Source of the DNA: a virus
Reading direction: 5' to 3' (one strand)
Virus record (IMG/VR): IMGVR_UViG_3300018077_000001
Location: 1 to 56,530 of that record
DNA: 56,530 nt
The notes beneath the pieces were generated by a model. It saw only the letters and a program-made list of their open reading frames with translations, ran no database searches and was not told where the DNA came from. Position 1 is the stretch's first letter. Each line of letters begins with the position of its first letter. This document shows, piece after piece, positions 1 to 56,530 of this stretch. Made by a program: the position numbers and the translations under genes.

Positions 1-123
1 AATCAAGTGATCGAGCACCTCAATATCCAACAAGCGCCCGGCCTCGACCATTGCACGAGTCACAGCTACATCCTCCGGGCTGGGCGACGGATCTCCGCTC
101 GGATGGTTGTGCATCACGATCAC
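1..123. repeat. terminal direct repeat, left copy
   Basis: Bases 1-123 are identical to 56408-56530. The repeat lies inside radC and joins its two halves into one intact frame. This is the usual signature of a circular or circularly permuted genome assembled as a linear contig, rather than a biological repeat. Confidence 0.95.
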
Positions 124-612
124 TGCCGCTGCCCCCGCACGGACCGCCGGCTCCAACACCTCGGCTATCCTGATCAGGCTCGTATTCACCGATCCCTTGT
201 ACACCTTCACCCTCCGGAGCATCTGATTACGGGCATTCAACAACAGCACCCACAGCTCCTCTTTCTCCAACGCCGACATTTCAGCTTCAAACAGGCTCGC
301 CGCTTGCTCCGGGTTCTGGATCACAAACTTTCCGTCCGTCTGAACCTGCGCCATCCGAATCCCCAATGTAAGCGCCGCCCGAATCCGAACGGCGGTCGCC
401 CGACCAACTCCGTCAATCTCCATCAGCTGATCCACAGTCGCCCGGTTCAGGTCGTTGCCGAACATCTCAACCAGCGAATACGCCTGCTGCAGACCGTGAT
501 CGTTTCCGACCACAGCTGCCAGCAACTCAACGTTCGAGCAGACGTCCGGCCCTTCCCGAATTAACCGGCTCACCGGTCGATCTGACTCTGGCATTTCCCG
601 TATCGACAACAT
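1..612 (-). CDS. radC: RadC family JAB/JAMM-domain protein (5' part; continues at 56530)
   Basis: Joined across the contig ends, this reads as 222 residues, the normal RadC length. A helix-hairpin-helix-like stretch (IDGVGRATAVRI) lies near residues 66-77. The JAMM metal site [14 protein letters not shown] starts at residue 168, with H168, H170 and D174 as expected ligands. The ATG at 612 follows a GGGAGATGGAGCC ribosome site. RadC-like proteins are common on phages and mobile elements. The fold is a metal-dependent JAB domain whose exact reaction is unsettled; DNA repair or recombination is the traditional guess. It follows a DUF2958 gene across the junction and belongs to the unit transcribed from the promoter at 2697. 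Confidence 0.93.
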   Translation of the reverse strand, partial: MLSIREMPESDRPVSRLIREGPDVCSNVELLAAVVGNDHGLQQAYSLVEMFGNDLNRATVDQLMEIDGVGRATAVRIRAALTLGIRMAQVQTDGKFVIQNPEQAASLFEAEMSALEKEELWVLLLNARNQMLRRVKVYKGSVNTSLIRIAEVLEPAVRAGAAAVIVMHNHPSGDPSPSPEDVAVTRAMVEAGRLLDIEVLDHLI

Positions 613-639
613 GGCTCCATCTCCCATCCATCCGTCTCC

Positions 640-975
640 CTACTCCAGCACTGCCACGATCTGGCTAGGCGTGACCGCCAGCCTGACCGTGCAAGGGCCG
701 TACAGCCTGCGGCTTGTGCTTGCCGGGCTGGGTATCGATTCGTGCTGCTCTAGCTGGAGCCGATAGAACCCAACCCGACCCTGCTCCACGATCTCGTCCC
801 ACTGCTCAACCGTAATGTTCTGGATCCTCAATTCAACCCCCAGCGCAACCTCGCTCGTCATGCTGTCCGGCTGATCGTGCTGGTGCGAACCACATAGGAA
901 GCAGTGCGGGACTGTCTTCGGCAGGATGTAGTGATGCTCACACTCGCAATCCCAAAACCTCGGGTCAGTCTCCAT
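640..975 (-). CDS. small zinc-binding hypothetical protein
   Basis: A 111-residue protein of unknown role. The N-terminus has C10, C12, C25 and C28 with H14, H15 and H24, a likely zinc-binding knot. The rest looks like a mixed alpha/beta domain. It sits 2 bases after the PC4-like gene and just before radC, so it is co-transcribed with them. It is one of about a dozen short Cys-pair proteins in this genome. Confidence 0.7.
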   Translation of the reverse strand: METDPRFWDCECEHHYILPKTVPHCFLCGSHQHDQPDSMTSEVALGVELRIQNITVEQWDEIVEQGRVGFYRLQLEQHESIPSPASTSRRLYGPCTVRLAVTPSQIVAVLE

Positions 976-976
976 C

Positions 977-1225
977 TCAGGCCTCCAGTTTCAACGTGCC
1001 GCCCGTCTCGGCGTTGTACGCCTCGATCATGGCCGCAATCAGGATGGGCGCTTCGTCTACCGGGACGTTGACGCCCTTCTTCGTGGGCAACCACTCTCCC
1101 TCGTTGTCCCACACGTGACGCACGTCCAGCTTCGGCGGCCCGCCGTTGTAGCGCGACACCCGCACTCGGACCTGCGCCTTCTCCAACTTCACGTTCGGGG
1201 CAAAATCTTCCTTCTGCTTCGCCAT
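977..1225 (-). CDS. PC4/Sub1-like single-stranded DNA-binding protein
   Basis: An 82-residue protein matching the PC4 coactivator/YdbC pattern: a beta-strand pair (VRVRVSRYNGGPPKLDVRHVW, about residues 19-39), then EGEWLPTKKGVNVP (about 42-55) and a C-terminal helix. In this family the strands form a curved sheet that binds ssDNA as a dimer. Bacterial and phage members are thought to act in replication, repair or transcription. The gene is in the early unit with SWIM, HNH and RadC genes, which fits DNA metabolism. The assignment is by motif only. Confidence 0.7.
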   Translation of the reverse strand: MAKQKEDFAPNVKLEKAQVRVRVSRYNGGPPKLDVRHVWDNEGEWLPTKKGVNVPVDEAPILIAAMIEAYNAETGGTLKLEA

Positions 1226-1274
1226 CTCACCATCATCCTTCCATCCTGCGGGCCGGAATGCCCGGCGACGGCTA

Positions 1275-1490
1275 CTATCCGTCGATAGTCGCCGTCATCT
1301 GATCTTCCAGCCGCTTCCACTCGTTCTTCGCTCGCGCTAGGTTCTCGTCCACTTCAGCCAACCGGCCACTAACCGGCGCTCCTGCGGCCTGCTGCAACGC
1401 CAACCCTGCCGCTTCGAGCGTCAGCGCCAAAACCCGCAACCGCGCTTCGATCAACTGCTCCGCCTCGTTCAACTGGTCAGCTTGTCCCAT
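1275..1490 (-). CDS. small helical hypothetical protein
   Basis: A 71-residue, almost wholly helical protein rich in Ala, Leu and Glu, likely a coiled coil. The start overlaps the end of the SWIM gene by 22 bases. The 49-base gap to the PC4-like gene holds GC-rich dyad symmetry (gggccggaatgcccgg) and a ribosome site. I do not recognise a family. Confidence 0.65.
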   Translation of the reverse strand: MGQADQLNEAEQLIEARLRVLALTLEAAGLALQQAAGAPVSGRLAEVDENLARAKNEWKRLEDQMTATIDG

Positions 1491-1762
1491 CGCTCCTCAT
1501 CCTCTCGTTTCAACTGCTCGGCCTTCGCCACGATCATCAGTCCGATCGAATGCTTGCACGTGAACCCCCGACTCGCATCCGGGCAACTGCACCGATCGAA
1601 CTCCGCTCCATAATCGGACGCCTTCTCCTTCAACTTCCCCGACATGATGTACCCCCACGCCCGGTCGACCCGCTTCACTTCGTACACGCCAGTCCTCCGG
1701 GCGAAATGGCGGGCGTAGTTATACGCAGACATCAGTCGTGAAACGTCGCCGTGCATATTCAT
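1469..1762 (-). CDS. SWIM zinc-finger protein
   Basis: A 97-residue protein with a C-terminal SWIM finger: C58-x-C60-P-D then C69-x-H71. SWIM fingers bind DNA or proteins and occur in bacterial SNF2 ATPases, MULE transposases and small phage proteins. The N-terminal half (residues 10-45) is predicted alpha/beta. The chosen ATG at 1762 overlaps the upstream stop as TGATG; the frame is open further upstream, but that part is a shadow of the neighbour. It probably works as a small adaptor in phage DNA metabolism (inference). Confidence 0.78.
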   Translation of the reverse strand: MNMHGDVSRLMSAYNYARHFARRTGVYEVKRVDRAWGYIMSGKLKEKASDYGAEFDRCSCPDASRGFTCKHSIGLMIVAKAEQLKREDEERWDKLTS

Positions 1763-2046
1763 CAGACGAACCTCAGATACTGCGGAACTGTGTCGGCGGC
1801 CGCGAGCTGTCGCAACTTCGCGCTCAGCGCCGCCGCATCCTCGTTCCGCAGATCGGTCCCTCCCGGTCTGTATCCAAGCAGCACGTCCCACATCACCCGA
1901 ATGGCCGACTGCTGTAGCGTCCGATGCGACTGATCGAGTTCCTCGAGAAACCCCTTCACCATTGCCTCGCCCGATCCCATCGTATTCACCGCGGTCACCA
2001 GACCCTTCGCCAACTCCTTGCCTTTCTCGAACTGTACCGGGTTCAT
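1762..2046 (-). CDS. hypothetical protein, helical
   Basis: A 94-residue mostly alpha-helical protein with no motif I recognise. Its ATG overlaps the HNH gene stop, and its own stop overlaps the SWIM gene start, so translation is probably coupled along the three genes. Confidence 0.68.
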   Translation of the reverse strand: MNPVQFEKGKELAKGLVTAVNTMGSGEAMVKGFLEELDQSHRTLQQSAIRVMWDVLLGYRPGGTDLRNEDAAALSAKLRQLAAADTVPQYLRFV

Positions 2047-2294
2047 AGCTGATCTCCAAACGTCCGCTCATGGCAGGGCCGGCAGACCACCTCGCACTTC
2101 ACCAGCTCCTGCTCGATTCGTTGCCACCGAACTCGCCCAAAATACTGACCGACATTGAACACCTTCGACGTTCGGTCCACGTGATGAAACTCCAACTGCT
2201 GCTTGCTCCCGCACCGGCACTGGCGTCCCATCAGATCTCTTGCCAACCTGCGTTGCCGTTTCGCCCTCCGGTTCTGGCGTTGCAGCGGGGTCAC
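2043..2294 (-). CDS. small HNH-like endonuclease
   Basis: An 83-residue basic protein. C-R-C near residue 28 is followed by LEFHHVDR (the first HNH strand with HH) and CEVVCRPCH near the C-terminus. The Cys pairs would hold a structural zinc, and the His residues would form the catalytic beta-beta-alpha metal site. I chose the GTG start overlapping the previous stop (GTGA); an in-frame upstream extension exists but shadows the 53-residue neighbour. Free-standing phage HNH proteins act as nicking or homing nucleases or in packaging. It is far from the terminase genes, so a homing or accessory role is more likely. Confidence 0.72.
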   Translation of the reverse strand: MTPLQRQNRRAKRQRRLARDLMGRQCRCGSKQQLEFHHVDRTSKVFNVGQYFGRVRWQRIEQELVKCEVVCRPCHERTFGDQL

Positions 2295-2452
2295 TTCTGC
2301 CCCGCCTTCACCGTCCGGATCGCCTGCGGCATGGCCGTATAGATGCTGCCATACCCGCGGTCCTTCGCGATCTGCCAAGCCACCGACCACACCAGCTCCT
2401 TGTTCTGCCTCCACCACCGTTTACCCTCTGCCAAACGACCGTTCTTGCTCAT
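2291..2452 (-). CDS. 53-residue basic protein
   Basis: Reads MSKNGRLAEGKRWWRQNK at the N-terminus and ends AIRTVKAGQK. It overlaps the HNH start by four bases and is the only open frame between the HNH gene and 2477, which supports it being real. It is basic and rich in Trp and Lys, so possibly a nucleic-acid binder. No family recognised. Confidence 0.6.
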   Translation of the reverse strand: MSKNGRLAEGKRWWRQNKELVWSVAWQIAKDRGYGSIYTAMPQAIRTVKAGQK

Positions 2453-2476
2453 TGCCCATCTCCCATCCCTGAGAAA

Positions 2477-2641
2477 CTACCGGGCCGTCACTTCCAACAC
2501 TGTCATCCCCACATCGCCACTTCCGATCAGACTTCGTACTGATTCTTCCACCCTCGCATCATCCCACTCTCCGGCTGCGACCTCCACGATCACCATCACT
2601 TCGAACGTGACTTTCTCACTGACCTGCGTTTCGGGGGCCAT
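2477..2641 (-). CDS. 54-residue hypothetical protein
   Basis: The frame is open further upstream, but the promoter at 2669-2697 and the AAAGGAGAT ribosome site place the start at 2641 (MAPETQVSEK). This is the first gene of the unit that runs through radC to 54485. It has a beta-strand core (VTFEVMVIVEV) and no recognised family. Confidence 0.72.
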   Translation of the reverse strand: MAPETQVSEKVTFEVMVIVEVAAGEWDDARVEESVRSLIGSGDVGMTVLEVTAR

Positions 2642-2668
2642 CTTCGTATCTCCTTTCATCCTGAGGAA

Positions 2669-2697
2669 AGGATAGCAGGTTGGCCGGGGTTTGTCAA
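2669..2697 (-). promoter_or_regulatory. sigma70-type promoter of the conserved phage family
   Basis: Minus strand: TTGACA (2697-2692), 17-bp spacer, TATCCT (2674-2669). The upstream element ATTACTCA abuts the -35 box, and the leader AGGATGAAAGGAGAT leads into the gene at 2641. It is nearly identical over more than 35 bp to the promoters at 12014 and 51444. Confidence 0.85.
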
Positions 2698-2767
2698 TGA
2701 GTAATGAAAGGCCCAATAGGGGGTGGATGGTAGGGAACCCGGGAAAGGCTTAAATGGAGCCTAGGGA

Positions 2768-2803
2768 CCGAAGGGGCGGCTTTTAGGATGGATTAGTAGG
2801 GTG
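2768..2803. repeat. intergenic conserved element, copy D (divergent)
   Basis: G-rich on the plus strand (accgaaggggcggc then ggattagtaggg). Preceded by a ttaaatggagcc stretch resembling the one before copy B. It lies about 71 bp upstream of the -35 box at 2697. This is the weakest of four related elements. Confidence 0.5.
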
Positions 2804-2836
2804 AACAAAACGTGCCCTTGTGGGGCACGTTTTGTT
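2804..2836 (-). terminator. hairpin terminator after the 2858-3070 gene
   Basis: A perfect 14-bp stem (AACAAAACGTGCCC and its complement) with a 5-base loop. The minus transcript stem ends GTTTTGTT. It closes the short unit made of the gene at 2858-3070 and isolates the promoter at 2697. It could work in both directions. Confidence 0.85.
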
Positions 2837-2857
2837 AGGGAGGCGTGAAAGGCGTTA

Positions 2858-3070
2858 TCAGCCGGCGACCTTCAATGCCTTGCTGATCTCAGCCTTGGCC
2901 GTCGCCGGAATCTTCTGCCCGGTCTGCTTCATCAGCAACCACAGCGCGGCCCGTTTCAGATCGCTCTGAGTGCAGGCCCCTTGGCGGGATGCCGAACCGA
3001 GCCATGTGTGCTGATCGGGATGCAGCCCATCCGGAAGCAGCTTTGCTTCGTACTGTCTTGGTCTAGCCAT
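2858..3070 (-). CDS. 70-residue hypothetical protein, probably from a leaderless mRNA
   Basis: A basic helical protein of unknown role (starts MARPRQYEAK), possibly DNA-binding. The -10 box of its promoter ends 7 bases before the ATG, so transcription probably starts at or next to the start codon. It is followed by a strong terminator, making it a single-gene unit. Confidence 0.72.
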   Translation of the reverse strand: MARPRQYEAKLLPDGLHPDQHTWLGSASRQGACTQSDLKRAALWLLMKQTGQKIPATAKAEISKALKVAG

Positions 3071-3076
3071 ATCCTA

Positions 3077-3106
3077 AGAATAGCACAAACGGGGTACGAT
3101 TGTCAA
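3077..3106 (-). promoter_or_regulatory. promoter with the ATTACTCA upstream element
   Basis: Minus strand: TTGACA (3106-3101), 18-bp spacer, TATTCT (3082-3077). The -35 box contains the TGA stop of the gene at 3103-3318. It drives only the 70-residue gene downstream. Confidence 0.78.
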
Positions 3107-3318
3107 TGAGTAATTCTCCGCTTCCGTGTCTCCCATTGCCAGTCCCACCGTCGTCCTGTGGTCATCGCGTCTGGCCCAACCACCAAACACTCTACCGTTT
3201 TCCCCCTGACTTCCAGCACCAGGTAACGACGCCCTGCCCGCGTCTCCAACAGATCAAACGCCTCTGGCGACTCCCCCCATGCCAGCCGGAGCTTGACCTT
3301 TTCCCCGATCTGTTTCAT
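3103..3318 (-). CDS. 71-residue hypothetical protein, beta-rich
   Basis: Starts MKQIGEKVKL and has several predicted strands, so a small beta-barrel is possible. It overlaps the preceding gene by 65 bases and ends inside the next promoter. No family recognised. Confidence 0.62.
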   Translation of the reverse strand: MKQIGEKVKLRLAWGESPEAFDLLETRAGRRYLVLEVRGKTVECLVVGPDAMTTGRRWDWQWETRKRRITH

Positions 3319-3499
3319 CCGTCTTCCGCACCGCCCATCGGCTTGTGATCACCCGGAACCCGTCTTCAAACTCAACCAGCACGCTGTTTTTGGATCCGCG
3401 CACCAGCACTCGGCACCGCTGTCCCTTGCGATCTACTAGCCGGCTACGCCAGTACCAAACGTGATCGTACTCGGGACTTCGTTGCCCCATCGCTCCCAT
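3254..3499 (-). CDS. small SH3/KOW-like phage protein
   Basis: The core reads VWYWRSRLVDRKGQRCRVLV followed by NSVLVEFEDGFRVITSRWAVR, a pattern I associate with a widespread short phage or bacterial beta-barrel protein of unknown role. The start is uncertain: ATG at 3499 or 3490, both inside the methyltransferase gene (about 60-base overlap). Confidence 0.62.
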   Translation of the reverse strand: MGAMGQRSPEYDHVWYWRSRLVDRKGQRCRVLVRGSKNSVLVEFEDGFRVITSRWAVRKTDETDRGKGQAPAGMGGVARGV

Positions 3500-4017
3500 C
3501 CAGGCCTCGTTTGCCGGGCGAACAGCTCCACGTAGCGCCGCCCAGGATAAAGCCGCTCGATCTTGTCGTACTGATCGTCGGGTTTTCGACTGTGCTCTCG
3601 CACTGGTGCATAGATCAGCTCAGACACCGTATGATCGTCGGGCGGCATGGATCCACGCACTCCCAACAGACACGCCTCTGTGTTCCTGCGCGTGTACTTG
3701 CCCATCCCAAAGTGAAACCCCAACCCCGACCGCCTTGCTTTCACCCACAAGAAACCGATCGTCGCATACCGGAACCCCCACGCCTCGATCACCTCGATTG
3801 CGGCAAACAACTTCCACCACGGCACCCACAAGAACAGCACCGCATCCTTCCCCGCTATACCACTAACCGGTAAGGCGGCAATCTGCTCGACTGCCATCGT
3901 GGGATAGTGCGCCTCACCAGCCCCGCGCTTGTTCGAAGTCTCGACGCTCCAGACTTCGTACAGCCAAGGCGGATCTGCCAGCACTACGTCGAACTTCTCG
4001 GAGCCGTCCAATTCCAT
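3436..4017 (-). CDS. MT-A70 family adenine N6-methyltransferase
   Basis: A 193-residue protein with the catalytic DPPW motif at residues 15-18. Later elements match MT-A70 enzymes, for example FLWVPWWKL, FLWVKARRSG and APVREHSRKPDDQYDKIERL, where the SRKP segment is typical. The family transfers a methyl group from SAM to adenine N6; in phages the substrate is usually DNA, as protection or an epigenetic mark. No cognate restriction gene is nearby, so a solitary phage methyltransferase is inferred. It overlaps the ASCH gene by 34 bases. Confidence 0.93.
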   Translation of the reverse strand: MELDGSEKFDVVLADPPWLYEVWSVETSNKRGAGEAHYPTMAVEQIAALPVSGIAGKDAVLFLWVPWWKLFAAIEVIEAWGFRYATIGFLWVKARRSGLGFHFGMGKYTRRNTEACLLGVRGSMPPDDHTVSELIYAPVREHSRKPDDQYDKIERLYPGRRYVELFARQTRPGWERWGNEVPSTITFGTGVAG

Positions 4018-4421
4018 AACCCCTGCTTACCGCCGACAGCGATCGGCGGGTCCATCATCAGAGCACCGTTCAGCTGCCACGCGAACCGACCCTCAGCGAA
4101 GTCGCCAAACAGATACTCGTCGCCAAGCTCTTTCATCTGCGGCCACAGATCCTCAGCATGGAACACATCAACTAGCCGGCAGGTCGCAACCACGGCCCCA
4201 AGCGGCAGCACCCCGAACCGAAGTCCGGCCCCATCCAGCGCCTCGGCCATCGCCCTCCGTGCCTCAACGCCGATTGAGGACAGCGTCTCGTCCAAACGCC
4301 GTGTCGCCGCGTGAATCGCCAGCGGGCCTCGATACGGTGTGCTCCACGATCTCGTCTCGTAACTCTTGGCCCCGATCGCAACCAGCGACGCCCACGGCTG
4401 CCACAGGGTAATCGCTCTCAT
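3984..4421 (-). CDS. ASCH-domain protein
   Basis: A 145-residue protein with the ASCH signature LWQPWASL at residues 6-13, then KSYETRSW and YRGPLAIHAA, ending with a LWNW strand. ASCH is a PUA-like fold that binds RNA or modified nucleotides; some bacterial members are ribonucleases or act on modified nucleosides. It sits directly before MT-A70 with overlapping ends, so the pair may write and read or process a modified base (inference). Confidence 0.88.
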   Translation of the reverse strand: MRAITLWQPWASLVAIGAKSYETRSWSTPYRGPLAIHAATRRLDETLSSIGVEARRAMAEALDGAGLRFGVLPLGAVVATCRLVDVFHAEDLWPQMKELGDEYLFGDFAEGRFAWQLNGALMMDPPIAVGGKQGLWNWTAPRSST

Positions 4422-5002
4422 GCCGGCGCGGGAACCTCCGCCTCGCTGATCTTGTTGTGCTGCTTGGTCGTGGCCTCCATGAACGTCTCGGCTGCGGCTC
4501 GGATGGCCTTCGGCATACCCCCTGTCTCAATGATCTCCTCGACTGCATTCCAAGCGGCCATGAACACGTCTTCCCAGGTTCGTTCCTTGGGCATGTAGCC
4601 GCTCCGCTTTGCTGCGATCGCATCGACCGGAGCGGGTCGACCTCCGAATTCGTCGGCGCTCTCGACCGCCCATTCCGCCAACGCCCGCCAGCCCTGCGCT
4701 CCGGCTGGTTTGCAGGCCCTGAGCTGACTCCAGGTCAAGACTTCGAACTCGGAGCGGATCTCCTGTGAGAAGAACCTCGCGATTTCCTCCCGTACTCGGA
4801 CCGTCGCCGCCCCAAGCCCTGACTCAATCGCCACTCGCTTACGAACCGTCCCCTTGCCAGCCAGTCCCCCAAACTCGTCCACAAGATCGGCGGTCATGTC
4901 ACCGCTGCGCCAGCGCCACGTATCAATCCCCTCTTCCCCCTGCCTTAGCTCATTCGCCACCTCGTCGGGCAGGATGAACTCGCTCACCTTCATTTCAGGC
5001 AT
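4418..5002 (-). CDS. hypothetical phage protein with a possible HTH
   Basis: 194 residues from the ATG at 5002, which overlaps the preceding stop. A mid-region reads like a helix-turn-helix: VRKRVAIESGLGAATVRVRE, then REVLTW-like helices (EFEVLTWSQLRACK). The C-terminal third is helical and acidic, ending EAEVPAPA. This resembles phage proteins that accompany replication genes, but I cannot name a family with confidence. Confidence 0.68.
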   Translation of the reverse strand: MPEMKVSEFILPDEVANELRQGEEGIDTWRWRSGDMTADLVDEFGGLAGKGTVRKRVAIESGLGAATVRVREEIARFFSQEIRSEFEVLTWSQLRACKPAGAQGWRALAEWAVESADEFGGRPAPVDAIAAKRSGYMPKERTWEDVFMAAWNAVEEIIETGGMPKAIRAAAETFMEATTKQHNKISEAEVPAPA

Positions 5003-5231
5003 GATCACTCTCCTTCGCCGGCTCCGGCTGAGCCGCTTTGCGAAATTCGTCAGCGTACGGACAGTCGGCATAGTGCGACTCGAACGTCTGCACCATCTTG
5101 CCGTACGTCTTCCCCTTCTTCGTGAATCGGACCAGCCGCATCTGACTGCTGTCCGGGCGGTACGGCATGGCCGAGCCGCTCTCCATCTTCAAGAACATGA
5201 TCTCGGCCCCGCACTTGCAAACGTCAGCCAT
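4995..5231 (-). CDS. small zinc-ribbon-like phage protein
   Basis: 78 residues. C6-K-C8-G at the N-terminus pairs with HYADCPYADEF near residues 53-63. The pattern CGAEIMFLKMESGSAMPY recalls a common phage protein type of unknown function. It overlaps both neighbours by a few bases. Confidence 0.7.
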   Translation of the reverse strand: MADVCKCGAEIMFLKMESGSAMPYRPDSSQMRLVRFTKKGKTYGKMVQTFESHYADCPYADEFRKAAQPEPAKESDHA

Positions 5232-5472
5232 TGACCTTCTCCTGTGCGGCCCTTCGCTCCGCGTCCAGCGACAGCTCTGTTATCACCGCCAAGAGCGCAC
5301 TGTTATTCTTGGCAGATAGGTACTTGTGAATTGCGTCAGCCTTCTCTTGATAGCGTTGCAGGTCGGCTTCGAGGGCGACTGCCATCTTGATTGCCAGTGC
5401 CCTTGATACAGGAGCAAGCCCGAACTCTGAGGCCCTGTGCTCCAGAAGGAACTCACTCAGCTTCTCGCTCAT
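5224..5472 (-). CDS. 82-residue helical hypothetical protein
   Basis: An all-helical, charged protein (starts MSEKLSEFLLEH), likely a coiled coil. It overlaps the next gene by 8 bases. Family unknown. Confidence 0.65.
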   Translation of the reverse strand: MSEKLSEFLLEHRASEFGLAPVSRALAIKMAVALEADLQRYQEKADAIHKYLSAKNNSALLAVITELSLDAERRAAQEKVNG

Positions 5473-5486
5473 TCTCGCTCCTCCTC

Positions 5487-5768
5487 TCAGAACTCACTTG
5501 TACACAGAAAGCCAGGGCCATAGGCCTCGGCCCACACCTGAGCTTCCCCACTCACGCATACGACCCCATCTGCTTCAGGGTCAGCGATGTCTCCTGTCTC
5601 TAAGTCAACCCATATCCTGATCTCGGCCGTTGCTGCAAGCTCTACCCATTCACCGATGTCGTCGGGGTCTCGACTACCCAATAGCTCCGCTTGTGCATCA
5701 AGCACTTCATCAAGGCTGCTTGCCACCCACCAGTCATATTCGCTACTAAACACTCTTAGCTCGCTCAT
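5487..5768 (-). CDS. 93-residue acidic hypothetical protein
   Basis: Very acidic and Trp-rich (for example YDWWVASSLDEVLDAQ). Its ATG overlaps the stop of rusA. The acidity invites comparison with phage DNA-mimic inhibitors, but no motif supports that. Confidence 0.62.
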   Translation of the reverse strand: MSELRVFSSEYDWWVASSLDEVLDAQAELLGSRDPDDIGEWVELAATAEIRIWVDLETGDIADPEADGVVCVSGEAQVWAEAYGPGFLCTSEF

Positions 5769-6190
5769 TACCCATGCTCCTGTATATCGGCCTTCAACAT
5801 CACCACTTGACTGTCGTCCTCAATCAGTATCGGGACCAGCGCCTCGACTCCAGATTTCTGCGAATGCAGCCCCTCCAAGACCGACTTCACCAGATTGTCG
5901 ATGTCGCCGGCGTTCTTCCCGCGCGCCTGACGCTCGACGGACTCGACCACCACAACCGTCATATCCGGCAGGAAGTCGATCCACACTGCTACACCCGTAG
6001 CAATCTTGAAATCGTCGGGCAGCCCCATCCTGCGCTTGCTGTCAATGGCCGCGGCCCTCACCGCATCGACAAACTCCCGATAGCGAACCACGTCCGCTCG
6101 GACTTTCCACCGATCGGCCCGCGTCATGCGCGGTTTGGGCACCGCCTTCATGCCCACCGCGAAGTGAAATGTGTTCAACTTCCGTGCCAC
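5768..6190 (-). CDS. rusA: RusA-family Holliday junction resolvase
   Basis: 140 residues from the GTG at 6190. KAVPKPRMTRADRW (residues 15-28) is the RusA N-terminal motif. DIDNLVKSVLEGL (96-108) and EDDSQV (124-129) carry the catalytic acidic residues D96, D98, D125 and D126. RusA cuts four-way junctions as a dimer; in phages it resolves recombination or replication intermediates. Alternative starts are GTG 6193, TTG 6178 and ATG 6151; GTG 6190 has a GGAGA site 8 bases upstream. Confidence 0.9.
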   Translation of the reverse strand: MARKLNTFHFAVGMKAVPKPRMTRADRWKVRADVVRYREFVDAVRAAAIDSKRRMGLPDDFKIATGVAVWIDFLPDMTVVVVESVERQARGKNAGDIDNLVKSVLEGLHSQKSGVEALVPILIEDDSQVVMLKADIQEHG

Positions 6191-6576
6191 CACGGAATCT
6201 CCGTCTGGCCCTCCGGCTCGGCCACCGTCTCCGGCCGGCCTTGACAGGCTGGGCATTCATACGCTCGCGTCTTGACCACAATGTACCACCCCTTCTTCAC
6301 CAAATCATTCCCGTCGAACCAACACAGCGACTCCTCCCGACTGTGCCCCGGCGCACGATGAAACGGCCCGGCTCGGATGAACGACAGATAGACCTGCCCA
6401 TCGTCCTGACAGTTCATACAGCGCACCCGCGACCGCATCGGCAACACTCGCTGGAGACAGAGGTTTGTAGGCCGCTTCCGCTCCCATTCGGTCTTGTGCT
6501 CCTGCGCCTCGAGCGGAAGATACGGTGTGATGTACTGCTCGGTCGTCCCATACATGCCTAGTGCGTTCTCAGCCAC
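6175..6576 (-). CDS. zinc-binding hypothetical phage protein
   Basis: 133 residues (GTG at 6576; ATG at 6555 is an alternative). Cys pairs RCMNCQDDG (about residue 52) and YECPACQG (about 106-113) could form one zinc ribbon around a beta-rich core. It lies between the replication-initiator-like gene and rusA, so a DNA-related role is plausible but unproven. Confidence 0.68.
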   Translation of the reverse strand: MAENALGMYGTTEQYITPYLPLEAQEHKTEWERKRPTNLCLQRVLPMRSRVRCMNCQDDGQVYLSFIRAGPFHRAPGHSREESLCWFDGNDLVKKGWYIVVKTRAYECPACQGRPETVAEPEGQTEIPWWHGS

Positions 6577-7301
6577 TCGTCAAAGTCCTCCTTCCCGCCG
6601 CCTGCAGCACGACGCTCGATCCAGACTGACAGGAACGTGCCCTCAACACTGATCGGTCCCTTGATCGTCGGCTTCTGTCGGCCAGTCGTGAGACGTTCCA
6701 ACGCCTTCACGACGCCCCATTGGAAGTTCTCGACATCCCAACCCACCTCGTCCAGCATCCGCATGATCGGTTGCCACCACCACGCCGGCCCATTCGGATG
6801 CTTTGGTCCCGGTTGCTTGATTCGTAGCTGTCTCTCGAAGAAGTCTCCGGCCGTTTTGCGAATCGAGTGAAACGTCGCGCCGGTAGGCCGCGACCCTTCT
6901 TCCTCAGAGTCCTTCTTAAACCTTACTTCTTCCGTACTCTCAGCGGAACGCCCGCGTTCCTGTGGGGAACGATCGCGTTCCTGTGGGGAACGCTCCTTTC
7001 CATCACCCCCAGATATGGGGGCTGTCCACCGATCAACCACCTCGACGAGCAGAGTGCCCTTGTCGCTCTCTCCAAGTCGCACCCATCCTTTCAGTGCCAA
7101 CCCCCGCCGCGCCCGCACAACGGTCGCCAAGCCCATGCCGCACTTAGCCGCCGTCGTTCGGGTCGCTTCGTAGGTGTCGCCCACCCGTTTGTAATGCACC
7201 AGCAGACGGAACTCATAGACCGTCAGCGCGGCATCGTCCCACATATTCGGAATGATCGTGAAGTTTTCGCGGGGATTGCGAATCTTCTGTCGTTCGGCCA
7301 T
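6558..7301 (-). CDS. winged-HTH replication-initiator-like protein
   Basis: 247 residues from the ATG at 7301, which follows GGAGG. The N-terminal part (about residues 10-75: FTIIPNMWDDAALTVYEF, then TTAAKCGMGLATVVRARRGL) is the wHTH found in phage replisome organisers and DnaD/RepA-like initiators. A low-complexity linker follows (ERSPQERDRSPQERGRS, about residues 100-116), then a C-terminal helical domain rich in Trp (about 150-247). The linker DNA is an iteron-like array, as in lambdoid O genes. With no helicase or primase gene in the genome, this is the best candidate initiator that recruits host factors. Confidence 0.72.
   Translation of the reverse strand: MAERQKIRNPRENFTIIPNMWDDAALTVYEFRLLVHYKRVGDTYEATRTTAAKCGMGLATVVRARRGLALKGWVRLGESDKGTLLVEVVDRWTAPISGGDGKERSPQERDRSPQERGRSAESTEEVRFKKDSEEEGSRPTGATFHSIRKTAGDFFERQLRIKQPGPKHPNGPAWWWQPIMRMLDEVGWDVENFQWGVVKALERLTTGRQKPTIKGPISVEGTFLSVWIERRAAGGGKEDFDEWLRTH
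6945..6996. repeat. iteron-like array inside the wHTH gene (candidate origin)
   Basis: GGAACG occurs at 6945, 6966 and 6987, and its complement CGTTCC at 6955 and 6976. All are spaced exactly 21 bp, two helical turns. The unit is CGTTCCTGTGGGGAACG. A protein bound to each would sit on the same DNA face. Confidence 0.65.
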
Positions 7302-7363
7302 CCATCCTCCAACCATCCGGCCTTTCCGGGCCGGCTCTCTCGCCCCTGCTCCAACCGTTCAGT

Positions 7364-7392
7364 AGGGTAGCACCGTCTCCAAGATACGGCAA
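7364..7392 (-). promoter_or_regulatory. promoter for the wHTH/RusA/MT-A70 unit
   Basis: Minus strand: TTGCCG (7392-7387), 17-bp spacer, TACCCT (7369-7364), about 65 bp before the ATG at 7301. It lacks the ATTACTCA element of the other early promoters, so control may differ. The hairpin at 7393-7415 abuts its -35 box. Confidence 0.55.
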
Positions 7393-7415
7393 GCCCCCTA
7401 AAGATACTAGGGGGC
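7393..7415 (-). terminator. GC-rich hairpin between operons
   Basis: An 8-bp stem (GCCCCCTA with TAGGGGGC) and a 7-base loop, followed on the minus strand by TTGCCGTATCTTGG. The weak T-tract makes it a possible terminator or a regulatory hairpin at the -35 box. The rest of 7416-7528 shows no gene. Confidence 0.45.
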
Positions 7416-7528
7416 CTGCGCGAGATGGACTCGGTCATTCCCGCGGCCGGAGGATGAATCCGACCAGCCTACTGGCCGAGGGTGCGGGCGACCTGAGCAT
7501 GCCTATTTTACCCCATCCTCAACCCCGA

Positions 7529-7738
7529 TCACCAGCCGATCGCCTTCGAGATTTCTGGCGTGAAACCGCCCAGCTCCTCGATAAACCGCTTCCTGAAACA
7601 CTCCCATAGCTCAGTCCCGGTCACGAACAGCGGATCGCCGGACGGGGCAAAGCGGTACAGGCGGGCCAGCTCCTCGTGCGACATCTTGTAGATCCTGCGC
7701 TTCCATTCCTCGACCTCAGTGTCACTTAGCTCTGGCAT
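7529..7738 (-). CDS. 69-residue hypothetical protein
   Basis: Starts at the second of two adjacent ATGs (7738) behind AAGGAGG and reads MPELSDTEVEEWKRRIYK. Acidic and helical with one possible globular core. It overlaps the previous gene by 17 bases and is the last gene of the RecT-like unit. Confidence 0.65.
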   Translation of the reverse strand: MPELSDTEVEEWKRRIYKMSHEELARLYRFAPSGDPLFVTGTELWECFRKRFIEELGGFTPEISKAIGW

Positions 7739-7913
7739 CATCCTCCTCCTTGATCGGGTCACATCGAGCGACCAGCCGGCCGAGCGTGTCAAAAACCTCC
7801 GTGATGATCCGGTACGGCTCCTCCTCGTTTCCCGCGCCGATCCCGCGCTTGATCACAATGAGGCGTTCGATCTTCACCGACCGAAGATCAGCGATTGTCG
7901 GGGAGACGCTCAT
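7722..7913 (-). CDS. 63-residue hypothetical protein
   Basis: Starts MSVSPTIADLRSVKIERL, with alternating strands resembling a small beta-barrel. The start overlaps the end of the HNH fusion gene by 26 bases. No family recognised. Confidence 0.6.
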   Translation of the reverse strand: MSVSPTIADLRSVKIERLIVIKRGIGAGNEEEPYRIITEVFDTLGRLVARCDPIKEEDDARAK

Positions 7914-8709
7914 CGCCCACCTCCTCCAGATTCTCGGGCACCCGGATCTGCATCTTCGGATGGCATTCTGAGCACAGCGTCCGAAGATTGTGCATGGCGT
8001 TGTCGCCGCCCCACGCCAGCGGTATGACGTGATCGCACTCCAGCTCCAGGCCCAACGTCAGCAACAAGGCCTCCGCCCGCTTGCATCGCTGGCAGGTTCG
8101 ATGGTCACGCTCAAACACCTTCTGCCGCAGCTCGGGCCAATCAGCCGGGTACTTATCCTCCGGCACGATCGGCGTGTAAATATCCTCCGGCCGCGGCAGC
8201 AGGGCCATCAACTGCTCGGGGTCCACCTTCTCATGCAACGTAGCGGAGATCGTGGCTTTAGGTGTCTTGCCAGTCACGACAAAGGCTGGTCGCACGTTGG
8301 CGGGAAGCGCCTGCACCGTGGCTTCGAACGTCGGTTCATCAACCGTCTCGATCACCGCCGCGGGGAGATTCTTCCTGCACCATTCGAGCGCCTTTTCCCT
8401 GTCGTACTGGACGAACCCATGCTCCTGAACTCCGATACCCGGGATCGGGGTCTTCAGCCCCAACTCCGCAAACCCATCCAGCGCCAGCTCTCGCAGCTTC
8501 AACTCCTCCAGATCCACGTCGGACTGAACCAGCGACAGCTTCAGCTCGTTGTTCAGCCACTCAGGGCGCATCACCAGCTCAGCCTGCAGGTTGCGCCGGA
8601 TCGACTTCAACTGCTCCAGCTGTATCCTCAGCACCGCTACGATCAGCGCCTCCTCCCTCAGCTCCAAGATGAATTTCTCGGGCGGGGTCAACTTCGGTTT
8701 CTTTGCCAT
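7888..8709 (-). CDS. phage coiled-coil/Gam-like protein fused to an HNH nuclease
   Basis: 273 residues from the ATG at 8709 (GAAGGA site). Residues 10-50 are a coiled coil. The middle (YDREKALEWCRKNLP, then KPKATISATL) resembles a phage protein type often encoded beside RecT or SSB genes. The C-terminal 70 residues form a complete HNH domain: CQRC near 206, ECDHVIPLAWGG near 225, and CSECH near 246. HNH domains nick or cut DNA with one metal ion. The fusion to the recombination-associated domain is unusual. The first 131 bases overlap the end of the RecT-like gene in another frame. Confidence 0.78.
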   Translation of the reverse strand: MAKKPKLTPPEKFILELREEALIVAVLRIQLEQLKSIRRNLQAELVMRPEWLNNELKLSLVQSDVDLEELKLRELALDGFAELGLKTPIPGIGVQEHGFVQYDREKALEWCRKNLPAAVIETVDEPTFEATVQALPANVRPAFVVTGKTPKATISATLHEKVDPEQLMALLPRPEDIYTPIVPEDKYPADWPELRQKVFERDHRTCQRCKRAEALLLTLGLELECDHVIPLAWGGDNAMHNLRTLCSECHPKMQIRVPENLEEVGDERLPDNR

Positions 8710-9877
8710 CGTATCCTTCTCCCATCTCCTGCCGGGCAATCGCCTCGGCTTCCTTCATCGACAGCACACTTGGCATGTGCAACCCACCTCCTTTGTCCTC
8801 GGGCCTGAGCCAATCGAGCAGGGCACGCGACTGTGGCCCGGTCAGATCCTCAGCCTTCGGGTTTCCAAACAAGAACTGCAGCACGGCCTGTTGACGTTCG
8901 TTCTGCCGGCCCTCGAAGCAGTCTCTCAGCTGAGACGCCGCGTATGGCCCGATCTCCGACCTGCCGATCTTCGTATCCCGCGGCGTATCCTTGAACTGAA
9001 CGGCCTTGACCGTAACAGACGACTTGACTGTTGCCGGGTCATACGGCCGATCGCCCGGCTTGCCGCGCGACGGCACCCCCACCTCAGTCTTTGGACCGCC
9101 CTCCGGCGTCACATCAATCCACTCGTTCTCGACGATGTAAGCGTTCGGGTCAGTCGGCGCATGCTCAACAAACTGAGCCATATTCACGTGCGCCCCCCAC
9201 CGCTGCTTCAACGCCTCGATGTACGCCCGCTTCTTGGCCCGGTTGACGTGCGGCATCTTGTTCTTGCCTTTTTCCAGATCGGTTTTGTCCTCCACCGTCA
9301 CACACCCATAGCCAATGTCGGACGGCGGGGCCACGCCCAGCCGCTCATCCATCATCTGACTCGACATGCCCTCTTCCTTCAGCTCCTTCCTGCGACCGTA
9401 ATACTCGTTGGCCGTCCGGTGATCGGTCACGTCCGCACGGAACACCAGATCGGTCGTTGCGAACCCCAGCTCGACCTTCTCCCGCTCATCCTTGATCTGC
9501 GTGTACCGGGCCGGCAGGAGGTACGTTCCGTCCCGCCGCGCCGCTTCCTCGGCCAGTCGGATCGTTCCATCCCTGCCGCGCATGATCGTGAGCATGCGCT
9601 TTCCCTTGTTGGCACCGTAGTCTGGAATTGAAATCCAGTACCACAGCTCCGGCTGAGGCTGAAACGGCGACAGACCAGTGGCGATCGCTGCCTGACCCAC
9701 TAACAGCGCCTCATCGAACAGGACCGGAGTTTTTCCGTGGTCGGTCTTCATCAGGCGGTCGGCCACGATCCGAACCACCTTACTGGAGCCGTAGCGGGCC
9801 AACGGACTTGCATCATCCGCTAGACCGTGAAACAGGGCGACGGCTCTTGTCTCACCCTCCTGCGTTTGGTCGCTCAT
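8579..9877 (-). CDS. RecT/Bet-like single-strand annealing protein (putative)
   Basis: 432 residues from the ATG at 9877 (AGGAGG site). The segment LFDEALLVGQAAIATGLSP (about residues 53-71), then PELWYWIS and RGRDGTIRLAEEAARRDGTY, matches the order seen in RecT/Bet proteins (helix, strand with Ile/Val, then a G-x-R-x-x-A helix). The family coats ssDNA and anneals complementary strands for recombination-dependent replication. RusA and HNH genes nearby support this. The last 40 or so residues are low complexity and overlap the next gene. No exonuclease partner is visible. The match is to pattern, not to invariant residues. Confidence 0.55.
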   Translation of the reverse strand: MSDQTQEGETRAVALFHGLADDASPLARYGSSKVVRIVADRLMKTDHGKTPVLFDEALLVGQAAIATGLSPFQPQPELWYWISIPDYGANKGKRMLTIMRGRDGTIRLAEEAARRDGTYLLPARYTQIKDEREKVELGFATTDLVFRADVTDHRTANEYYGRRKELKEEGMSSQMMDERLGVAPPSDIGYGCVTVEDKTDLEKGKNKMPHVNRAKKRAYIEALKQRWGAHVNMAQFVEHAPTDPNAYIVENEWIDVTPEGGPKTEVGVPSRGKPGDRPYDPATVKSSVTVKAVQFKDTPRDTKIGRSEIGPYAASQLRDCFEGRQNERQQAVLQFLFGNPKAEDLTGPQSRALLDWLRPEDKGGGLHMPSVLSMKEAEAIARQEMGEGYDGKETEVDPAREIHLGAEGGGADRSGAEDTAGAVEVDPAQPAG

Positions 9878-9901
9878 TGCGACCTCCTTTCTCACTGAGA
9901 A

Positions 9902-9930
9902 ATTGTAGCTCTGACGCTTCGGTTAGTCAA
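9902..9930 (-). promoter_or_regulatory. promoter for the RecT-like unit
   Basis: Minus strand: TTGACT (9930-9925), 17-bp spacer, TACAAT (9907-9902). TTTCA precedes the -35 box instead of ACTCA. The leader of about 25 nt ends in AGGAGGTCGCA before the ATG. Confidence 0.8.
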
Positions 9931-10007
9931 TGAAAAAAGGCGCACGCGGCACTATTCCCCAGACTCCTTTCCTCAGATTTGCAGCCTTACGCGTACGCCC
10001 TAGCTGC

Positions 10008-10289
10008 CTACTTGGGCGGTGTGGCCGGCTCGCCGCTGGTCAGGAATTCCTCGGTCCAATTGATCAGCGTCTGTATCCGCTCCTGATCCAGCTCGGCCTC
10101 ACAATAGCGGATGGTGCAGACCGCGAAGACATCGGTCACAATGTTTCCGTCGAGTCCCTCTTCGGTCCGCACGTCAATCTGCCAGTGATGGGCATGCTCA
10201 TCGCCATCCCCGCGGGCTTCTTCAGCCTCAAACTGCGCCATCGTCATTCTCGGCTCCCCGTGTAGATCCGCCCACTCGTCCGTGTTCAT
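10008..10289 (-). CDS. 93-residue acidic hypothetical protein
   Basis: The start at 10289 (MNTDEWADLHGEPRM) follows GGAGGCGTACAG. The N-terminal half is acidic with HAHHWQI near residue 38. No family recognised. It is the last gene before the RecT promoter. Confidence 0.66.
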   Translation of the reverse strand: MNTDEWADLHGEPRMTMAQFEAEEARGDGDEHAHHWQIDVRTEEGLDGNIVTDVFAVCTIRYCEAELDQERIQTLINWTEEFLTSGEPATPPK

Positions 10290-10422
10290 CTGTACGCCTC
10301 CATCCATCCTCGGCTCTTACAAACTCGGCTCGCTCGAACTCAACCTTCTCGACCAGCCGTTTCCGGCCAGTCCGATAATCCAGCTCCCACACCCTATCTC
10401 CGACCTGAACGACGGCTTTCAC
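10228..10422 (-). CDS. small hypothetical protein (GTG start)
   Basis: 64 residues (MKAVVQVGDRVWELDYRTGR). The GTG start has a GAGG site 8 bases upstream. The first 30 residues look like a beta-barrel, while the C-terminal third overlaps the next gene by 62 bases and is low complexity. Real but weakly supported. Confidence 0.5.
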   Translation of the reverse strand: MKAVVQVGDRVWELDYRTGRKRLVEKVEFERAEFVRAEDGWRRTDEHGRVGGSTRGAENDDGAV

Positions 10423-10588
10423 GTCGCAACCCTCTAACCATCTTCCGGTTGACCGCGTTCTGAAACAGATCGGGCGGCCCCCCGTGAAAGACCCGGTTCC
10501 CACGCTTGAACACATGCACCCACACCCACGTCAGCAACCGATCGGTCAACCACCAGCCGCCGATCTCAGGCTGTGCCTGCATCGTCAC
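10394..10588 (-). CDS. 64-residue basic hypothetical protein
   Basis: Trp-rich hydrophobic centre (WWLTDRLLTWVWVHVFKRG), possibly a short amphipathic or membrane-associated helix, followed by a very basic tail ending RRESRRSGRR. It overlaps both neighbours. Confidence 0.55.
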   Translation of the reverse strand: MTMQAQPEIGGWWLTDRLLTWVWVHVFKRGNRVFHGGPPDLFQNAVNRKMVRGLRRESRRSGRR

Positions 10589-10931
10589 CTCCGACAGCCT
10601 TGGCGATCCCGGCCGTGTCCACGTCGAGCCATTCCTTCATACCAAGCAGCGAGGCCATGTGACGCAAGGCGGCCTCCACTTCGGGCACGCCGTAGGGATT
10701 GCTGTGTTTGCTCCCGCGGTTGCCCTTGGCCCATTCGAGAACGGCGGCTAGATGAGCGAGGGTGATCGGCGTTCCTGCGATCAGATCGGCGTTGGCATAG
10801 ACCTCCGAGTCTTCGCTTCCCATCTCGAACAAGACCCTCGCAACACGCCGACCGACCGCAACGACAACCGGAGCGCCACCATCCAACTTCCCCACTTTCC
10901 ACGGCCCGGGCGTAAATCTGTATTCGCTCAT
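10566..10931 (-). CDS. conserved phage protein (TPGPWKV / NADLIAGTP type)
   Basis: 121 residues. FTPGPWKVGKLDGG at residues 6-19 and YANADLIAGTP at about 45-55 form the paired signature of a very common phage/prophage protein of unknown function. The usual length is 80-130. The C-terminal half is helical. Confidence 0.72.
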   Translation of the reverse strand: MSEYRFTPGPWKVGKLDGGAPVVVAVGRRVARVLFEMGSEDSEVYANADLIAGTPITLAHLAAVLEWAKGNRGSKHSNPYGVPEVEAALRHMASLLGMKEWLDVDTAGIAKAVGGDDAGTA

Positions 10932-11218
10932 GCCGTCTCCTCCCCGGCCTCGACCAGATTGCCCTCTTCATCCTCGACCGCCTCGATCTGGTCAAGGTCG
11001 CCCTCCTCGCATTCCGGGCACGCGGCTTCGGCAATCTTGGACGCAAACTTGTTGCAGTCGGGACACTGATGCGATTCGCCGTTCAGCGAATTGTTCCGGC
11101 TGAAGACAGTGCCGCAGTTGTTGCACTCGTACAGTGGGTTCCCGGGATCAACCGCCTCCTCACGAACCAGCTCCTCACAACTCTGACACTTGTAGGCCGT
11201 GATCGTTTCTTCGCTCAT
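10928..11218 (-). CDS. multi-zinc-ribbon protein
   Basis: 96 residues from the ATG at 11218 (GGAGAGTATTGAG upstream). Four CxxC pairs (KCQSCEE, ECNNCG, QCPDCN, ACPECEE) make two zinc ribbons, followed by an acidic tail. It resembles rubredoxin-like nucleic-acid-binding ribbons. The partner is unknown. Confidence 0.72.
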   Translation of the reverse strand: MSEETITAYKCQSCEELVREEAVDPGNPLYECNNCGTVFSRNNSLNGESHQCPDCNKFASKIAEAACPECEEGDLDQIEAVEDEEGNLVEAGEETA

Positions 11219-11219
11219 C

Positions 11220-11420
11220 TCAATACTCTCCATGCTCTCGCCCATCGGCTCCAACGTAGGTCGGAAACTCCGGGCGCTCTGGCGGCTCGACGCCTTTCAG
11301 CGCCAGTCGCTTGAGGCGTCGGTCGTCCACGGCGGTCAACTCACACCCGGACGCATGGGTCACTAGGACCCGCTTGCTGTTTACTCGCAGATACGGCCGA
11401 CCACAGATTGGGCATTCCAT
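11220..11420 (-). CDS. small zinc-finger protein
   Basis: 66 residues. CPICGRPYLRVN at the start and HASGCE at about residues 22-27 give a C-x2-C...H-x3-C finger. The start at 11420 is preferred over 11435 because GGAGTGAG precedes it. It ends one base before the zinc-ribbon gene. Confidence 0.66.
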   Translation of the reverse strand: MECPICGRPYLRVNSKRVLVTHASGCELTAVDDRRLKRLALKGVEPPERPEFPTYVGADGREHGEY

Positions 11421-11458
11421 CTCACTCCACTCCATCCATCGGGCCGAGGTGCCCGCTT

Positions 11459-11484
11459 CCGGGGTCGACTCGCGTCGGCCCCGG
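11459..11484. other. GC-rich hairpin between small genes
   Basis: An 11-bp stem with one mismatch (CCGGGGTCGAC against GTCGGCCCCGG) and a 4-base loop. It occupies the 65-base gap at 11436-11500, which contains no gene. There is no T-tract, so processing or translational control is more likely than termination. Confidence 0.45.
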
Positions 11485-11500
11485 CCTGCCGGAACCCCGG

Positions 11501-11737
11501 TCAGTCGTTGAACACGACCAGCGTGTGCCCTAGCAACGACCGATACACCGTCTTGAACTCATCGCGGGTCTGAAGCAGGAACACCACCGAGATGTTCGCC
11601 GCTCGCAGGACGATCCGGCTCGGCCATTGCCCAACATTCAATCCGATGTTGGACGCCTCGGTCGAATACTCAGTGCCCCGAAGAAACACATCTTTCCGGG
11701 CAACATCCCACGTTCCACTGCTTCCAAGTTTGCCCAT
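11501..11737 (-). CDS. 78-residue hypothetical protein
   Basis: Beta-rich, starting MGKLGSSGTWDV with a hydrophobic C-terminal half (ANISVVFLLQTRDEF). A conserved family is likely but not recognised. Second gene after the promoter at 12014. Confidence 0.64.
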   Translation of the reverse strand: MGKLGSSGTWDVARKDVFLRGTEYSTEASNIGLNVGQWPSRIVLRAANISVVFLLQTRDEFKTVYRSLLGHTLVVFND

Positions 11738-11753
11738 CTCAGCTTCCCTTCCG

Positions 11754-11957
11754 TCAGCTAACGCTGACCCACTTCATGCACGTCTGGAGCAGGTGATCGT
11801 AGTCACCGCCCGTCGCCTCCGAAAAGAAGGCACTGATCTCCGCGGCCGGGACATGGGCATGCTTCATCGCCCGCTGCACCGTTCCGAGGACGGCGAAGGC
11901 ATTTCCATCGCCTCCCACCAATTCAACTTCGATCTCCGGATACTTCGGTTCGCTCAT
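11754..11957 (-). CDS. conserved phage/bacterial small protein
   Basis: 67 residues. VELVGGDGNAFAVLGTVQRA followed by EISAFFSEATGGDYDHLLQT is a pattern seen widely in phages and bacteria in short proteins of unknown role. It is the first gene behind the promoter at 12014, with a conserved GGATGAAAGGAGAT leader. Confidence 0.78.
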   Translation of the reverse strand: MSEPKYPEIEVELVGGDGNAFAVLGTVQRAMKHAHVPAAEISAFFSEATGGDYDHLLQTCMKWVSVS

Positions 11958-11985
11958 CGGTCCTATCTCCTTTCATCCTAGGATA

Positions 11986-12014
11986 AGCCTAGCAGGTTGG
12001 CCGGGGTTTGTCAA
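11986..12014 (-). promoter_or_regulatory. sigma70-type promoter of the conserved phage family
   Basis: Minus strand: TTGACA (12014-12009), 17-bp spacer, TAGGCT (11991-11986), with ATTACTCA upstream. The leader contains the palindrome ATCCTAGGAT before AAAGGAGAT. Confidence 0.8.
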
Positions 12015-12107
12015 TGAGTAATGTAATGGTAGGAGCTTGGGGCGATTTGGGGATGCTAAGGGTCGTCGGGAGCTGGTAGAAAAAGGTCTAAATGGGGCCT
12101 TTGCGGG

Positions 12108-12140
12108 CCGGAATTGAGTTTTGGGTATTGGGATAGGTGG
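12108..12140. repeat. intergenic conserved element, copy B
   Basis: Plus strand CCGGAATTGAGTTTTGGG then TATTGGGATAGG, 94 bp upstream of the -35 box at 12014. Close match to copy A at 41038. Confidence 0.68.
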
Positions 12141-12176
12141 AAGTGCCAAATGGCTCGTTGTAGGCTCAGATAAACA

Positions 12177-12207
12177 GTGAGGCCCCGATTGCCGGTCGGG
12201 GCCTCAC
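12177..12207 (-). terminator. late-operon terminator
   Basis: A 12-bp perfect stem (GTGAGGCCCCGA and complement) with a 7-base loop. The minus transcript continues TGTTTAT. It sits 28 bases after the last late gene and separates the late operon from the promoter at 12014. Confidence 0.85.
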
Positions 12208-12235
12208 GCACTAAGGAGGAGAGGAAGAACCGCGA

Positions 12236-12652
12236 CTACGAATGACGGGCGCTGTCGCCGTATACGCCTTCTTTGATCCCGCGGTAGGCTTTCTGGCTGA
12301 ACAGCCAGTTGATCGCCCACAGCAAGATCTGTTCCATGAACGGCGGGACGCTGGCAAGTCCACCCAGCGCCATCACAGATTGAGCCGTGAAAGCGAACAA
12401 TCCGGTCAGTGCGATCGGGGTGAGCACCTTGATCCAGCGCGGGAACGTCGGCGCGTGCCATCCCGACCAGTTCTCCAGCAGGTACGCGATCACGTAGCCG
12501 GCCAACACGCCCGAGCCACCGCCCGAGATGATCCAGGCCAGCACTTCCTCAAGATCACTGAAGTCACCCTGCGTCGCTGCTATCAACATCACAGTCAGCG
12601 AAGCGATCAGCAACAGCACAAACCTCATCCTGATCATCATTCTATTAAGCAT
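12236..12652 (-). CDS. integral membrane protein, candidate holin
   Basis: 138 residues with hydrophobic segments near 10-27, 36-60, 74-96 and 100-117, so three or four membrane spans, and a polar C-terminus. It is the last gene of the late operon, next to a secreted membrane-anchored protein and downstream of the endolysin-like gene. Holins form membrane lesions that release endolysin; position and topology fit, but the sequence gives no family proof. The start at 12652 follows GGAGATGAG and is 2 bases after the previous stop. Confidence 0.55.
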   Translation of the reverse strand: MLNRMMIRMRFVLLLIASLTVMLIAATQGDFSDLEEVLAWIISGGGSGVLAGYVIAYLLENWSGWHAPTFPRWIKVLTPIALTGLFAFTAQSVMALGGLASVPPFMEQILLWAINWLFSQKAYRGIKEGVYGDSARHS

Positions 12653-12653
12653 C

Positions 12654-13592
12654 TCATCTCCTTCCTGGCGACCGCAACCAAGAGTACACGGTCCACCCGA
12701 TTATCAGTGACATTACACCAAACACCAACGCGATCGAGATTACGGCATCGTTGTCGGTCGCCCTCTCCTCAGGCGTCATGGTCGGAAACGGTGTCCTCGT
12801 CGATCTCGGCGTCGGAGTTGCTACAGCTGTAGCAACTCCGACCGGCTCGGGCCTCGGCTCCTCGATCAGGCCCAACAGATCTTGCTCGATCAGCCGGGGA
12901 ACTGTCGGCTGGTGAAAACTGACCCACTCGCCTCGGATGCGCCATGAGTTGCCGGCTCGATACAGCAAGCGCGGCTCTCGGTATTCCTGCCAATACTCGT
13001 CGCGGGTCACGAACGTCACGCGGTCCAGAAACCACTGCCTCAGCTCGACCGGCTCTCCGGCCACGAATTCGGGCGGCAGCTTCGAAACCTCCACCCCGTC
13101 GATGCGCCACTTCAGAACCTTGTACCGGCTGTTGTACGGCTTGACCATTCCCCAGCGTAGCGCCGTCTCGTAGCCCAGCTCCGCGACTTCTCCCCGATGC
13201 ACGATCGTCCCGTACAGATCGTTCCGCTGAGCACAATCCACGATCAGGAATGGCCCCTCCCACTCACGCTCCGGCCCGCGGATCCAAACGTCAAGTCCAA
13301 TGTCTGCACAGGACAGCCCTGAGACACCATCCACGTATCCGTCAAGCGACAGACCTCTTGCACGGGCCGTACCCTCCATGACACCCGGCCCATAGAAGAC
13401 GACCCCTCCGACGGCATAGGTTGGAGATCCAACGAACCAGCTCTCCAGCGTCGGCCAGCCCGGAACGAAGTCTCCATACCACCAATAGCCGTCCACCACG
13501 TCCGCGTCGTTGCATTCTTCGGACTCGGACTCATCGTGGCAGGCATAGGCGGTGTAATGCCCCGGCAGTTGTGGGAGAAGCGTCAGGATCAA
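12654..13592 (-). CDS. secreted, C-terminally anchored protein with a TP-rich linker
   Basis: 312 residues from the TTG at 13592. The ectodomain (about 15-235) has Cys pairs and motifs VVFYGPGVMEGTARARGL, CADIGLDVWIRGP and FLIVDCAQRNDLYGTIV. These recall a double-psi-barrel-like secreted domain, but I cannot name the family. Residues 250-275 form a Thr/Pro linker (ATPTPRSTRTPFPTMTP) typical of Chloroflexota surface proteins, and 280-305 form a membrane anchor. Upstream in frame lies a signal-peptide-like stretch starting at a CTG (13640). The role may be lysis or surface exclusion. Confidence 0.6.
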   Translation of the reverse strand: MILTLLPQLPGHYTAYACHDESESEECNDADVVDGYWWYGDFVPGWPTLESWFVGSPTYAVGGVVFYGPGVMEGTARARGLSLDGYVDGVSGLSCADIGLDVWIRGPEREWEGPFLIVDCAQRNDLYGTIVHRGEVAELGYETALRWGMVKPYNSRYKVLKWRIDGVEVSKLPPEFVAGEPVELRQWFLDRVTFVTRDEYWQEYREPRLLYRAGNSWRIRGEWVSFHQPTVPRLIEQDLLGLIEEPRPEPVGVATAVATPTPRSTRTPFPTMTPEERATDNDAVISIALVFGVMSLIIGWTVYSWLRSPGRR

Positions 13593-13693
13593 GCTGGCGG
13601 CCGAGGCGACGGCGGCGCAGACCCATCGGCGCGTTCTCAGAACGCAAGGATTATCCGCTCACTCTCTCAGCCACGACCCGTACATCGGTACTA

Positions 13694-14068
13694 TCAAGGA
13701 CCAACGAACCCCTCTACGACGTTCATCAGCTCATGCCTTCCACTGGGGAAGTCCACTTTCTTACCGGCCACGTCCGTCACCCGGAAGTAAAACTCGTAAC
13801 CCTTCTGTGTCAGCAGGAACTCGGTGCCGGCCGGCGACAGCGTGACCTTCCCATTCGGTGCATCGGTGATCGCAACGATTGGCGATCCATCGGTGCTCTT
13901 ATACGTCGTCACCACGTCGTCCGACTTCCGTTTGACATGCAGCTCCAGAAGCCCGGCACCCGTGAGATTGACGGCCGTCTCCTCGCCCGTCACGCGATCC
14001 TTCGTTTTCAGCACGAAGACCAGCGGTGTAGTGATCTGCTCTCGAATCTCAACTAAGGCATGCGGCAT
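13694..14068 (-). CDS. tail/baseplate protein, BppU-N-like
   Basis: 124 residues, all beta. It runs IREQITTPLVFVL, then VNLTGAGLLELHVKRKS, then ITDAPNGKVTLSP and EFYFRVTDVAGKKVDFPS, the order seen in baseplate upper protein N-terminal domains that anchor receptor-binding proteins. It lies between the repeat fibre gene and the last secreted gene, so an adsorption-structure role is likely. The 101-base gap at 13593-13693 after it contains the upstream signal-like reading frame. Confidence 0.62.
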   Translation of the reverse strand: MPHALVEIREQITTPLVFVLKTKDRVTGEETAVNLTGAGLLELHVKRKSDDVVTTYKSTDGSPIVAITDAPNGKVTLSPAGTEFLLTQKGYEFYFRVTDVAGKKVDFPSGRHELMNVVEGFVGP

Positions 14069-14076
14069 CCCTCACC

Positions 14077-15255
14077 TCACAGATCGAACCACTTCAGTAT
14101 ACGGCGATCACTGTCCACAATCACTACCCGCACGTCGGTATCAAGCAACCCCACCATCCGGTCGGGCGTGAGCACGGTCAGTAGCGTCTCCTCGACCCCA
14201 ATCGGCACGCCGACGACAGGAGCGACGATCTGGACTAAGAACTGCCGCGGCTCGACCGGATACGGACGCCCTCGCAGCATGTCGGGGTACGTCGGCTCCC
14301 AAGCCAGCGGCGGCACGGGCGCGGGGACGGGGATAACGAACGTGCCAAAGAAAGCAGTCTGCTCATAGGTCAGATAAGTCCGGGCGGCAATCCGATCGGG
14401 AAACTGGACGGAAACTGTTGGTGTGGGCGTGAACCCCGACCAAACGAACGCCGGTCTGAGCGCAGCACCAAGCACGCGACGGATGAACAGATAATTCGGG
14501 TACTCCGGCTCCCAACCAAGAGGCGGAACGGGCAGATTCGGAAGCCCACCTGTCCAGAACAACGCCTGCTGCTCATCGGTCGGATAGATCCGCCGTTGGA
14601 GCCTGTCCGGGTAGACGACAGTGACCGGGTTGACCGGCGCGGCCGGTGCGGGCGTAAACCCTGACCAGAACAGCTCTTGCTGATCAACGATCGACTTCCG
14701 GCTGTCAATCTTGACCGGATACTCAGGCTCCCAGCCGAGAGGCGGGACCGGTAGGTTGGGAAGCCCCGCAGTCCAGAACTCTGCCTGTTGATCGGCGGTC
14801 GGGTACGTGGGCCGAACCAGCCTAGACGGGTATTCCGGCTCCCATGAGAGAGGTGGAATGGGGAGGTTCGGCAGACCCGGAACCCAAAACTCGGCGGCCT
14901 GCTCACTGGCTAGGTACTGCGGTCGAACAAGCCGGGCCGGGTACTCGGGTTCCCAAGACAGCGGCGGGATAGGAAGGTTCCCAAGACCCGGGACCCAAAA
15001 CTCCGCCTGCTGCTCCGCAGTCGGATACGTTGGGCGTGTGAGCCTGTCGGGATATTGAGATCCCCAAGACAGTTCTGGAACCGCGGGAGCGGCGGCTGGG
15101 GTGAAACTCGACCAGAAGAAGGCCGGGACGAGGGCGGCGTGAAGGATCTTGCGCGCGATCGTCTCGGGCCAGTAGCCCTGCCACGACGCGGAGGGGGGGA
15201 CCGCAGGAACCGGGAGCGGTTCAGCGTAGCCCTGATACTGCGTGGGTTTGGGCAT
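14077..15255 (-). CDS. repeat fibre protein with nine W-x3-YP...QQ-x-FW units
   Basis: 392 residues, mostly nine tandem units of about 36-39 residues from residue 25 to 350. Each starts with W-x3-YP (for example WEPEYPARLVRP), continues with about ten residues to QQ-x-x-FW, and ends with a Pro-rich turn (GLPNLPIPPLS). The DNA repeats are imperfect, so copies have diverged. The C-terminal 40 residues are a separate strand-rich cap. Single copies occur at the C-termini of the LamG-like protein at 15255 and the dockerin protein at 19890. Position among tail-tip genes suggests a virion fibre or surface-binding array. I do not know a named family. Confidence 0.75.
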   Translation of the reverse strand: MPKPTQYQGYAEPLPVPAVPPSASWQGYWPETIARKILHAALVPAFFWSSFTPAAAPAVPELSWGSQYPDRLTRPTYPTAEQQAEFWVPGLGNLPIPPLSWEPEYPARLVRPQYLASEQAAEFWVPGLPNLPIPPLSWEPEYPSRLVRPTYPTADQQAEFWTAGLPNLPVPPLGWEPEYPVKIDSRKSIVDQQELFWSGFTPAPAAPVNPVTVVYPDRLQRRIYPTDEQQALFWTGGLPNLPVPPLGWEPEYPNYLFIRRVLGAALRPAFVWSGFTPTPTVSVQFPDRIAARTYLTYEQTAFFGTFVIPVPAPVPPLAWEPTYPDMLRGRPYPVEPRQFLVQIVAPVVGVPIGVEETLLTVLTPDRMVGLLDTDVRVVIVDSDRRILKWFDL

Positions 15256-16304
15256 TATCTACCGGGGATCGGCCCCGAGGGGATCATCTTGGGGACCAGC
15301 AGATCCGTCCGATCGGGATATTCACCCTGCCAGGTCAGCGGATCTAACGCGGCCGCGGCGAACACCCGCTGCACCCGCTCAGGATTGATCGCCGCCTTAT
15401 AGACCCGCTTCGGGTCCTCCACGAAGGTCGTGCCGGTATAGGTGCCGTCAAATGAGTTGTCGGTGTAGTCATTAGCAGTGGTCGGACTTCCAGCGTCCCA
15501 TAGAATCCACTGTAGCTCCATGTACAGGTCTTGCGGAAGATAGAGTTTGTCCCGCAATTCGACATAGGTCAACCGCTCTTGGGTCGTCCAGGCCGCGGCC
15601 AACTTCTTCCAGAAGCGGGCGTAGGCGATGTCGCCGTCCCAGAACTCGGTGGGGGTGGCGACGCTGCTCGCCCCCACCGTGAAGTTGAGGGCATTGGTCG
15701 GGCTGCCCAGGAGGATGGAATTGGTCGGCCCGGCAAGGGTGGCATCCTTCCAGAGGTAGAGGTCGTCGTTCGCCGCTGCCACCGCATTCAGCACCCCGGT
15801 TCCGGCGTACCAGGTCCCGGCGACAAGGGCAGTTGCGTTCTCCACGATTACTACGTCTGTCCCATCGGCCACCCGGAATTCCAGCAGCTCGGTCGCATCC
15901 ATCGCCAGGGTGTAGCCCGCCCCGGCACCGATGGCCCCCTTCTTATTGGCAATCCGACGCACCACGGTTGAAATCGCATCGAGCTTGAACAGCGACTGGA
16001 TGGCACAGCTATCGGTGTCCACCAGATCGAGGGTTGCATCATCAGCACCCCGACGTATTCGATCATCTACCGCGTCGAAGTTCCGGCCCCCGCCCGCGAT
16101 GGGGTGGGGCAAATCGAGCCGATAGCCACGGTCAATCAGGTCTGATAGCATGTCCCGACCCCGCTCGGTCCAGCCCCATTGCCGCAACCACTTCTTTCGG
16201 TCCCGGCGCATCTTAAGGTGAGCATCCTGCTCAAGATCAGGCGACCACTCGATTGAGGGAACCAGCAGTGTCCGATTACCAATCTGCTTGCGAAAGAATC
16301 TCAT
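15255..16304 (-). CDS. tail protein with a concanavalin/LamG-like domain
   Basis: 349 residues. An N-terminal segment (1-105) precedes a jelly-roll-like domain (about 105-260) with the LamG ending pattern FWDGDIAYARFWKKLAAAWT, where a WxGxI strand is followed by x-FWxxxL. The last 30 residues carry one copy of the W-x3-YPD repeat (LTWQGEYPDRTDLLVP). LamG-like domains in phage tails bind glycans or act as structural trimer parts. Likely a receptor-binding or decoration protein. It overlaps the next gene start by one base. Confidence 0.7.
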   Translation of the reverse strand: MRFFRKQIGNRTLLVPSIEWSPDLEQDAHLKMRRDRKKWLRQWGWTERGRDMLSDLIDRGYRLDLPHPIAGGGRNFDAVDDRIRRGADDATLDLVDTDSCAIQSLFKLDAISTVVRRIANKKGAIGAGAGYTLAMDATELLEFRVADGTDVVIVENATALVAGTWYAGTGVLNAVAAANDDLYLWKDATLAGPTNSILLGSPTNALNFTVGASSVATPTEFWDGDIAYARFWKKLAAAWTTQERLTYVELRDKLYLPQDLYMELQWILWDAGSPTTANDYTDNSFDGTYTGTTFVEDPKRVYKAAINPERVQRVFAAAALDPLTWQGEYPDRTDLLVPKMIPSGPIPGR

Positions 16305-16789
16305 GTCGTCGTGTATTCGAGGACCATCCAGAGCAGTTGAGCCGCCGCCGCGAAGGTGTCGCCCGCGTCGGCCCCGATCCGCTGCACCCGCAGGTAAAGC
16401 AGGGAATTGGCCGCCCAGCCGGTCGTGGTCAGGACCTGGGTGTCGATGTTCACAATGTTGGCGGTCGCCGCCCCGTTAGCGAAGTTGGCCGCGTCGGTGT
16501 TGGCGAAGGCCGCATCCGAGGCCTCCAGATTGGCCCGTTCCAGATTCTCGAACGACCAGCGCACCGCGTTGGCCGTGGCCGAGTTGCCCCGCCAGGCGAA
16601 ACGCAGCGTTCCTCCCGAGACCCAATCGCCAGGGATCGAAAGCAGAAAGTCGAAGTTCTCCGTAACCCCATCCGCATACTCGATGACCGGCTTGTCCTGG
16701 TTGGTGTCGTCGGCCCGCTTCCAAAGTGCCGGGCTGTCGCTGGGCGCGACGCCGGCATTCGGTGAAATGAAGATGTATCCGGTAGCCAT
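16301..16789 (-). CDS. virion-associated beta protein (putative)
   Basis: 162 residues of regular beta strands with few charges. The segment VSGGTLRFAWRGNSATAN and the C-terminal LLYLRVQRIGADAGDTF suggest a small jelly-roll. This kind of protein occurs among phage tail-fibre genes. It overlaps both neighbours by 1-4 bases. No catalytic motif. Confidence 0.65.
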   Translation of the reverse strand: MATGYIFISPNAGVAPSDSPALWKRADDTNQDKPVIEYADGVTENFDFLLSIPGDWVSGGTLRFAWRGNSATANAVRWSFENLERANLEASDAAFANTDAANFANGAATANIVNIDTQVLTTTGWAANSLLYLRVQRIGADAGDTFAAAAQLLWMVLEYTTT

Positions 16790-17136
16790 CAGGCCTTCAC
16801 CGTGTCAACGTACAGTGCCTCAGCATCCTCGGAGCAATGGTAGGACCTTTCGAAGTCGGGGTGCGGGCACAGGTGCAGGGCGACCTTGCTCGCGGCTTTC
16901 ACCAAGGGGCTGGCGTCCACCTCGACCACGAACTGGTTCATCCAGTCCGCGGCGTCGGCCTGCAGGTTGAATTCCGCGTCGGCCGCGCAGCTCCAGCCGT
17001 CCTCCCCCTCGCTGGTCTCCAAGTCGGCCCGCCGGGTGTCCTTGAGCAGCAGCTTCCCCTCCATCGTCGTCCGGAGGCCGGCCGCGGTCGGCTCGGTGTC
17101 ACATAGAACTTCAGCCGTCACGCGCCAGATCGCCAT
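16789..17136 (-). CDS. 115-residue hypothetical tail-region protein
   Basis: Mixed alpha/beta with four Cys (C12, C50, C90, C101). It overlaps the next gene by 19 bases. Unknown family; the location suggests a virion or assembly role. Confidence 0.62.
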   Translation of the reverse strand: MAIWRVTAEVLCDTEPTAAGLRTTMEGKLLLKDTRRADLETSEGEDGWSCAADAEFNLQADAADWMNQFVVEVDASPLVKAASKVALHLCPHPDFERSYHCSEDAEALYVDTVKA

Positions 17137-17399
17137 TCATCCATCGCTTTCCAGAGGACGGCTCTGCTCTCGGCCCGCGCGAGCTTTTTCTCAAAGGGAT
17201 CACAGCGACCCCGGTCGGCGCAGGACCCGCAGACGTTCCTCATGCACACCCGACAGAAGCCCCCCGGGTCACGACTGACGAAGACCACCCGAGAGCAGTG
17301 GGCGCAGGTGATCGTGTCCCATTCCTGAGTAGGTCCATCAGGATCAGTGACGACCGCATAGCCCTGCGCCCGCAGGACCGTTTCCAGCTTCGACTTCAC
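17118..17399 (-). CDS. zinc-finger protein in the tail region
   Basis: 93 residues (GTG start). The Cys array CAHC (about 32-35), CRVCMRNVCGSCADRGRC (about 49-66), then DPFEKKLARAE resembles a recurrent phage protein with a two-zinc knuckle and a C-terminal helix. It may act in virion assembly; its role is unknown. Confidence 0.7.
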   Translation of the reverse strand: MKSKLETVLRAQGYAVVTDPDGPTQEWDTITCAHCSRVVFVSRDPGGFCRVCMRNVCGSCADRGRCDPFEKKLARAESRAVLWKAMDEWRSGA

Positions 17400-17405
17400 G
17401 ACGCC

Positions 17406-17864
17406 CTAGTATTCTAGGACGTGAGCCAGCGCCGTCACTGCCACCAGTGCGCCCGCGGTCGGTGTGGCAATTCCGAACCCGTTCGACGCAGTGGCCGGAG
17501 CGATCAACTCCCCGCCCGGAGCGGCTACCCAGCGGAACGTCGCCCGCTGGTTCAACGGGATTGCGAGCTTGATCGCCGTGGCACCTCCCGCGCCGTTGGT
17601 CGTCGGAGCTTGATTAGCCACCAACGTCGAGGCCAACGTATCGCTCGCGTCCAACGTCGTCTGGGCTGGAGCCGTTCCGCCCGTGGCCGTGCCCGTCCGG
17701 GTGAGAACGTGCCACAGAAAGGCAAAGTCTCCCGGCGTGGCTTCCGATCCAACGATCAGCTCGTACAAACTGAAGCGCCGCATCGAGGCCGCCGCCGCGA
17801 GGACCGAACCCACGTCGAGCGTCGCGGAGGCCGTTCTCTGCATCTGAATTCCAAAACGTGCCAT
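17406..17864 (-). CDS. conserved phage structural protein
   Basis: 152 residues. It contains RFSLYELIVGSEATPGDFAF (about 30-49) and QRATFRWVAAPGGELIAPAT (about 106-125), a pair I recognise from phage structural genes of about 150 residues, all beta. Possibly a head fibre, decoration or tail spike base. The 77-base gap after it (17865-17941) holds a small ggctcattgagcc hairpin beside the ribosome site and no gene. Confidence 0.68.
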   Translation of the reverse strand: MARFGIQMQRTASATLDVGSVLAAAASMRRFSLYELIVGSEATPGDFAFLWHVLTRTGTATGGTAPAQTTLDASDTLASTLVANQAPTTNGAGGATAIKLAIPLNQRATFRWVAAPGGELIAPATASNGFGIATPTAGALVAVTALAHVLEY

Positions 17865-17941
17865 GTCTATTCTCTCCTTGGCTCATTGAGCCGTGTCATC
17901 ATCAAGCGTAGCACAGCAAAGCAACATTCGATCACCCCATC

Positions 17942-18403
17942 TCACCCTCCTAGGCGCACGTACCGATCGTACAGCGCCATCGTCGCCGCAACATGGGCGT
18001 GAAACTCTCTCGGCTTCGGTGTCTCTATGACCACAATCCTTCCCCGCTCGGTTCGACGGTTCTTCTCCACATCGAGCGTCTTGAAGTTCGGCCCGAACGC
18101 ATACACCGCGTCTTCTCTCGGGTGCTCCAGCTCTTTCAGACTCACGTGCCTGCCACGACCGTTGATGCACTCCTGCGGCAGAAAGTACAGCCACTCATGA
18201 TCCAGAAACAACAGCTCGGCGTCCTCCAACCTCGTGAACCGATGCGCTCTCGCGATCGTCTTCCCCAACTCCTGCGCCGTGTGGTCAACGCAGATCACCT
18301 CGGCACTGAACGCTTCCGCCAGACCGGACCACACACTCATTGTCGTGATCGGTTCGACAAGCGGGCCGCCCACCTCCTCCAGATGATACAGCAAAGCGAT
18401 CAT
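17942..18403 (-). CDS. hypothetical protein, possibly SPOUT/Rossmann-like
   Basis: 153 residues of regular alternating strands and helices, with DAVYAFGPNFKTLDVEK and IVVIETPKPREFHAHVAATM. The pattern hints at an RNA-methyltransferase-like SPOUT fold, but no diagnostic knot motif is certain. It shares four bases with the HAD gene, so the two may act together. Confidence 0.55.
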   Translation of the reverse strand: MIALLYHLEEVGGPLVEPITTMSVWSGLAEAFSAEVICVDHTAQELGKTIARAHRFTRLEDAELLFLDHEWLYFLPQECINGRGRHVSLKELEHPREDAVYAFGPNFKTLDVEKNRRTERGRIVVIETPKPREFHAHVAATMALYDRYVRLGG

Positions 18404-18711
18404 GCCGCCATCATCTCCGCGAAGTCTTCCCGGTCCACATACAGGAACCCGGCTGCCTTCGCCTCTTCAACATCGCCATTGTCGCTGACGTAGATCCGCA
18501 CGGAAAACGGCCACCGCTCGCGGGCCTTCAGCAAATTGTCTCGCCGGGCCGGGCCGTCTATGAATTCATCCCAGCCCTTCGGCCTTGCCGTGCTCGGTGA
18601 CACGATCACCACCTTCGAGCCGGCCAGCTCCAGCTTGACCAGCATCTCCTCGGTCACTTTCCCGTTGCTCGTCCACAACGTCCCATCCACGTCGAAAGCC
18701 AGCAACAACAT
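18400..18711 (-). CDS. HAD-superfamily phosphatase-like protein
   Basis: 103 residues. Motif I FDVDGTLW at residues 6-13 provides the nucleophile D7 and acid D9, and VVIVSPSTARPKGWDEF gives motif II (S/T). The C-terminal SDNGDVEEAKAAGF is motif IV-like. HAD enzymes hydrolyse phosphate esters; at 103 residues it is among the smallest. The substrate is unknown. It sits between the SPOUT-like gene and the lysis genes. Confidence 0.78.
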   Translation of the reverse strand: MLLLAFDVDGTLWTSNGKVTEEMLVKLELAGSKVVIVSPSTARPKGWDEFIDGPARRDNLLKARERWPFSVRIYVSDNGDVEEAKAAGFLYVDREDFAEMMAA

Positions 18712-18968
18712 CAGCCGCGTCTCGGACTCACGGCCTTGACAACCTGCTCGATTCCATCCCGCATCTCCTTGCCGAGTTCTTTCCCGATCTCCCGGGCCGC
18801 GGCCTCGCCCGCCTTACGCTGTTCCAAGAGCGTCCGATCGACCATGTGCTTCGGCCAGAGCAGACCCCGCACAATCGCACCTACCATCACCACCAAGATC
18901 ACGATTACACCCATCGTGTTCACGACTGGCAGCCACGCGGCAATCTGATCAGGCGACATTTGACTCAA
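18711..18968 (-). CDS. single-span membrane protein, candidate holin/spanin-like
   Basis: 85 residues. One strong membrane segment at about 18-38 (VIVILVVMVGAIVRGLLW), then a charged amphipathic helix (40-80). It lies right after the endolysin-like gene in transcription order, the typical place for a small holin or accessory lysis protein. Confidence 0.58.
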   Translation of the reverse strand: MSQMSPDQIAAWLPVVNTMGVIVILVVMVGAIVRGLLWPKHMVDRTLLEQRKAGEAAAREIGKELGKEMRDGIEQVVKAVSPRRG

Positions 18969-18978
18969 CTCCTCATCT

Positions 18979-19881
18979 CTACGTTTCGTCCGCGATACGA
19001 ATCAGTTCTTCGCCCTTGGCCTTCACCACCACACCAATGTCCCTGATCCGCTTGTCCAATGTAGGCGGAGCCGGCACATCACCCGGCCACGGGAAGTTCT
19101 TAATCGCCAGCAGCTGCTCCGCGTTGGCCTGCGGCAGATCCCACACGCTGACGCCTTCGCAGCCTAGATCAACCGCCTTCTGAAAGAACAGCCTCAGTTG
19201 CGTTCCGGTCGCCGTCCACGGCCCGGCCGCCACGTAGGTCGGGGCAACCGGACAGAACGGCAGGACGCGAACACCATCGTACTGAGCCTTGCACGTTGCC
19301 AGTTGGACCGCTCCGCCGTCTTCGCGTCTATCCCCTAGGAAGTAGACCTGCGGTGCCCATCCCTCTTGATACGGGGCGAATGCGTCAACCGGGAAGTTTT
19401 GCTGATACGTCTTCGGGAATCGGTAGCTGCACAGCAAATGCCGAACGGTCGGAAGCGAGCTTTCGAACCCAATCATGTAGCCCTGTGCCACCTGCTCCAT
19501 GCCCACCCGGTTGTACTCGCCTTCGGCGTCGATCAGGAACTCGTCAATCACATACCGCTGACACAAAGCTGCGGCCACCTGTCCTTCTTCAGTCGCGATC
19601 GCTACCGACTTGCTGAACACGCCAGCGACATAGCGGCCACCGTACGTCCAACCCCAGCCAGTCACACCGATGCCCGCGGACCTAAGCGCACCGATCGTGC
19701 CTGCCAATAGATCGGCGTTTTGATTCGGCAGGACGCCCTCCCACTTCTCCTGCCGACCGTCCACAATCTTGATGCTGACGTGACTCAGGCCAAGCTCCTT
19801 TGCATGCAGAGCTTGCTGCTGCGGATCGCCATTCTTCCACGACCGCAGCCTCCACACCATTGCACCCTTGCCTTTTGCCAT
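18979..19881 (-). CDS. endolysin-like TIM-barrel glycosyl hydrolase (putative)
   Basis: 300 residues from the ATG at 19881 (AGGAGGGCAG upstream). Alternating strands and helices run HVSIKIVDG, AGIGVTGWGWTYGG, YVIDEFLIDAEGEYN (acid cluster), LLCSYRFPK, QVYFLGD, VRVLPFCPVAP and GCEGVSVWDLPQA, in the order of a beta/alpha barrel like GH25-type lysozymes. The DAEGE acidic pair is the probable catalytic site. Neighbouring membrane proteins support a lysis role. No signal peptide, so a holin would be needed. Confidence 0.6.
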   Translation of the reverse strand: MAKGKGAMVWRLRSWKNGDPQQQALHAKELGLSHVSIKIVDGRQEKWEGVLPNQNADLLAGTIGALRSAGIGVTGWGWTYGGRYVAGVFSKSVAIATEEGQVAAALCQRYVIDEFLIDAEGEYNRVGMEQVAQGYMIGFESSLPTVRHLLCSYRFPKTYQQNFPVDAFAPYQEGWAPQVYFLGDRREDGGAVQLATCKAQYDGVRVLPFCPVAPTYVAAGPWTATGTQLRLFFQKAVDLGCEGVSVWDLPQANAEQLLAIKNFPWPGDVPAPPTLDKRIRDIGVVVKAKGEELIRIADET

Positions 19882-19889
19882 CTGCCCTC

Positions 19890-20195
19890 CTAAGCCGGAG
19901 CCACCGGCCCGGCCCAAAATTGTTGACTGGCAACCTGAACAGCGTCTTCACCCTCAACATCTGGCGGAAATCCTCGATACCACGATGACGGCGGAACTGC
20001 TCCCTGTCCACTCAGAAACGCATTGACCACGAACAGATAATCCAGAATATTCACCGAATTGTCGGGCACGCACAGCACATCCGCCCTTGACATCGTGACC
20101 GGCACGAGGTTCGACCCCAAGAACACATTGACGACCAGCTGAACGTCCAGAACGTCCACCTTCGTGTCGTCGTTTATGTCGCCGGCCATCGGCAT
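19890..20195 (-). CDS. dockerin-like protein with a C-terminal virion repeat copy
   Basis: 101 residues. The first half is a dockerin-like pair: loop DINDDTKVDVLD (calcium positions D, N, D, D, D) with helix VQLVVNVFLG, then a degenerate second loop DNSVNILD with helix VVNAFLSG. Dockerins bind cohesins on cell surfaces in a calcium-dependent way. The last 30 residues carry one W-x3-FP...QQ-FW unit (SSWYRGFPPD then ASQQFWAGP) matching the repeat fibre at 14077. It lies between the tail-tip gene and the endolysin-like gene, so a virion surface adaptor is inferred. Confidence 0.72.
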   Translation of the reverse strand: MPMAGDINDDTKVDVLDVQLVVNVFLGSNLVPVTMSRADVLCVPDNSVNILDYLFVVNAFLSGQGAVPPSSWYRGFPPDVEGEDAVQVASQQFWAGPVAPA

Positions 20196-20197
20196 GG

Positions 20198-22408
20198 CTA
20201 ACCCAACAGCCTCTCGTCCACCAGCTCACGCTGAGCTAAGTACACATCGAGCGTGTTCGGCAACCCGACCGTGATGCTGCACAGCTGCTCTTGGTCAATG
20301 TACGTCGTCTTCGTCACCAAGAACACTAGGTCGTTGGTCTGAGCGTTCGGGTCGCGGATGAAGTTCCGCATCAGCAACCGCTTGCCGGCTCGGATCTCGG
20401 CGGCCGGAATACGCTCACGGCCTCTGCCATTCACGTACTCGATCACGTTGATTGGCGACCGGACGTTCCAGACAGCCTCCTTGTGCGCCTTCAAGAACCG
20501 TCTCCCGAAATTGACGGCACCGGTCTGACTGGCGAACCCGGCTGGCAATCGGTAGTGCCGCTGCCCGTACTTCAGAATGCTGGCATCGTCTTTCAGGTTT
20601 GCATCCACGTCCGGCGTCACGAAGGCCGGGAACCCTCGATCATCGCGGTACTCGACGATGATCCAATTCCAGACCGCGTTCTCGTCGGAGCCAATGAAAC
20701 CCTCCGCCAGCTGCAGCCCCGGATCGAGGTTCGGGTCGTCCAGCGACACTTCGTAGTCATAGCCTGCCGCCAGATCCGGGTACGGCTCCGCAAACATCTT
20801 CGGCTTCTGATCGCTCGCCAAGTGGGACCCCAAGATCCCGACTGCCCACCGTCGCTGCGTGCTGTCTCCATACGAAGCAGCCTCGATCAGCATGTCCGCG
20901 ATCGTCGCGTACCGCTCGTTGATAAACGGCTTCAGGCTCAGCGTGTTGCTCTGAATCAGGTCTTCGTCCGAGCTGAGGTCTGCCAGTTCCCCACGCATGT
21001 CCCTGACTATCTCGGTCAGGTTGACCGTTCCATAGCCACCTGTCGGCGTGTGGTTCATTCTGGCATACACGGTAATCAGAAACAACTTCGACCAAATGTT
21101 CGCCGCGGCCGGCGAGGTCTGCGCCACCGAGGAGGTCAGAAAGAAGTCGATCCCCGGTGTGCCCGGCGCTGGGCTGATGCTCACTCCCGTTTCGGTGCCG
21201 GTCGTGCTTCTCGACCACAACGAGGTTTCCAGCGCATCGGCCGTCTGCAGCTTCGTCGTCCACGACTGCGCCCCCTCGTTGAAATCGGCGTCAAACTCCA
21301 TCCGGGCCATTTCTTCACCGGGCGGCTCCAGATACCGAATGCGAATCCGGTCGTTCATTCCCCAGTTCACCCCGGCCTGCGGCATGATCTGGAGTAGATT
21401 ACGGTTGTTCTCGGTGTCAAACCGCGTGATGTTGACTGTATCCACCACCTCATCTATGCCACTCTTTTCCTGCCACATATCGGGGCTGGTCCGCTTGTCA
21501 GCGTACAGCCGGCTGATGCGACGGGAGGCCAACAGGCCACCCCAGTAGCCGACCACCGCGATCTCAATTCCTTGCCCTGACGCCTGCAGTGCCCGTTCGA
21601 GGTCCGAGATAATCCCCTCGAACACGACTGCCTGACCATTCAAAATGCGGACCCGTTGCGCCCCTCGCAACAGCCATGAAGCCACGATCTCCCGAGCGAG
21701 AAACATCGTCGCTGTCAGATACAACCCGCCCGGATAGCCGGTCGAGAACTCGATGCCCTCAGCCCGCGGCAGCTCACCATTCACATCAAAGATCGGCAGC
21801 GCCAAGCTGCTCACCCGGAAATTGTCGAACCGGCTGTCAGTCACCACGTTCCACTGCCAGAGGCCGAACCGCACCGCCGTTGGATTGAACGCAGCACTGT
21901 TCCACTCGATCTGCTTGACCCCATCCACGTACACCGAGATCAGCGTGGCGATGCACGTCACCTTCAGCTTGTAGGTCGTGCTCGGTGCCACCACAAAGGT
22001 TCGGGTAACTTTGTCCGTACGAACTCCTGCGCTGATCTCGGTGATCCGCACAATGTCGGCTGCGCTGCCCAGAAAGCATTCGATCCCCGTGTCGTTCGCT
22101 GACGACCGCACGAACAGTCCGCCGAATGTATCCGCTCCAGCCCCCATCGTGACATCCGCCTCGACAACCACGTCGCTTTTGCCTGCGTCGATGCTGATGT
22201 TATTCTGCGAACCGCCGCCCGAAAGTAGCCGGGCCTGATTGCCGAGCAACTCAAAGACCGAGACACCAGCGTTTCCCCACGCATTCGACCCCGGCCTCTT
22301 ATCCGGCACGTGGCTGGGCAATGTCGTGGCGTCCACACCGGTAAAGGTGTCAAGCACCAGCAGCGTGTCACCCGGGAACGCCTCCACCCGTAGGTCATTC
22401 TTCCGCAC
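20198..22408 (-). CDS. minor tail / tail-tip hub protein
   Basis: 736 residues (GTG start right after the upstream stop). A concanavalin-like domain lies at about 15-205, ending with the strand pattern YVDGVKQIEW and FDNFRV. Then comes a hub-like region (about 215-320: REIVASWLLRGAQRVRILN) similar to tail-tip Gp37/hub proteins, with a C-terminal region rich in strands (about 560-736). It follows the Dit-like gene, the expected order for siphovirus tail tips. The lectin-like insertion at the N-terminus could bind host sugar. Confidence 0.72.
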   Translation of the reverse strand: MRKNDLRVEAFPGDTLLVLDTFTGVDATTLPSHVPDKRPGSNAWGNAGVSVFELLGNQARLLSGGGSQNNISIDAGKSDVVVEADVTMGAGADTFGGLFVRSSANDTGIECFLGSAADIVRITEISAGVRTDKVTRTFVVAPSTTYKLKVTCIATLISVYVDGVKQIEWNSAAFNPTAVRFGLWQWNVVTDSRFDNFRVSSLALPIFDVNGELPRAEGIEFSTGYPGGLYLTATMFLAREIVASWLLRGAQRVRILNGQAVVFEGIISDLERALQASGQGIEIAVVGYWGGLLASRRISRLYADKRTSPDMWQEKSGIDEVVDTVNITRFDTENNRNLLQIMPQAGVNWGMNDRIRIRYLEPPGEEMARMEFDADFNEGAQSWTTKLQTADALETSLWSRSTTGTETGVSISPAPGTPGIDFFLTSSVAQTSPAAANIWSKLFLITVYARMNHTPTGGYGTVNLTEIVRDMRGELADLSSDEDLIQSNTLSLKPFINERYATIADMLIEAASYGDSTQRRWAVGILGSHLASDQKPKMFAEPYPDLAAGYDYEVSLDDPNLDPGLQLAEGFIGSDENAVWNWIIVEYRDDRGFPAFVTPDVDANLKDDASILKYGQRHYRLPAGFASQTGAVNFGRRFLKAHKEAVWNVRSPINVIEYVNGRGRERIPAAEIRAGKRLLMRNFIRDPNAQTNDLVFLVTKTTYIDQEQLCSITVGLPNTLDVYLAQRELVDERLLG

Positions 22409-24898
22409 CTACAGCACTCCCCAGCGCGGCGTCACAAACACGTCGGTGAAATCCATCTTCTCGTCGTCCACCTGCACTTCCAAGCCATCAATTCCCATGA
22501 GCGTCTGCAAGATGTTCAGCTTGTCCGGCCACAGCTCAACGATGTCGCCGGTCAACCGGTCAATCGTCAAGATTGAATCGTCCGTATTCAGCCGAGTTGA
22601 AACCCGGCTTTCCTTCACGCGGGGGCCTTCGGTCGTGCTCAGAGACGCTACGATCTGCGCCAGCGGCCGCGGCATGATTTGGTAGAAGTCCAAACTCACC
22701 ACCGCCGACCCGGACCCCCGCTTCAACACCAGGTCGATCCGCACCTCTTTGTCGATGCGAAAGTCGGCGTAATCCATCACCAGCTCCGAATAGCTCCACA
22801 CTGGAATCGGGCCGAGCACGAACAGGCGATAGGTTGCATCCGCCGCGAGGCTTCGGAACTCAGTCTCGTACAGTGTGAGGCCCCGCTCAATTCGGATCTT
22901 CGCCTGCAGACCCGTTCCGGCATCTTTCAACCTCGCTAACAAGTAGATGTCTTTGCCGCCAACGAACTCATACGACTGCACCTGCGTCGGCTGAATCACG
23001 TTCTCGGCCGTCGTGACCGTAAACTCCTGCACGGCATCCCCGCAGGCAGAGGTATCGGCCGTGCCGCTGAAGTCGAAGAAGATCGAGTTGCTCGGCGGAA
23101 CCCACTTATCGACCAGCGAGTTTGAAATCCAGATGTTCTTCGCGCCTGACCAGATCGTGACCGGCTGCAGCTTCAGCTCCACCAGCGCAGGCGCGGATCC
23201 AGCGATCCCGCCCGCTACAGCATGATTGGTGCTCGTTGAGTCCAGACAGTTTTCAACTCTGCCTAGCCCGGTCTTCGTCCACACCCACGGAATCGGCATC
23301 AGACGACGGTTGTTCTCAACCTCTTTGAGCAGATTGGTGTAGTCGGCCGTGATCTGCGCGGGTGTCATGGCGACGTCGAACGTCGTGAAATCCATGTACG
23401 TCCCGCCCGTGCTTCCAAAGCCACTGCCACTCGTCCCAATCTTGATCTTCGGAGCTGTTTCGCTGAACGGCGTATACGAGCTTCCGCTAGCGATCTCCGC
23501 CGCGGCTCGGTACATCTTCAAGAACCCCGGCCCCCACGTGAAATGCAGCACCAAGATCTCCCCGGCCGCAAAGTCCTGCACCGGGCTGGTAATCACCGCG
23601 GTACCGTCCGAGAACTGAAACGTGTCGCTGGTCAGCGACATATAGGCGTGATGGCGAACCACATCCGACAGGAAGAAGAACCGGTTCACCGGTGCGCCCG
23701 GATAATCCGCGAACGCGAACGGAGCCTTCCACACCACCCGGATCGTGCCCTGCGCCCGGTCCAGCGCATGTCGCAATAGTATGTCCCTTGGGATCTCGAT
23801 CTCGGCCCCCGTTCGGCTAGTTGTGGAAGCCCCGGCCGTTCCGGTCCACGCACAGCCAAGCATGTCTCCATGCGCCAACGGCGTCGGGTACACCAACTCC
23901 TCGAGCTGAAACCCATCCGTATAGACCGTGCGGCTATTCTTCACAATCACGCCCGTGGTGACTGCTGACGCGATCCCAGTGACAGAAGCCACCATCCTGT
24001 ACCAGCCGTTGCCCTGTGCGATATAGGCGGTCGTCAGCTCGATCGCGTTGTAATAAAGCGCCGCATCCGCACTCGTCGGGACACCCGCATCGGGCAGCCG
24101 GACGTAGGCACTTAGCACATGGGCATTCGTATTCCCAGCGTTGATCGACTGCGTGTACGTGTTGAGGGTGGCTGCCTTGGCGGTCAACTTCACGCTGACC
24201 TTGCCGAACAGGATGAACTCCGGGTCGTCGTTGCGATCACGGATGATGTTGGTGCCGACGGTCCAACCCGTGTCGAACGCCGTCGCATCCACGAACACCG
24301 GGTTCGTCATTTTGTTGGTAATCGCTTCTGGAATCATCGTACCGCGGCTCAGGCCATCGACCGTGCCGATCGTGTCTTCCAAGAGTCCGCCCTTCGCCAG
24401 ACACGCCTTCTGCACTAATCCCAACGCGTACGGGCTGATCGTCAAAAGCATCGGGACCCGCAGCTTCTTGGCCCGCAGATCAGGAATCGTGTAGCCGGGG
24501 ACCGGACCTACCACGGCCTCCACAATGCGGTATCGTGACATCGCCCCGAACTGCCCCCACCTTGGCTCAAAGCCGAGATCCGAATGCCCGCCCAGCGCCA
24601 GATACAACGGCGTCTCGTCCGTCGTGTACGACAGGAACGTGTCCAGCCGGCGAATTGCGTGCCGGACCTCGGCCTCGCTGTCTCCGGCGACCACAATACT
24701 GAAGCTCAACGTGGCGTTCACCGCCCGCCACATAAACGGCCGATCACCACTGTAGCGGTTGATCAGGTTGCCACGGGCCAGCTGTGTCTGCCGCTCAATT
24801 ACCGGCAGGTCTAGGTCAATGCCGACGAAATACGGTCCGGCTGTCAGACTCATCACTTGCTGGCCGTGCTCCAGCTGCGCCCGGATGCCGGTTGTCAT
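22409..24898 (-). CDS. distal tail (Dit)-like protein with lectin-like insertions
   Basis: 829 residues. The N-terminal 180 residues resemble a Dit/tail-tip adaptor (two halves, with VNATLSFSIVVAGDSEAEVR and PYALGLVQK). A carbohydrate-binding-module-like domain (about 195-335) ends VYTDGFQLEELVYPT. A LamG-like domain (about 355-520) ends GTYMDFTTFDVAMTPAQI. A C-terminal beta domain reads DKLNILQTLMGIDGLEV. The gene follows the tape measure, overlapping it by four bases, as expected for Dit. The insertions indicate glycan recognition. Confidence 0.72.
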   Translation of the reverse strand: MTTGIRAQLEHGQQVMSLTAGPYFVGIDLDLPVIERQTQLARGNLINRYSGDRPFMWRAVNATLSFSIVVAGDSEAEVRHAIRRLDTFLSYTTDETPLYLALGGHSDLGFEPRWGQFGAMSRYRIVEAVVGPVPGYTIPDLRAKKLRVPMLLTISPYALGLVQKACLAKGGLLEDTIGTVDGLSRGTMIPEAITNKMTNPVFVDATAFDTGWTVGTNIIRDRNDDPEFILFGKVSVKLTAKAATLNTYTQSINAGNTNAHVLSAYVRLPDAGVPTSADAALYYNAIELTTAYIAQGNGWYRMVASVTGIASAVTTGVIVKNSRTVYTDGFQLEELVYPTPLAHGDMLGCAWTGTAGASTTSRTGAEIEIPRDILLRHALDRAQGTIRVVWKAPFAFADYPGAPVNRFFFLSDVVRHHAYMSLTSDTFQFSDGTAVITSPVQDFAAGEILVLHFTWGPGFLKMYRAAAEIASGSSYTPFSETAPKIKIGTSGSGFGSTGGTYMDFTTFDVAMTPAQITADYTNLLKEVENNRRLMPIPWVWTKTGLGRVENCLDSTSTNHAVAGGIAGSAPALVELKLQPVTIWSGAKNIWISNSLVDKWVPPSNSIFFDFSGTADTSACGDAVQEFTVTTAENVIQPTQVQSYEFVGGKDIYLLARLKDAGTGLQAKIRIERGLTLYETEFRSLAADATYRLFVLGPIPVWSYSELVMDYADFRIDKEVRIDLVLKRGSGSAVVSLDFYQIMPRPLAQIVASLSTTEGPRVKESRVSTRLNTDDSILTIDRLTGDIVELWPDKLNILQTLMGIDGLEVQVDDEKMDFTDVFVTPRWGVL

Positions 24899-26925
24899 AT
24901 CCCGACTGTTCCTGCACCCGAGGCCCGAGCCTCACGCGTTCGCTTGGCTGCCTCGGTCATAAACTCGTCGAATAGCTGCCGTCCGTTCATCCCCTGCGGC
25001 ACGTTGAAGTGGACATCGCCAATCGTGACCGGGCCACCGAAGCCAGACATGCCACTGGCCTGCCCCATTGACTGCGGCACTGTGCTCATGCTCATCGCAA
25101 GGTCAGGGATGCCGGTCTGAGCCACTCTCTTCAGCGCGTCGTTGATCCCCAACAGCGACATCTCAAACGGCGAAGGCGACTTTCCTAGGAACGATGACGG
25201 CACCTTAATCCCGCTGATCTTGTCGGCCAAGGTGCCCAACCAACCGACTACTTTCTTCACAATGTCGATGATTCCGCCGAAACCGTCCGTGACGGGCGTG
25301 ATCACATTGTCGAGCAACCACAGGAGCGCCGGTCCAAGCGTGTTCTTGGCTGTCAGGCCCAGCTCCTCGAACACAGGCCCAAGTTTCTCCGCCAACCACT
25401 CCCACACCTTCTTTAGTGCGGGCTGCAGGACGTTTTCCCAAAGAGCTGACAGGATCTCGATCTCCTTCTTCAGCAAGGCCATTGACACCCCAACCAGTCC
25501 CTCGATAACCGGCACCAGCACGTTCTTGATCAGCCCAGCCCAAAACTCGAAGATCGGCTTCAACCGCGTCTCCCACACCATCTTCAGGAAGTCGATCGCC
25601 TTCGGAATGTTGATCTGCAACCAAGTCGAAATCTCCTCAAACGCCGTCTTCAGGAATCCCCATACCTCAGCTGTCTTCTCTCGGATGCCGCCCCAGTTGC
25701 CGGCCCATGCTGCTCCAAGAAGAGCCGCCACTGCAATGATCGCTCCAACTGGAGTCACCAGCGAGGCAATCGCACCCACGATGCCAGCGATCGCCGCGAC
25801 GATACCGCCTGCAACAAGCGCCCCACCAATCGCCAGAAGCGCCCCTTCGATCTCCTCCGAATGCTCCGACAGAAAACGCATCGCCTGCGGAAGGAAGTCC
25901 TCCAACCACTCTCGAAAGTCCTCAAACGCCGGCTTCAGCGTCGTCTCCCAAAACAGCCGCACCTTGTCCAGCGCGGGGATCAAGTTCTTCTCCCACGTGT
26001 CCCTCAGGAAATCAATGGCGATCGGCACCTTCTCCTTTAGCCAATCCACCATCGTCTGCAAGGCCGGAACGAGCTTCTGTTCGAGGAAGGCTGGGAGCTT
26101 CTCGCCCAACGAGTCAATGAGCGGCTTGGCACCCTTCACCAGATCTTCGATGAACGGTATGAGCGCATTCCCAATCGTTTGCGCGTTTGCTAGCAGATGT
26201 GCCTTCAGGATGGTCAGACGCCCCGACAACGTATCTGCCATCCGTGCGGCCGTCCCTCCGATCGTTCCGGCCAGCGCCTCCATCAACAGCTTCTGCGCCT
26301 TCGCTATCTGGCCCGATTCCACCAGCCTGTCAATCCGCTCCTTTTCTTTCTCGTCCAGAACGATACCGGCTGCGATGAGGGCGCGCATTCCCTCGCCCGG
26401 GAGTTCGAGCGCACGTCCCAAGAGCTTCGCCGCTGAAGCGGCGTCGATCCCGAGGGCAGCCGCCAGATCCAACGTCGTCTTCAGCGCCGGCTCAAACGCA
26501 TCTCCACGTAGGTTGCTATACCGTAGCAAGATCGTCTCGGCGGCCAAGACCGCCTCATTACTCCCCTTGGCAAGGTCCCGGTACGACATCGCCAAGTCCT
26601 GGGCCTGTTGGGACGTGATCTTTGTCGTATCGCCTACGGCCGCCAGCACTGCCTCCAGTGCTGCAACCGCGTTTTCCCCTGCGATCGCCTCCTTCAAAGC
26701 GATCACACCAATTCCGGTGACAGCACCAGCAAGCAGGGCTACCCCACCGAGGGCAACCTTGGCTGCAATCGCTCCGAACCCAAGCACGGCATTCCCAATC
26801 GACAGAAACCCACCGCCGATCGAGCTTGTGGCTCGGCTGGCGAGGTCCAGCGCGCCGCTCAGCCCGGCGCGAAAGTGGCTGGTATCAGCTTCGAGCCGAA
26901 TCGCCAGCGTCGCTATCGTTGCCAC
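24895..26925 (-). CDS. tail tape measure protein
   Basis: 676 residues. It starts with the canonical LAIRLEADTSHFRAGLSGA, has several hydrophobic segments (about 35-85 and 345-395), and long amphipathic helices with repeated W-x-x-x-L-x-P-A units (for example DTWEKNLIPALDKV, then ENVLQPALKKVWEWL). The protein sets tail length during assembly and is ejected at infection. At about 1.5 angstrom per residue, the tail would be near 100 nm. The small C-terminal GPVTIGDVHFNVPQG motif is typical. Confidence 0.93.
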   Translation of the reverse strand: MATIATLAIRLEADTSHFRAGLSGALDLASRATSSIGGGFLSIGNAVLGFGAIAAKVALGGVALLAGAVTGIGVIALKEAIAGENAVAALEAVLAAVGDTTKITSQQAQDLAMSYRDLAKGSNEAVLAAETILLRYSNLRGDAFEPALKTTLDLAAALGIDAASAAKLLGRALELPGEGMRALIAAGIVLDEKEKERIDRLVESGQIAKAQKLLMEALAGTIGGTAARMADTLSGRLTILKAHLLANAQTIGNALIPFIEDLVKGAKPLIDSLGEKLPAFLEQKLVPALQTMVDWLKEKVPIAIDFLRDTWEKNLIPALDKVRLFWETTLKPAFEDFREWLEDFLPQAMRFLSEHSEEIEGALLAIGGALVAGGIVAAIAGIVGAIASLVTPVGAIIAVAALLGAAWAGNWGGIREKTAEVWGFLKTAFEEISTWLQINIPKAIDFLKMVWETRLKPIFEFWAGLIKNVLVPVIEGLVGVSMALLKKEIEILSALWENVLQPALKKVWEWLAEKLGPVFEELGLTAKNTLGPALLWLLDNVITPVTDGFGGIIDIVKKVVGWLGTLADKISGIKVPSSFLGKSPSPFEMSLLGINDALKRVAQTGIPDLAMSMSTVPQSMGQASGMSGFGGPVTIGDVHFNVPQGMNGRQLFDEFMTEAAKRTREARASGAGTVGI

Positions 26926-27648
26926 GTTGCGGCCTCAGATCCTTCCCACCAAAAGCACGGTTCAGCACCTCAACCAGCGCCAGCTGCTGCTCCCACGGCT
27001 GCGGCTCGATCTCCCGGCCAAACTTCGGCATGAAATCGTCCGGCTTATACGGTTTGCGTTTCTTGGGGTCGCGGAACGCATTGGCGACTGTGCTTGCCAC
27101 GATTGCAGAGCGGAAGTCAGCACGGTCCTCGCCAAACGGTTCGACCATTTCGTAGGCCAACCACTCCGCGAAGTCATAGCTGGAGAGGTCGGCCTGTAAG
27201 TGCCGAGGGTGAGGGTAGCCTAACCTGAGCGCGAGTCGGAACCAGAATCGCCGTTCAGGTTGGCTCCTGAGTTTTTTGCCAGCTCCTCCACGTCCTCACG
27301 GCTGATCCCCGAGAGACGAGAGGCGACTGTGAACACCCGGTCCAAGCCGGCCGCGCTCTTGCCGCCTAGCGCCGCCACGTCCGACTCAGTGAACATGCGC
27401 TTGCCGGCCTCATCAACGACCGTCCAAGAACAGAGCTTGGCTCGCATCTGCCGGGTATTCAGCTGGACATTGCGCCCATTCTGCCTCAAGACGCTGTTCT
27501 CAAACTCGTCCCGCTCGGAGCCGGTCATGCTCTTCACCATGACCGCGCCGCCCCATTCGGGAACCTCTACCCTCTCGATCTTCAGGTCCTTGGCCCCTAG
27601 AATGGCCTCCCTCGTCAACAGTGAGGTTTCTACCTGCGGTTTTCCCAT
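26885..27648 (-). CDS. tail assembly chaperone GT fusion (-1 frameshift product)
   Basis: Ribosomes that slip -1 at A AAA AAC (27277-27271) would read 126 residues of G, then 128 residues of T, 254 in total, ending at 26885. The T part contains LALRLGYPHPRHLQADLSSY, FAEWLAYEMVEPFGEDRAD, then ANAFRDPKKRKPYKPDDFMP, a classic T-domain. In lambda, G and GT bind the tape measure and tail tube proteins at a fixed ratio during assembly and are absent from virions. T ends inside the tape measure gene start (41-base overlap). Confidence 0.85.
27220..27648 (-). CDS. tail assembly chaperone G
   Basis: 142 residues, the zero-frame product. VEVPEWGGAVMVKSMTGSE (about 27-45) is typical of the family, as is the central FTVASRLSGISREDVEEL. 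The final 16 residues after the slippery site are low complexity (NGDSGSDSRSG). Located between the tail tube gene and the tape measure. Confidence 0.88.
   Translation of the reverse strand: MGKPQVETSLLTREAILGAKDLKIERVEVPEWGGAVMVKSMTGSERDEFENSVLRQNGRNVQLNTRQMRAKLCSWTVVDEAGKRMFTESDVAALGGKSAAGLDRVFTVASRLSGISREDVEELAKNSGANLNGDSGSDSRSG
27271..27277 (-). promoter_or_regulatory. -1 programmed ribosomal frameshift site
   Basis: The minus strand reads A AAA AAC within GCA AAA AAC, a standard slippery heptamer in the zero frame, 51 bases before the G stop. The -1 frame continues open into the T domain. Confidence 0.85.
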
Positions 27649-27666
27649 GACTCCTCCTCGCTCAGA

Positions 27667-28098
27667 TTACACCAACGTCGGCTGTCCGCTGATCTTGCAG
27701 GTCACGCTCGCGCCCAGCTTGTCGTCATGCGGCGCACTCGGCTCAAACCCCGTGACCAATGCGGCAAAGTTCCATGTCGTCGCTCCTGCGTTGGGAAAGA
27801 TCAGCTTGAAATTCCGCAACGTCCGGTTCTCCATGTCGTTGATCAACCCGGTCGAGGCGTTGTGCGTCGCATGGGTCGGAATGTAGTTCAGGTCAAAGGT
27901 GACCTCACCCGAGCGCAGGATCGTTCCAACGTGTTCCTCCCAAGCCCCGGGGGATTGGTGATGGGTCATGTCGGCCGTGTCCATCGACAGGCCGGGACCG
28001 CTGATGTTCGTGATCTCAGCAATCGTCGTGAAGACCTCAGGCCCACCACCGTCACCAATCTGGAGCTGCGTACCGTAACCAGCAACACCTTGTGTCAT
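27667..28098 (-). CDS. major tail tube protein
   Basis: 143 residues, all beta. It contains EITNISGPGLSMDTADMTHHQS (opening strand and loop), GEVTFDLNYIP (about 65-75) and KLIFPNAGATTWNFAALVTGFEP (about 98-120), the strand order of siphovirus tail tube proteins. It is directly upstream of the chaperone pair, as in most long-tailed phages. It polymerises as stacked hexameric rings. Confidence 0.88.
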   Translation of the reverse strand: MTQGVAGYGTQLQIGDGGGPEVFTTIAEITNISGPGLSMDTADMTHHQSPGAWEEHVGTILRSGEVTFDLNYIPTHATHNASTGLINDMENRTLRNFKLIFPNAGATTWNFAALVTGFEPSAPHDDKLGASVTCKISGQPTLV

Positions 28099-28122
28099 AG
28101 CATCGGCTCCTTATGCCCGGCC

Positions 28123-28476
28123 TTAGAGCGCCGGCAGCGAGATCACCGCGAACTGGATCGCCACGTTGCTCGCCTCAAAGTACAGCCTACCATCCGTCTG
28201 CTTCCAGCCCACGACATCCAGTGGGCCAAACATACGTTCCGCTCCCGCCGCGACGCTCTCCGCCGTGATGTCCTTCGTCCGGTTGTACGGATCATTGACG
28301 CTGTTGATCGTCACGGTGAACGGGCTACCTCCTGTGTTCTTCGCCAGCAGTAACTCGCGACCTGTCAGCGTGAACTGCTCCTTGTTCGTCACGTCTGCGG
28401 CCAAGAAAGTGACTACCGCGCCCGCGGCAGGCCACTTCCCCGGAGCCGCTTGCGCCGTGTGATTCTGTCGTGCCAT
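28123..28476 (-). CDS. small beta-rich virion protein
   Basis: 117 residues. Starts MARQNHTAQAAPGKWPAAGA, then strands with RELLLAKNTGGSPFTVTINS and GPLDVVGWKQTDGRLYFEA. This type occurs near tail completion genes and may decorate the head or neck. Exact role unknown. Confidence 0.68.
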   Translation of the reverse strand: MARQNHTAQAAPGKWPAAGAVVTFLAADVTNKEQFTLTGRELLLAKNTGGSPFTVTINSVNDPYNRTKDITAESVAAGAERMFGPLDVVGWKQTDGRLYFEASNVAIQFAVISLPAL

Positions 28477-28479
28477 TGT

Positions 28480-28875
28480 CTACTCCTTCGCTCCTAGTCT
28501 CTGGAGCAACGATTTCCGCCGCTTGCCTGCCTTCTCGGATTTGATTACCAGCTCCGCCTCCAGCTCGCCTTTCTCGACCAGCTCCAATATCTGCTCGGTC
28601 GTCAATTCACTCACGTCGATTCCCTCGGACAGCAGCTCGGCTTCCGTTTCAACGACCTGCTCCAGCGGCATGCCCGGTTCGATCACTCCACCGAACTTCG
28701 TCGCCACTGGCAGGAACGAAGTCGCCGCAGGATTCGCCGGCCGGAAGTGCGCCGACACCAGATGGGAGACCATTGTCGCTTGGCCTTCCAGCGTGTTGAA
28801 CGGACACACGATGCACTGCAACATCTCGATCCCCTTCCAACTTTGGACGGTATAGTGTTCTGCCGGCTCGTTCAT
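28480..28875 (-). CDS. C2H2-like zinc-finger protein in the neck region
   Basis: 131 residues from the ATG at 28875. CIVCPFNTLEGQATMVSHLV followed by SAHF (about residues 21-44) is a C-x2-C...H-x4-H finger. The C-terminal half is an acidic helix ending in basic KAGKRRKSLLQRLG. It overlaps the DUF3168 gene by four bases. The role is unknown; similar fingers occur in structural operons. Confidence 0.72.
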   Translation of the reverse strand: MNEPAEHYTVQSWKGIEMLQCIVCPFNTLEGQATMVSHLVSAHFRPANPAATSFLPVATKFGGVIEPGMPLEQVVETEAELLSEGIDVSELTTEQILELVEKGELEAELVIKSEKAGKRRKSLLQRLGAKE

Positions 28876-29273
28876 GCAATGGCCTCCTGATGCCACAGGA
28901 TCGCATCCACAATGACCCGATGCTGCTGTGTCACTGTGTCGAAGTCATCCCTGTCGTCTTCCACGAAAGCCGCCTGAACGCTCACTTCCCCCATCGTGCC
29001 CCGAAACCCATCTAATGCAAATCGCAACTGATCAGCAACGGTCTTGGCATCCGAGTACCGATCGCCCCACACATTGAACTGATACCTCGGATGCGCCAGC
29101 TCACTCGGGCCGCTGTGCGAACGGATGCGCGGCCCCGACACGCGCTGATAGCTGATCGCCGGCAACTGCACTCCCTCCGGCAACTGCTGCGGATAGATCC
29201 GCGACCCAACCAACGCTTGCAACCCGGCGTAGGCCGACAGATACGTGACGAACGCCAGCTCAATCCTAGGCAC
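28872..29273 (-). CDS. DUF3168-type tail terminator protein
   Basis: 133 residues. It has the typical order: N-terminal helix LAFVTYLSAYAGLQALVGSR, IYPQQLPEGVQLPAISYQRV, HPRYQFNVWGDRYSDAKTVA, and a C-terminal strand. This family caps the tail tube and joins it to the connector. The gene order connector - HK97 gp10-like - terminator - tube supports the role. Confidence 0.85.
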   Translation of the reverse strand: MPRIELAFVTYLSAYAGLQALVGSRIYPQQLPEGVQLPAISYQRVSGPRIRSHSGPSELAHPRYQFNVWGDRYSDAKTVADQLRFALDGFRGTMGEVSVQAAFVEDDRDDFDTVTQQHRVIVDAILWHQEAIA

Positions 29274-29769
29274 CGAACAGCTTCCTCGTCTCGGCCGCCG
29301 CCGCGTCCTCGATTACCCGCGTTGCGTGCCCTCCGTCTTCGTCAAACGTCGGGCGCATGTACGGTCGCGCAGGTATTCTGATCGTCAAGTGGCTCTTTCG
29401 GGTCAACGCCAACCCTCGCCACATCGGATTTCCGGTCTTCTCAAACATGTGCCACGCGAACCCTCGCATTCTCGGCGTCACCTTCGGGTGCGTGACACCG
29501 CCGAACTCATGGATTGCCGCGTACACGACACCCCGCGGCCCCACCACGACCGCCACTCCTTTTCCGCCCACGTCGGGTTCAGCGATCGTGCTGTCCCGCA
29601 GGTTCCCCGTGTCAATCAGCCCTTGTTGCGTGATCCTCTGCTTCGCACCTCGCTCCAACACCTTCCCGCCCTGCATCAGAATGTCGAGCTGCCCTTTTTC
29701 GTCGAACGCCCTCAGCAGCCGGCCGAAGTTTTTCTTCATCTCGCCCAGCCCGCTGACAATCTGACTCAT
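29266..29769 (-). CDS. HK97 gp10-like neck/tail completion protein
   Basis: 167 residues. It has the motif set GAKQRITQQGLIDTGNLRDS (about 41-60), VYAAIHEFGGVTHPKV (about 83-98) and a late IPARPYMRPTFDE (about 131-143), which is the gp10 signature. Members bridge connector and tail terminator. Confidence 0.9.
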   Translation of the reverse strand: MSQIVSGLGEMKKNFGRLLRAFDEKGQLDILMQGGKVLERGAKQRITQQGLIDTGNLRDSTIAEPDVGGKGVAVVVGPRGVVYAAIHEFGGVTHPKVTPRMRGFAWHMFEKTGNPMWRGLALTRKSHLTIRIPARPYMRPTFDEDGGHATRVIEDAAAAETRKLFGA

Positions 29770-30119
29770 TCAACCCGTTCCACTTCCAGAGCGACCAGCC
29801 GCTGCTTTCGATGATCACGCCGCGGCATCACGGCCATAACATCGAACGGTCCCTTCGTTGCGTCGTCTTCGAGCCTGACCAGCGAGATCCGATCTTTCGT
29901 GTTCACGTCCACGCCGGCCGGAACGATCAGCTGGTACGTCTCCAAGATCTGCCGACCGATGCCCGACGCGGCGAGCCGCTCCGTTCTGGTGATCAGCCGG
30001 CAGGTCAGCTCCGGGTACGTCGTGCTGTAAACCGGAGCCTCTTCACCATAACCGTCCTGTCCAGCCTGAACGACCCTCTGAATCGTGCATCGGTGAATCA
30101 GGAACCGCCTCAACGTCAT
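29766..30119 (-). CDS. head closure protein
   Basis: 117 residues from the ATG at 30119. RCTIQRVVQAGQDGYGEEAPV (about 9-29), then ELTCRLITRTERL and a barrel of strands; this is the Hc1/SPP1 gp16-like arrangement. It seals the portal after packaging. The start overlaps the adaptor stop (ATGA). Confidence 0.78.
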   Translation of the reverse strand: MTLRRFLIHRCTIQRVVQAGQDGYGEEAPVYSTTYPELTCRLITRTERLAASGIGRQILETYQLIVPAGVDVNTKDRISLVRLEDDATKGPFDVMAVMPRRDHRKQRLVALEVERVE

Positions 30120-30514
30120 GTCGTGACTTTTCCATCGACGCCCCAAACATCAAACCGCGCCCGCTTCAGCCCGGCCGAGGCCAATGTTCCGGTCTTGTCC
30201 ATCGTCATCGCCGTCTGACCGTAGAACGTTGCCTCAAAGTGCATACCGGTCTGACCTTGATAACTGACGGTGTACTCAGACCCGATGCTCTCCGACGCCG
30301 CCCGCTGGTCCCACAGCGTCGCCAAGTGCGCCGAGACATACAGCTCGATCTGATCCAGCGTCGTCTGACCCAGCCCGGACGATGCAAGCTGATCTTCAAC
30401 AATCCGATGGGCACCGTTGATGAACGCGTTCAGGTGCCCATCGTCTAGGTCGGTGTCAAAGATGTCCCTTACGTCGTTCGGATCGACGCGAGCATCCGGA
30501 TCTATCGTCGCCAC
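30116..30514 (-). CDS. head-tail connector (adaptor) protein
   Basis: 132 residues, helical first half: DPNDVRDIFDTDLDDGHLNA, then NGAHRIVEDQLASSG and LDQIELYVSAHLATLWDQR, the gp15/HK97 gp6-like four-helix adaptor. It binds the portal and carries the closure protein. Confidence 0.82.
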   Translation of the reverse strand: MATIDPDARVDPNDVRDIFDTDLDDGHLNAFINGAHRIVEDQLASSGLGQTTLDQIELYVSAHLATLWDQRAASESIGSEYTVSYQGQTGMHFEATFYGQTAMTMDKTGTLASAGLKRARFDVWGVDGKVTT

Positions 30515-30517
30515 GGT

Positions 30518-30820
30518 TTACTCAGTCGCGGCTTTCGCAGACCTCTTGCCAGACCCCTTCCGCTTGCCTTTCCTCTTCTTCGGGGCCGGGGCCTCGGACG
30601 CGGCCGGTTCGCCCGCAGCAGCCTCACTTTTGGACTCACCCTCGGAAGCCTCCGGAGCGGCAGCTGCCGATTTCTTCCTCGAGTCCAACATCTCCAGCTT
30701 GTCACCGAAGGCCGCGATCTCAGCCTCGCTGACATCCACGACTTCACCGGCCTCGTAGTTCTTGATCTCGCCGCCCTCGTTGCGCGAGAGATCAGTCAAC
30801 AGCCTTGCTGTCTTGCCCAT
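30518..30820 (-). CDS. small protein with an Ala/Lys-rich tail
   Basis: 100 residues. Residues 1-50 form a short domain (TARLLTDLSRNEGGEIKNYE, then VVDVSEAEIAAFG). The rest is disordered with Ala, Glu and then KKRKGKRKG. It lies between capsid and adaptor. The basic tail could touch packaged DNA. Confidence 0.65.
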   Translation of the reverse strand: MGKTARLLTDLSRNEGGEIKNYEAGEVVDVSEAEIAAFGDKLEMLDSRKKSAAAAPEASEGESKSEAAAGEPAASEAPAPKKRKGKRKGSGKRSAKAATE

Positions 30821-30842
30821 TACGGTTCTCCCTCTCAGGGGC

Positions 30843-31820
30843 CTAGATGCCCGTGGCGTGAACGATCCCGCTCTTGCCCGCCGCGTCCGACTTGACCCGC
30901 GGCACCATTGCGGCCATGACCTTGAATCGACCGACCATGCCGCCCATTTCGTTCCACTCGACGGTCACGATTTGCTGAGCGATCGCCAGATCAACCACGT
31001 CGCTTTGCAGCGAGCACAGGACGGCGGCCCCAGCCGCCAACCGATCGGAGGGCTTGAAGAAGCTCAGCATCGGCAGGTTTTCCAACACCCGGCGAATACC
31101 GCTCTGGCCCGAGCCATCGGTATGCACGGCACGCGCCTCGCCGTACTGCGTGCGGGCCACGTACAACCCGTACGGACCAAAGTACCCGTCCGCCTCGGCC
31201 TTCGAGATCATGCCGTTCACGTCGAGGTACACGTTGGTCAACGTGCCCCAGTCGGCTCCCGTGTGCAGGTTTCGATCGGGATGGTTGGTGAAGCCGTACA
31301 CCGTGTAACCACCGGTCGTGATGGCAACCCCATTCACCACCATGTCTTCCAGCGCGTCTCGCACCTTCCGGGCTGCGACCTGCGCCGAGGTCGTGTCGAG
31401 GCTGTCACCCAACCGCCGCGAGGCTTCGAGCCGCCGAATGTTGATCCGGTAATCCTTGTGCGTGATGGGCACCGGAACACCGGTCAGCGTGAACCCCGGC
31501 GTATCTTCCTCGCCGCCAGTTTCGCCACCCATATCGACGTTCGCCGCACTCATGTCCTGCAACTTCTCGAACTCGCTGATCAGCGTGCCCAAGCCGCCGA
31601 GCGGGTGCGTCAGGCCGGCCGCCTGAAGATCCGCGATGACGTTCAGCTGCTCACGGGCGACGTCGATCACCGCCGTGTCCAGCTCTTTCCACTCGTCCTT
31701 GCGAAGCAGCGCGTTGGTCCGAATCGAGGCAACCTTCAAGCCGCCAGCAAGAAACCGCGCAGGCGCTCCCCCGAAAAACGAGGCTGCCTGCGTCACCAAT
31801 GCGTTCGGATTCTGTGCCAT
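30843..31820 (-). CDS. major capsid protein, encapsulin-type HK97 fold
   Basis: 325 residues. It contains TNALLRKDEWKELDTAVIDV (about 35-54), PVPITHKDYRINIRRLEASR (about 116-135) and the C-terminal VEWNEMGGMVGRFKVMAAMV. These match encapsulin/linocin-like capsid proteins in order and spacing. The fold builds the icosahedral shell, and the family is shared with bacterial encapsulin nanocompartments. No delta-domain gene is separate; scaffolding is likely supplied by the protease fusion upstream. Confidence 0.85.
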   Translation of the reverse strand: MAQNPNALVTQAASFFGGAPARFLAGGLKVASIRTNALLRKDEWKELDTAVIDVAREQLNVIADLQAAGLTHPLGGLGTLISEFEKLQDMSAANVDMGGETGGEEDTPGFTLTGVPVPITHKDYRINIRRLEASRRLGDSLDTTSAQVAARKVRDALEDMVVNGVAITTGGYTVYGFTNHPDRNLHTGADWGTLTNVYLDVNGMISKAEADGYFGPYGLYVARTQYGEARAVHTDGSGQSGIRRVLENLPMLSFFKPSDRLAAGAAVLCSLQSDVVDLAIAQQIVTVEWNEMGGMVGRFKVMAAMVPRVKSDAAGKSGIVHATGI

Positions 31821-31850
31821 TGCCTATCTCTCCTTATCTCGATTTCAAGC

Positions 31851-32261
31851 TCAGGCGATACGGACCCGAGTCCGCTCAGCCGACCCACCCACCGTCTTCG
31901 CCTCTTCCGAATACGCGATGATCCTGCCGGTGGTAAAGATCTCCAAGTTCCCAGACCCACCCGACTGCAACGCGGTCCCAACCACCAGTACCGCGGCAGC
32001 CTCGACCCACGCGTTGATCAACGCACCCACGCTGGGAAAAACGAAACGCACCCGGTCGCCCGAGGCATACGCGTCGAGAATACCCTTGCCTTCGTCCGAA
32101 TTCTCGACCGCGAACATGATCGGGGCCGATGTGTCCGCCGCGGTTGCGTTGACCACGACGTTTGTAGTGCTGTAGTCAATCAGATGCCCCGGCGTGATCG
32201 CGCCTCCAGCTGGCCGCTCTGCGTAGAGCACATCACCCGCCAAAACCACAACGTTTGCCAT
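31851..32261 (-). CDS. capsid decoration/stabilisation protein
   Basis: 136 residues of beta strands starting MANVVVLAGDVLYAERP. This position between protease and capsid gene with a DUF2190-like beta layout is typical of head decoration or capsid-cement proteins. Low charge, Ala/Val-rich. Confidence 0.78.
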   Translation of the reverse strand: MANVVVLAGDVLYAERPAGGAITPGHLIDYSTTNVVVNATAADTSAPIMFAVENSDEGKGILDAYASGDRVRFVFPSVGALINAWVEAAAVLVVGTALQSGGSGNLEIFTTGRIIAYSEEAKTVGGSAERTRVRIA

Positions 32262-32287
32262 GTCAGTCTCCTAGTCGATGGCAGCGG

Positions 32288-33757
32288 TTAGCCCGCGCCG
32301 TCGTCTCTCCAACCGCGCTTCACGAAATCCATCTTCGGCGGTTCATTCTCGTCAACCTTCGGCGCGCGCGGGAACGTCCGACCGACGAAGTACGACGGGG
32401 CCAGCGATCGGGTCAACTTCTCCAGATGCTGCACCGTCATTCCCTTCAGCTCATCGTCGGTGAACTCGTTCCCCGTGCTGGCCTTGATCGCCACGATGAA
32501 CTCCGCCTTGGCCGCGTCTTCCTCGGCCTTCTGATTGGCCGACATGCCGGCAACGGCGGTTCCAATTCCCTCCAGCTTGGTCGCAAACGGCACAAACCAA
32601 GCGGGCACAGCCTCCAGCTCTTTCTTCTTCCGATCGGCCTCCTCTGCGGCCGCCTTCACGTCCGCCGCGGTCTTAGCGTCAGCCTCCGCCTTCAGCTTGG
32701 CCGCATCCGCGTCGGCCTTGATCTTGACCTCGGCTTCTGCCTTCTGCCGAGCGGCCTTCGCCTCTGGCGTTTCATCATCTTCGGGAGCCGCCAGACTTGC
32801 ATCGAGCGCCTGAAGGTCCTTGATCTCCCAAGCCTCCAGCGTCGCCGGCTCAAACTTGCACCGCTTGTTGGCGACGAGCTTCGCAATCAACTCTTTCTTT
32901 TCCACTGCTTTGCCTCCTATGGCAGCGTTGGCGATGAATTCGCCCAACGTCTCAAACGCCTTCACGATTTCCTTGCCATTCACACTGCTGCCCTCCTCTC
33001 GATCTTCATTCGTTCGTGGGATTCCGCACCCGTCCTTCCAAGAACACGCTCCCTCCTCATCCAGCAAGATCGCGGCGTGGTCTGGCCGAATGTTCCGCAC
33101 AATCCCCGAGAACTCCTTGCCCTCAAACTCGCCGCTCTCATCTTCGAGGTCAGAGAAATACGCGGCCGACACGTCGATTTGCTGTCCACCATGCAGTCGA
33201 TCCACCACCTCCTGAGCATCGCCGCCCATGACGGTCACGCGGTTCAGGTCGATCCACGCCTCCGCCCTCAGTCGCTTCCCATTGAAATCGGCGTTGTACA
33301 GACGACCGATCGTGAACTGTGCCTCGTTCTCAGGATCGTTGGCGCTGACATCATGGCCGTTCTTCTGCGGATGGCCGAGCGTGACCGGTATCCCATCCCA
33401 CGTCTCGACGTAGCGGCCAATCTCTTTCGCCGGCACTAGCAGATCATTCAGCACTCCCTCACGGATCAGCACCAGCGGGACCACCAGCCACTCCCGTCCC
33501 AAGTGCTTCACCTGCTGGAACTGTGCGGTCTGCTCAACCGCGAAACGCTGTGTCTTCATCTGCGACACAACGCCGTTGGCATTCTGAAACGCGAACCCCT
33601 CACACTTGTTGGTGTTCGGACTGGTAATCCGCGTGTCGCCCGCCATGCACCGGCTGAACGCGCTGTTCCAAACCGACACCCACTGCCGACGCTGACGCTC
33701 AGGCAGGCGCTTGACATTTTCGGGCAGGCTCGGGTCGTTAGGTCCGCTGAATGGCAT
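32288..33757 (-). CDS. ChaB-like + DUF2213 capsid protease/scaffold fusion
   Basis: 489 residues in three parts. A ChaB-like N-terminus (1-40: SLPENVKRLPERQRRQWVSV). A DUF2213-type maturation protease (about 65-260), with REWLVVPLVLIREGVLND, GIPVTLGHPQ, and DHAAILLDEEGACS at its end. A long coiled-coil scaffold (about 300-440, alternating Ala/Lys/Glu), then a C-terminal tail ending KRGWRDD. In such phages the protein directs shell assembly and cuts itself out. No Shine-Dalgarno is visible; the start lies 6 bases after a T7 terminator tract. The N-terminal ChaB-like domain is a curious addition. Confidence 0.85.
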   Translation of the reverse strand: MPFSGPNDPSLPENVKRLPERQRRQWVSVWNSAFSRCMAGDTRITSPNTNKCEGFAFQNANGVVSQMKTQRFAVEQTAQFQQVKHLGREWLVVPLVLIREGVLNDLLVPAKEIGRYVETWDGIPVTLGHPQKNGHDVSANDPENEAQFTIGRLYNADFNGKRLRAEAWIDLNRVTVMGGDAQEVVDRLHGGQQIDVSAAYFSDLEDESGEFEGKEFSGIVRNIRPDHAAILLDEEGACSWKDGCGIPRTNEDREEGSSVNGKEIVKAFETLGEFIANAAIGGKAVEKKELIAKLVANKRCKFEPATLEAWEIKDLQALDASLAAPEDDETPEAKAARQKAEAEVKIKADADAAKLKAEADAKTAADVKAAAEEADRKKKELEAVPAWFVPFATKLEGIGTAVAGMSANQKAEEDAAKAEFIVAIKASTGNEFTDDELKGMTVQHLEKLTRSLAPSYFVGRTFPRAPKVDENEPPKMDFVKRGWRDDGAG

Positions 33758-33762
33758 CTATC

Positions 33763-33792
33763 AAAAAAACAGCCACCGGGGTCACCGGTGGC
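33763..33792 (-). terminator. intrinsic terminator/attenuator before the capsid operon
   Basis: An 8-bp stem GCCACCGG-CCGGTGGC (33772-33779 with 33785-33792) followed on the minus strand by TG and seven Ts (33769-33763). It ends 6 bases before the ATG at 33757. Confidence 0.9.
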
Positions 33793-33836
33793 AATCTCCG
33801 GGTTGCATGCCTGTACTACAGGTGCAGCCTGAACGT
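33763..33836 (-). ncRNA. candidate small RNA or attenuator leader (about 70 nt)
   Basis: Starts just after the promoter at 33869-33841 and ends at the terminator T-tract. It includes the hairpin CCTGTAGTACAGG (33822-33810) and the terminator stem. It could be a free small RNA, or a leader whose terminator must be overcome to express the structural genes below. Confidence 0.45.
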
Positions 33837-33840
33837 GCAA

Positions 33841-33869
33841 CTAATAGCACATCTTCGGGATCATGTCAA
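33841..33869 (-). promoter_or_regulatory. late structural promoter (sigma70-type)
   Basis: Minus strand: TTGACA (33869-33864), 17-bp spacer, TATTAG (33846-33841). The -35 box contains the stop of the gene at 33866. GTTGCA/TGCAAC dyad halves (33802-33807 and 33836-33841) flank the start region and could be an operator. Confidence 0.72.
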
Positions 33870-34093
33870 CTCGTAATCAGTCCTCCCGGCCGAGTTTCTG
33901 CTCGGGAAAGCAGCGTCTCGAACGGCACCTTCGGCGGTGTGAACAACTTGAACTTGCCGCACACATGACAGTGACATCCACCCTGCCGAATCAGGAAACG
34001 GCCATCATCGACGTAGACCGTGCCATCGCGTTCGACGAGCTGGCCGAGCACTGCGCCGCACGCATCGCACTCAAACGGGATTGATCGTCTCAT
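33866..34093 (-). CDS. small zinc-ribbon protein
   Basis: 75 residues. FECDACGAVLGQL (C9-x2-C12) and GGCHCHVCGKFKLF (C40, C42, C45) give one ribbon with a beta hairpin between. The last codons lie in the late promoter. Unknown role in the head region. Confidence 0.75.
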   Translation of the reverse strand: MRRSIPFECDACGAVLGQLVERDGTVYVDDGRFLIRQGGCHCHVCGKFKLFTPPKVPFETLLSRAETRPGGLITS

Positions 34094-34314
34094 CCCCGAT
34101 GCCCCTCTCGCCGGAAGAAGCTGCGGACTCGATCAAACAAGCCCCGCTTAGGCGGCCTAACGGCCGGAGTCGCCGGTGCTTGCCGAAACAGGGGCAGAAC
34201 CGGTCGGCCCTTGCGACTGCGACCTATCCGCTTCCGTTTCGGCCGGCTCACATCCTGCATATACTTCCGGCGCTGCATCCGCGGATGCTCAGACCTCGTT
34301 CGATACGACTGCAT
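34090..34314 (-). CDS. 74-residue highly basic protein
   Basis: Start MQSYRTRSEHPRMQRRKYMQ behind GAGGAGGGTGT; a longer frame upstream is a shadow. Arg/Lys-rich throughout, with PKRGLFDRVRSFFRR at the end. It could bind DNA or the capsid interior. It overlaps the morphogenesis gene by 26 bases. Confidence 0.62.
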   Translation of the reverse strand: MQSYRTRSEHPRMQRRKYMQDVSRPKRKRIGRSRKGRPVLPLFRQAPATPAVRPPKRGLFDRVRSFFRREGHRG

Positions 34315-35203
34315 ACACCCTCCTCTGGAAACCGAACAGCTCCTGTCCCAAGCCTTCGGGTATGACGGGCAGCCACGTGCAACGGCAGTGCGGATGGACA
34401 GGGATGATCCCCCGCGCCTTCTTGATCGTGAACACCTTGCCTTCGAGCGCCTCGCAGAGCGGACACACCAAATCATCCTGCGCGGTCAGAAACTCAGCCT
34501 TGCCCTCCACATCGGTCAAACCGAAGTCCTCGAACCGGTTCAGCGTTGCCTCTGAGTGCGCCCGCACTACCTCCGTGCGAGCCAACGTCAGCGCCCGACT
34601 CCGACCGATGCCATCCACCTGATCGCTCAGCCGCCTAGCCATTTCCTTCGGGCCAATGCCCTCCGCCATGCCCTGCACCAGCTGGCGGCCGATTGCCTGC
34701 GACATCGCTTCGGTGATGCCTTGCAGCTCCTCGAAGTTTCTACTGAACAACAGCCCGAGCGTCTCCGCATGCCGCGGAGCGTTGAACACCCCGAACAACT
34801 CCTGCGCTGGAATCCGCAACCCAGCTCGAACGAGTTTCTGATTGGCGCTCAGCACGCCCACTTCGTAGCTCGATCGGATATACACGTCCTGCCATGCCGC
34901 GTGCTTGACGACCCGCCGTCCCTTGCGTTCGATCACGCCCAACAGCTCCGAGTCCGTCGCCTGATCGAGCCAATCCATGAACGCCTCGGCCTTGGCCCCG
35001 CTGGTCGGGAAATCGAAACGCCGGGCTGGGCCTGTCCTGAACGCCAGCACAGCCTTGTCTCCGATGCCGAGGGCATCATTCGTTTCAATCGTCGTGCGAA
35101 TCAGGGACTTGACAACCCGGAACCTGCGGCTGGCGTCGCGCATGTACCTGCGACGGAGCATAACGGTTCGGGTCGGATCAACCTGATGAACGAGCAGCGC
35201 CAT
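34289..35203 (-). CDS. phage head morphogenesis protein (SPP1 gp7/Mu F-like)
   Basis: 304 residues. The C-terminal core LTLARTEVVRAHSEATLNRF (about 210-230), then CPLCEALEGKVFTIKKARGI (about 248-267) and PVHPHCRCTWLPV (about 269-281) is the hallmark of the family, including HPHCRC. It binds the portal and may be packaged inside the head. The ATG at 35203 overlaps the preceding stop (TGATG). Confidence 0.92.
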   Translation of the reverse strand: MALLVHQVDPTRTVMLRRRYMRDASRRFRVVKSLIRTTIETNDALGIGDKAVLAFRTGPARRFDFPTSGAKAEAFMDWLDQATDSELLGVIERKGRRVVKHAAWQDVYIRSSYEVGVLSANQKLVRAGLRIPAQELFGVFNAPRHAETLGLLFSRNFEELQGITEAMSQAIGRQLVQGMAEGIGPKEMARRLSDQVDGIGRSRALTLARTEVVRAHSEATLNRFEDFGLTDVEGKAEFLTAQDDLVCPLCEALEGKVFTIKKARGIIPVHPHCRCTWLPVIPEGLGQELFGFQRRVYAVVSNEV

Positions 35204-35580
35204 CAGACCAGCCAAACTTGGATATGCGCCTCGAACGTATCCGCGACCCCCAGCACTGTGTCATTACTGAACGACAGACGAAATCCCTGTGCAACGACGA
35301 GACCCAGAATGCGAAACGCGACTACTGTGTTCGCCACGATCGCTAGGTTCGCACCCAGCTGCGAAATCCGAGCGATCGCATCACTGTCTGTCCACAGAAT
35401 CCTCGGCTTCAGCGTCAACGCCGTCACCGTGGACGGGTGCTGCACCAACACCAGCAGCTCGTTATCCGGCTGGGGCGACACCCCGCTCGCAAGATCCGCA
35501 TTCCGTTCTGTGTTAGCCGCCGCGCTGTTCGGCCAGCTCAACTTCCCGTCAAAGATCTTTTCTCCAATACTTATCGGCAT
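35203..35580 (-). CDS. hypothetical virion protein, beta-rich
   Basis: 125 residues starting MPISIGEKIFDGKLSWP. A regular beta layout with VTALTLKPRILWTDSDA. It lies between portal and head morphogenesis genes. No family recognised; AGGAGGC precedes the start. Confidence 0.66.
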   Translation of the reverse strand: MPISIGEKIFDGKLSWPNSAAANTERNADLASGVSPQPDNELLVLVQHPSTVTALTLKPRILWTDSDAIARISQLGANLAIVANTVVAFRILGLVVAQGFRLSFSNDTVLGVADTFEAHIQVWLV

Positions 35581-35581
35581 G

Positions 35582-37009
35582 TCAGCCTCCTTCGGCCACA
35601 ACAGGTAACTTCAGTTCCTCGAGAAATTCGACGCTCTCTGGCGTCTCCGGCGACTCCTCAACTTCTTCTTCGACCTCTTGATCTATGTCACGCGTGGCTC
35701 CGATCAACCGCGGCAGGTAGACCTCAATGAATTTCGCCGGGTCAATGATCAGATCCACGGCTCCGGGCGGGGCCACGGCCGCAATCGCCTGTGCCGCCAA
35801 CGCTGCAACCGTAGTCTGGTCCTTCTCACTCAGCTCAAAGATTGGCTCCCACTCGATGCTGTACCCAGCCTCGTTCGTGGGCAACGGCAACGCACCCAGC
35901 CGGATCAGCCGATCAATGAACGGCCTCAACATCATTGGCTCCGCGAAGTTTTCTCGCCGGCTGGCAACCGACCCGGCCCATGTCGCCTGATCGGTCGTGC
36001 TTGCCAACTCACCGCGTTCGGCACCGATCAGAATCCGCTGCGGGATTCCGGTCGACCCGGCGATCAGCGCAAGAATGGATTCCATCATGCCCTTCGGGTC
36101 AACCGCTTCTCCGCCCTCGAACTCGGCCTCCATGCCCTCCAGCTCCAAGATACGGCGGAACCCATGAACGAACTCCTCGATCTTGTCCAGCGTGACCTTA
36201 TCCTCGGGAAGTTCGTAATCTTCCTTGGCGGTCAGCACCAATCCCTTGTAGATCAGCCGCCAGAACGCCTCGGCTCCACCGCCGATTACCTTGTCCAGAT
36301 CCTGCAAGCGATTGAACACCGCCTCGAGTCGGGGCGTACCGTACACCTCATTCTCCAGCAAGCCCTCGGCCACGTGGATCACCCGACTCCAATGCACCAC
36401 CTGACTGCCGAGTGACGTGCCTTTCAGATCCTCACCAATATTGATCTTGTATTCAGAAACCGTGCCGTAGCGCGGGCTCGACGTGTTCTCTTCCAACCTC
36501 TCGACCGAGGCGGTTCCCTCGTCGTACGACGCGAGGAAGATCACATCGTCCGGGCTGTGCAAGCTGTTCTCGGCGGCCTCATCAGACAGCTTCGCTTCAC
36601 CCTTCATCCCGATCAGCAGCACCCCATAACGACCGATCCCCGCCAGACGATCAACCCGCTCCATGTAGTGAAACACATGCAGGCGTTTGACCAGTGCCTC
36701 CCATGCCTGCTCGAACGGCGTCTGTTCGATCTCAGAGTCTGGCTCCGGCTCCATATCACGAATGATGGGAGGGTCGCGCCATGTGTCCTGAGCCGGCAAA
36801 TCGACGATCCGTTTCGCCAAGTCCTGCCGCGCGTGCATACCCGCATACTTCCCGAAGCTGATCTCAGTCGGGTAGCCCAGCTCCTTATACAGATCACGCT
36901 CGCCGGCAAAACTCTTGCCCAACGCACCCGAGATAGCACCCCGCTGTTGCAGCACGCTGAGCACCTGCAACCCAACCCGCATCAACTCCTTCTCATTGCT
37001 TTTCGCCAT
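35582..37009 (-). CDS. portal protein (DUF1073 family)
   Basis: 475 residues. GYPTEISFGKYAGMHARQDL and IVDLPAQDTWRDPP near the start are family markers, as are STGIPQRILIGAERGELAST (about 323-342) and RENFAEPMMLRPFIDRLIRL (about 355-374). The portal is the dodecameric ring for DNA entry and exit. The acidic C-terminus (EVEEEVEESPETPESVEF) is exposed. Some databases name relatives Acb1 because of a shared N-terminal region; I see no reason to call this an anti-CBASS enzyme. Confidence 0.92.
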   Translation of the reverse strand: MAKSNEKELMRVGLQVLSVLQQRGAISGALGKSFAGERDLYKELGYPTEISFGKYAGMHARQDLAKRIVDLPAQDTWRDPPIIRDMEPEPDSEIEQTPFEQAWEALVKRLHVFHYMERVDRLAGIGRYGVLLIGMKGEAKLSDEAAENSLHSPDDVIFLASYDEGTASVERLEENTSSPRYGTVSEYKINIGEDLKGTSLGSQVVHWSRVIHVAEGLLENEVYGTPRLEAVFNRLQDLDKVIGGGAEAFWRLIYKGLVLTAKEDYELPEDKVTLDKIEEFVHGFRRILELEGMEAEFEGGEAVDPKGMMESILALIAGSTGIPQRILIGAERGELASTTDQATWAGSVASRRENFAEPMMLRPFIDRLIRLGALPLPTNEAGYSIEWEPIFELSEKDQTTVAALAAQAIAAVAPPGAVDLIIDPAKFIEVYLPRLIGATRDIDQEVEEEVEESPETPESVEFLEELKLPVVAEGG

Positions 37010-37018
37010 GTGCCCTCC

Positions 37019-38293
37019 TTACCCTCTTACCCGCGCCCTGGCGCGTTTCCTGTCCGGCTCCAACGGCCCGAAGATCGCATTGGCCGCGCCGCGTAGCCCG
37101 TCGGTCAGGTGAAACTCGTTCTTCCGCTGAATGACCTCGGTCGGCTGCCCCATCTCGTCCAACTTCCTCTTATACGTCGCGATCTCATGCCGCAGACCCC
37201 GACAGTTTCGGGCGATCACCAAGCGCCCGGTCTGGAACAACTCAATCATACGTGAAATTCCAACTTCCACATCCCCCACTGGCGGCGGATGCACTTTGAT
37301 TCCTGATCGCGTCCAGTCCATTCGAGCCTGAATCTCGCTCAGCGACCCACCGTAATAGTCTACGTCCAACCCTGCATCGTGCACCTGCGTTCGATCAACG
37401 TGCTCCTGTGTTGATTTGCCACCACCCAAGTATTCGTCATACACGATCCACCTTTCCTCAGACGGATCTTCAGCCAACCACACCTGCGCGGTGTTCGCCC
37501 CGCCAAAGTCAACGCTGCATATCCGCTCCCAGCTGCGGTCAACGTCTTTCTCGTCCACCAGCATCGTCGCCTCGTCGAATGCACCCAAGATCAAACCGGC
37601 CGGCCGAGTCCACTCTGCCGCGTACCGCATTTGAAACCGCCATTCGGGAAGCGTCCGCTGCAACCGCAGATACTCGCGCTTCGGAAAGGATGGATTCAGC
37701 AAGCTCTGAAACGCCACCACCTCATAATCCTGATCGCCCTCAATCCACTTGTCGTACCACTCGGTCTTCAGCCAGCCCAGGTTGTAGATGCTGGTCGTCC
37801 CGAGCGCCCGACCCTCGTTCAACGCAAGCCGGGCCTGAATCGATTCCCAACTCGGATACGTCCACTCGTCTTGACCCAACTCATCCATCCACGCCGCCTT
37901 CGCTGTGATCGCCTCCAGACCCGAGGGCGATCGGACTGACAGCAGCACCACTCTCCCCCACATGCGATCGCTGGCCCGCTTCGCCCAAAACCGCCCCTGC
38001 TTGTCACATAGTTCAAGGATGGACGCTCCGGGCCAATACCTTGCCCGATGCTTGACATGCTCGAACCACGTTCGCATTTCGGGCAACATCTTGTACAGGA
38101 ACATGCGGAACGAGGTCGTGATCGCCAGATAGTCGTTGTCTCCACCGACCGCCGAGGCGGTCCGGTCAATCTCTCGCTCCAGCCAGATCGGGCCAAAGCT
38201 GGTCTTGCCACCCTGCGCACCAGCCAACATCAACACGAAACGCGCGTCTGAGTCCCAGACGCGCTCTTGACCTTCGTGCGGGTCGATCACCAA
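37019..38293 (-). CDS. terL: terminase large subunit
   Basis: Walker A AGAQGGKTS at residues 24-32 (from TTG 38293), Walker B-like AAWMDEL (about 138), and the nuclease start ICSVDFGGAN (about 257). The family packages DNA by ATP hydrolysis and cuts concatemers. The start is unclear: the frame stays open to 38443, but that part overlaps the small subunit and looks like a shadow; TTG 38293 or GTG 38290 gives a normal N-terminus, and a few more residues upstream are possible. Confidence 0.93.
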   Translation of the reverse strand: MVIDPHEGQERVWDSDARFVLMLAGAQGGKTSFGPIWLEREIDRTASAVGGDNDYLAITTSFRMFLYKMLPEMRTWFEHVKHRARYWPGASILELCDKQGRFWAKRASDRMWGRVVLLSVRSPSGLEAITAKAAWMDELGQDEWTYPSWESIQARLALNEGRALGTTSIYNLGWLKTEWYDKWIEGDQDYEVVAFQSLLNPSFPKREYLRLQRTLPEWRFQMRYAAEWTRPAGLILGAFDEATMLVDEKDVDRSWERICSVDFGGANTAQVWLAEDPSEERWIVYDEYLGGGKSTQEHVDRTQVHDAGLDVDYYGGSLSEIQARMDWTRSGIKVHPPPVGDVEVGISRMIELFQTGRLVIARNCRGLRHEIATYKRKLDEMGQPTEVIQRKNEFHLTDGLRGAANAIFGPLEPDRKRARARVRG

Positions 38294-38337
38294 CCGGCCC
38301 GAAGGCTCAACCCAGTACAGCTGCTTCGGAGCCGTGA

Positions 38338-38715
38338 CTACTTCGATTTCTTTGTCTTCCGCCTCATGACAATTTCCTTGATCGGAATACCGATCACGGG
38401 CACTCCACCTCCATCCAGCGCCTGCCCGAACTCCGACTTCCACCGCTCCTTGCCGCGGTTGATCAGGAAGAACCGCTGGGCCTGCACATTGCCGCCAACG
38501 GCAGTCACGAACAGCGCATCCTCGACGATCTCTGTTCTCAACTTCAACGCTTCGTCCACCCGCTCGCGGTATTCCTTGTTCCTCATCCGCTCCTTGAACT
38601 CACCCATCCGACTGACACCTATGGCTTTGCACGTCGCCGTGATCGTATTGCCGCCGTCCAGCAATTCGATGATCCTGTCCAATATCTCGGGCGTGAACTT
38701 CTTGCGGTTCGGCAT
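38338..38715 (-). CDS. terS: terminase small subunit
   Basis: 125 residues. An HTH (about 9-45: PEILDRIIELLDGGNTITAT then CKAIGVSRMGEFKERM) for site recognition, and FVTAVGGNVQAQRFFLINRG (about 67-86), the classic small-terminase helix. It recognises the genome and recruits TerL. GAGG precedes the ATG at 38715. Confidence 0.88.
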   Translation of the reverse strand: MPNRKKFTPEILDRIIELLDGGNTITATCKAIGVSRMGEFKERMRNKEYRERVDEALKLRTEIVEDALFVTAVGGNVQAQRFFLINRGKERWKSEFGQALDGGGVPVIGIPIKEIVMRRKTKKSK

Positions 38716-38766
38716 CGAGCCTCGCATTAAGCCAGGGTCAACTTTGTCAACGACGGCTGCTCACTG

Positions 38767-39519
38767 CTACGTGACCTTTTCGGTCGGGAGACTCCACACT
38801 CGATCGACGCGAACCTTCAGCCTCAGCGTCGTCTTCGTGCGGGTGAAATGCAGATACTTGCCCCACTTCTTCTTCAGATAGTCCAGCTCGAACTCCTCCC
38901 GCTTGCTGGAACGAACCACCGAGTTTCCCCCAATCCTACCCGTCCGATCGTGGACGAACGAGATCCGATTCTCGATCCAGACTACCCGATGCTTCATCAG
39001 CGTTTGCAAACAGTAGTCAATATCGGCCCTGAGCAACAGGTTCGGGTCGTAGCGGACAGTCCTTCCCACGATGCCAATAACCCCGCCCGTCCAGCTCGAC
39101 AGCAGGAACGGACTCTGCGGCCTGAACTTCCGAACGTCCCATGCCTGATTGAACCCGAACACAGCCGTACCCACGTCCGCGGCACATTGGGCGGCAGTTT
39201 CAACCACCAACCGAATGCTGCTGGTCAACGTGATCTTCCGATACATCAGCCCGGGGAGGCTCAACATGGCAGAAACGTCATCATCCACCATGCAGATCCG
39301 CTCGTCCTCGAAGTTGTCAAGAACCCATTGTCTCAGCGGGGCAATTCCCACCACATCGTCCGGATGGGTGATGATCTCAGACCCCGGACAGGCGGCCGCG
39401 TACGCCTTCGCTTCGCTCTCACCCACGCACAGCGTCGCGTCGGGAAAGAGTTTCAACGCCTTCTTCTTCACGAGGGCCTGACGCTCCCTCGAGACGATCA
39501 CTACCCGGACTTGGTTCAT
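38767..39519 (-). CDS. TAGT-like glycosyltransferase (DNA hypermodification candidate)
   Basis: 250 residues. The N-terminus RVVIVSRERQALVKKKALKL is followed by LCVGESEAKAYAAACPG, HPDDVVGIAPLRQWVLDN (about 52-69) and ICMVDDDVSAM (about 75-85). The DDD metal/sugar-nucleotide site and layout fit TET-associated glycosyltransferases, which add sugar to modified bases in phage DNA. The gene overlaps the ParB-domain gene by four bases and sits next to terminase, the usual place. No TET oxygenase or cytosine methyltransferase is evident, so the substrate is uncertain. Confidence 0.65.
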   Translation of the reverse strand: MNQVRVVIVSRERQALVKKKALKLFPDATLCVGESEAKAYAAACPGSEIITHPDDVVGIAPLRQWVLDNFEDERICMVDDDVSAMLSLPGLMYRKITLTSSIRLVVETAAQCAADVGTAVFGFNQAWDVRKFRPQSPFLLSSWTGGVIGIVGRTVRYDPNLLLRADIDYCLQTLMKHRVVWIENRISFVHDRTGRIGGNSVVRSSKREEFELDYLKKKWGKYLHFTRTKTTLRLKVRVDRVWSLPTEKVT

Positions 39520-40166
39520 CTCAACTGAGCGATCACAGTCGGACCATCCAACACGCGGCCCAACCCGATCTTGCGGGTCTTCTTTCCGCCGACCTTGAAC
39601 CCAACCTTGCCCACCTTCAATTTGTCCAACGCTTTCAGGAAGTCGAGCTGGTTGCGGAAGAACAACACGAGGTAATCGTAATACTCGTAGGGCAGCAGCT
39701 CCATCTCAGCGATCTCCGGCTGCCCGGCATCAGCCGCCTCGATCTGTGACACCACTTCGGCCCATTCTGAGCTGGTGAACAGACCGTCCAACAGCTTTTG
39801 CTCCGAGGCCGCCATCTCCCGCAGCACATCAGCGTCCCATTCGGCCAGCTCGCCTGTCCGATTGTTCATGAGGGCCATCCGCTTCTTTTCCTTGGGCGTC
39901 AGACCCGTCCGCCGAACTGCGATCAGCGTCTCCCCATCGGCATCTACGATCCTCACCTTCTTGATGCCGGCGATCTTGGCCCCTTCCCGCACCCCGTTGC
40001 CGGCGATGATCTGATCCTTCTCGTCAATCAGGATACTCCGACCGGTGCCCAACTCACGCAGACTGTCAACGATTAGATTGACGTTCCGGACGCGATGCTT
40101 GCGGGGATTCCTCGGGTCAGGTTTCAACTGCTCAATATCAATCGTCTCGTCTTTGGTGACAGCCAT
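39516..40166 (-). CDS. ParB/Srx-domain protein, DNA-modification type
   Basis: 216 residues. The ParB N-terminal domain (1-95) has DIEQLKPDPRNPRKHRVRNV and IIAGNGVREGAKIAGIKKV; the GNGVREGA stretch replaces the GERR motif of chromosomal ParB. A helical middle follows (LTPKEKKRMALMNNRTGEL), then a small C-terminal domain with LLPYEYYDYLVLFFRN. Such proteins often precede methylases, TAGT genes or terminases in phages; some are nucleases or CTP-binding clamps. First gene of the late operon. Context suggests DNA marking or handling before packaging. Confidence 0.78.
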   Translation of the reverse strand: MAVTKDETIDIEQLKPDPRNPRKHRVRNVNLIVDSLRELGTGRSILIDEKDQIIAGNGVREGAKIAGIKKVRIVDADGETLIAVRRTGLTPKEKKRMALMNNRTGELAEWDADVLREMAASEQKLLDGLFTSSEWAEVVSQIEAADAGQPEIAEMELLPYEYYDYLVLFFRNQLDFLKALDKLKVGKVGFKVGGKKTRKIGLGRVLDGPTVIAQLR

Positions 40167-40189
40167 CGAACCTCTCCCAGGGGAACCTG

Positions 40190-40195
40190 ATTATA
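40190..40195 (-). promoter_or_regulatory. possible -10 box of the late operon
   Basis: Perfect TATAAT on the minus strand (40195-40190), about 24 bp before the ATG at 40166. No good -35 at 17 bp (GGGTTT), while TTGACA lies only 7 bp upstream. An activator may be needed. Confidence 0.4.
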
Positions 40196-40213
40196 CAAGC
40201 AATGTCAAAGAGA

Positions 40214-40235
40214 AACCCCGCCGCGGGGCGGGGTT
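40214..40235 (-). terminator. terminator after the RarA-like gene
   Basis: A 9-bp stem AACCCCGCC/GGCGGGGTT with a 4-base loop, followed on the minus strand by TCTCTTTG. It isolates the 40263-40898 gene from the late operon. Confidence 0.82.
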
Positions 40236-40262
40236 CATTCGATCTAGTACGAACGTATCAGC

Positions 40263-40898
40263 TCAGAACGGAAGCTGGGGCTGTGACTGGTCCTCGTTTT
40301 CTTCGGGTTCGATCCCATTCCCGATCCTGCCCCACGTCGGTTTCTTCATGTGCGGCCACAGGCTGAACGCCGCTTGCCGATACCGCTGCCATTCTTCACC
40401 GATCAGCTCTCCCTCCAACTTCGTGCCCTCCTCGAAGAAATGCCTCCACGACCGCTTCTGCGCTCGACCCTTATTCGTGTGTTTGTCGAGGGCATAGTCG
40501 GGGATGGCCTGCTTCCAGTCGTTCTGCAACCGACGCTGGTTGATCGCACACTGGAACTCGTCGGCCAACCGCGTCTTTGGAGAACGGCACATGAGCAGGA
40601 TCGTGTTCGCCAGAGCCAACCGCGCTCCTCCGTCTTTGCCGTCCTTCCTGAATTCCATGTACACGTCCCTCTGTGTCGGGACGATGTGAAGCACGGACGG
40701 AGCGGCAATTCCAACGTCTTCGTTGGCAATCACGATCAGCCGTTTCCAAAGATATTTCTCGAACTTGGGCACCAGCTCCAGCGCCCAATACATCGCCTCC
40801 TCTTCTAATCCACGCCGGATCGTTTTCTGGAGAGCCGAGATCACTTCCTGAAGCTGATAACCACCCTGAGTTTGAAGCTGAAACTGTTTCGGTGTCAC
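40263..40898 (-). CDS. RarA/MgsA C-terminal-domain-like protein
   Basis: 211 residues (GTG start behind GGAGATGGGGTCGC). VISALQKTIRRGLEEEAMYW then VPKFEKYLWKRLIVIANEDV and GIAAP (about 19-68) match the clamp-binding C-terminal part of RarA/MgsA ATPases. The later AIN, RLAL and PKTRLADEF segments also fit. The AAA+ ATPase part is absent. RarA acts at stalled forks, so the domain alone may bind or mimic a fork factor. It has its own promoter and terminator, hinting at a distinct time or level of expression. Confidence 0.62.
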   Translation of the reverse strand: MTPKQFQLQTQGGYQLQEVISALQKTIRRGLEEEAMYWALELVPKFEKYLWKRLIVIANEDVGIAAPSVLHIVPTQRDVYMEFRKDGKDGGARLALANTILLMCRSPKTRLADEFQCAINQRRLQNDWKQAIPDYALDKHTNKGRAQKRSWRHFFEEGTKLEGELIGEEWQRYRQAAFSLWPHMKKPTWGRIGNGIEPEENEDQSQPQLPF

Positions 40899-40926
40899 GC
40901 GACCCCATCTCCTTTCATCCTGCCTA

Positions 40927-40955
40927 AGTATAGCAGACCCGGGCTGGTTTGTCCA
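40927..40955 (-). promoter_or_regulatory. promoter of the RarA-like gene
   Basis: Minus strand: TGGACA (40955-40950), 17-bp spacer, TATACT (40932-40927). Upstream ATTAGTCA is one mismatch from the family element. The leader AGGATGAAAGGAGAT is conserved. Confidence 0.8.
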
Positions 40956-41037
40956 TGACTAATGACCGGGAGGTGGAAAGGGGGTTGTAGGGGGTTTGTG
41001 AGGTGCCCGGACGGGCCATTGGTAGGGCCTAGAAACA

Positions 41038-41070
41038 CCGGAATTGGGGTTTGGGTAGAAAGGATAGGGG
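41038..41070. repeat. intergenic conserved element, copy A
   Basis: Plus strand CCGGAATTGGGGTTTGGG then AGAAAGGATAGGGG, 83 bp upstream of the -35 box at 40955. Best match to copy B. It ends just before the stop of the gene at 41072. Confidence 0.68.
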
Positions 41071-41071
41071 C

Positions 41072-41398
41072 CTACTGGAGAAGCCGCCTGACTTGATCAA
41101 CACCTTCTATGAACATCCGCACCAGCGGTTCGATCGCGAAGTGATAAAGCAGGTAGCCCCAAAACACGATCATCAACGTCCCAACCCGGCTGTGTCGAAC
41201 CCAATACTGCATCTGGCCCGACAACGTGTGATCGCGAGCGACGATCAGATAGAACTCGGCCACGACCACCACGACCATGACAATCACCCAAGCGACCTGC
41301 GAATGCGGGTCGGTTTTCAGATCTCCTCCTCCGGAGCCAAACACGCTCGCCAAAAGGATTCCCATCATCACCGTCAGAACAACCAGCTCTGCGATCAC
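41072..41398 (-). CDS. membrane protein in the envelope cluster
   Basis: 108 residues with membrane segments near 3-22, 35-54 and 71-88. No family. Its start overlaps the serine protease stop by four bases, so they are translated together. It could anchor or modulate the protease at the host membrane (inference). Confidence 0.65.
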   Translation of the reverse strand: MIAELVVLTVMMGILLASVFGSGGGDLKTDPHSQVAWVIVMVVVVVAEFYLIVARDHTLSGQMQYWVRHSRVGTLMIVFWGYLLYHFAIEPLVRMFIEGVDQVRRLLQ

Positions 41399-42360
41399 AG
41401 CATGATCTCCAGCAGTTCGAGCACCTCGTCGATCGGGTTGTGAATCGTGACCTGATCCGACCCAGCAAACAGCAGGCCAACGGCCTTCGTTTCCTGAGCG
41501 TCCACCAGCAGCGACCCTGAGTCGCCGCCCTTCGACATATTCGAGGTCACGATCTGGCGCTCGAAGGTTGCCACTTTCCCCGCGCCGTAGGACACCTGCA
41601 CCACCGCGTCGAGCAGCTGCACTTCACCGAACGTCAAACCGGTGGTCCGACCGGACTTACGCACCGACATCCCAAGCGTCGCCCGCTTCGTGCTCCTGGG
41701 GCTACCGATCTCGAAGATGTAATCGGCCACGTCGAGCTGAGTCAACGGCTCTGCTACTGCCGCGTCCACCACATTGATTCCACCTTCGGGGCATTCAACC
41801 TTCAGACGGCACGCATCGCCCAACACCGAGGCCAGCGCATTCCCGATGGCGGCGATAATGTTCAGCAATCCCGAACTCCCTGACGCTCCGTTGAACATAA
41901 TCGGCACGAACCTTCGAAGCTCCGCGATCTGGTCATCTTCCCTCCCACCATCGACCGGCCCTGGCTGCAGAATCCGATCATCGGGCCTGCCGGCATTACT
42001 GTTCGCCAGCACGTGATTGTTCGACAAGATCAGCATGTCCTGACTCAGCGTGTCCCGCACGATCACTCCGAGCGTCCCGGCCGTGATCGCATAGTGCCCA
42101 ATGCTAACCCCGCCCGGCGCAGGCCGCCACTTCGCCGTCCGGCCTTGCAACGCCCGGATGATCCCAACCGGAACCACATCGGTCGGAAAGCCATCAAGCT
42201 GCCGCGGTATCAGATCGAGCGTACGGATCTGGACTAGCGGCAGTTTTTCCGTCACCAAAACCACTGTCGCAAGCCTCTCCGTCTTTCGTCCGTTCGTAAC
42301 CTTGAAACCCTGCCCGTACCCAACCACGTTCGGCAACCTCAACAGATCAAACGACTCCAT
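41395..42360 (-). CDS. trypsin-like serine protease
   Basis: 321 residues from the ATG at 42360 (ATG at 42363 or 42372 also possible). Catalytic triad by motif: H116 in LSNNHVLA, D199 in VVDAAVAEP, S281 in SKGGDSGSLLV. The core strands look like the Nal1/trypsin-like peptidases of environmental bacteria. No signal peptide is seen. Proteases of this clan are rare in phage genomes; it may cut a host surface or superinfecting phage protein, or a phage partner from the same cluster. Confidence 0.8.
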   Translation of the reverse strand: MESFDLLRLPNVVGYGQGFKVTNGRKTERLATVVLVTEKLPLVQIRTLDLIPRQLDGFPTDVVPVGIIRALQGRTAKWRPAPGGVSIGHYAITAGTLGVIVRDTLSQDMLILSNNHVLANSNAGRPDDRILQPGPVDGGREDDQIAELRRFVPIMFNGASGSSGLLNIIAAIGNALASVLGDACRLKVECPEGGINVVDAAVAEPLTQLDVADYIFEIGSPRSTKRATLGMSVRKSGRTTGLTFGEVQLLDAVVQVSYGAGKVATFERQIVTSNMSKGGDSGSLLVDAQETKAVGLLFAGSDQVTIHNPIDEVLELLEIML

Positions 42361-42634
42361 CATTGACCTCATTCCCTCGCCTTCCTTTCTCTTCCTTCAT
42401 TCCGATGGTCGGCTTCCAAAGATTAGCATTGCCCCATCCGTGTGCTAGAGCACGTCGAACCCTAGGCTGCAAATCCATCTTCAACACTGGAAACTGCAGT
42501 GTACCTTGACATCCGTTCTCGTCTAATGGGGCAAACAGATAATAGCGTGGGCTGCCAGTTTCAAACACCATGAAGCGGCACCAACGGTCCTGAATAACAG
42601 CAACGAACTGCTTGACCATCAGTGCCTTGTTCAT
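42347..42634 (-). CDS. 95-residue hypothetical protein
   Basis: A single domain of strands and a helix (MVKQFVAVIQDRWCRFMVFE, then GTLQFPVLKMDLQPRVRRAL). It overlaps the protease start by 14 bases. No family. Confidence 0.6.
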   Translation of the reverse strand: MNKALMVKQFVAVIQDRWCRFMVFETGSPRYYLFAPLDENGCQGTLQFPVLKMDLQPRVRRALAHGWGNANLWKPTIGMKEEKGRRGNEVNDGVV

Positions 42635-42825
42635 TCTGTCTCCTCCCCCAAAACAAATTGGGTTCGGGCTAGTCGTTGTCGTACATTATGCGGGAGCGCC
42701 CGATCTGGCTCCCACACCCATAGGCTTACTCGCCCGTCTGACCAACGAACATGCGTCGGGTATTTGTTGAACCGCCGAAGTCTGGCTACATGCTCAACAT
42801 AGGCATCGACTTCTTGCTGACTCAC
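42631..42825 (-). CDS. 64-residue basic protein (GTG start)
   Basis: Starts GTG at 42825 inside the dockerin gene end (GTGA type overlap) and reads MSQQEVDAYVEHVARLRRFN. Trp- and Arg-rich. Unknown. Confidence 0.6.
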   Translation of the reverse strand: MSQQEVDAYVEHVARLRRFNKYPTHVRWSDGRVSLWVWEPDRALPHNVRQRLARTQFVLGEETE

Positions 42826-43058
42826 TCTCCCTCCCCGGCCAAGAACGCGTTGACCACAGCCTGCACATCGAGCACGTTCACCAGACCATCTTGATTCACG
42901 TCCTCGATCTGGAACGGTGCCGCCGCGCCGACGAGCGGGGGCGGCAACACCCCAATTACGATCCCCAACGTCACGGCCTGCATCACAAACAGACAGAGCA
43001 CCAACACCAACATCCACGACACCATCGCCTTCTGTGACCCCATCCCTGTAGCTTTCAT
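42822..43058 (-). CDS. membrane-anchored single dockerin-repeat protein
   Basis: 78 residues. A hydrophobic segment at about 13-36 (MVSWMLVLVLCLFVMQAVTL) is a membrane anchor or uncleaved signal. Residues 53-75 form one ideal dockerin loop DVNQDGLVNVLD with helix VQAVVNAFLAG. A complete dockerin has two loops, so this may pair with another copy. It would display a calcium-binding motif at the cell surface. Compare the virion dockerin-like protein at 19890, which shares VVNAFL. Confidence 0.72.
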   Translation of the reverse strand: MKATGMGSQKAMVSWMLVLVLCLFVMQAVTLGIVIGVLPPPLVGAAAPFQIEDVNQDGLVNVLDVQAVVNAFLAGEGE

Positions 43059-43414
43059 CCTACCCTCCCTTTTCTTTGGTGCGTTCGATCAACGAACGCA
43101 TGATTCCAAGAATTTGGCACGAACCACTCGCGACAACCGCAGGCGCATCGTTTCGGCAGTCGCGACACGTGTAGCACTCCAGATAACCCCTCGACGGCCG
43201 GGATGGAGGCTGAGACGATCACCCTCGTGTTCCCGTTGAACACGGCCCAAAAACGGCGGGCGAATTCGGCACTAACCCCCACCGTCTCTTGCTCCACGCC
43301 GGAAACGTATCCCTCCGAAAACCCCATCATCCGGCTCAACTCGGCCGCGGTCAAATTCAGCGATTTCCGCCTTCCTTTGACGTACTCGGGAGTGGGATAA
43401 AGGAGTTCAGCCAT
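43055..43414 (-). CDS. XRE-type HTH regulator with a Cys-rich C-terminus
   Basis: 119 residues. VKGRRKSLNLTAAELSRMMG and FSEGYVSGVEQETVGVSAEF (about 12-50) form the Cro/CI-like HTH. The C-terminal CACGCREWFVPNSWNHAFVD (about 89-108) has a C-x-C-x-C knot with a His, perhaps zinc-binding. Upstream lies the dyad ACCCTGTAGGGT (43451), a candidate binding site, so it may control its own unit with the dockerin and protease genes downstream. Confidence 0.78.
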   Translation of the reverse strand: MAELLYPTPEYVKGRRKSLNLTAAELSRMMGFSEGYVSGVEQETVGVSAEFARRFWAVFNGNTRVIVSASIPAVEGLSGVLHVSRLPKRCACGCREWFVPNSWNHAFVDRTHQRKGRVG

Positions 43415-43450
43415 TGGCTTTCCTGGGGTTCATTTTAGAGCCTTTTCGAT

Positions 43451-43462
43451 ACCCTGTAGGGT
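43451..43462. promoter_or_regulatory. candidate operator for the HTH regulator
   Basis: A perfect dyad ACCCT-GT-AGGGT in the 52-base gap before the regulator gene. A TAAAAT-like box lies about 20 bp downstream on the minus strand, but no clear -35. Confidence 0.45.
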
Positions 43463-43466
43463 TGAG

Positions 43467-43670
43467 TTAGGATGCCGAATCCGCTCCTTCGGAATTGCTG
43501 TCCGGTTCAACTGGCCGAATCGCCGCGAACGTGTCCACCACATAGTTCGAAAAGTGCATCAGCCGGAAGTCTCGTTTCCCTCGCACCCGGCCAACATACA
43601 AGACCCATTCTCTGATCTTGTACAACTTCCACATCGAGCCGGCCGTGAACTGCCGGGCATACTCTTTCAT
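43467..43670 (-). CDS. 67-residue hypothetical protein
   Basis: Starts MKEYARQFTAGSMWKLYKIR, with basic strands and an acidic Ser-rich tail. It overlaps the deacetylase stop by four bases. No family. Confidence 0.6.
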   Translation of the reverse strand: MKEYARQFTAGSMWKLYKIREWVLYVGRVRGKRDFRLMHFSNYVVDTFAAIRPVEPDSNSEGADSAS

Positions 43671-44431
43671 ATCGGCTGCACTCCAATCCTCGGCCGCCGC
43701 TTCCGCTCCTCTTCGAGCCTGATCTGCTGCGCTCTCAGGCTGTGCCAGAGATCCGTCACCATCAATGACGACGACCGGCGCAGGTACAACAGGTGGTTGA
43801 TCAACTCATGGTCCGCCAGCCGTGCATGCGTCAACACGATCTGGTCGGACTGAATCGGCCGGCCCCAACGCCACTCGGTCAGATCGTTTGACCAACCGAT
43901 CGGCCGCAGCCCGTTGTCTTTCGCCATCTCCATAAACGCGTCGGTGAACAGACCCCACGGTGCTCGGGCGTACATGCCGAGCCACGGAACCTCGGCCTCC
44001 GGCGCGGGTTTGCCTTCCCAGCCCCATATCCGCACAAACGTCTCGATCCACTCGTCGTAGTCAGCCTGCCACTGCGCCCGCTTCCACTTCACCACTGTCT
44101 CGATCACTTCGTGCCGCATCGAGTGATAGGCAATCTCATGATTCCCGAACCACATCAGGTAGCGCAGCTCCTCGGCCCGATCCCACTCACTGAAATTGCG
44201 AAGCATCGGCTGCCCGATCAGGAACCACGTCGCGTACACCCACGACTGACGCAGGTTTTCCAGCATGATCCGCATGACCATCGGCTCCCAGCCGTCGTCA
44301 ATCGTCAGCGTCACGATCTCGCCGCCCGGGATCTCCGTCAGCACCCCATCAGGAAACGTCATGCCCCGCTGCTGGACGATCGGGCTGGCGGCAACCGCGC
44401 CGCTCAGCTTCAAGAAGTCACGCCGATTCAT
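43667..44431 (-). CDS. Tat-exported polysaccharide deacetylase (NodB-like)
   Basis: 254 residues from the ATG at 44431 (GGAGA site). Twin-arginine signal RRDFLK at residues 3-8 followed by a hydrophobic stretch (LSGAVAASP). NodB motif 1 TLTIDDGW (about 42-48, metal D46) and motif 2 HSMRH (H103, H107). The family removes acetyl groups from chitin, peptidoglycan or other polysaccharides. A phage copy exported by the host Tat system would alter the host cell wall or surface glycan, for example against lysozyme or other phages (inference). The C-terminal part (DLTEWRWGRPI) keeps the barrel pattern. Confidence 0.85.
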   Translation of the reverse strand: MNRRDFLKLSGAVAASPIVQQRGMTFPDGVLTEIPGGEIVTLTIDDGWEPMVMRIMLENLRQSWVYATWFLIGQPMLRNFSEWDRAEELRYLMWFGNHEIAYHSMRHEVIETVVKWKRAQWQADYDEWIETFVRIWGWEGKPAPEAEVPWLGMYARAPWGLFTDAFMEMAKDNGLRPIGWSNDLTEWRWGRPIQSDQIVLTHARLADHELINHLLYLRRSSSLMVTDLWHSLRAQQIRLEEERKRRPRIGVQPI

Positions 44432-44777
44432 CTTCAATCTCCGCCGGCTTTCCGATCAGCACCCGCTTCACTGCATCTCGATAGTCGCGCGGGCCATCAA
44501 ACTTGCTGTAATCCAACGCTAACGCTGCTTCCATCCGTTCCCTCAGCTGCCGATTCTGAATCCGCATCATCCTCACGCGGGCCAGATACTCCCGCCCCGG
44601 CTCCGTCGTATCCAGCGCCTTGTCCGCGCACTGCTCAAACCAAGTGGCCGTGTCCAGCAACTTTTCCTCGAGCGCATCCGCGCGATCACCCAGCGTAAGA
44701 AAAACGCCGCTCAACCCCGGACACGCTGCCGACAACGCCCTGATTGCGTCACCCAACCTCACTCGTAGCTCAGCCAT
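44418..44777 (-). CDS. helical hypothetical protein
   Basis: 119 residues, nearly all helical. It starts MAELRVRLGDAIRALSAACP and includes ARVRMMRIQNRQLRERMEAA. Overlaps the deacetylase start. Unknown role in the envelope cluster. Confidence 0.62.
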   Translation of the reverse strand: MAELRVRLGDAIRALSAACPGLSGVFLTLGDRADALEEKLLDTATWFEQCADKALDTTEPGREYLARVRMMRIQNRQLRERMEAALALDYSKFDGPRDYRDAVKRVLIGKPAEIEDESA

Positions 44778-44813
44778 CGGTTTCCTCCTCCGTCTGAATT
44801 ACCCACAGTCCAC

Positions 44814-45281
44814 TTAACTTTGCCGCGTCCAGACCCCGCAGCCGAAACTCTCGAAGACCCGATCTCCACCTATGATCTCGACTAGGTTGTGAAACGAGCC
44901 GTAGTCATAGAGCCGCGTGCTGCCGCCGCCGTAGCCGGTCGAGAGGCGTGTGCCGACCTTCCAACCACACTCAAAGTCCAAACTCCCATCTGCCTGTGTA
45001 ATGACAACCCCGCCCGTATTGACGTAGAGGCCACGCGCGATCTGCACACCGACGAGCCAAACACCATCGGTGAACTGAACCCCCAGCCCATCCTCGTCCG
45101 CAGCAAGAATCTGCTGGTCAACGATCGGCGTCGCCGGAACGACCCGCGTGACTTCATAGGGAACCTCCACGATCACGTCGTGAGGAACCTCGACCTCCCG
45201 AGTTACTTCCACTTCCACTGCTTGCGGTTCCGCACAACTTACCAACAACAGTCCAATCAACAGCACCAATCCGTGTTTCAT
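44814..45281 (-). CDS. surface lipoprotein with VEVTREVEV repeat
   Basis: 155 residues. Signal peptide with lipobox LVSC, so the mature N-terminus is lipidated C16. Residues 22-48 alternate Val with Glu/Arg/Pro (VEVEVTREVEVPHDVIVEVP), a pattern common in Chloroflexota surface lipoproteins. The C-terminal domain (about 65-155) is beta-rich with two Cys. Phage lipoproteins often block superinfection; that is a hypothesis here. First of the envelope cluster. Confidence 0.78.
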   Translation of the reverse strand: MKHGLVLLIGLLLVSCAEPQAVEVEVTREVEVPHDVIVEVPYEVTRVVPATPIVDQQILAADEDGLGVQFTDGVWLVGVQIARGLYVNTGGVVITQADGSLDFECGWKVGTRLSTGYGGGSTRLYDYGSFHNLVEIIGGDRVFESFGCGVWTRQS

Positions 45282-45305
45282 TTTGCCTCCTTGTAGGCAA
45301 CTGTC

Positions 45306-45569
45306 TCATAGCAGACTCGCTTGTCTTGGCTCTTTCTTCCACTTCTCAAATCCAGTGTTCGCTCTGTCTTTGACAGCATCGTCAAGATGGTGACTTGGCA
45401 GTATGCTCAAATTCTGCTCGGCCCACTCAAACGCCTCCTGCCACGTCGCCCACCGGAGCTGATAGTCGTCCTGATCGAAGAACGTCTCGCGGCCACGCTG
45501 CAGGAAGTACGGCCGGCCGGTCTTGTGGCCGGGTTCGCAGACCAGCACCAGCGGATCAGTAAGGCTCAC
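45306..45569 (-). CDS. 87-residue hypothetical protein
   Basis: Starts MSLTDPLVLVCEPGHKTGRP, with Trp-rich helices (YQLRWATWQEAFEWAEQ). It overlaps the preceding gene by four bases. No family recognised. Confidence 0.6.
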   Translation of the reverse strand: MSLTDPLVLVCEPGHKTGRPYFLQRGRETFFDQDDYQLRWATWQEAFEWAEQNLSILPSHHLDDAVKDRANTGFEKWKKEPRQASLL

Positions 45570-45886
45570 GTCGTCTCCTCTTTCACGCCCCCAAGTGCTT
45601 CGTAGGCGACTAGCGTACTCTCCCGCTCACGCTCACTCATGCCTGCCCAACCGGTCCGGGCCTCCTCTTCGGTTTCCACAATTCCAGCTATCTTCTGCAG
45701 GAAGACGATTGCCCGCACCCCAAGCGCCACATGCCGTCTCACGAAGACACTCTCATTCTCAAGCTCAGCAACCTTCTCGATTATCCGCTGAAACTCGGCT
45801 GACTCCCTGAACGACAGATTGTCTCGGTGCCACAGCATCCGCTCCAGCCGGGCGAGTGCTTCGCTCAACGTCTCATCCTTGGTCAT
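45566..45886 (-). CDS. 106-residue helical hypothetical protein
   Basis: Long charged helices (LARLERMLWHRDNLSFRESA). It overlaps both neighbours. Unknown. Confidence 0.6.
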   Translation of the reverse strand: MTKDETLSEALARLERMLWHRDNLSFRESAEFQRIIEKVAELENESVFVRRHVALGVRAIVFLQKIAGIVETEEEARTGWAGMSERERESTLVAYEALGGVKEETT

Positions 45887-46292
45887 ACCTCGGCCTCACT
45901 TTCAACGGCGCGCCAGCGATGAAATTCGCCAGCTCAATCCCGCCGTAGATCAACGACACCCGTTCCATGAACCACTTCCGATACCCCTTGCTATGCCCGA
46001 ACCGCATGTGCGACCACTCGCACATCAAGCTGCAATTCAGCTCGCTCCAGAAGTACCGCTTCTCGCCATCGGTCAGGTGCTTGATGTCCTCTCGCGTGAA
46101 GATCACCTCGTTCAAGTGCAGACCTGCGCTGCACTTCTGATGTTCATGCTCGACATACGCCACGGCCTCGCACCTCCGAATGGAGCTGCCCCACCGACGC
46201 TTGTCGGCCAGCAACGCTTCTTTCACTGCACGACGTTCGGGGATCACTCCATCCTCAACTGCAGTGGGATGCCGGACTTCCGTCGCTCCCAC
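45873..46292 (-). CDS. HNH-like zinc-binding protein (putative)
   Basis: 139 residues. GLHLNEVIFTREDIKHLTDG (about 57-76) resembles an HNH first strand, and NCSLMCEWSHMRFGHSKGYR (about 86-105) the second Cys pair and His. The order could be an HNH nuclease with altered spacing. It is also plausible as a structural zinc protein. Confidence 0.5.
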   Translation of the reverse strand: MGATEVRHPTAVEDGVIPERRAVKEALLADKRRWGSSIRRCEAVAYVEHEHQKCSAGLHLNEVIFTREDIKHLTDGEKRYFWSELNCSLMCEWSHMRFGHSKGYRKWFMERVSLIYGGIELANFIAGAPLKVRPRYDQG

Positions 46293-46633
46293 TCATAGAA
46301 CGGCACCGCCCGCCACTTGATCGACCGCCCTGCGTTCTTCGTCATGCCGTATTCGGTTGACGCCTCCACCAACCCGAGATTGACAAGCTCATGGCGTCGA
46401 GTCCGCACTCCCGATTCCGACATCTTCACCCCGTTCGACTGCATCACCCCGATCAGGGCCTCGTCCGTCATCGCGCCCCACCGCGACAGGAACACATACA
46501 CCCGAGCTTGACTCTCCCGAATACCATACACCGACTGTGCGGCGGACCACGACGTTTCGGGGTCTCCCCGCCGCGCGACCACGTGCGCCCCGCCTTCCTC
46601 TCTCAGTGCGTCAACCAACGGGCCGCGGGTCAC
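46244..46633 (-). CDS. winged-helix phage protein
   Basis: 129 residues. RRGDPETSWSAAQSVYGIRE, VYVFLSRWGAMTDEALIGVM and SESGVRTRRHELVNLGLVEA give the winged HTH of a common phage family, sometimes annotated replication- or regulation-related. Possibly a DNA-binding regulator of the early unit. Confidence 0.72.
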   Translation of the reverse strand: MTRGPLVDALREEGGAHVVARRGDPETSWSAAQSVYGIRESQARVYVFLSRWGAMTDEALIGVMQSNGVKMSESGVRTRRHELVNLGLVEASTEYGMTKNAGRSIKWRAVPFYEWERRKSGIPLQLRME

Positions 46634-46979
46634 GAATTTCCTCCTTCTTAAGTCTCACCCATTCCAAGACCTGCTCCCGCGAACCCCACGCTCCCTGCGG
46701 CACCTGCAAATACACCCACATCACGATCCTCGGCAACAGGATCATGTTCGCGCTGTCGGCGGCGTTCACTGCTTTCGACAGGTTGTTCTCCAACACAGCA
46801 GTCAGGAAGCTGCCCGGAACATAGCCAAGCTCCAGATACATCTTCATCCCATCGCGCAGACTCTCGGGCAGCCCGCTGTAATCGACCTCCTTCACGCCGC
46901 CAAAGTTTGTCGTCAGCACCTTGAACTGCTCTAACGGCCACAGACTCGGCACGGTCAGCACTTCATCAAGTATTGTCAC
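46611..46979 (-). CDS. 122-residue hypothetical protein
   Basis: Starts MTILDEVLTVPSLWPLEQFK. Helical with ESLRDGMKMYLELGYVPGSF. This looks like a phage protein of the kind predicted near recombination genes, but I cannot name it. Confidence 0.6.
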   Translation of the reverse strand: MTILDEVLTVPSLWPLEQFKVLTTNFGGVKEVDYSGLPESLRDGMKMYLELGYVPGSFLTAVLENNLSKAVNAADSANMILLPRIVMWVYLQVPQGAWGSREQVLEWVRLKKEEIRDPRPVG

Positions 46980-47326
46980 AACGGACTCCCTTCTCTCTCA
47001 CTGACTCTCGGCCCCTCCGTTTCGCCCAGGATGCTCTGCACGTCCACAACCGCACCGTGCTCCAGGGCATCGAATGTCTGCACAATATAGCGGTGCGCCT
47101 CGGGCATGGTCCGCGCAGACCCCCGCCAATTATCAGGGCTGTACTGACACTCCAGCCCTTCCAGGCGTATCAGTAAGACGTACCTCCCTTGCTCATCTGG
47201 CCGAATACCGAAGCCGGCTCTCGCCAGCAAATAGCGGTCGGCCTCATGGTACGGCTCCAACTTGATCGCCAGAGCTGGGATGAACGTCATCTTGTCCCTG
47301 ATTTCGAACGTCTTGACCTTCATCAT
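46976..47326 (-). CDS. conserved phage protein
   Basis: 116 residues. MTFIPALAIKLEPYHEADRY then LLARAGFGI, and AHRYIVQTFDALEHGAVVDV then QSILGETEGPRVSERE are features I associate with a widely distributed phage family of unknown function. It overlaps the ParB-like gene by four bases. Confidence 0.72.
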   Translation of the reverse strand: MMKVKTFEIRDKMTFIPALAIKLEPYHEADRYLLARAGFGIRPDEQGRYVLLIRLEGLECQYSPDNWRGSARTMPEAHRYIVQTFDALEHGAVVDVQSILGETEGPRVSEREGSPL

Positions 47327-48123
47327 GCACCTTCCGAGAGCCAGTCGATCAGCTCAGCCAGCCGCGATCGCGCACCGTCTTCCTGCTCGGGAATCAACTT
47401 CAACGTTTCCTTCAGCCGGGCGATCACCGTGTCCCTCCACGGCGTCGCCGCGGATCCAAACACCGAGGCCGGCAGCTGCTCCATCTCGTTCACCGCTCGG
47501 GCCGACTTCTCGACCTTTACATCGCTCATCGTGACCCGGCCGTCCTTCTTGAACTTCCGCATCAGCCGAACCTGCGCCGGGCCGGGCAGCTTCGCAAGCG
47601 CCTCGGCCACTGACACCGCAATCTTGCCATCGGCCAGAGCAGCCCGGAACGGACCTTTCAGATTCTGCAACTGTAGCCGCTTCTCGATCGTGGCCTGCGG
47701 CAGACCGGTCGCCTTCCGAATCTGCTGCATCGAGGCACCCTTCTTCCACAACGCCTCGATCGCCTCCAACTCGGCGGCCGGGTTGTCCGATCGCAGGCGG
47801 TTGAGTGAGATCGTCAGCACGGCATCCATCGAGAGCAGGCCATCGTCCTCGTACACCCGCGCCTGCACATCCCTCAACTCGGCCTTCCGAGCTGCCTTCA
47901 CTCGCCGCCGCCCATCCACGATCTCGAACAACAGCGGCCCTTTCTCGATCAGCACAATCGGGAACACGACGCCAAACCGCCGCACGCTATCCACAAACTC
48001 AGCGGTCGGTTCTGGCCCCGGCATATCCTCGGGCAGATCCTGCAGCATCACCCGCTTGATCTTCCCGGCCGGAACATTCTCCGGCAAGAACTTGTCCAAC
48101 GCCATCTGTTCGTCAGCCATCAT
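47323..48123 (-). CDS. ParB/Spo0J-family protein
   Basis: 266 residues. N-terminal ParB domain (20-125) with FGVVFPIVLIEKGP and EIVDGRRRVKAARKA (the DGRRR box that replaces GERR). HTH (about 130-170: QIRKATGLPQATIEKRLQLQ), and a C-terminal helical domain. ParB proteins are CTP-dependent DNA clamps for partition or gene control. No ParA is seen here or near the second ParB, so a regulatory or plasmid-like role remains open. Confidence 0.88.
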   Translation of the reverse strand: MMADEQMALDKFLPENVPAGKIKRVMLQDLPEDMPGPEPTAEFVDSVRRFGVVFPIVLIEKGPLLFEIVDGRRRVKAARKAELRDVQARVYEDDGLLSMDAVLTISLNRLRSDNPAAELEAIEALWKKGASMQQIRKATGLPQATIEKRLQLQNLKGPFRAALADGKIAVSVAEALAKLPGPAQVRLMRKFKKDGRVTMSDVKVEKSARAVNEMEQLPASVFGSAATPWRDTVIARLKETLKLIPEQEDGARSRLAELIDWLSEGA

Positions 48124-48132
48124 CCTCTCCCT

Positions 48133-48369
48133 TCATCCTGTTTGAATGATACGACCGTGAGCACAGTGAACGTGATGCTTGTACTCGCCGCAAGAGCACT
48201 GGCCGTCCTCGGGATAACAGAGGAACGAATTGTTCTCATCGTGCTCTTGCATGCACCACTCTTGAATCAGTGCGACCGGAGATTCGGCGGGCATGCTCCG
48301 CTCTGAGTCCTCGTAGATCACCAGCTCGACCTCCTTTCCTTCATCCGACAGAACCTTCACTCGTTTCAT
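48133..48369 (-). CDS. zinc-binding hypothetical protein
   Basis: 78 residues. C-SCGEYKHHVHCAH (about 59-71) with earlier C39 and C51 makes a likely zinc site. Basic N-terminus. Overlaps the next gene by 29 bases. Confidence 0.62.
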   Translation of the reverse strand: MKRVKVLSDEGKEVELVIYEDSERSMPAESPVALIQEWCMQEHDENNSFLCYPEDGQCSCGEYKHHVHCAHGRIIQTG

Positions 48370-48568
48370 TCGGCCTCCTCTCCAGCCTCTTGATTTCCTC
48401 CAGCTTCCTCTCCCCTTCTCGGTACGCCCACTTCAGCGCATACAGCAGATCGGACACATCGTCTAGGCTCAATGACCAATTGCCAAAATCTACTGTATTC
48501 GAGATCCGAACCCAAATCGGAGACGGCTCGCTGACATTGATCTCGAACATTCCCACTCGCTTGAACAT
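48341..48568 (-). CDS. 75-residue hypothetical protein
   Basis: Starts MFKRVGMFEINVSEPSPIWV. Two halves, strands then a charged helix (DLLYALKWAYREGERKLEEI). Unknown. Confidence 0.6.
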   Translation of the reverse strand: MFKRVGMFEINVSEPSPIWVRISNTVDFGNWSLSLDDVSDLLYALKWAYREGERKLEEIKRLERRPNETSEGSVG

Positions 48569-49326
48569 CAGTCCTCCACCAGATCAACGGGCAGTCCGCT
48601 ATTGCTGGCGACCTCCATCCCACGCTCATGCCGCTTGCCTTCCGCGTCCCGCACCACCGCGAGACGGTGGATGGGGAAACTGCCGAAGATGGCGGGGCTG
48701 TACTCCGGCATGTGACCTTCGGGCCTAAGCACCGCGTCGTACACGAACGCCGGCATCGCGACCGTCACATCCCGCGGATTCTCGGCCACGACCTCGGCCT
48801 TTTCGTTCGGCTCAATATCCTGCCACCACAGTCCCGCGCAGCAGATCTTCGTCTGACTCGGCGGCGGAACGTGATCATCCGGGCCACCCTTTGGACAGTG
48901 CAACCATCCCAAGCCGGGCACCTGCCGCCACTCGTCGTAGTACGCCGCCCGCTGTTCGATCCATGCCTTTCGATGCACCAGCACCCACCGACTCGCCGGC
49001 GTCAGCTTCGCGAAGTCGAACTGCTTCGGGATCGGGCCGCGGCTCAGCCCATACCGCCGCACTTCCTCGAGAAACCCAGCGATGTCTGGGTAGTGCGTCT
49101 CTCCCACCCAATCAAACACGTGCCACGCCCCATCTCGCTCGATCATCCGCAGACCGACCGGCGACAACCCGATCTCCTCCGGCACGATCGGTAACGGCGG
49201 GTCGACGATGAAATACTCCAGCGGATAGCCCTCTTCGCCCAGCCCCGCCAGCCCACACTCCATGTAGACCCCGCCCTTCTTACGCGTTCCACACCCTCGT
49301 CTCACTGCGGTTGCAAACGTCGGCAT
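48568..49326 (-). CDS. conserved phage protein with an N-terminal Cys motif
   Basis: 252 residues. RRGCGTRKKGGVYMECGLAG (about 9-28) then WVGETHYPDIAGFLEEVRRY (about 73-92), RWVLVHRKAWIEQRA, and late HCPKGGPDDHVPPPSQTKIC and CAGLWW (about 143-168). I recognise the pattern from environmental phage genomes without a known function. C12, C24, C144, C163 and C164 could bind metal. Confidence 0.7.
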   Translation of the reverse strand: MPTFATAVRRGCGTRKKGGVYMECGLAGLGEEGYPLEYFIVDPPLPIVPEEIGLSPVGLRMIERDGAWHVFDWVGETHYPDIAGFLEEVRRYGLSRGPIPKQFDFAKLTPASRWVLVHRKAWIEQRAAYYDEWRQVPGLGWLHCPKGGPDDHVPPPSQTKICCAGLWWQDIEPNEKAEVVAENPRDVTVAMPAFVYDAVLRPEGHMPEYSPAIFGSFPIHRLAVVRDAEGKRHERGMEVASNSGLPVDLVED

Positions 49327-49327
49327 C

Positions 49328-49549
49328 TCATGCCTCCTTGCCCACGTCCAACAGATACTCGGCCCTGCTGATCGTGTAAGCGATCAGCTCCCCGGGGCCG
49401 TTGCCTTCTTCGTCCATCATCGGGATCAGCTTGGTCCCGTCATCCAGCACGATGATCACCGGCGAACGGTCCCACCCACGCTGACGCAACTCGGTCTTGC
49501 TGAACTCCGTCAAGCCGACGATTGTCCGGCCGATCAACTTCACAGTCAT
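49328..49549 (-). CDS. 73-residue hypothetical protein
   Basis: Starts MTVKLIGRTIVGLTEFSKTE, just after the previous stop. Strands with VIIVLDDGTKLIPMMDEEGN. A small phage beta domain, unknown. Confidence 0.64.
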   Translation of the reverse strand: MTVKLIGRTIVGLTEFSKTELRQRGWDRSPVIIVLDDGTKLIPMMDEEGNGPGELIAYTISRAEYLLDVGKEA

Positions 49550-49550
49550 G

Positions 49551-49769
49551 TCACACCTCCGGGTCGAACCACTGGAGCGCACCCGAGAAACCGAACTTCT
49601 CACGCTCGCGCTCACCGATCACACGAAACGGATACGTTCCGGGTTGGGAGGTCAGTCCCCCGAAGCTCGCATCCCTCACCACGGCGAACCTCCGTCCCTG
49701 CGCGTTCGCGTACTTCTGCGCCCGTTTCGCCGCTTCTTCCAACGCCTCGGCCTCACGCATCTTCGCCAT
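49551..49769 (-). CDS. 72-residue hypothetical protein
   Basis: Helical N-terminus (MAKMREAEALEEAAKRAQKY) and a beta C-terminus. It overlaps the next gene by 17 bases. Unknown. Confidence 0.62.
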   Translation of the reverse strand: MAKMREAEALEEAAKRAQKYANAQGRRFAVVRDASFGGLTSQPGTYPFRVIGEREREKFGFSGALQWFDPEV

Positions 49770-50019
49770 CTCCTTTCAACTGTGCTTGCAGAAACCGCTG
49801 CACCGACCACGCCTCCACAATCACATCACCCCTTTCCACCAGCTTCTCGTCTTTCAACCTCAGGATGATTTCATTCGCAACCCGGTTCACTTCCTGACTG
49901 ACCAGCGTTCGCAACGCTTCGAGCCTCAGGTCTAGCTCGGGCGCGTAGATCGTGACCTCGACCCGCGCCCACTCGACCATTTTGCTCCCACCAACCGACT
50001 TCACACGCCGCCTGCTCAT
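49753..50019 (-). CDS. 88-residue hypothetical protein
   Basis: ATG at 50019 overlaps the metallopeptidase-like stop. Basic start MSRRRVKSVGGSKMVEWARV, then an amphipathic helix region. No family. Confidence 0.62.
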   Translation of the reverse strand: MSRRRVKSVGGSKMVEWARVEVTIYAPELDLRLEALRTLVSQEVNRVANEIILRLKDEKLVERGDVIVEAWSVQRFLQAQLKGDGEDA

Positions 50020-50528
50020 AACCTGCGCCACTCCTCCAACTTCAGCACTTCAAACGCCGCGGCCGCGTTCTCAACGTTGCGGCCATCGACCTGCCGCGTG
50101 CCACGAAGGAAGTGAAAGCCCTCGTGCGCCATGATCACAACAACCGCCTCCTCGACGGTAGCGACAATCAGCTTACGCCGCACCCTCATCCACTGCTTGC
50201 CAGTCCTGCCGTTCATCGAATAACCGGCTTCCTCGACCCCCTCGGGAATCGGAGGCCACGTCCCATCCTCGTTTCGGTACAACGGCTTCAACCACATCCA
50301 ATTCCAAAACGGTGGCGGGCCTGCGACGTGACAGCTGATCCGATGCTGCAAGCCTTTCTTCGGCCTCGGCGGATACCAATGGCCCCACCACGTCGAATTA
50401 CCAGCGCCCGACCCTGCGTCCAGCCGAACGACATCCAGCTTCGACAGATCAAACGTCTCCATCCACTCCCGCGACCACAGATACCCTGCGTTGCCGCGAT
50501 ACTCGGGCGCAATCTTCCACTGCGTCAT
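50016..50528 (-). CDS. putative zinc metallopeptidase (HEGFH)
   Basis: 170 residues from the ATG at 50528 (GGAGG site). VEEAVVVIMAHEGFHFLRGT carries the HExxH site (H135, H139), and VDGRNVENAAAAFEVLKLEE could supply a third ligand, as in small minigluzincins. The N-terminal half has WWGHWYPPRPKKGLQHRI. Substrate unknown; could act on host or phage proteins. Confidence 0.65.
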   Translation of the reverse strand: MTQWKIAPEYRGNAGYLWSREWMETFDLSKLDVVRLDAGSGAGNSTWWGHWYPPRPKKGLQHRISCHVAGPPPFWNWMWLKPLYRNEDGTWPPIPEGVEEAGYSMNGRTGKQWMRVRRKLIVATVEEAVVVIMAHEGFHFLRGTRQVDGRNVENAAAAFEVLKLEEWRRL

Positions 50529-50662
50529 CGCCACAACCTCCGGACGATCTTGCGGCCGATCAACTTGTTCACCGCTCGCTTGGCGATCCGCTTCGGACTG
50601 CCGCTGGCGACCGCCTGCGCGTCGCCCAAGATCCGTGCGAGCCAGTACAGTCGGCGTCTCAC
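50525..50662 (-). CDS. 45-residue conserved phage basic peptide
   Basis: A GTG start right after the previous stop (GGAGGGTTAGC GTG). Core YWLARILGDAQAVASGSPKR, then RAVNKLIGRKIVRRLWR. Very basic, with a hydrophobic N-terminus. I recognise it as a frequent small phage protein of unknown function. Confidence 0.7.
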   Translation of the reverse strand: MRRRLYWLARILGDAQAVASGSPKRIAKRAVNKLIGRKIVRRLWR

Positions 50663-50663
50663 G

Positions 50664-50888
50664 CTAACCCTCCAGCCGCCACGGAACGCCCTCATCACCG
50701 GGCATCTGCTCGCCAAAGTCATTCGTCCAACCGAGGAAACGGTCACTCTCGGCCTCGGTCAGCTGACCGTCGTCAAGCGCCGCCTGCAACTGAGCAATCG
50801 CCATCTCGTCCAGATCGACCGACTCAAACGGCTCTTGCATCAGCTGGGACACGCTCTCCGCCAATTCCATCGACCGATACTTTGGCAT
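50664..50888 (-). CDS. 74-residue acidic hypothetical protein
   Basis: Starts MPKYRSMELAESVSQLMQEP. Acidic and helical, with an ending VPWRLEG. Possibly a DNA-mimic or adaptor; no evidence beyond charge. Confidence 0.62.
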   Translation of the reverse strand: MPKYRSMELAESVSQLMQEPFESVDLDEMAIAQLQAALDDGQLTEAESDRFLGWTNDFGEQMPGDEGVPWRLEG

Positions 50889-50889
50889 C

Positions 50890-51111
50890 TCAGTCCTCCA
50901 TCTCCCATGACCCTTCATTGATCCCAACGAACACGCCGGGCTGGTAGAACACGCCCATGTGACTCGCACCATTCACGAACGTCGCCCGGAACAACATGGA
51001 CGTGCTGTCGATCCCCATGATCTCGACCTGAGCGACCGACTGGATCTCGTCCATCAACCGATCGACCACGACCTCCGGGTTCAGCTGTCCGACTTTCCTG
51101 TTCAGATCCAT
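50890..51111 (-). CDS. 73-residue hypothetical protein
   Basis: Starts MDLNRKVGQLNPEVVVDRLM, immediately after the upstream stop (TGAGATG). Beta-rich C-terminus (SMLFRATFVNGASHMGVFYQ). Unknown. Confidence 0.62.
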   Translation of the reverse strand: MDLNRKVGQLNPEVVVDRLMDEIQSVAQVEIMGIDSTSMLFRATFVNGASHMGVFYQPGVFVGINEGSWEMED

Positions 51112-51112
51112 C

Positions 51113-51388
51113 TCACGCCTCCTGCTCGACAACGGCTACCAAGAAACTGTCTTGCGGCCATGCTCGGTAATGATCCGCCGTTTCCCGCAACGTCGCCCTA
51201 ACCCCCGCGTGCAGCAACGCCTCAACCACCTTGTCCCCCCAACTCTGAGCCGTGGCCCCGAACCGGTAAAAGTAGCCCCGCTTGACGCTCACCATTCCGT
51301 CCTTGTGGCAAACCACCTGATCAGGGATCGCCTCCGTCGTGCTGTCCAACGCTTTCTTCACTGCCTTCTGGAACGCTGTGTGGGCCAT
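51113..51388 (-). CDS. 91-residue hypothetical protein, first gene of its unit
   Basis: The promoter at 51444 and AAAGGAGAT site put the start at 51388 (MAHTAFQKAVKKALDSTTEA), although the frame is open upstream. Possible strands after residue 30. Unknown family. Confidence 0.72.
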   Translation of the reverse strand: MAHTAFQKAVKKALDSTTEAIPDQVVCHKDGMVSVKRGYFYRFGATAQSWGDKVVEALLHAGVRATLRETADHYRAWPQDSFLVAVVEQEA

Positions 51389-51415
51389 CTTCCCATCTCC
51401 TTTCATCCTGCCATA

Positions 51416-51444
51416 AGCATAGCAGGTTGGCGGGGGTTTGTCAA
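51416..51444 (-). promoter_or_regulatory. sigma70-type promoter of the conserved phage family
   Basis: Minus strand: TTGACA (51444-51439), 17-bp spacer, TATGCT (51421-51416), with ATTACTCA upstream and an AGGATGAAAGGAGAT leader. It drives the long unit that ends at 41072. Confidence 0.87.
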
Positions 51445-51517
51445 TGAGTAATGGGGGGTTAGGAAAGGTGCCCCCATATAAGGAGCGTGGCGGACCTTTA
51501 TTGGCCTTTTGGGGCGT

Positions 51518-51551
51518 CCGGGGCGGGGTTTGGGTGATAGGTATAGGGTGG
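51518..51551. repeat. intergenic conserved element, copy C
   Basis: Plus strand CCGGGGCGGGGTTTGGG then TATAGGGTGG, 74 bp upstream of the -35 box at 51444. Related to copies A and B. The remaining gap 51389-51593 holds no gene. Confidence 0.6.
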
Positions 51552-51593
51552 CCCTGTGTAGGGGCCTGAAATGAGCCGTTTTCACGACTGCCT

Positions 51594-52475
51594 CTATTGG
51601 TCCCGATACTCTTTCGCGAACCGCAGCAATTCGGTCCGCATCTCCTCTTCCCGGTCAACTGCTTCCTGCCACAGATCTTCGTCGCGCAAATTGATAACGG
51701 CTGACCTCACCAATTCAGCCAACTCGGTCGGCTCGATCGCATCCAACTCCCAAGAGGAATCGCCAAACTGATCGACGTAGACGGCCGCCCGGGAATCAGT
51801 CATCTTGGCCGGGTTGGGTGGAGGGTTCCACTGCTCAATCTGATCCATTGTCAACGCCAGCCGCCCCACTTCGATCCGTTGCCGGCTGAACATTTCCAAC
51901 CGATCCAGCACGTCCCGGTCCATGTCCAACCCGCTCGGATCGTGGTCGCCCAAATAGATCACATGCACGTCTTTGCCCTCATCCACCGACTGTTCGATTC
52001 GCTTCCCAATGTCGTAGAAGTGCGACAGCGAACTGTAGCCGCGGTTGGCCGTAAACCGAACGTCCAGGTCCGCACAGACCGGTTCCAGCACCCCGCTCAA
52101 CGCATCCTTCTCGACCATGACCTCCACGTGGTTGCTCTGCTCGGCCCACTTCTCAATCCGGAACGCTTGCGCCGCTGTGTCCACAATCTCAGCCGGGTCT
52201 TCCCAATGCGAGCCATAGATCGTCGAACGCACCCGGTCTTCGATCAGGCTCCAGTCGATCAGCCCGGCCAGACGCCCACTGCCGATCACACCCACGATCC
52301 GCTTGTACGACTGCTGCGTATTTTCAATCAGACCCCGCGAGACGAATTGGTAGAACAACTGGCGCACGGTCAGCACGAACCCCTGCGCCCGGTACTCCTC
52401 TAAGATCACGTTCGCTCCCCCGATCAGCTTCAGCGTGTCTTCCTGCAAGCCCTTCGACTCAAACTGCTCTCTCAT
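51594..52475 (-). CDS. Toprim-domain protein
   Basis: 293 residues from the ATG at 52475 (ATGA overlap with ParB). The Toprim motifs are VEVMVEKDALSGVLEPVCAD (catalytic E, about 117-136) and IYLGDHDPSGLDMDRDVLDR (DxD, about 171-190). This layout resembles a topoisomerase VI A/Spo11-like or JetD-like Toprim with an N-terminal helical domain that begins LQEDTLKLIGGANVILEEYR. These domains cut or join DNA or RNA with metal. Coupling to ParB suggests a joint role in genome maintenance. Confidence 0.82.
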   Translation of the reverse strand: MREQFESKGLQEDTLKLIGGANVILEEYRAQGFVLTVRQLFYQFVSRGLIENTQQSYKRIVGVIGSGRLAGLIDWSLIEDRVRSTIYGSHWEDPAEIVDTAAQAFRIEKWAEQSNHVEVMVEKDALSGVLEPVCADLDVRFTANRGYSSLSHFYDIGKRIEQSVDEGKDVHVIYLGDHDPSGLDMDRDVLDRLEMFSRQRIEVGRLALTMDQIEQWNPPPNPAKMTDSRAAVYVDQFGDSSWELDAIEPTELAELVRSAVINLRDEDLWQEAVDREEEMRTELLRFAKEYRDQ

Positions 52476-53377
52476 CGTCCGCTCCTTGGCGACACTCCGC
52501 CACTCCACTTGATCCGTCTTCCCTCCACCAACTCCTTGTACAGCCGAGCGATTACGCTTGCCTCCCTCTTGAAACCCTCCTTCCGCAACTTCGCCATGTA
52601 CAGCTCGATCGCTTCTCCGGTCGTCATGTCGTTGCGAACCTCCGGAGCTGGCAGATCCTCAGCTACCGGAAACGACAGCTTCCTTTTCGGTCCATCCTTG
52701 ACAGGCACCTGCTCGACCCACAGTGAGGTCAAGTCCCACATCGACGACTGTTTCTGCTCGGCCAACAGGTCAGCCACATAGCGCCGAAACTCGCTCAGCC
52801 TCACTCCCTTCCCCGTCGTCAGCAGCCGGACCGCGTATAGCTGGCGATTCACATCGAGATCCGTCATGGCCTCAGCATGGCCCAACGGAATGTTGCCGGA
52901 CGCCAGCAGCCGGGCCACCTCGGGAATCAGGCTGGTCAGGCTCAGCCGCTTACGCACCGTCAGCGAACTTACGCCGGCTACCTGTGCCACGCGCTGCTCA
53001 TCCCAGCCGAACCTCTCCATCCGGACCTGAAACGCTTTGGCCTGCTCGATCGGATTCAGATCCCTGCGGGCCGCGTTCTCCAGCAGCATCACCGCCGCCG
53101 CCTCTTCGTCGTTGAGGCTCCGCACAATACTGCCGATAGTCTTCCACTTCAACAGACTCACCGCTCGAAATCGTCGCTCGCCGGCGACGATCTCGTAGCG
53201 ACCCGGCTGGCCGGACAGAATCGACCACGATCCATCAACCTTCGGACGGACGATGATCGGGTTCTGCAGACCCGCCTCACCAATGCTTTCGGCCAGCGCC
53301 TCGATTCCCTCAAACTGGCCGCGATCATTCACGCCCGCGTCGATCAGGCGAACGTTGATCTCCTCTGTTTTCTCCAT
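52472..53377 (-). CDS. ParB/Spo0J-family partition-like protein
   Basis: 301 residues. ParB N-terminal domain (8-105) with GLQNPIIVRPKV, EIVAGERRFRAVSLL (the GERR box) and LENAARRDLNPIEQAKAFQV. HTH (about 125-165: VAQVAGVSSLTVRKRLSLTS) and a C-terminal helical part. Binds DNA as a clamp that spreads with CTP. No ParA nearby. Overlaps the Toprim gene by four bases and the next small gene by 34. Confidence 0.92.
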   Translation of the reverse strand: MEKTEEINVRLIDAGVNDRGQFEGIEALAESIGEAGLQNPIIVRPKVDGSWSILSGQPGRYEIVAGERRFRAVSLLKWKTIGSIVRSLNDEEAAAVMLLENAARRDLNPIEQAKAFQVRMERFGWDEQRVAQVAGVSSLTVRKRLSLTSLIPEVARLLASGNIPLGHAEAMTDLDVNRQLYAVRLLTTGKGVRLSEFRRYVADLLAEQKQSSMWDLTSLWVEQVPVKDGPKRKLSFPVAEDLPAPEVRNDMTTGEAIELYMAKLRKEGFKREASVIARLYKELVEGRRIKWSGGVSPRSGR

Positions 53378-53670
53378 CTCGCCTCCGGGTCTTTCAATTC
53401 CCCTGTTTTCAGGAAGTGCAAGGCCGCCTCGTCCGCATCCTCGACGAACACGATCTCACTGAACATTCCGACGACCTTCCGCCTCCGAGCCGCACTCAGC
53501 CGGAAAAACAGCGCCCCATCCTCCGGACGCCGATACTGCTCGATCGTCACCGACCGGCCGTTCTTCGGCCAGAACTTCGACACCATCGTGTCGCTCAACG
53601 CCTCGTACTGGTAAGGCGACTTTGCCAACTGGCCCAACGTCACCACCCGATCAGTCTCCTCGCTGTTCAA
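53344..53670 (-). CDS. 108-residue hypothetical protein
   Basis: Starts MNSEETDRVVTLGQLAKSPY. Strands and helices with VVGMFSEIVFVEDADEAALH. The overlap of 34 bases into parB indicates coupled translation. Unknown. Confidence 0.64.
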   Translation of the reverse strand: MNSEETDRVVTLGQLAKSPYQYEALSDTMVSKFWPKNGRSVTIEQYRRPEDGALFFRLSAARRRKVVGMFSEIVFVEDADEAALHFLKTGELKDPEARWRKQRRSTFA

Positions 53671-53971
53671 GCGTCACCCCGTAGCAAATCGCTCTTAGTA
53701 ACAGATCCGAGTCGGGCACTCGCTGCCAATCCAGCACCAGCTCGCCCACCGCATCGGTCACTTTGCCAGTCCTCGGAAATGACGGGTCGACCGCGATCAC
53801 CGCCTGCCACAACGTCACCATCGGACTCCACGACAGCAGAATTCCCTGAGCTTCGTCCCAATGCTCCTCGCACGGGCATTCGACGACCGCCCGCAAGCGG
53901 AACCTCAGCGGCTCAGTCAACGGGCCGAGGCCATTCTTGGCGATCGACAGCATCAGGTCCAGCTCATCCAT
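53651..53971 (-). CDS. 106-residue hypothetical protein
   Basis: Starts MDELDLMLSIAKNGLGPLTE. Helical with ECPCEEHW (C32, C34). Overlaps its neighbours. Unknown. Confidence 0.62.
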   Translation of the reverse strand: MDELDLMLSIAKNGLGPLTEPLRFRLRAVVECPCEEHWDEAQGILLSWSPMVTLWQAVIAVDPSFPRTGKVTDAVGELVLDWQRVPDSDLLLRAICYGVTLEQRGD

Positions 53972-54192
53972 CAGTCCACCAGCTCTGCCTTCTCCGCCGT
54001 GATCGCGTCGAGGTTCACACAGAAATGAATCGACAAACCCTCCATGATCGGAACGGCCACCACACCACTTTCCAGCGACAGAGCCATCTGCAACTTCAAC
54101 GCTGCTGACTTCGGGTCTTTCTGCGTCACGTAAGCGACGTACCCCGACTCTCCTTCGTTGCTGTTACCCATGTCGAACCGATACTCAGGCAT
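53971..54192 (-). CDS. 73-residue hypothetical protein
   Basis: Three ATGs in a row behind GTGGGAGG; the third (54192, MPEYRFDMGNSNEGESGY) has the best spacing. Beta-rich. Unknown. Confidence 0.64.
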   Translation of the reverse strand: MPEYRFDMGNSNEGESGYVAYVTQKDPKSAALKLQMALSLESGVVAVPIMEGLSIHFCVNLDAITAEKAELVD

Positions 54193-54194
54193 CA

Positions 54195-54416
54195 TCATCC
54201 TCCCACTTTGACCCACAGATTCCCACCCTCGGTCTTGGCATACTTCTGACCCTTGCCGAGGCCCAATCCAACGCCGTGCATCAGGTGATCGGGCAGGCAC
54301 ATGATCCCCCACGGCCCGCTTGTCGTGCGACCATCCACGAACACCGTCGTGATCTCCTGATGGCAGAAATCGCACATTGGGGGCAAGCTCCCTTGCCAAT
54401 ACGTTTGCTTCGGCAT
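54195..54416 (-). CDS. small zinc-finger phage protein
   Basis: 73 residues. CDFCHQEITTVFVDGRTTSG (about 15-34) then MCLPDHLMHGVGLGLGKGQK (about 39-58) form a C-x2-C-H...C-x3-H site, familiar from phage genomes. First gene after the promoter at 54470. Confidence 0.75.
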   Translation of the reverse strand: MPKQTYWQGSLPPMCDFCHQEITTVFVDGRTTSGPWGIMCLPDHLMHGVGLGLGKGQKYAKTEGGNLWVKVGG

Positions 54417-54441
54417 TCCCATCTCCTTTCATCCCAAGAGA

Positions 54442-54470
54442 ATTGGAATTCAGACGAACCGATTTGTCAA
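54442..54470 (-). promoter_or_regulatory. promoter with the family -35 region
   Basis: Minus strand TACTCATTGACA (-35 at 54470-54465), but at 17 bp only TCCAAT (54447-54442) appears. The leader GGGATGAAAGGAGAT is conserved. A weaker or activated promoter for the ParB/Toprim unit. Confidence 0.6.
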
Positions 54471-54484
54471 TGAGTATCGACGGC

Positions 54485-55060
54485 CTATTGTGTGACCACC
54501 TCCAGATCTTCCTGCGTTCGGCGCTGGAGCTTGAACCGGTGATAGGGACCTTGACTGAAGATCCGCCGCTTCGCGTCCACCACCTCGAACGGCTCATTCG
54601 CCCTGATAGTCCTGAGGTCATACGGAACCTTGACCATCATTCCGTTCCTGAGCTTCGGTCGGCTCCGCCTACGCTGGTGGCCCGCTTCCACCCGAGCGCG
54701 CCAGTCCTTCGCCCACTTAGGACCCGCGTCGGCCTCGAAATCCGCACCCGGGAACACGTCTTCCAGCGGCGACAACAACTTGAAGATCCGCTCCGGGCAA
54801 TCCGAAATGCCCGGCCCCATCGACTCGTCCATATCCTTGTAACCGAAATTGTACGGATCGTTCGGACGCCACTGTGTCATGCAGGCAATCGCGATGACCT
54901 CGCCCCGCGGCAATTTCATCGCCACATACACGGCACTGCGATCGACGCTGCCCGAGGCCACGTCCAGAACCACAAACCCTTTCTCCGGCCGGCCGAACTC
55001 CTCACTGAAAAACGCCTTGTGCGTGATGCCCTTACTGCGCTGCTGAAACATCCAACCCAT
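54485..55060 (-). CDS. conserved phage protein (GWMFQQR... NFGYKDMDESMGP type)
   Basis: 191 residues from the ATG at 55060. MGWMFQQRSKGITHKAFFSE then DPYNFGYKDMDESMGPGISD (about 68-87) and CPERIFKLLSP match a widespread phage family of unknown function (resembles DUF6927). C-terminal PKLRNGMMVKVPYDL is a small barrel. Ends the unit that began at 2641. Confidence 0.75.
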   Translation of the reverse strand: MGWMFQQRSKGITHKAFFSEEFGRPEKGFVVLDVASGSVDRSAVYVAMKLPRGEVIAIACMTQWRPNDPYNFGYKDMDESMGPGISDCPERIFKLLSPLEDVFPGADFEADAGPKWAKDWRARVEAGHQRRRSRPKLRNGMMVKVPYDLRTIRANEPFEVVDAKRRIFSQGPYHRFKLQRRTQEDLEVVTQ

Positions 55061-55331
55061 CTCGCCCTCCCTTCCATCTAGCCGCTCGCAGGCGGCGCAG
55101 GACCACCACATCCTCGACCGCTAATCCGATGCCGGCGAACCGGAGGTTTCCCGCTTGCAGATCGGCCAGTTCCGCTTCTCTGGCCCGGACGTAATTCGGG
55201 CACTGCTTTTCGTCCTCTTTGCAGTCCAAGCAAATCTCCTCTTGGTTGAACCACGACATCGAGAACGACAACATCGACGTGCCGCACCTCGGACAGTGCT
55301 TCCCTTCAGCTTGAGTCTGGCTCAACATCAC
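55032..55331 (-). CDS. zinc-ribbon conserved phage protein
   Basis: 99 residues. CPRCGTSMLSFSMSWFNQEE (about 13-32), then ICLDCKEDEKQCPNYVRARE and GNLRFAGIGL form a very common phage signature (Cys pairs about 21 residues apart). Unknown function. Overlaps the DUF6927-like gene by 29 bases. Confidence 0.78.
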   Translation of the reverse strand: MMLSQTQAEGKHCPRCGTSMLSFSMSWFNQEEICLDCKEDEKQCPNYVRAREAELADLQAGNLRFAGIGLAVEDVVVLRRLRAARWKGGRDGLDVSAAQ

Positions 55332-55539
55332 CCTTCGCCTCCGTTCTGATCAACCGAACCACGTACTCCAACACCTCGACAACCTCCGGATGCGGCAGCA
55401 TCCCGACCAGATCGGACAACGTAGCAACCGCCTCGGCCGCGTCATCCTTGATGTTGTCCCAATCCACCACGAACACGGCCGGGTGGCCTTGCGTGACAGT
55501 GCCACCCTCAATCTCGATCACGCTCACTTGCTTATCCAT
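55306..55539 (-). CDS. 77-residue acidic hypothetical protein
   Basis: Starts MDKQVSVIEIEGGTVTQGHP. VVDWDNIKDDAAEAVATLSD is typical of small phage proteins. Acidic. Unknown. Confidence 0.66.
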   Translation of the reverse strand: MDKQVSVIEIEGGTVTQGHPAVFVVDWDNIKDDAAEAVATLSDLVGMLPHPEVVEVLEYVVRLIRTEAKGDVEPDSS

Positions 55540-55540
55540 C

Positions 55541-55990
55541 TCACCGCTCCTTTCCGCGTTTCACGCGCGCCTGTGTGACCGACACCCCGACTTGTGGAAT
55601 TGCCAGCGCCATCCTGATCGTCTCGACCGGGAACTTGAACCGCTTCCCATCCGACGTTCGCTCAGCGACGATCGGGTACTTCGACGCTCCCGGCTTCAAT
55701 CCGACGATCCGATACGTCGCCTGACCGGTCCTGAACTCCTTTGCCAAATCTTCGGCTTTCAACCCAAACATCGGGGCCATCCTCTTCCAGTCTTCGGCCA
55801 TGCGGTCCTGCACCACCCCGTCCCCGCCGATCACCGAGAACTCAAACTTCAGCGTCGCGTGCGACGAACCGTAATTGCCGCCTGCGTAACGCACGCTCAA
55901 TCCCCGCTCGCTGGCAATCGCCTTCGCGACAACTTCCAGATCGTCAGCCAGCCTCTTCACTACTGCTCGGTCCATCTGTTCGATCTTCAC
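55541..55990 (-). CDS. conserved phage protein
   Basis: 149 residues. WKRMAPMFGLKAEDLAKEFR then ATYRIVGLKPGASKYPIVAE and DGKRFKFPVETIRMAL (about 68-130) follow a known phage pattern. An N-terminal helix precedes it. Unknown function. Confidence 0.74.
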   Translation of the reverse strand: MKIEQMDRAVVKRLADDLEVVAKAIASERGLSVRYAGGNYGSSHATLKFEFSVIGGDGVVQDRMAEDWKRMAPMFGLKAEDLAKEFRTGQATYRIVGLKPGASKYPIVAERTSDGKRFKFPVETIRMALAIPQVGVSVTQARVKRGKER

Positions 55991-55991
55991 C

Positions 55992-56354
55992 TCAGCCTCC
56001 TTCTCGCTTCAAAGCCACCAGCAGATCCGGGTACTGCTTTTTCAGCAACTGCTCGACCGTGCAGGGATGCCAGTACAGATCGCGCTCCACCCCTGCCATC
56101 CCCATCGGACCGCGCACTTCTTCCAACGCGGACAGCGCGAAGTAGCCAAGCTCCGTCTCGAACCCGGACACTAGACCGAACAGGCGGACGGTCAGCGTCC
56201 CATCGTACAGTTCCACGTCTTCCGCCTCCCACGCCCACCACGTCCAGTTCGAGAACGGGGTGAACCACTTCGCCGGCACGATCGTGTCCAGCTTGCCTTC
56301 GGTCGAACCGATCGGCGGCAACTGCTCTCTCAGCTCCTGCGTCAACATCTTCAT
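55992..56354 (-). CDS. DUF2958 family protein
   Basis: 120 residues. [20 protein letters not shown] then [19 protein letters not shown] (about 8-46), [20 protein letters not shown] and ERDLYWHP are the DUF2958 signature. Function unknown; frequent on plasmids, phages and ICEs next to radC. The ATG at 56354 overlaps the radC stop. Confidence 0.9.
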
Positions 56355-56530
56355 TGTCCGAACCCCAATCCTTTCGACTTCAAACTCACGTACCTGCCCC
56401 CTCCGATAATCAAGTGATCGAGCACCTCAATATCCAACAAGCGCCCGGCCTCGACCATTGCACGAGTCACAGCTACATCCTCCGGGCTGGGCGACGGATC
56501 TCCGCTCGGATGGTTGTGCATCACGATCAC
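56351..56530 (-). CDS. radC: RadC family protein, 3' part (joins 612..1)
   Basis: Contains the C-terminus [18 protein letters not shown] and the stop at 56353-56351, which overlaps the DUF2958 ATG. Bases 56408-56530 repeat 1-123, so only 56351-56407 is new coding sequence. Confidence 0.93.
56408..56530. repeat. terminal direct repeat, right copy
   Basis: Identical to 1-123. Marks contig closure inside radC. Confidence 0.95.

Follow-up and report, generated by a model that had tools for sequence, protein, structure and literature searches.

Gene order and the unit ahead of the head genes

The DNA analyzed here, hereafter the window, is a 56,530-base IMG/VR virus record with a GC content of 60%. 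It carries a 123-nt terminal direct repeat and thus probably represents a complete, circularly closed genome. A rough gene caller places 104 of its 105 genes on the minus strand. On this strand, the genes for the terminase, portal and MuF proteins (38443-34289) are followed by a 75-codon ORF and then by a short unit comprising a putative promoter, a leader and a candidate intrinsic terminator (33869-33763). The 3' side of this unit is occupied by the genes for the head protease, the decoration protein and the major capsid protein, and then by the tail block. The features of the locus are as follows:

33866..34093, minus strand: 75-codon ORF ahead of the unit; no family match, weak coding score
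33864..33869, minus strand: -35 hexamer TTGACA, with the stop codon of the 75-codon ORF inside it
33841..33849, minus strand: extended -10 element, TGC plus TATTAG (33846-33841), with G rather than T as last -10 base
33763..33834, minus strand: predicted leader RNA of ~72 nt, its start site placed 7 nt past the -10 element
33801..33829, minus strand: leader hairpin 1 (GGCTGCACCTGTAGTACAGGCATGCAACC), a predicted fold
33782..33808, minus strand: possible 8-codon ORF, ATG to TGA, with its stop in the terminator loop and no good Shine-Dalgarno (SD) sequence
33763..33792, minus strand: candidate intrinsic terminator, stem 33792-33772 and U7 33769-33763
32288..33757, minus strand: head maturation protease (DUF2213), the first gene past the terminator, without an SD sequence
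31851..32261, minus strand: head decoration protein
30843..31820, minus strand: major capsid protein (DUF6260 / virion structural)

No near DNA relatives of the window were found among the phages searched. In our reading, the Cys pattern of the 75-codon ORF (33866-34093) resembles a zinc ribbon. Elsewhere in the window, a gene for a TET-associated glycosyltransferase-like protein (PF20691, 1.9e-10; 38767-39519, minus strand) adjoins a ParB-like gene, a neighborhood that possibly points to DNA base modification. A PC4-like domain (transcription coactivator p15, PF02229, E 4e-12) is encoded at 1034-1177 on the minus strand and was not found in 15 related records. Diverged 111-nt direct repeats at 14285-15054 lie within a 392-codon ORF (14077-15255), which perhaps encodes a repetitive fibre-like protein.

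A preliminary description of this DNA had noted a TTGACA-17-TATTAG promoter over the preceding stop codon, and all its elements are in place: the TGA stop (33868-33866) of the 75-codon ORF sits within the -35 hexamer, and the 17-nt spacer ends in TGC. To call it a good promoter was slightly generous: the sites are present and above chance, but TATTAG matches the -10 consensus in only 4 of 6 positions, lacks the important last T and is thus a weak -10, which is also why our promoter scan omits this site. The pattern TTGACA-N12-16-TGCTAT occurs four times in the window as against 0.01 expected. The remaining three sites (2697, 3106 and 51444) are members of a promoter family characterized by TCATTGACA, and a leader, GGATGAAAGGAGAT, which includes an SD sequence, is common to five promoters of this family (2697, 40955, 51444, 54470 and one near 12000). 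In the 33869 promoter the family core is present, but both the TCA ahead of the -35 hexamer and this leader are missing, and it is thus of a different class. Over the stretch from the protease through the tail block, a single further sigma-70-like match of 10 of 12 positions exists on the same strand, at 21420; it is poor and intragenic. Both promoter and terminator calls follow an E. coli-type consensus, which may not be that of the host.

A 72-nt promoter module containing TCATTGACA and TGCTA, with the shared SD leader, is repeated at 2635-2706, 11952-12023 and 51382-51453 (minus strand), preceding several operons, and related promoters occur at 3106, 9930, 40955 and 54470, suggesting a single regulon under a shared operator. 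A 70-codon gene at 2858-3106 (minus strand) has its ATG ~7 nt past the -10 element of a promoter of this family, so that its mRNA may be leaderless; this gene could encode the repressor of the regulon.

The predicted leader contains two hairpins, and its fold is more stable than those of shuffled sequences (z -2.58; 3 of 200 shuffles). The GC stem with seven Ts noted in the preliminary description is borne out as an 8-bp stem with seven GC pairs and a loop of 5, followed by U7, a length to be read with the errors that T-runs in metagenomic contigs may carry. Its distance from the promoter, given as about 70 nt, holds for the U-run and not for the stem, which begins 48 nt past the -10 element. 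A strict rule (seven or more Watson-Crick pairs in the stem, then T6 or more) recovers this one site in the window, and a site in 5 of 400 dinucleotide shuffles; a laxer scan shows no overall enrichment in the window (16 found versus 13.9 expected). When the 121-nt element was used as a DNA query, its terminator half alone drew matches, two of them in Vibrio phages (E 7e-4) and two in Xanthomonas plasmids (E 0.09), in sequence without an annotated feature; a Gordonia phage matched over a short segment (E 4). We set aside a shared element and take these matches as likeness between terminators.

The U-run is followed by GATAG and the ATG (33757) of the protease, a gap of 5 bases. The first 66 codons score as coding in frame (+16.6 versus -20.3 and -27.0), and this ATG is therefore the likely start. 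The reported want of an SD sequence is upheld: the best anti-SD pairing is -4.9 kcal/mol versus a gene median of -7.65, with the best match, GGUGG, lying inside the hairpin, whereas an SD-like core (loose pattern) precedes 92 of the 104 minus-strand genes. Residues 1-66 of the protease (33560-33757, minus strand) form an N-terminal extension that is absent from seven aligned relatives, resembles by eye that of L121, L122 and L126, and has no Pfam match.

Recurrence of the unit at protease junctions

Relatives were gathered through chained major-capsid-protein searches of viral contigs. Single queries with the protease, portal or protease N-terminus recovered no relatives in viral contigs, and a terminase query recovered one, whose locus gave no match to the portal, protease, decoration or capsid protein of the window. 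There were 239 usable loci (overlapping copies included), of which 35 had no protease match; the remaining 204 contained 74 same-junction copies and thus yielded 130 distinct junctions. Five of these, with less than 300 nt upstream, were dropped, leaving 125 and the window, i.e. 126 usable junctions. We called a terminator where a stem fold of -12 kcal/mol or lower and a T-rich tail lay between 200 nt before and 15 nt after the protease start, and a promoter where a score of at least 9.5 was reached within 185 nt ahead of the stem.

By these rules, whose thresholds were set post hoc after a first look at some loci, a promoter and a terminator lie directly ahead of the protease in 21 of the 126 distinct junctions. 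These data strongly support the cis-acting gate implied when the locus was first described as an attenuator. The gate is not general, since by the same rules the terminator is present in 36 junctions and absent in 90. A first survey of eight relatives with 35-43% MCP identity had suggested that no relative has a terminator, which this wider set overturned. At control starts the pair is rare (decoration 0/82, capsid 1/133, portal 0/37 and MuF 0/41); because these starts mostly have short gaps, a second control counted the pairs in the rest of the 1.29 Mb covered by these loci, and the 92 found (48 on the plus and 44 on the minus strand) predict ~1.0 per 126 junctions. A promoter count within the promoter-terminator set would be circular and was left out. 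Junctions without a terminator are themselves promoter-rich, with a promoter in 13 of 86 versus 11 of 1720 random windows, a contrast that is flattered by the mostly coding nature of the latter. Thus, the site looks like a head-operon promoter in general, which is gated in some lineages.

Covariation in related phages had been proposed as a check: in L022 and L116 the inner stem is altered on both sides with pairing kept, and in L121 and L122 the upper stem has been exchanged. Most terminator junctions retain their U-tracts. A motif seen by eye, C/U-GGAA...ACC, lies ahead of the terminator in L022, L116, L026, L041, L048, L060 and L219, and loosely in the window, and is missing from the larger clade.

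A quick protease tree was built from 126 rows, and 54 of its 121 inner branches are open. On it, the pair-bearing rows, 27 in number (including L026, L121, L122, L126, L128 and L048, added by eye), require 11 changes, as against a mean of 24.9 for shuffled labels, none of 500 shuffles being as low. The pair is present in 13 of the 15 members of one group (SH-aLRT 92), in all four of another (86) and in all of the trio L121/L122/L126 (100). The row of the window is itself open, and the tree therefore does not show the origin of its unit.

The gap between the MuF and protease genes holds variable genes in many relatives and appears as a hotspot. Annotated examples are an endonuclease VII (L017 2929-3339) and a CxxC protein (L018 2955-3269); our own reading of the sequences adds, as candidates, HsdS-like and zinc ribbon (L022 1571-3423), SocA/Panacea-like (L026 2273-2716), Acb2-like (L032 3233-3490) and C39-peptidase-like (L012 5369-5722) proteins.

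Release of the terminator and competing explanations

Our best reading of the unit is an attenuated head-operon promoter that would be opened by a protein or be leaky by design. More specifically, we give about even chances to a head-operon promoter with a built-in termination gate that is most likely opened late by an antitermination protein. The sequence elements, their frequency above chance and their return at this place in diverse relatives are observations; promoter activity, termination at the stem, a need of the head operon for read-through and release by a protein are what we infer. RNA polymerase would start ~32 nt past the end of the preceding ORF, make a structured leader of ~72 nt and mostly stop at the terminator, 5 nt ahead of the protease ATG; the same terminator would also halt transcription coming from the terminase-portal-MuF side. 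Expression of the head and tail genes would then follow once polymerase gets beyond the gate, most likely at a late stage of infection. The earlier proposal that all structural genes come under this switch was too wide, as the terminase, portal and MuF genes lie upstream of it. A releasing protein would render polymerase termination-resistant in the manner of Q, AlpA or GafZ, but has no recognizable homolog in the window.

Three published systems resemble this arrangement. In phages lambda, 21 and 82, the late promoter PR' is followed by the terminator tR', on which the antiterminator Q acts (PMC6606751, PMC9371919); there too a promoter and then an intrinsic terminator lie ahead of the late operon, and no RNA switch is needed. 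In contrast, the window has neither a pause hexamer nor a match to Q, and its unit precedes the head protease, after the terminase and portal genes. In the PalpB-tB system of Pseudomonas aeruginosa, the terminator lies immediately upstream of alpB, thus likewise between the promoter and the first gene, and is released by AlpA (PMC7969949, PMC9371919), a protein without likeness to Q (PMC7969949). However, AlpA controls bacterial lysis genes, and its binding element is not recognizable in the window. Likewise, the Caulobacter gene transfer agent (GTA) cluster, which encodes a phage-like particle, is gated by a terminator near its start that is subject to antitermination by GafZ (PMC11150451). 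The GTA terminator consists of 150-bp repeats after the first gene, with a palindrome between the -35 and -10 elements, and the window has neither.

Searches for the components of such systems gave negative results. The Q family (PF06530, PF03589) was detected in none of 16 records including the window and in none of 61 window proteins, by a search that fast-evolving families may escape; a protein with the NusG N-terminal domain (PF02357; RfaH and LoaP type) was likewise found in none of the 16 records. The start of the predicted transcript shows no enrichment of a -10-like pause hexamer, either in the window (best score 2, p 0.723) or in 19 leaders combined (p 0.997), and a GafZ-type palindrome between the -35 and -10 elements was seen neither in the window nor in 19 promoters combined (p 0.9998). 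L185 and L169, in which the promoter is more than 100 nt from the stem, were excluded from both these tests and from the base-pairing test below. Antiterminators are small and fast-evolving. For this reason, and because AlpA is unlike Q, the results for Q, GafZ and NusG lower the chance of membership in these families and not that of the function.

The strongest competitor to protein-mediated release, one we consider somewhat unlikely, is a fixed partial attenuator, at which a constant fraction of polymerases would pass and set the level of head mRNA with no dedicated antiterminator. The failure to find an antiterminator family in the records and proteins searched speaks for it, as do the stem of the window (-15.3 kcal/mol) and the UG ahead of its U-run. 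It also has a precedent in the GraL leader of E. coli greA, where about two thirds of transcripts end at the leader terminator (PMC6829880). GraL is similarly a short promoter-leader-terminator unit directly ahead of a gene, and gives both a small RNA and partial read-through; unlike the unit in the window, it is the leader of a host gene and is autoregulated by GreA. Against it, the stems of many relatives are far stronger, down to -35.9 kcal/mol, which would be surprising in a terminator that only sets a mild ratio ahead of the abundantly expressed capsid genes.

A trans-acting small RNA gene of ~72 nt, merely sited before the protease, was the other possibility raised in the preliminary description, and we regard it as improbable. 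It would account for the unit having its own promoter and terminator and for the two stable hairpins, and in L122 and L126 the leader (90%) and the stem-loop (97%) are indeed better conserved than the flanking 150 nt on the upstream side (78%) and the 200 nt beyond (62%). However, the position of the unit is kept across distant phages and the sequence of the leader is not, which disfavors this explanation. Further, complementarity of the leader to the translation starts of the phage itself is at chance, with the best match equalled in 47 of 200 shuffles and the mean reached by 67 of 100, and there is no Rfam match in the window or in 11 relatives.

Still less probable is a terminator that does no more than shield the head operon from variable upstream genes, the promoter being incidental or otherwise used. 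Variable genes in the MuF-protease gap and the 15 of 36 terminator junctions that have no promoter by our rule would fit insulation, but the order is promoter and then terminator, and a promoter lies upstream of 23 of 39 junction terminators versus 92 of 1424 terminators elsewhere. We view as quite remote the idea that the hairpin serves chiefly in processing or translation of the protease mRNA, with termination secondary. The ATG follows the hairpin within ~17 nt or less and without an SD sequence in the window and in seven relatives (L185, L187, L190, L199, L043, L093 and L160), and in L183 and L184 the hairpin of the clade is present ahead of the protease without a U-tail, which hints at a role beyond termination. 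Against this, U-tracts are mostly kept, and several relatives (L026, L024 and L041) have a normal SD sequence after the terminator.

The base-pairing test asked if pairing of the upstream leader with the 5' terminator arm is better than that of shuffles, and six leaders chosen by eye were added to its set. A classical RNA switch, in which an upstream segment would sequester this arm as an antiterminator, is the least probable explanation by our estimate: candidates in L121 (p 0.047) and L048 (p 0.033), the former resembled by eye by L122 and L126, stand against p values of 0.894 for the window, 0.157 for 25 leaders combined, 0.565 for L122 and 0.518 for L126. Thus, the attenuator of the preliminary description gains support as a gate in cis but not as a base-pairing switch, and release in the window, if any, is more likely to be protein-mediated or simple leakiness. 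By eye, GCGGCCTCCAG...CTGAGCCGC in the leaders of L121, L122 and L126 could form a terminator-excluding hairpin. An alternative CCGG/CCGG pairing was dropped after the test against shuffles. For attenuation by a leader peptide, the window offers the possible 8-codon ORF with its stop in the terminator loop as a candidate; this ORF is not conserved in the leader of L022, in which by eye there is no ATG.

Implications for head-gene expression

Our literature searches of open papers found no description of a promoter-terminator unit at this site, the nearest published systems being PR'-tR' with Q, PalpB-tB with AlpA, the GTA cluster with GafZ, and GraL. Extending the attenuated promoter opened by a protein beyond the window, we tentatively propose that across a large group of tailed phages, most of them uncultivated, the head operon is gated by such a unit immediately ahead of the head protease and is opened late by an antiterminator of an unrecognized family, in genomes without a detectable antiterminator of the Q or NusG type, a proposal to which we give rather less than even chances. 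If true, capsid synthesis in a broad environmental phage group would hinge on one terminator at a fixed spot, and phage genes that raise read-through at a 110-bp cassette would offer a handle for new antiterminators. Terminator gating would then extend from the lambdoid late operons, AlpA and the gene transfer agent to the start of the DUF2213-type head operon.

Follow-up and report, generated by a model that had tools for sequence, protein, structure and literature searches.

Putative accessory genes, several with predicted envelope-directed products, in an uncultivated siphovirus-like genome

A ten-gene set on the minus strand

The window, that is, the whole stretch of DNA analysed here (56,530 bases), is the virus contig of IMG/VR record IMGVR_UViG_3300018077_000001. 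At 41072-45281 it carries ten co-oriented open reading frames on the minus strand, with junctions that are either overlaps of 4-26 bp or gaps of 36-52 bp. These are real reading frames, and the ten adjacent co-oriented genes of the first-pass annotation are found where it placed them. In the direction of reading, with the promoter-like elements on either side, the features are as follows.

51375-51464 (minus strand): promoter-like element, upstream copy, recognised from the consensus only; likely start of the unit
44814-45281 (minus strand): lipoprotein, 155 aa; lipobox, then a V/E/T-rich linker and an Rv1352/Rv1906c domain
44418-44777 (minus strand): 119-aa protein; no family match below E 0.01
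43667-44431 (minus strand): Tat-signal NodB/CE4-type polysaccharide deacetylase (predicted), 254 aa; PF01522 and PF10518 over cut-off
43467-43670 (minus strand): 67-aa protein; no family match
43055-43414 (minus strand): XRE-like helix-turn-helix protein, 119 aa; HTH_31/HTH_3 below cut-off, PHROG 1373 at 1.7e-5
42822-43058 (minus strand): 78-aa protein with one membrane span (hydropathy 2.81) and a single (half) dockerin repeat, PF00404
42631-42825 (minus strand): 64-aa protein, GTG start; no family match
42347-42634 (minus strand): 95-aa protein; no family match
41395-42372 (minus strand): NAL1-like trypsin-fold serine protease (predicted), 325 aa; PHROG 20754 and NAL1 profile match, no export signal
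41072-41398 (minus strand): three-span membrane protein (from hydropathy), 108 aa, GTG start; no family match over cut-off
40886-40975 (minus strand): promoter-like element, downstream copy, recognised from the consensus only; precedes the gene at 40263-40898 and marks the end of the unit

The promoter-like element has the form CATTACTCATTGACAAACC-N-TGCTATxCT-N-AGGATGAAAGGAGATGG, with near-identical minus-strand copies at 51444, 40955, 12014 and 2697 and looser ones, also on the minus strand, at 54470, 3106 and 9930. We infer from the consensus that these repeated elements are promoters, and since the stretch holding the ten genes runs between the copies at 51444 and 40955, the set is probably the promoter-distal part of one transcription unit. 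The element resembles a strong sigma70 promoter, most copies have a ribosome-binding-like AAAGGAGAT downstream, and the copies apparently partition the genome into transcription units; the copy at 3106 lies very near an ATG, so that its message may be leaderless. A scan for the element elsewhere gave a match in one AT-rich contig, which we attribute to chance because the fetched stretch has no protein in common with the phage. The possible operator at 43451 suggested by the first-pass annotation has no second copy, and at least as many matches arose in 53 of 100 shuffles, which is chance level.

The genome

Positions 1-123 are identical to 56408-56530, giving the record an exact 123-bp end repeat, and a RadC-like frame remains open over the joined ends; we therefore take the genome to be complete, at about 56.4 kb. 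Completeness is not evident from the IMG/VR handling of the record. The portal (PHROG 146, 1.7e-61), terminase, head maturation protease, tail chaperone and tail terminator recognised in the genome point to a siphovirus. No portal relative exceeds about 50% identity, and a megablast search with 12 kb of the genome against 50,697 phage records gave no match. The tRNA and Rfam scans were both empty, PADLOC reported no known defence protein and only weak HTH matches, and lysis genes were not identifiable in the genome by Pfam or PHROGs. The host may be a member of the Chloroflexota, a guess from the V/E/T-rich linker of the lipoprotein and the dockerins. Neither a tyrosine integrase (PF00589) nor a large serine recombinase (PF07508) was found in the complete genome by searches that were positive on control genomes; with no integrase found, lysogenic conversion, one of the purposes proposed earlier for the set, is without support, though a phage may reach lysogeny by other means.

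Predicted envelope-directed products

The deacetylase exceeds the curated cut-offs of both Polysacc_deac_1 (PF01522; 36.7 bits, cut-off 23.1, 4.8e-9) and TAT_signal (PF10518; 24.3 bits, cut-off 22.7, 2.8e-5), and falls slightly under the cut-off of NCBIfam TIGR01409. All five NodB motifs can be read directly in its sequence (T43IDD46, H103xxxH107, R156APWG160, D183LTEW187 and L200TH202), and solved relatives match at about 1e-5. An AlphaFold model made without an alignment (pLDDT 37) was too poor for a fold search. We assign the protein to the NodB/CE4 family, with the corresponding activity as a prediction, which bears out the earlier description of a Tat deacetylase with a catalytic site. 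Phage-encoded NodB homology domains also occur in Arthrobacter phage Gorpy gp36 ('glucosaminyl deacetylase') and Bacillus phage G gp673, but tblastn detects no direct similarity between these and the present protein, which differs from both in being a short protein with a Tat signal. Gorpy gp36 adjoins integrase genes.

The lipoprotein annotation likewise holds: the product carries the lipobox MKHGLVLLIGLLLVSC, in which LVSC is residues 13-16 by reading, and exceeds the cut-off of NCBIfam NF053833 (33 bits, cut-off 25; 2.3e-9 in a second search). Superinfection exclusion is a known function of Ltp-type phage lipoproteins (PMC3952083). The present protein shares with the Ltp of Streptococcus thermophilus phage TP-J34 its small size, phage origin and lipobox, but its domain is of the Rv1352/Rv1906c kind; no Pfam match to an Ltp domain appeared up to E 1, and NCBIfam points to a different domain. 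The ltp gene of TP-J34 sits in a lysogeny module, whereas no integrase was found in the present phage genome.

The lipoprotein and the deacetylase have no viral relatives within the collections searched, and their Pfam and NCBIfam families are cellular. Both observations would fit a recent acquisition of host genes that serve little or no selected function in the phage, the protease perhaps excepted. We consider this unlikely, if the best of the alternatives to the reading given below, in view of the opposing evidence that all frames are intact, the catalytic motifs complete and the genes tightly packed.

The earlier 'dockerin anchor' at 42822-43058 stands in part. A membrane span and one calcium-loop repeat are present, the latter covering positions 2-23 or 2-27 of the 57 in the PF00404 profile, but it is one of two repeats and not a full dockerin. 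As in type I dockerins, there is one canonical calcium loop with its helix (D1, N3, D5, N9, D12); unlike them, the protein has only one of the two repeats and holds it behind a transmembrane segment. A search with a degenerate dockerin pattern gave no match. A second dockerin-like protein, with two repeats and no signal peptide, is encoded among the tail genes (19890-20195, minus strand) and is a candidate virion dockerin. One could imagine dockerin-cohesin recognition in which this protein would be carried by the virion and bind cohesins on the host surface, and the membrane-anchored half-dockerin, expressed from a separate unit, would mask them from the cell's side, shutting out further phages of this type; we rate this as highly improbable.

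With the three-span protein, four of the five membrane or exported products originally counted remain (lipoprotein, deacetylase, half-dockerin and three-span protein), these classes being a reading of a simple hydropathy scan; the fifth, the protease, does not. Four of ten envelope-directed products in the set against about 5 of 75 elsewhere in the phage is a modest enrichment (Fisher p about 0.01, post hoc and with 75 as an approximate gene count).

A NAL1-like protease without an export signal

The protease matches PHROG 20754 (1.3e-71). A profile built from five members matches the structures of rice NARROW LEAF 1 with its N-terminal part (1.9e-8, positions 20-130) and streptogrisin B with its C-terminal part (1.1e-8); the single sequence is sub-threshold for Pfam NAL1_N and Trypsin_2, and an AlphaFold model made with four sequences (pLDDT 41) was too poor for a fold search. 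The trypsin-like triad noted earlier is present, as H120/D203/S285 in all 12 sequences compared; the original numbering, H116/D199/S281, counts the same residues from the fifth codon. These matches place the protein in a widespread family of NAL1-like proteases with a predicted trypsin fold, which includes rice NARROW LEAF 1, Aeropyrum coil-shaped virus ORF 25-326 and PHROG 20754. It has in common with them the triad, the N-terminal NAL1-type region and the lack of an export signal, but shares only 33-46% identity with the viral and plasmid members and has a different gene neighbourhood. A family mainly known from rice leaf development thus occurs in viruses of bacteria and archaea.

The first-pass annotation had counted the protease among the exported products. 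An N-terminal hydrophobic segment is absent from it and from 11 relatives, the highest 15-residue N-terminal hydropathy being 0.57; because none of the 12 members examined has a signal-peptide-like N-terminus, the protease is predicted to be cytoplasmic and to lie outside any exported set. A role in head maturation is less likely for this trypsin-like gene, as the phage encodes another head maturation protease.

Besides the Aeropyrum virus, relatives were found in a 484-kb uncultured phage, in four virus contigs (L005, L006, L008 and L009), in a Patescibacteria-assigned contig, and on plasmids of Rubrobacter, Rhizobium, Clostridiaceae, Paenibacillus and others. On a Tsukamurella plasmid (L102:4893-6791) the NAL1-like protease is fused to an Endonuclease_NS (DNA/RNA non-specific endonuclease) domain, an annotation that recurs on Rhizobium and Streptomyces plasmids. 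The archaeal-virus-like protease has 1116 aa in L008 (6634-9984) and 352 aa in L009 (7941-8999); the extra part enters near 'ITAGC', and its size fits an intein plus more.

Linkage of the set in relatives

No conserved gene order was found among the relatives examined. By tblastn of the phage proteins against all fetched viral loci, 0 of the 10 proteins of the set match any portal-related locus, and the protease matches only those loci that were fetched for it. The deacetylase family, the protease profile and the Rv1352 domain were found in 0 of 44 longer portal-related virus records, a sample that contains many fragments and no close sister phage, and in which the protease-profile scan had no positive control. 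The deacetylase is absent from all six other records that carry the protease, and scans of the viral_contigs collection with single proteins (protease, deacetylase, portal and lipoprotein) gave no match. A dockerin below the cut-off occurs in one portal relative, on an M6-like metalloprotease. This protein (L108:1438-3006, in the record of the portal-related phage L069) has a HEIGH motif, and its gene adjoins a ParB-methyltransferase gene.

The set is therefore unlinked in every relative found, as a weakly tested absence, because no close sister phage was found and many of the records are fragments. The first-pass annotation had named genes scattered singly as evidence against its proposal, and for the protease gene this is what we see: it occurs alone in unrelated viruses and on plasmids.

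Interpretation of the set

Phages often carry small, non-essential gene sets that alter the host during infection, and to these the present phage adds a Tat-signal sugar deacetylase and an Rv1352-domain lipoprotein that have no phage relative in the collections searched. Sequence comparison establishes the families and signals, the operon-like spacing of the genes, and the fact that no relative found has them linked. The reading we tentatively favour, at somewhat less than even confidence, is that the segment forms the far end of a single transcription unit of the phage and holds independently acquired accessory ('moron-like') genes, not one dedicated machine. As these are proteins of familiar kinds, and none of the relatives has the set together, it would be ordinary accessory cargo and not a new system. 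The signals and domains that exceed curated cut-offs, a unit bounded by the elements at 51444 and 40955, the absence of linkage in the relatives, the recurrence of the protease alone and with no export signal, a complete genome in which no integrase was found, and the precedents for NodB-type deacetylases in phages all argue for this; the excess of envelope-directed products in the set, which a common purpose would explain, argues against it.

It is plausible that some of these accessory genes modify the surface of the infected host cell. Export of the deacetylase would go through the Tat pathway of the host, and the enzyme might then strip N-acetyl groups from a glycan of the host wall or surface. 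The lipoprotein and the half-dockerin would lie on the outer side of the cytoplasmic membrane, where they may interfere with a second phage or with a surface partner of the host. The NAL1-like protease would act in the cytoplasm on some host or phage protein, and the three-span protein may be a membrane partner or unrelated. Should one of the surface proteins turn out to exclude other phages, it would count as a new exclusion factor.

The first-pass annotation had instead proposed one envelope-remodelling or superinfection-exclusion system under the HTH gene. In such a system the deacetylase would alter a receptor glycan and the protease would trim surface proteins, with the lipoprotein and the dockerin protein standing in the way of adsorption or injection and the membrane protein preventing DNA entry. 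Tight gene packing, four envelope-directed products and the exclusion function of Ltp-type lipoproteins (PMC3952083) are consistent with this, but the protease is predicted to be cytoplasmic, no linked relatives were found, the operator is at chance level and the lipoprotein has no Ltp domain match. We consider a dedicated system improbable.

Slightly less probable still is that part of the set aids lysis or egress, the three-span protein acting like a holin that lets the cytoplasmic protease reach envelope proteins while the deacetylase alters the wall. The three-span protein could be holin-like: its gene overlaps the protease gene by 4 bp, a small hydrophobic gene lies ahead of the protease gene in L005, and the protease comes after tail-like genes in both L005 and L006. 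Against this, the set and the late genes belong to different units, and two other small membrane genes, at 12236 and 18711, could encode a holin just as well.

Genes outside the set

The gene that follows the downstream promoter-like element (40263-40898, minus strand) encodes a stand-alone MgsA C-terminal domain protein (PF12002, 1.9e-9) without the AAA+ part. Beyond it, at 38767-40166 (minus strand), a TET-associated glycosyltransferase-like gene adjoins a ParB-like gene; genes of this glycosyltransferase-like type accompany DNA hypermodification in other phages. A further membrane- or surface-like pair at 12236-13592 (minus strand) consists of a three-span protein and a 312-aa protein, neither with a family match, the latter with a T/P-rich linker and a C-terminal span.
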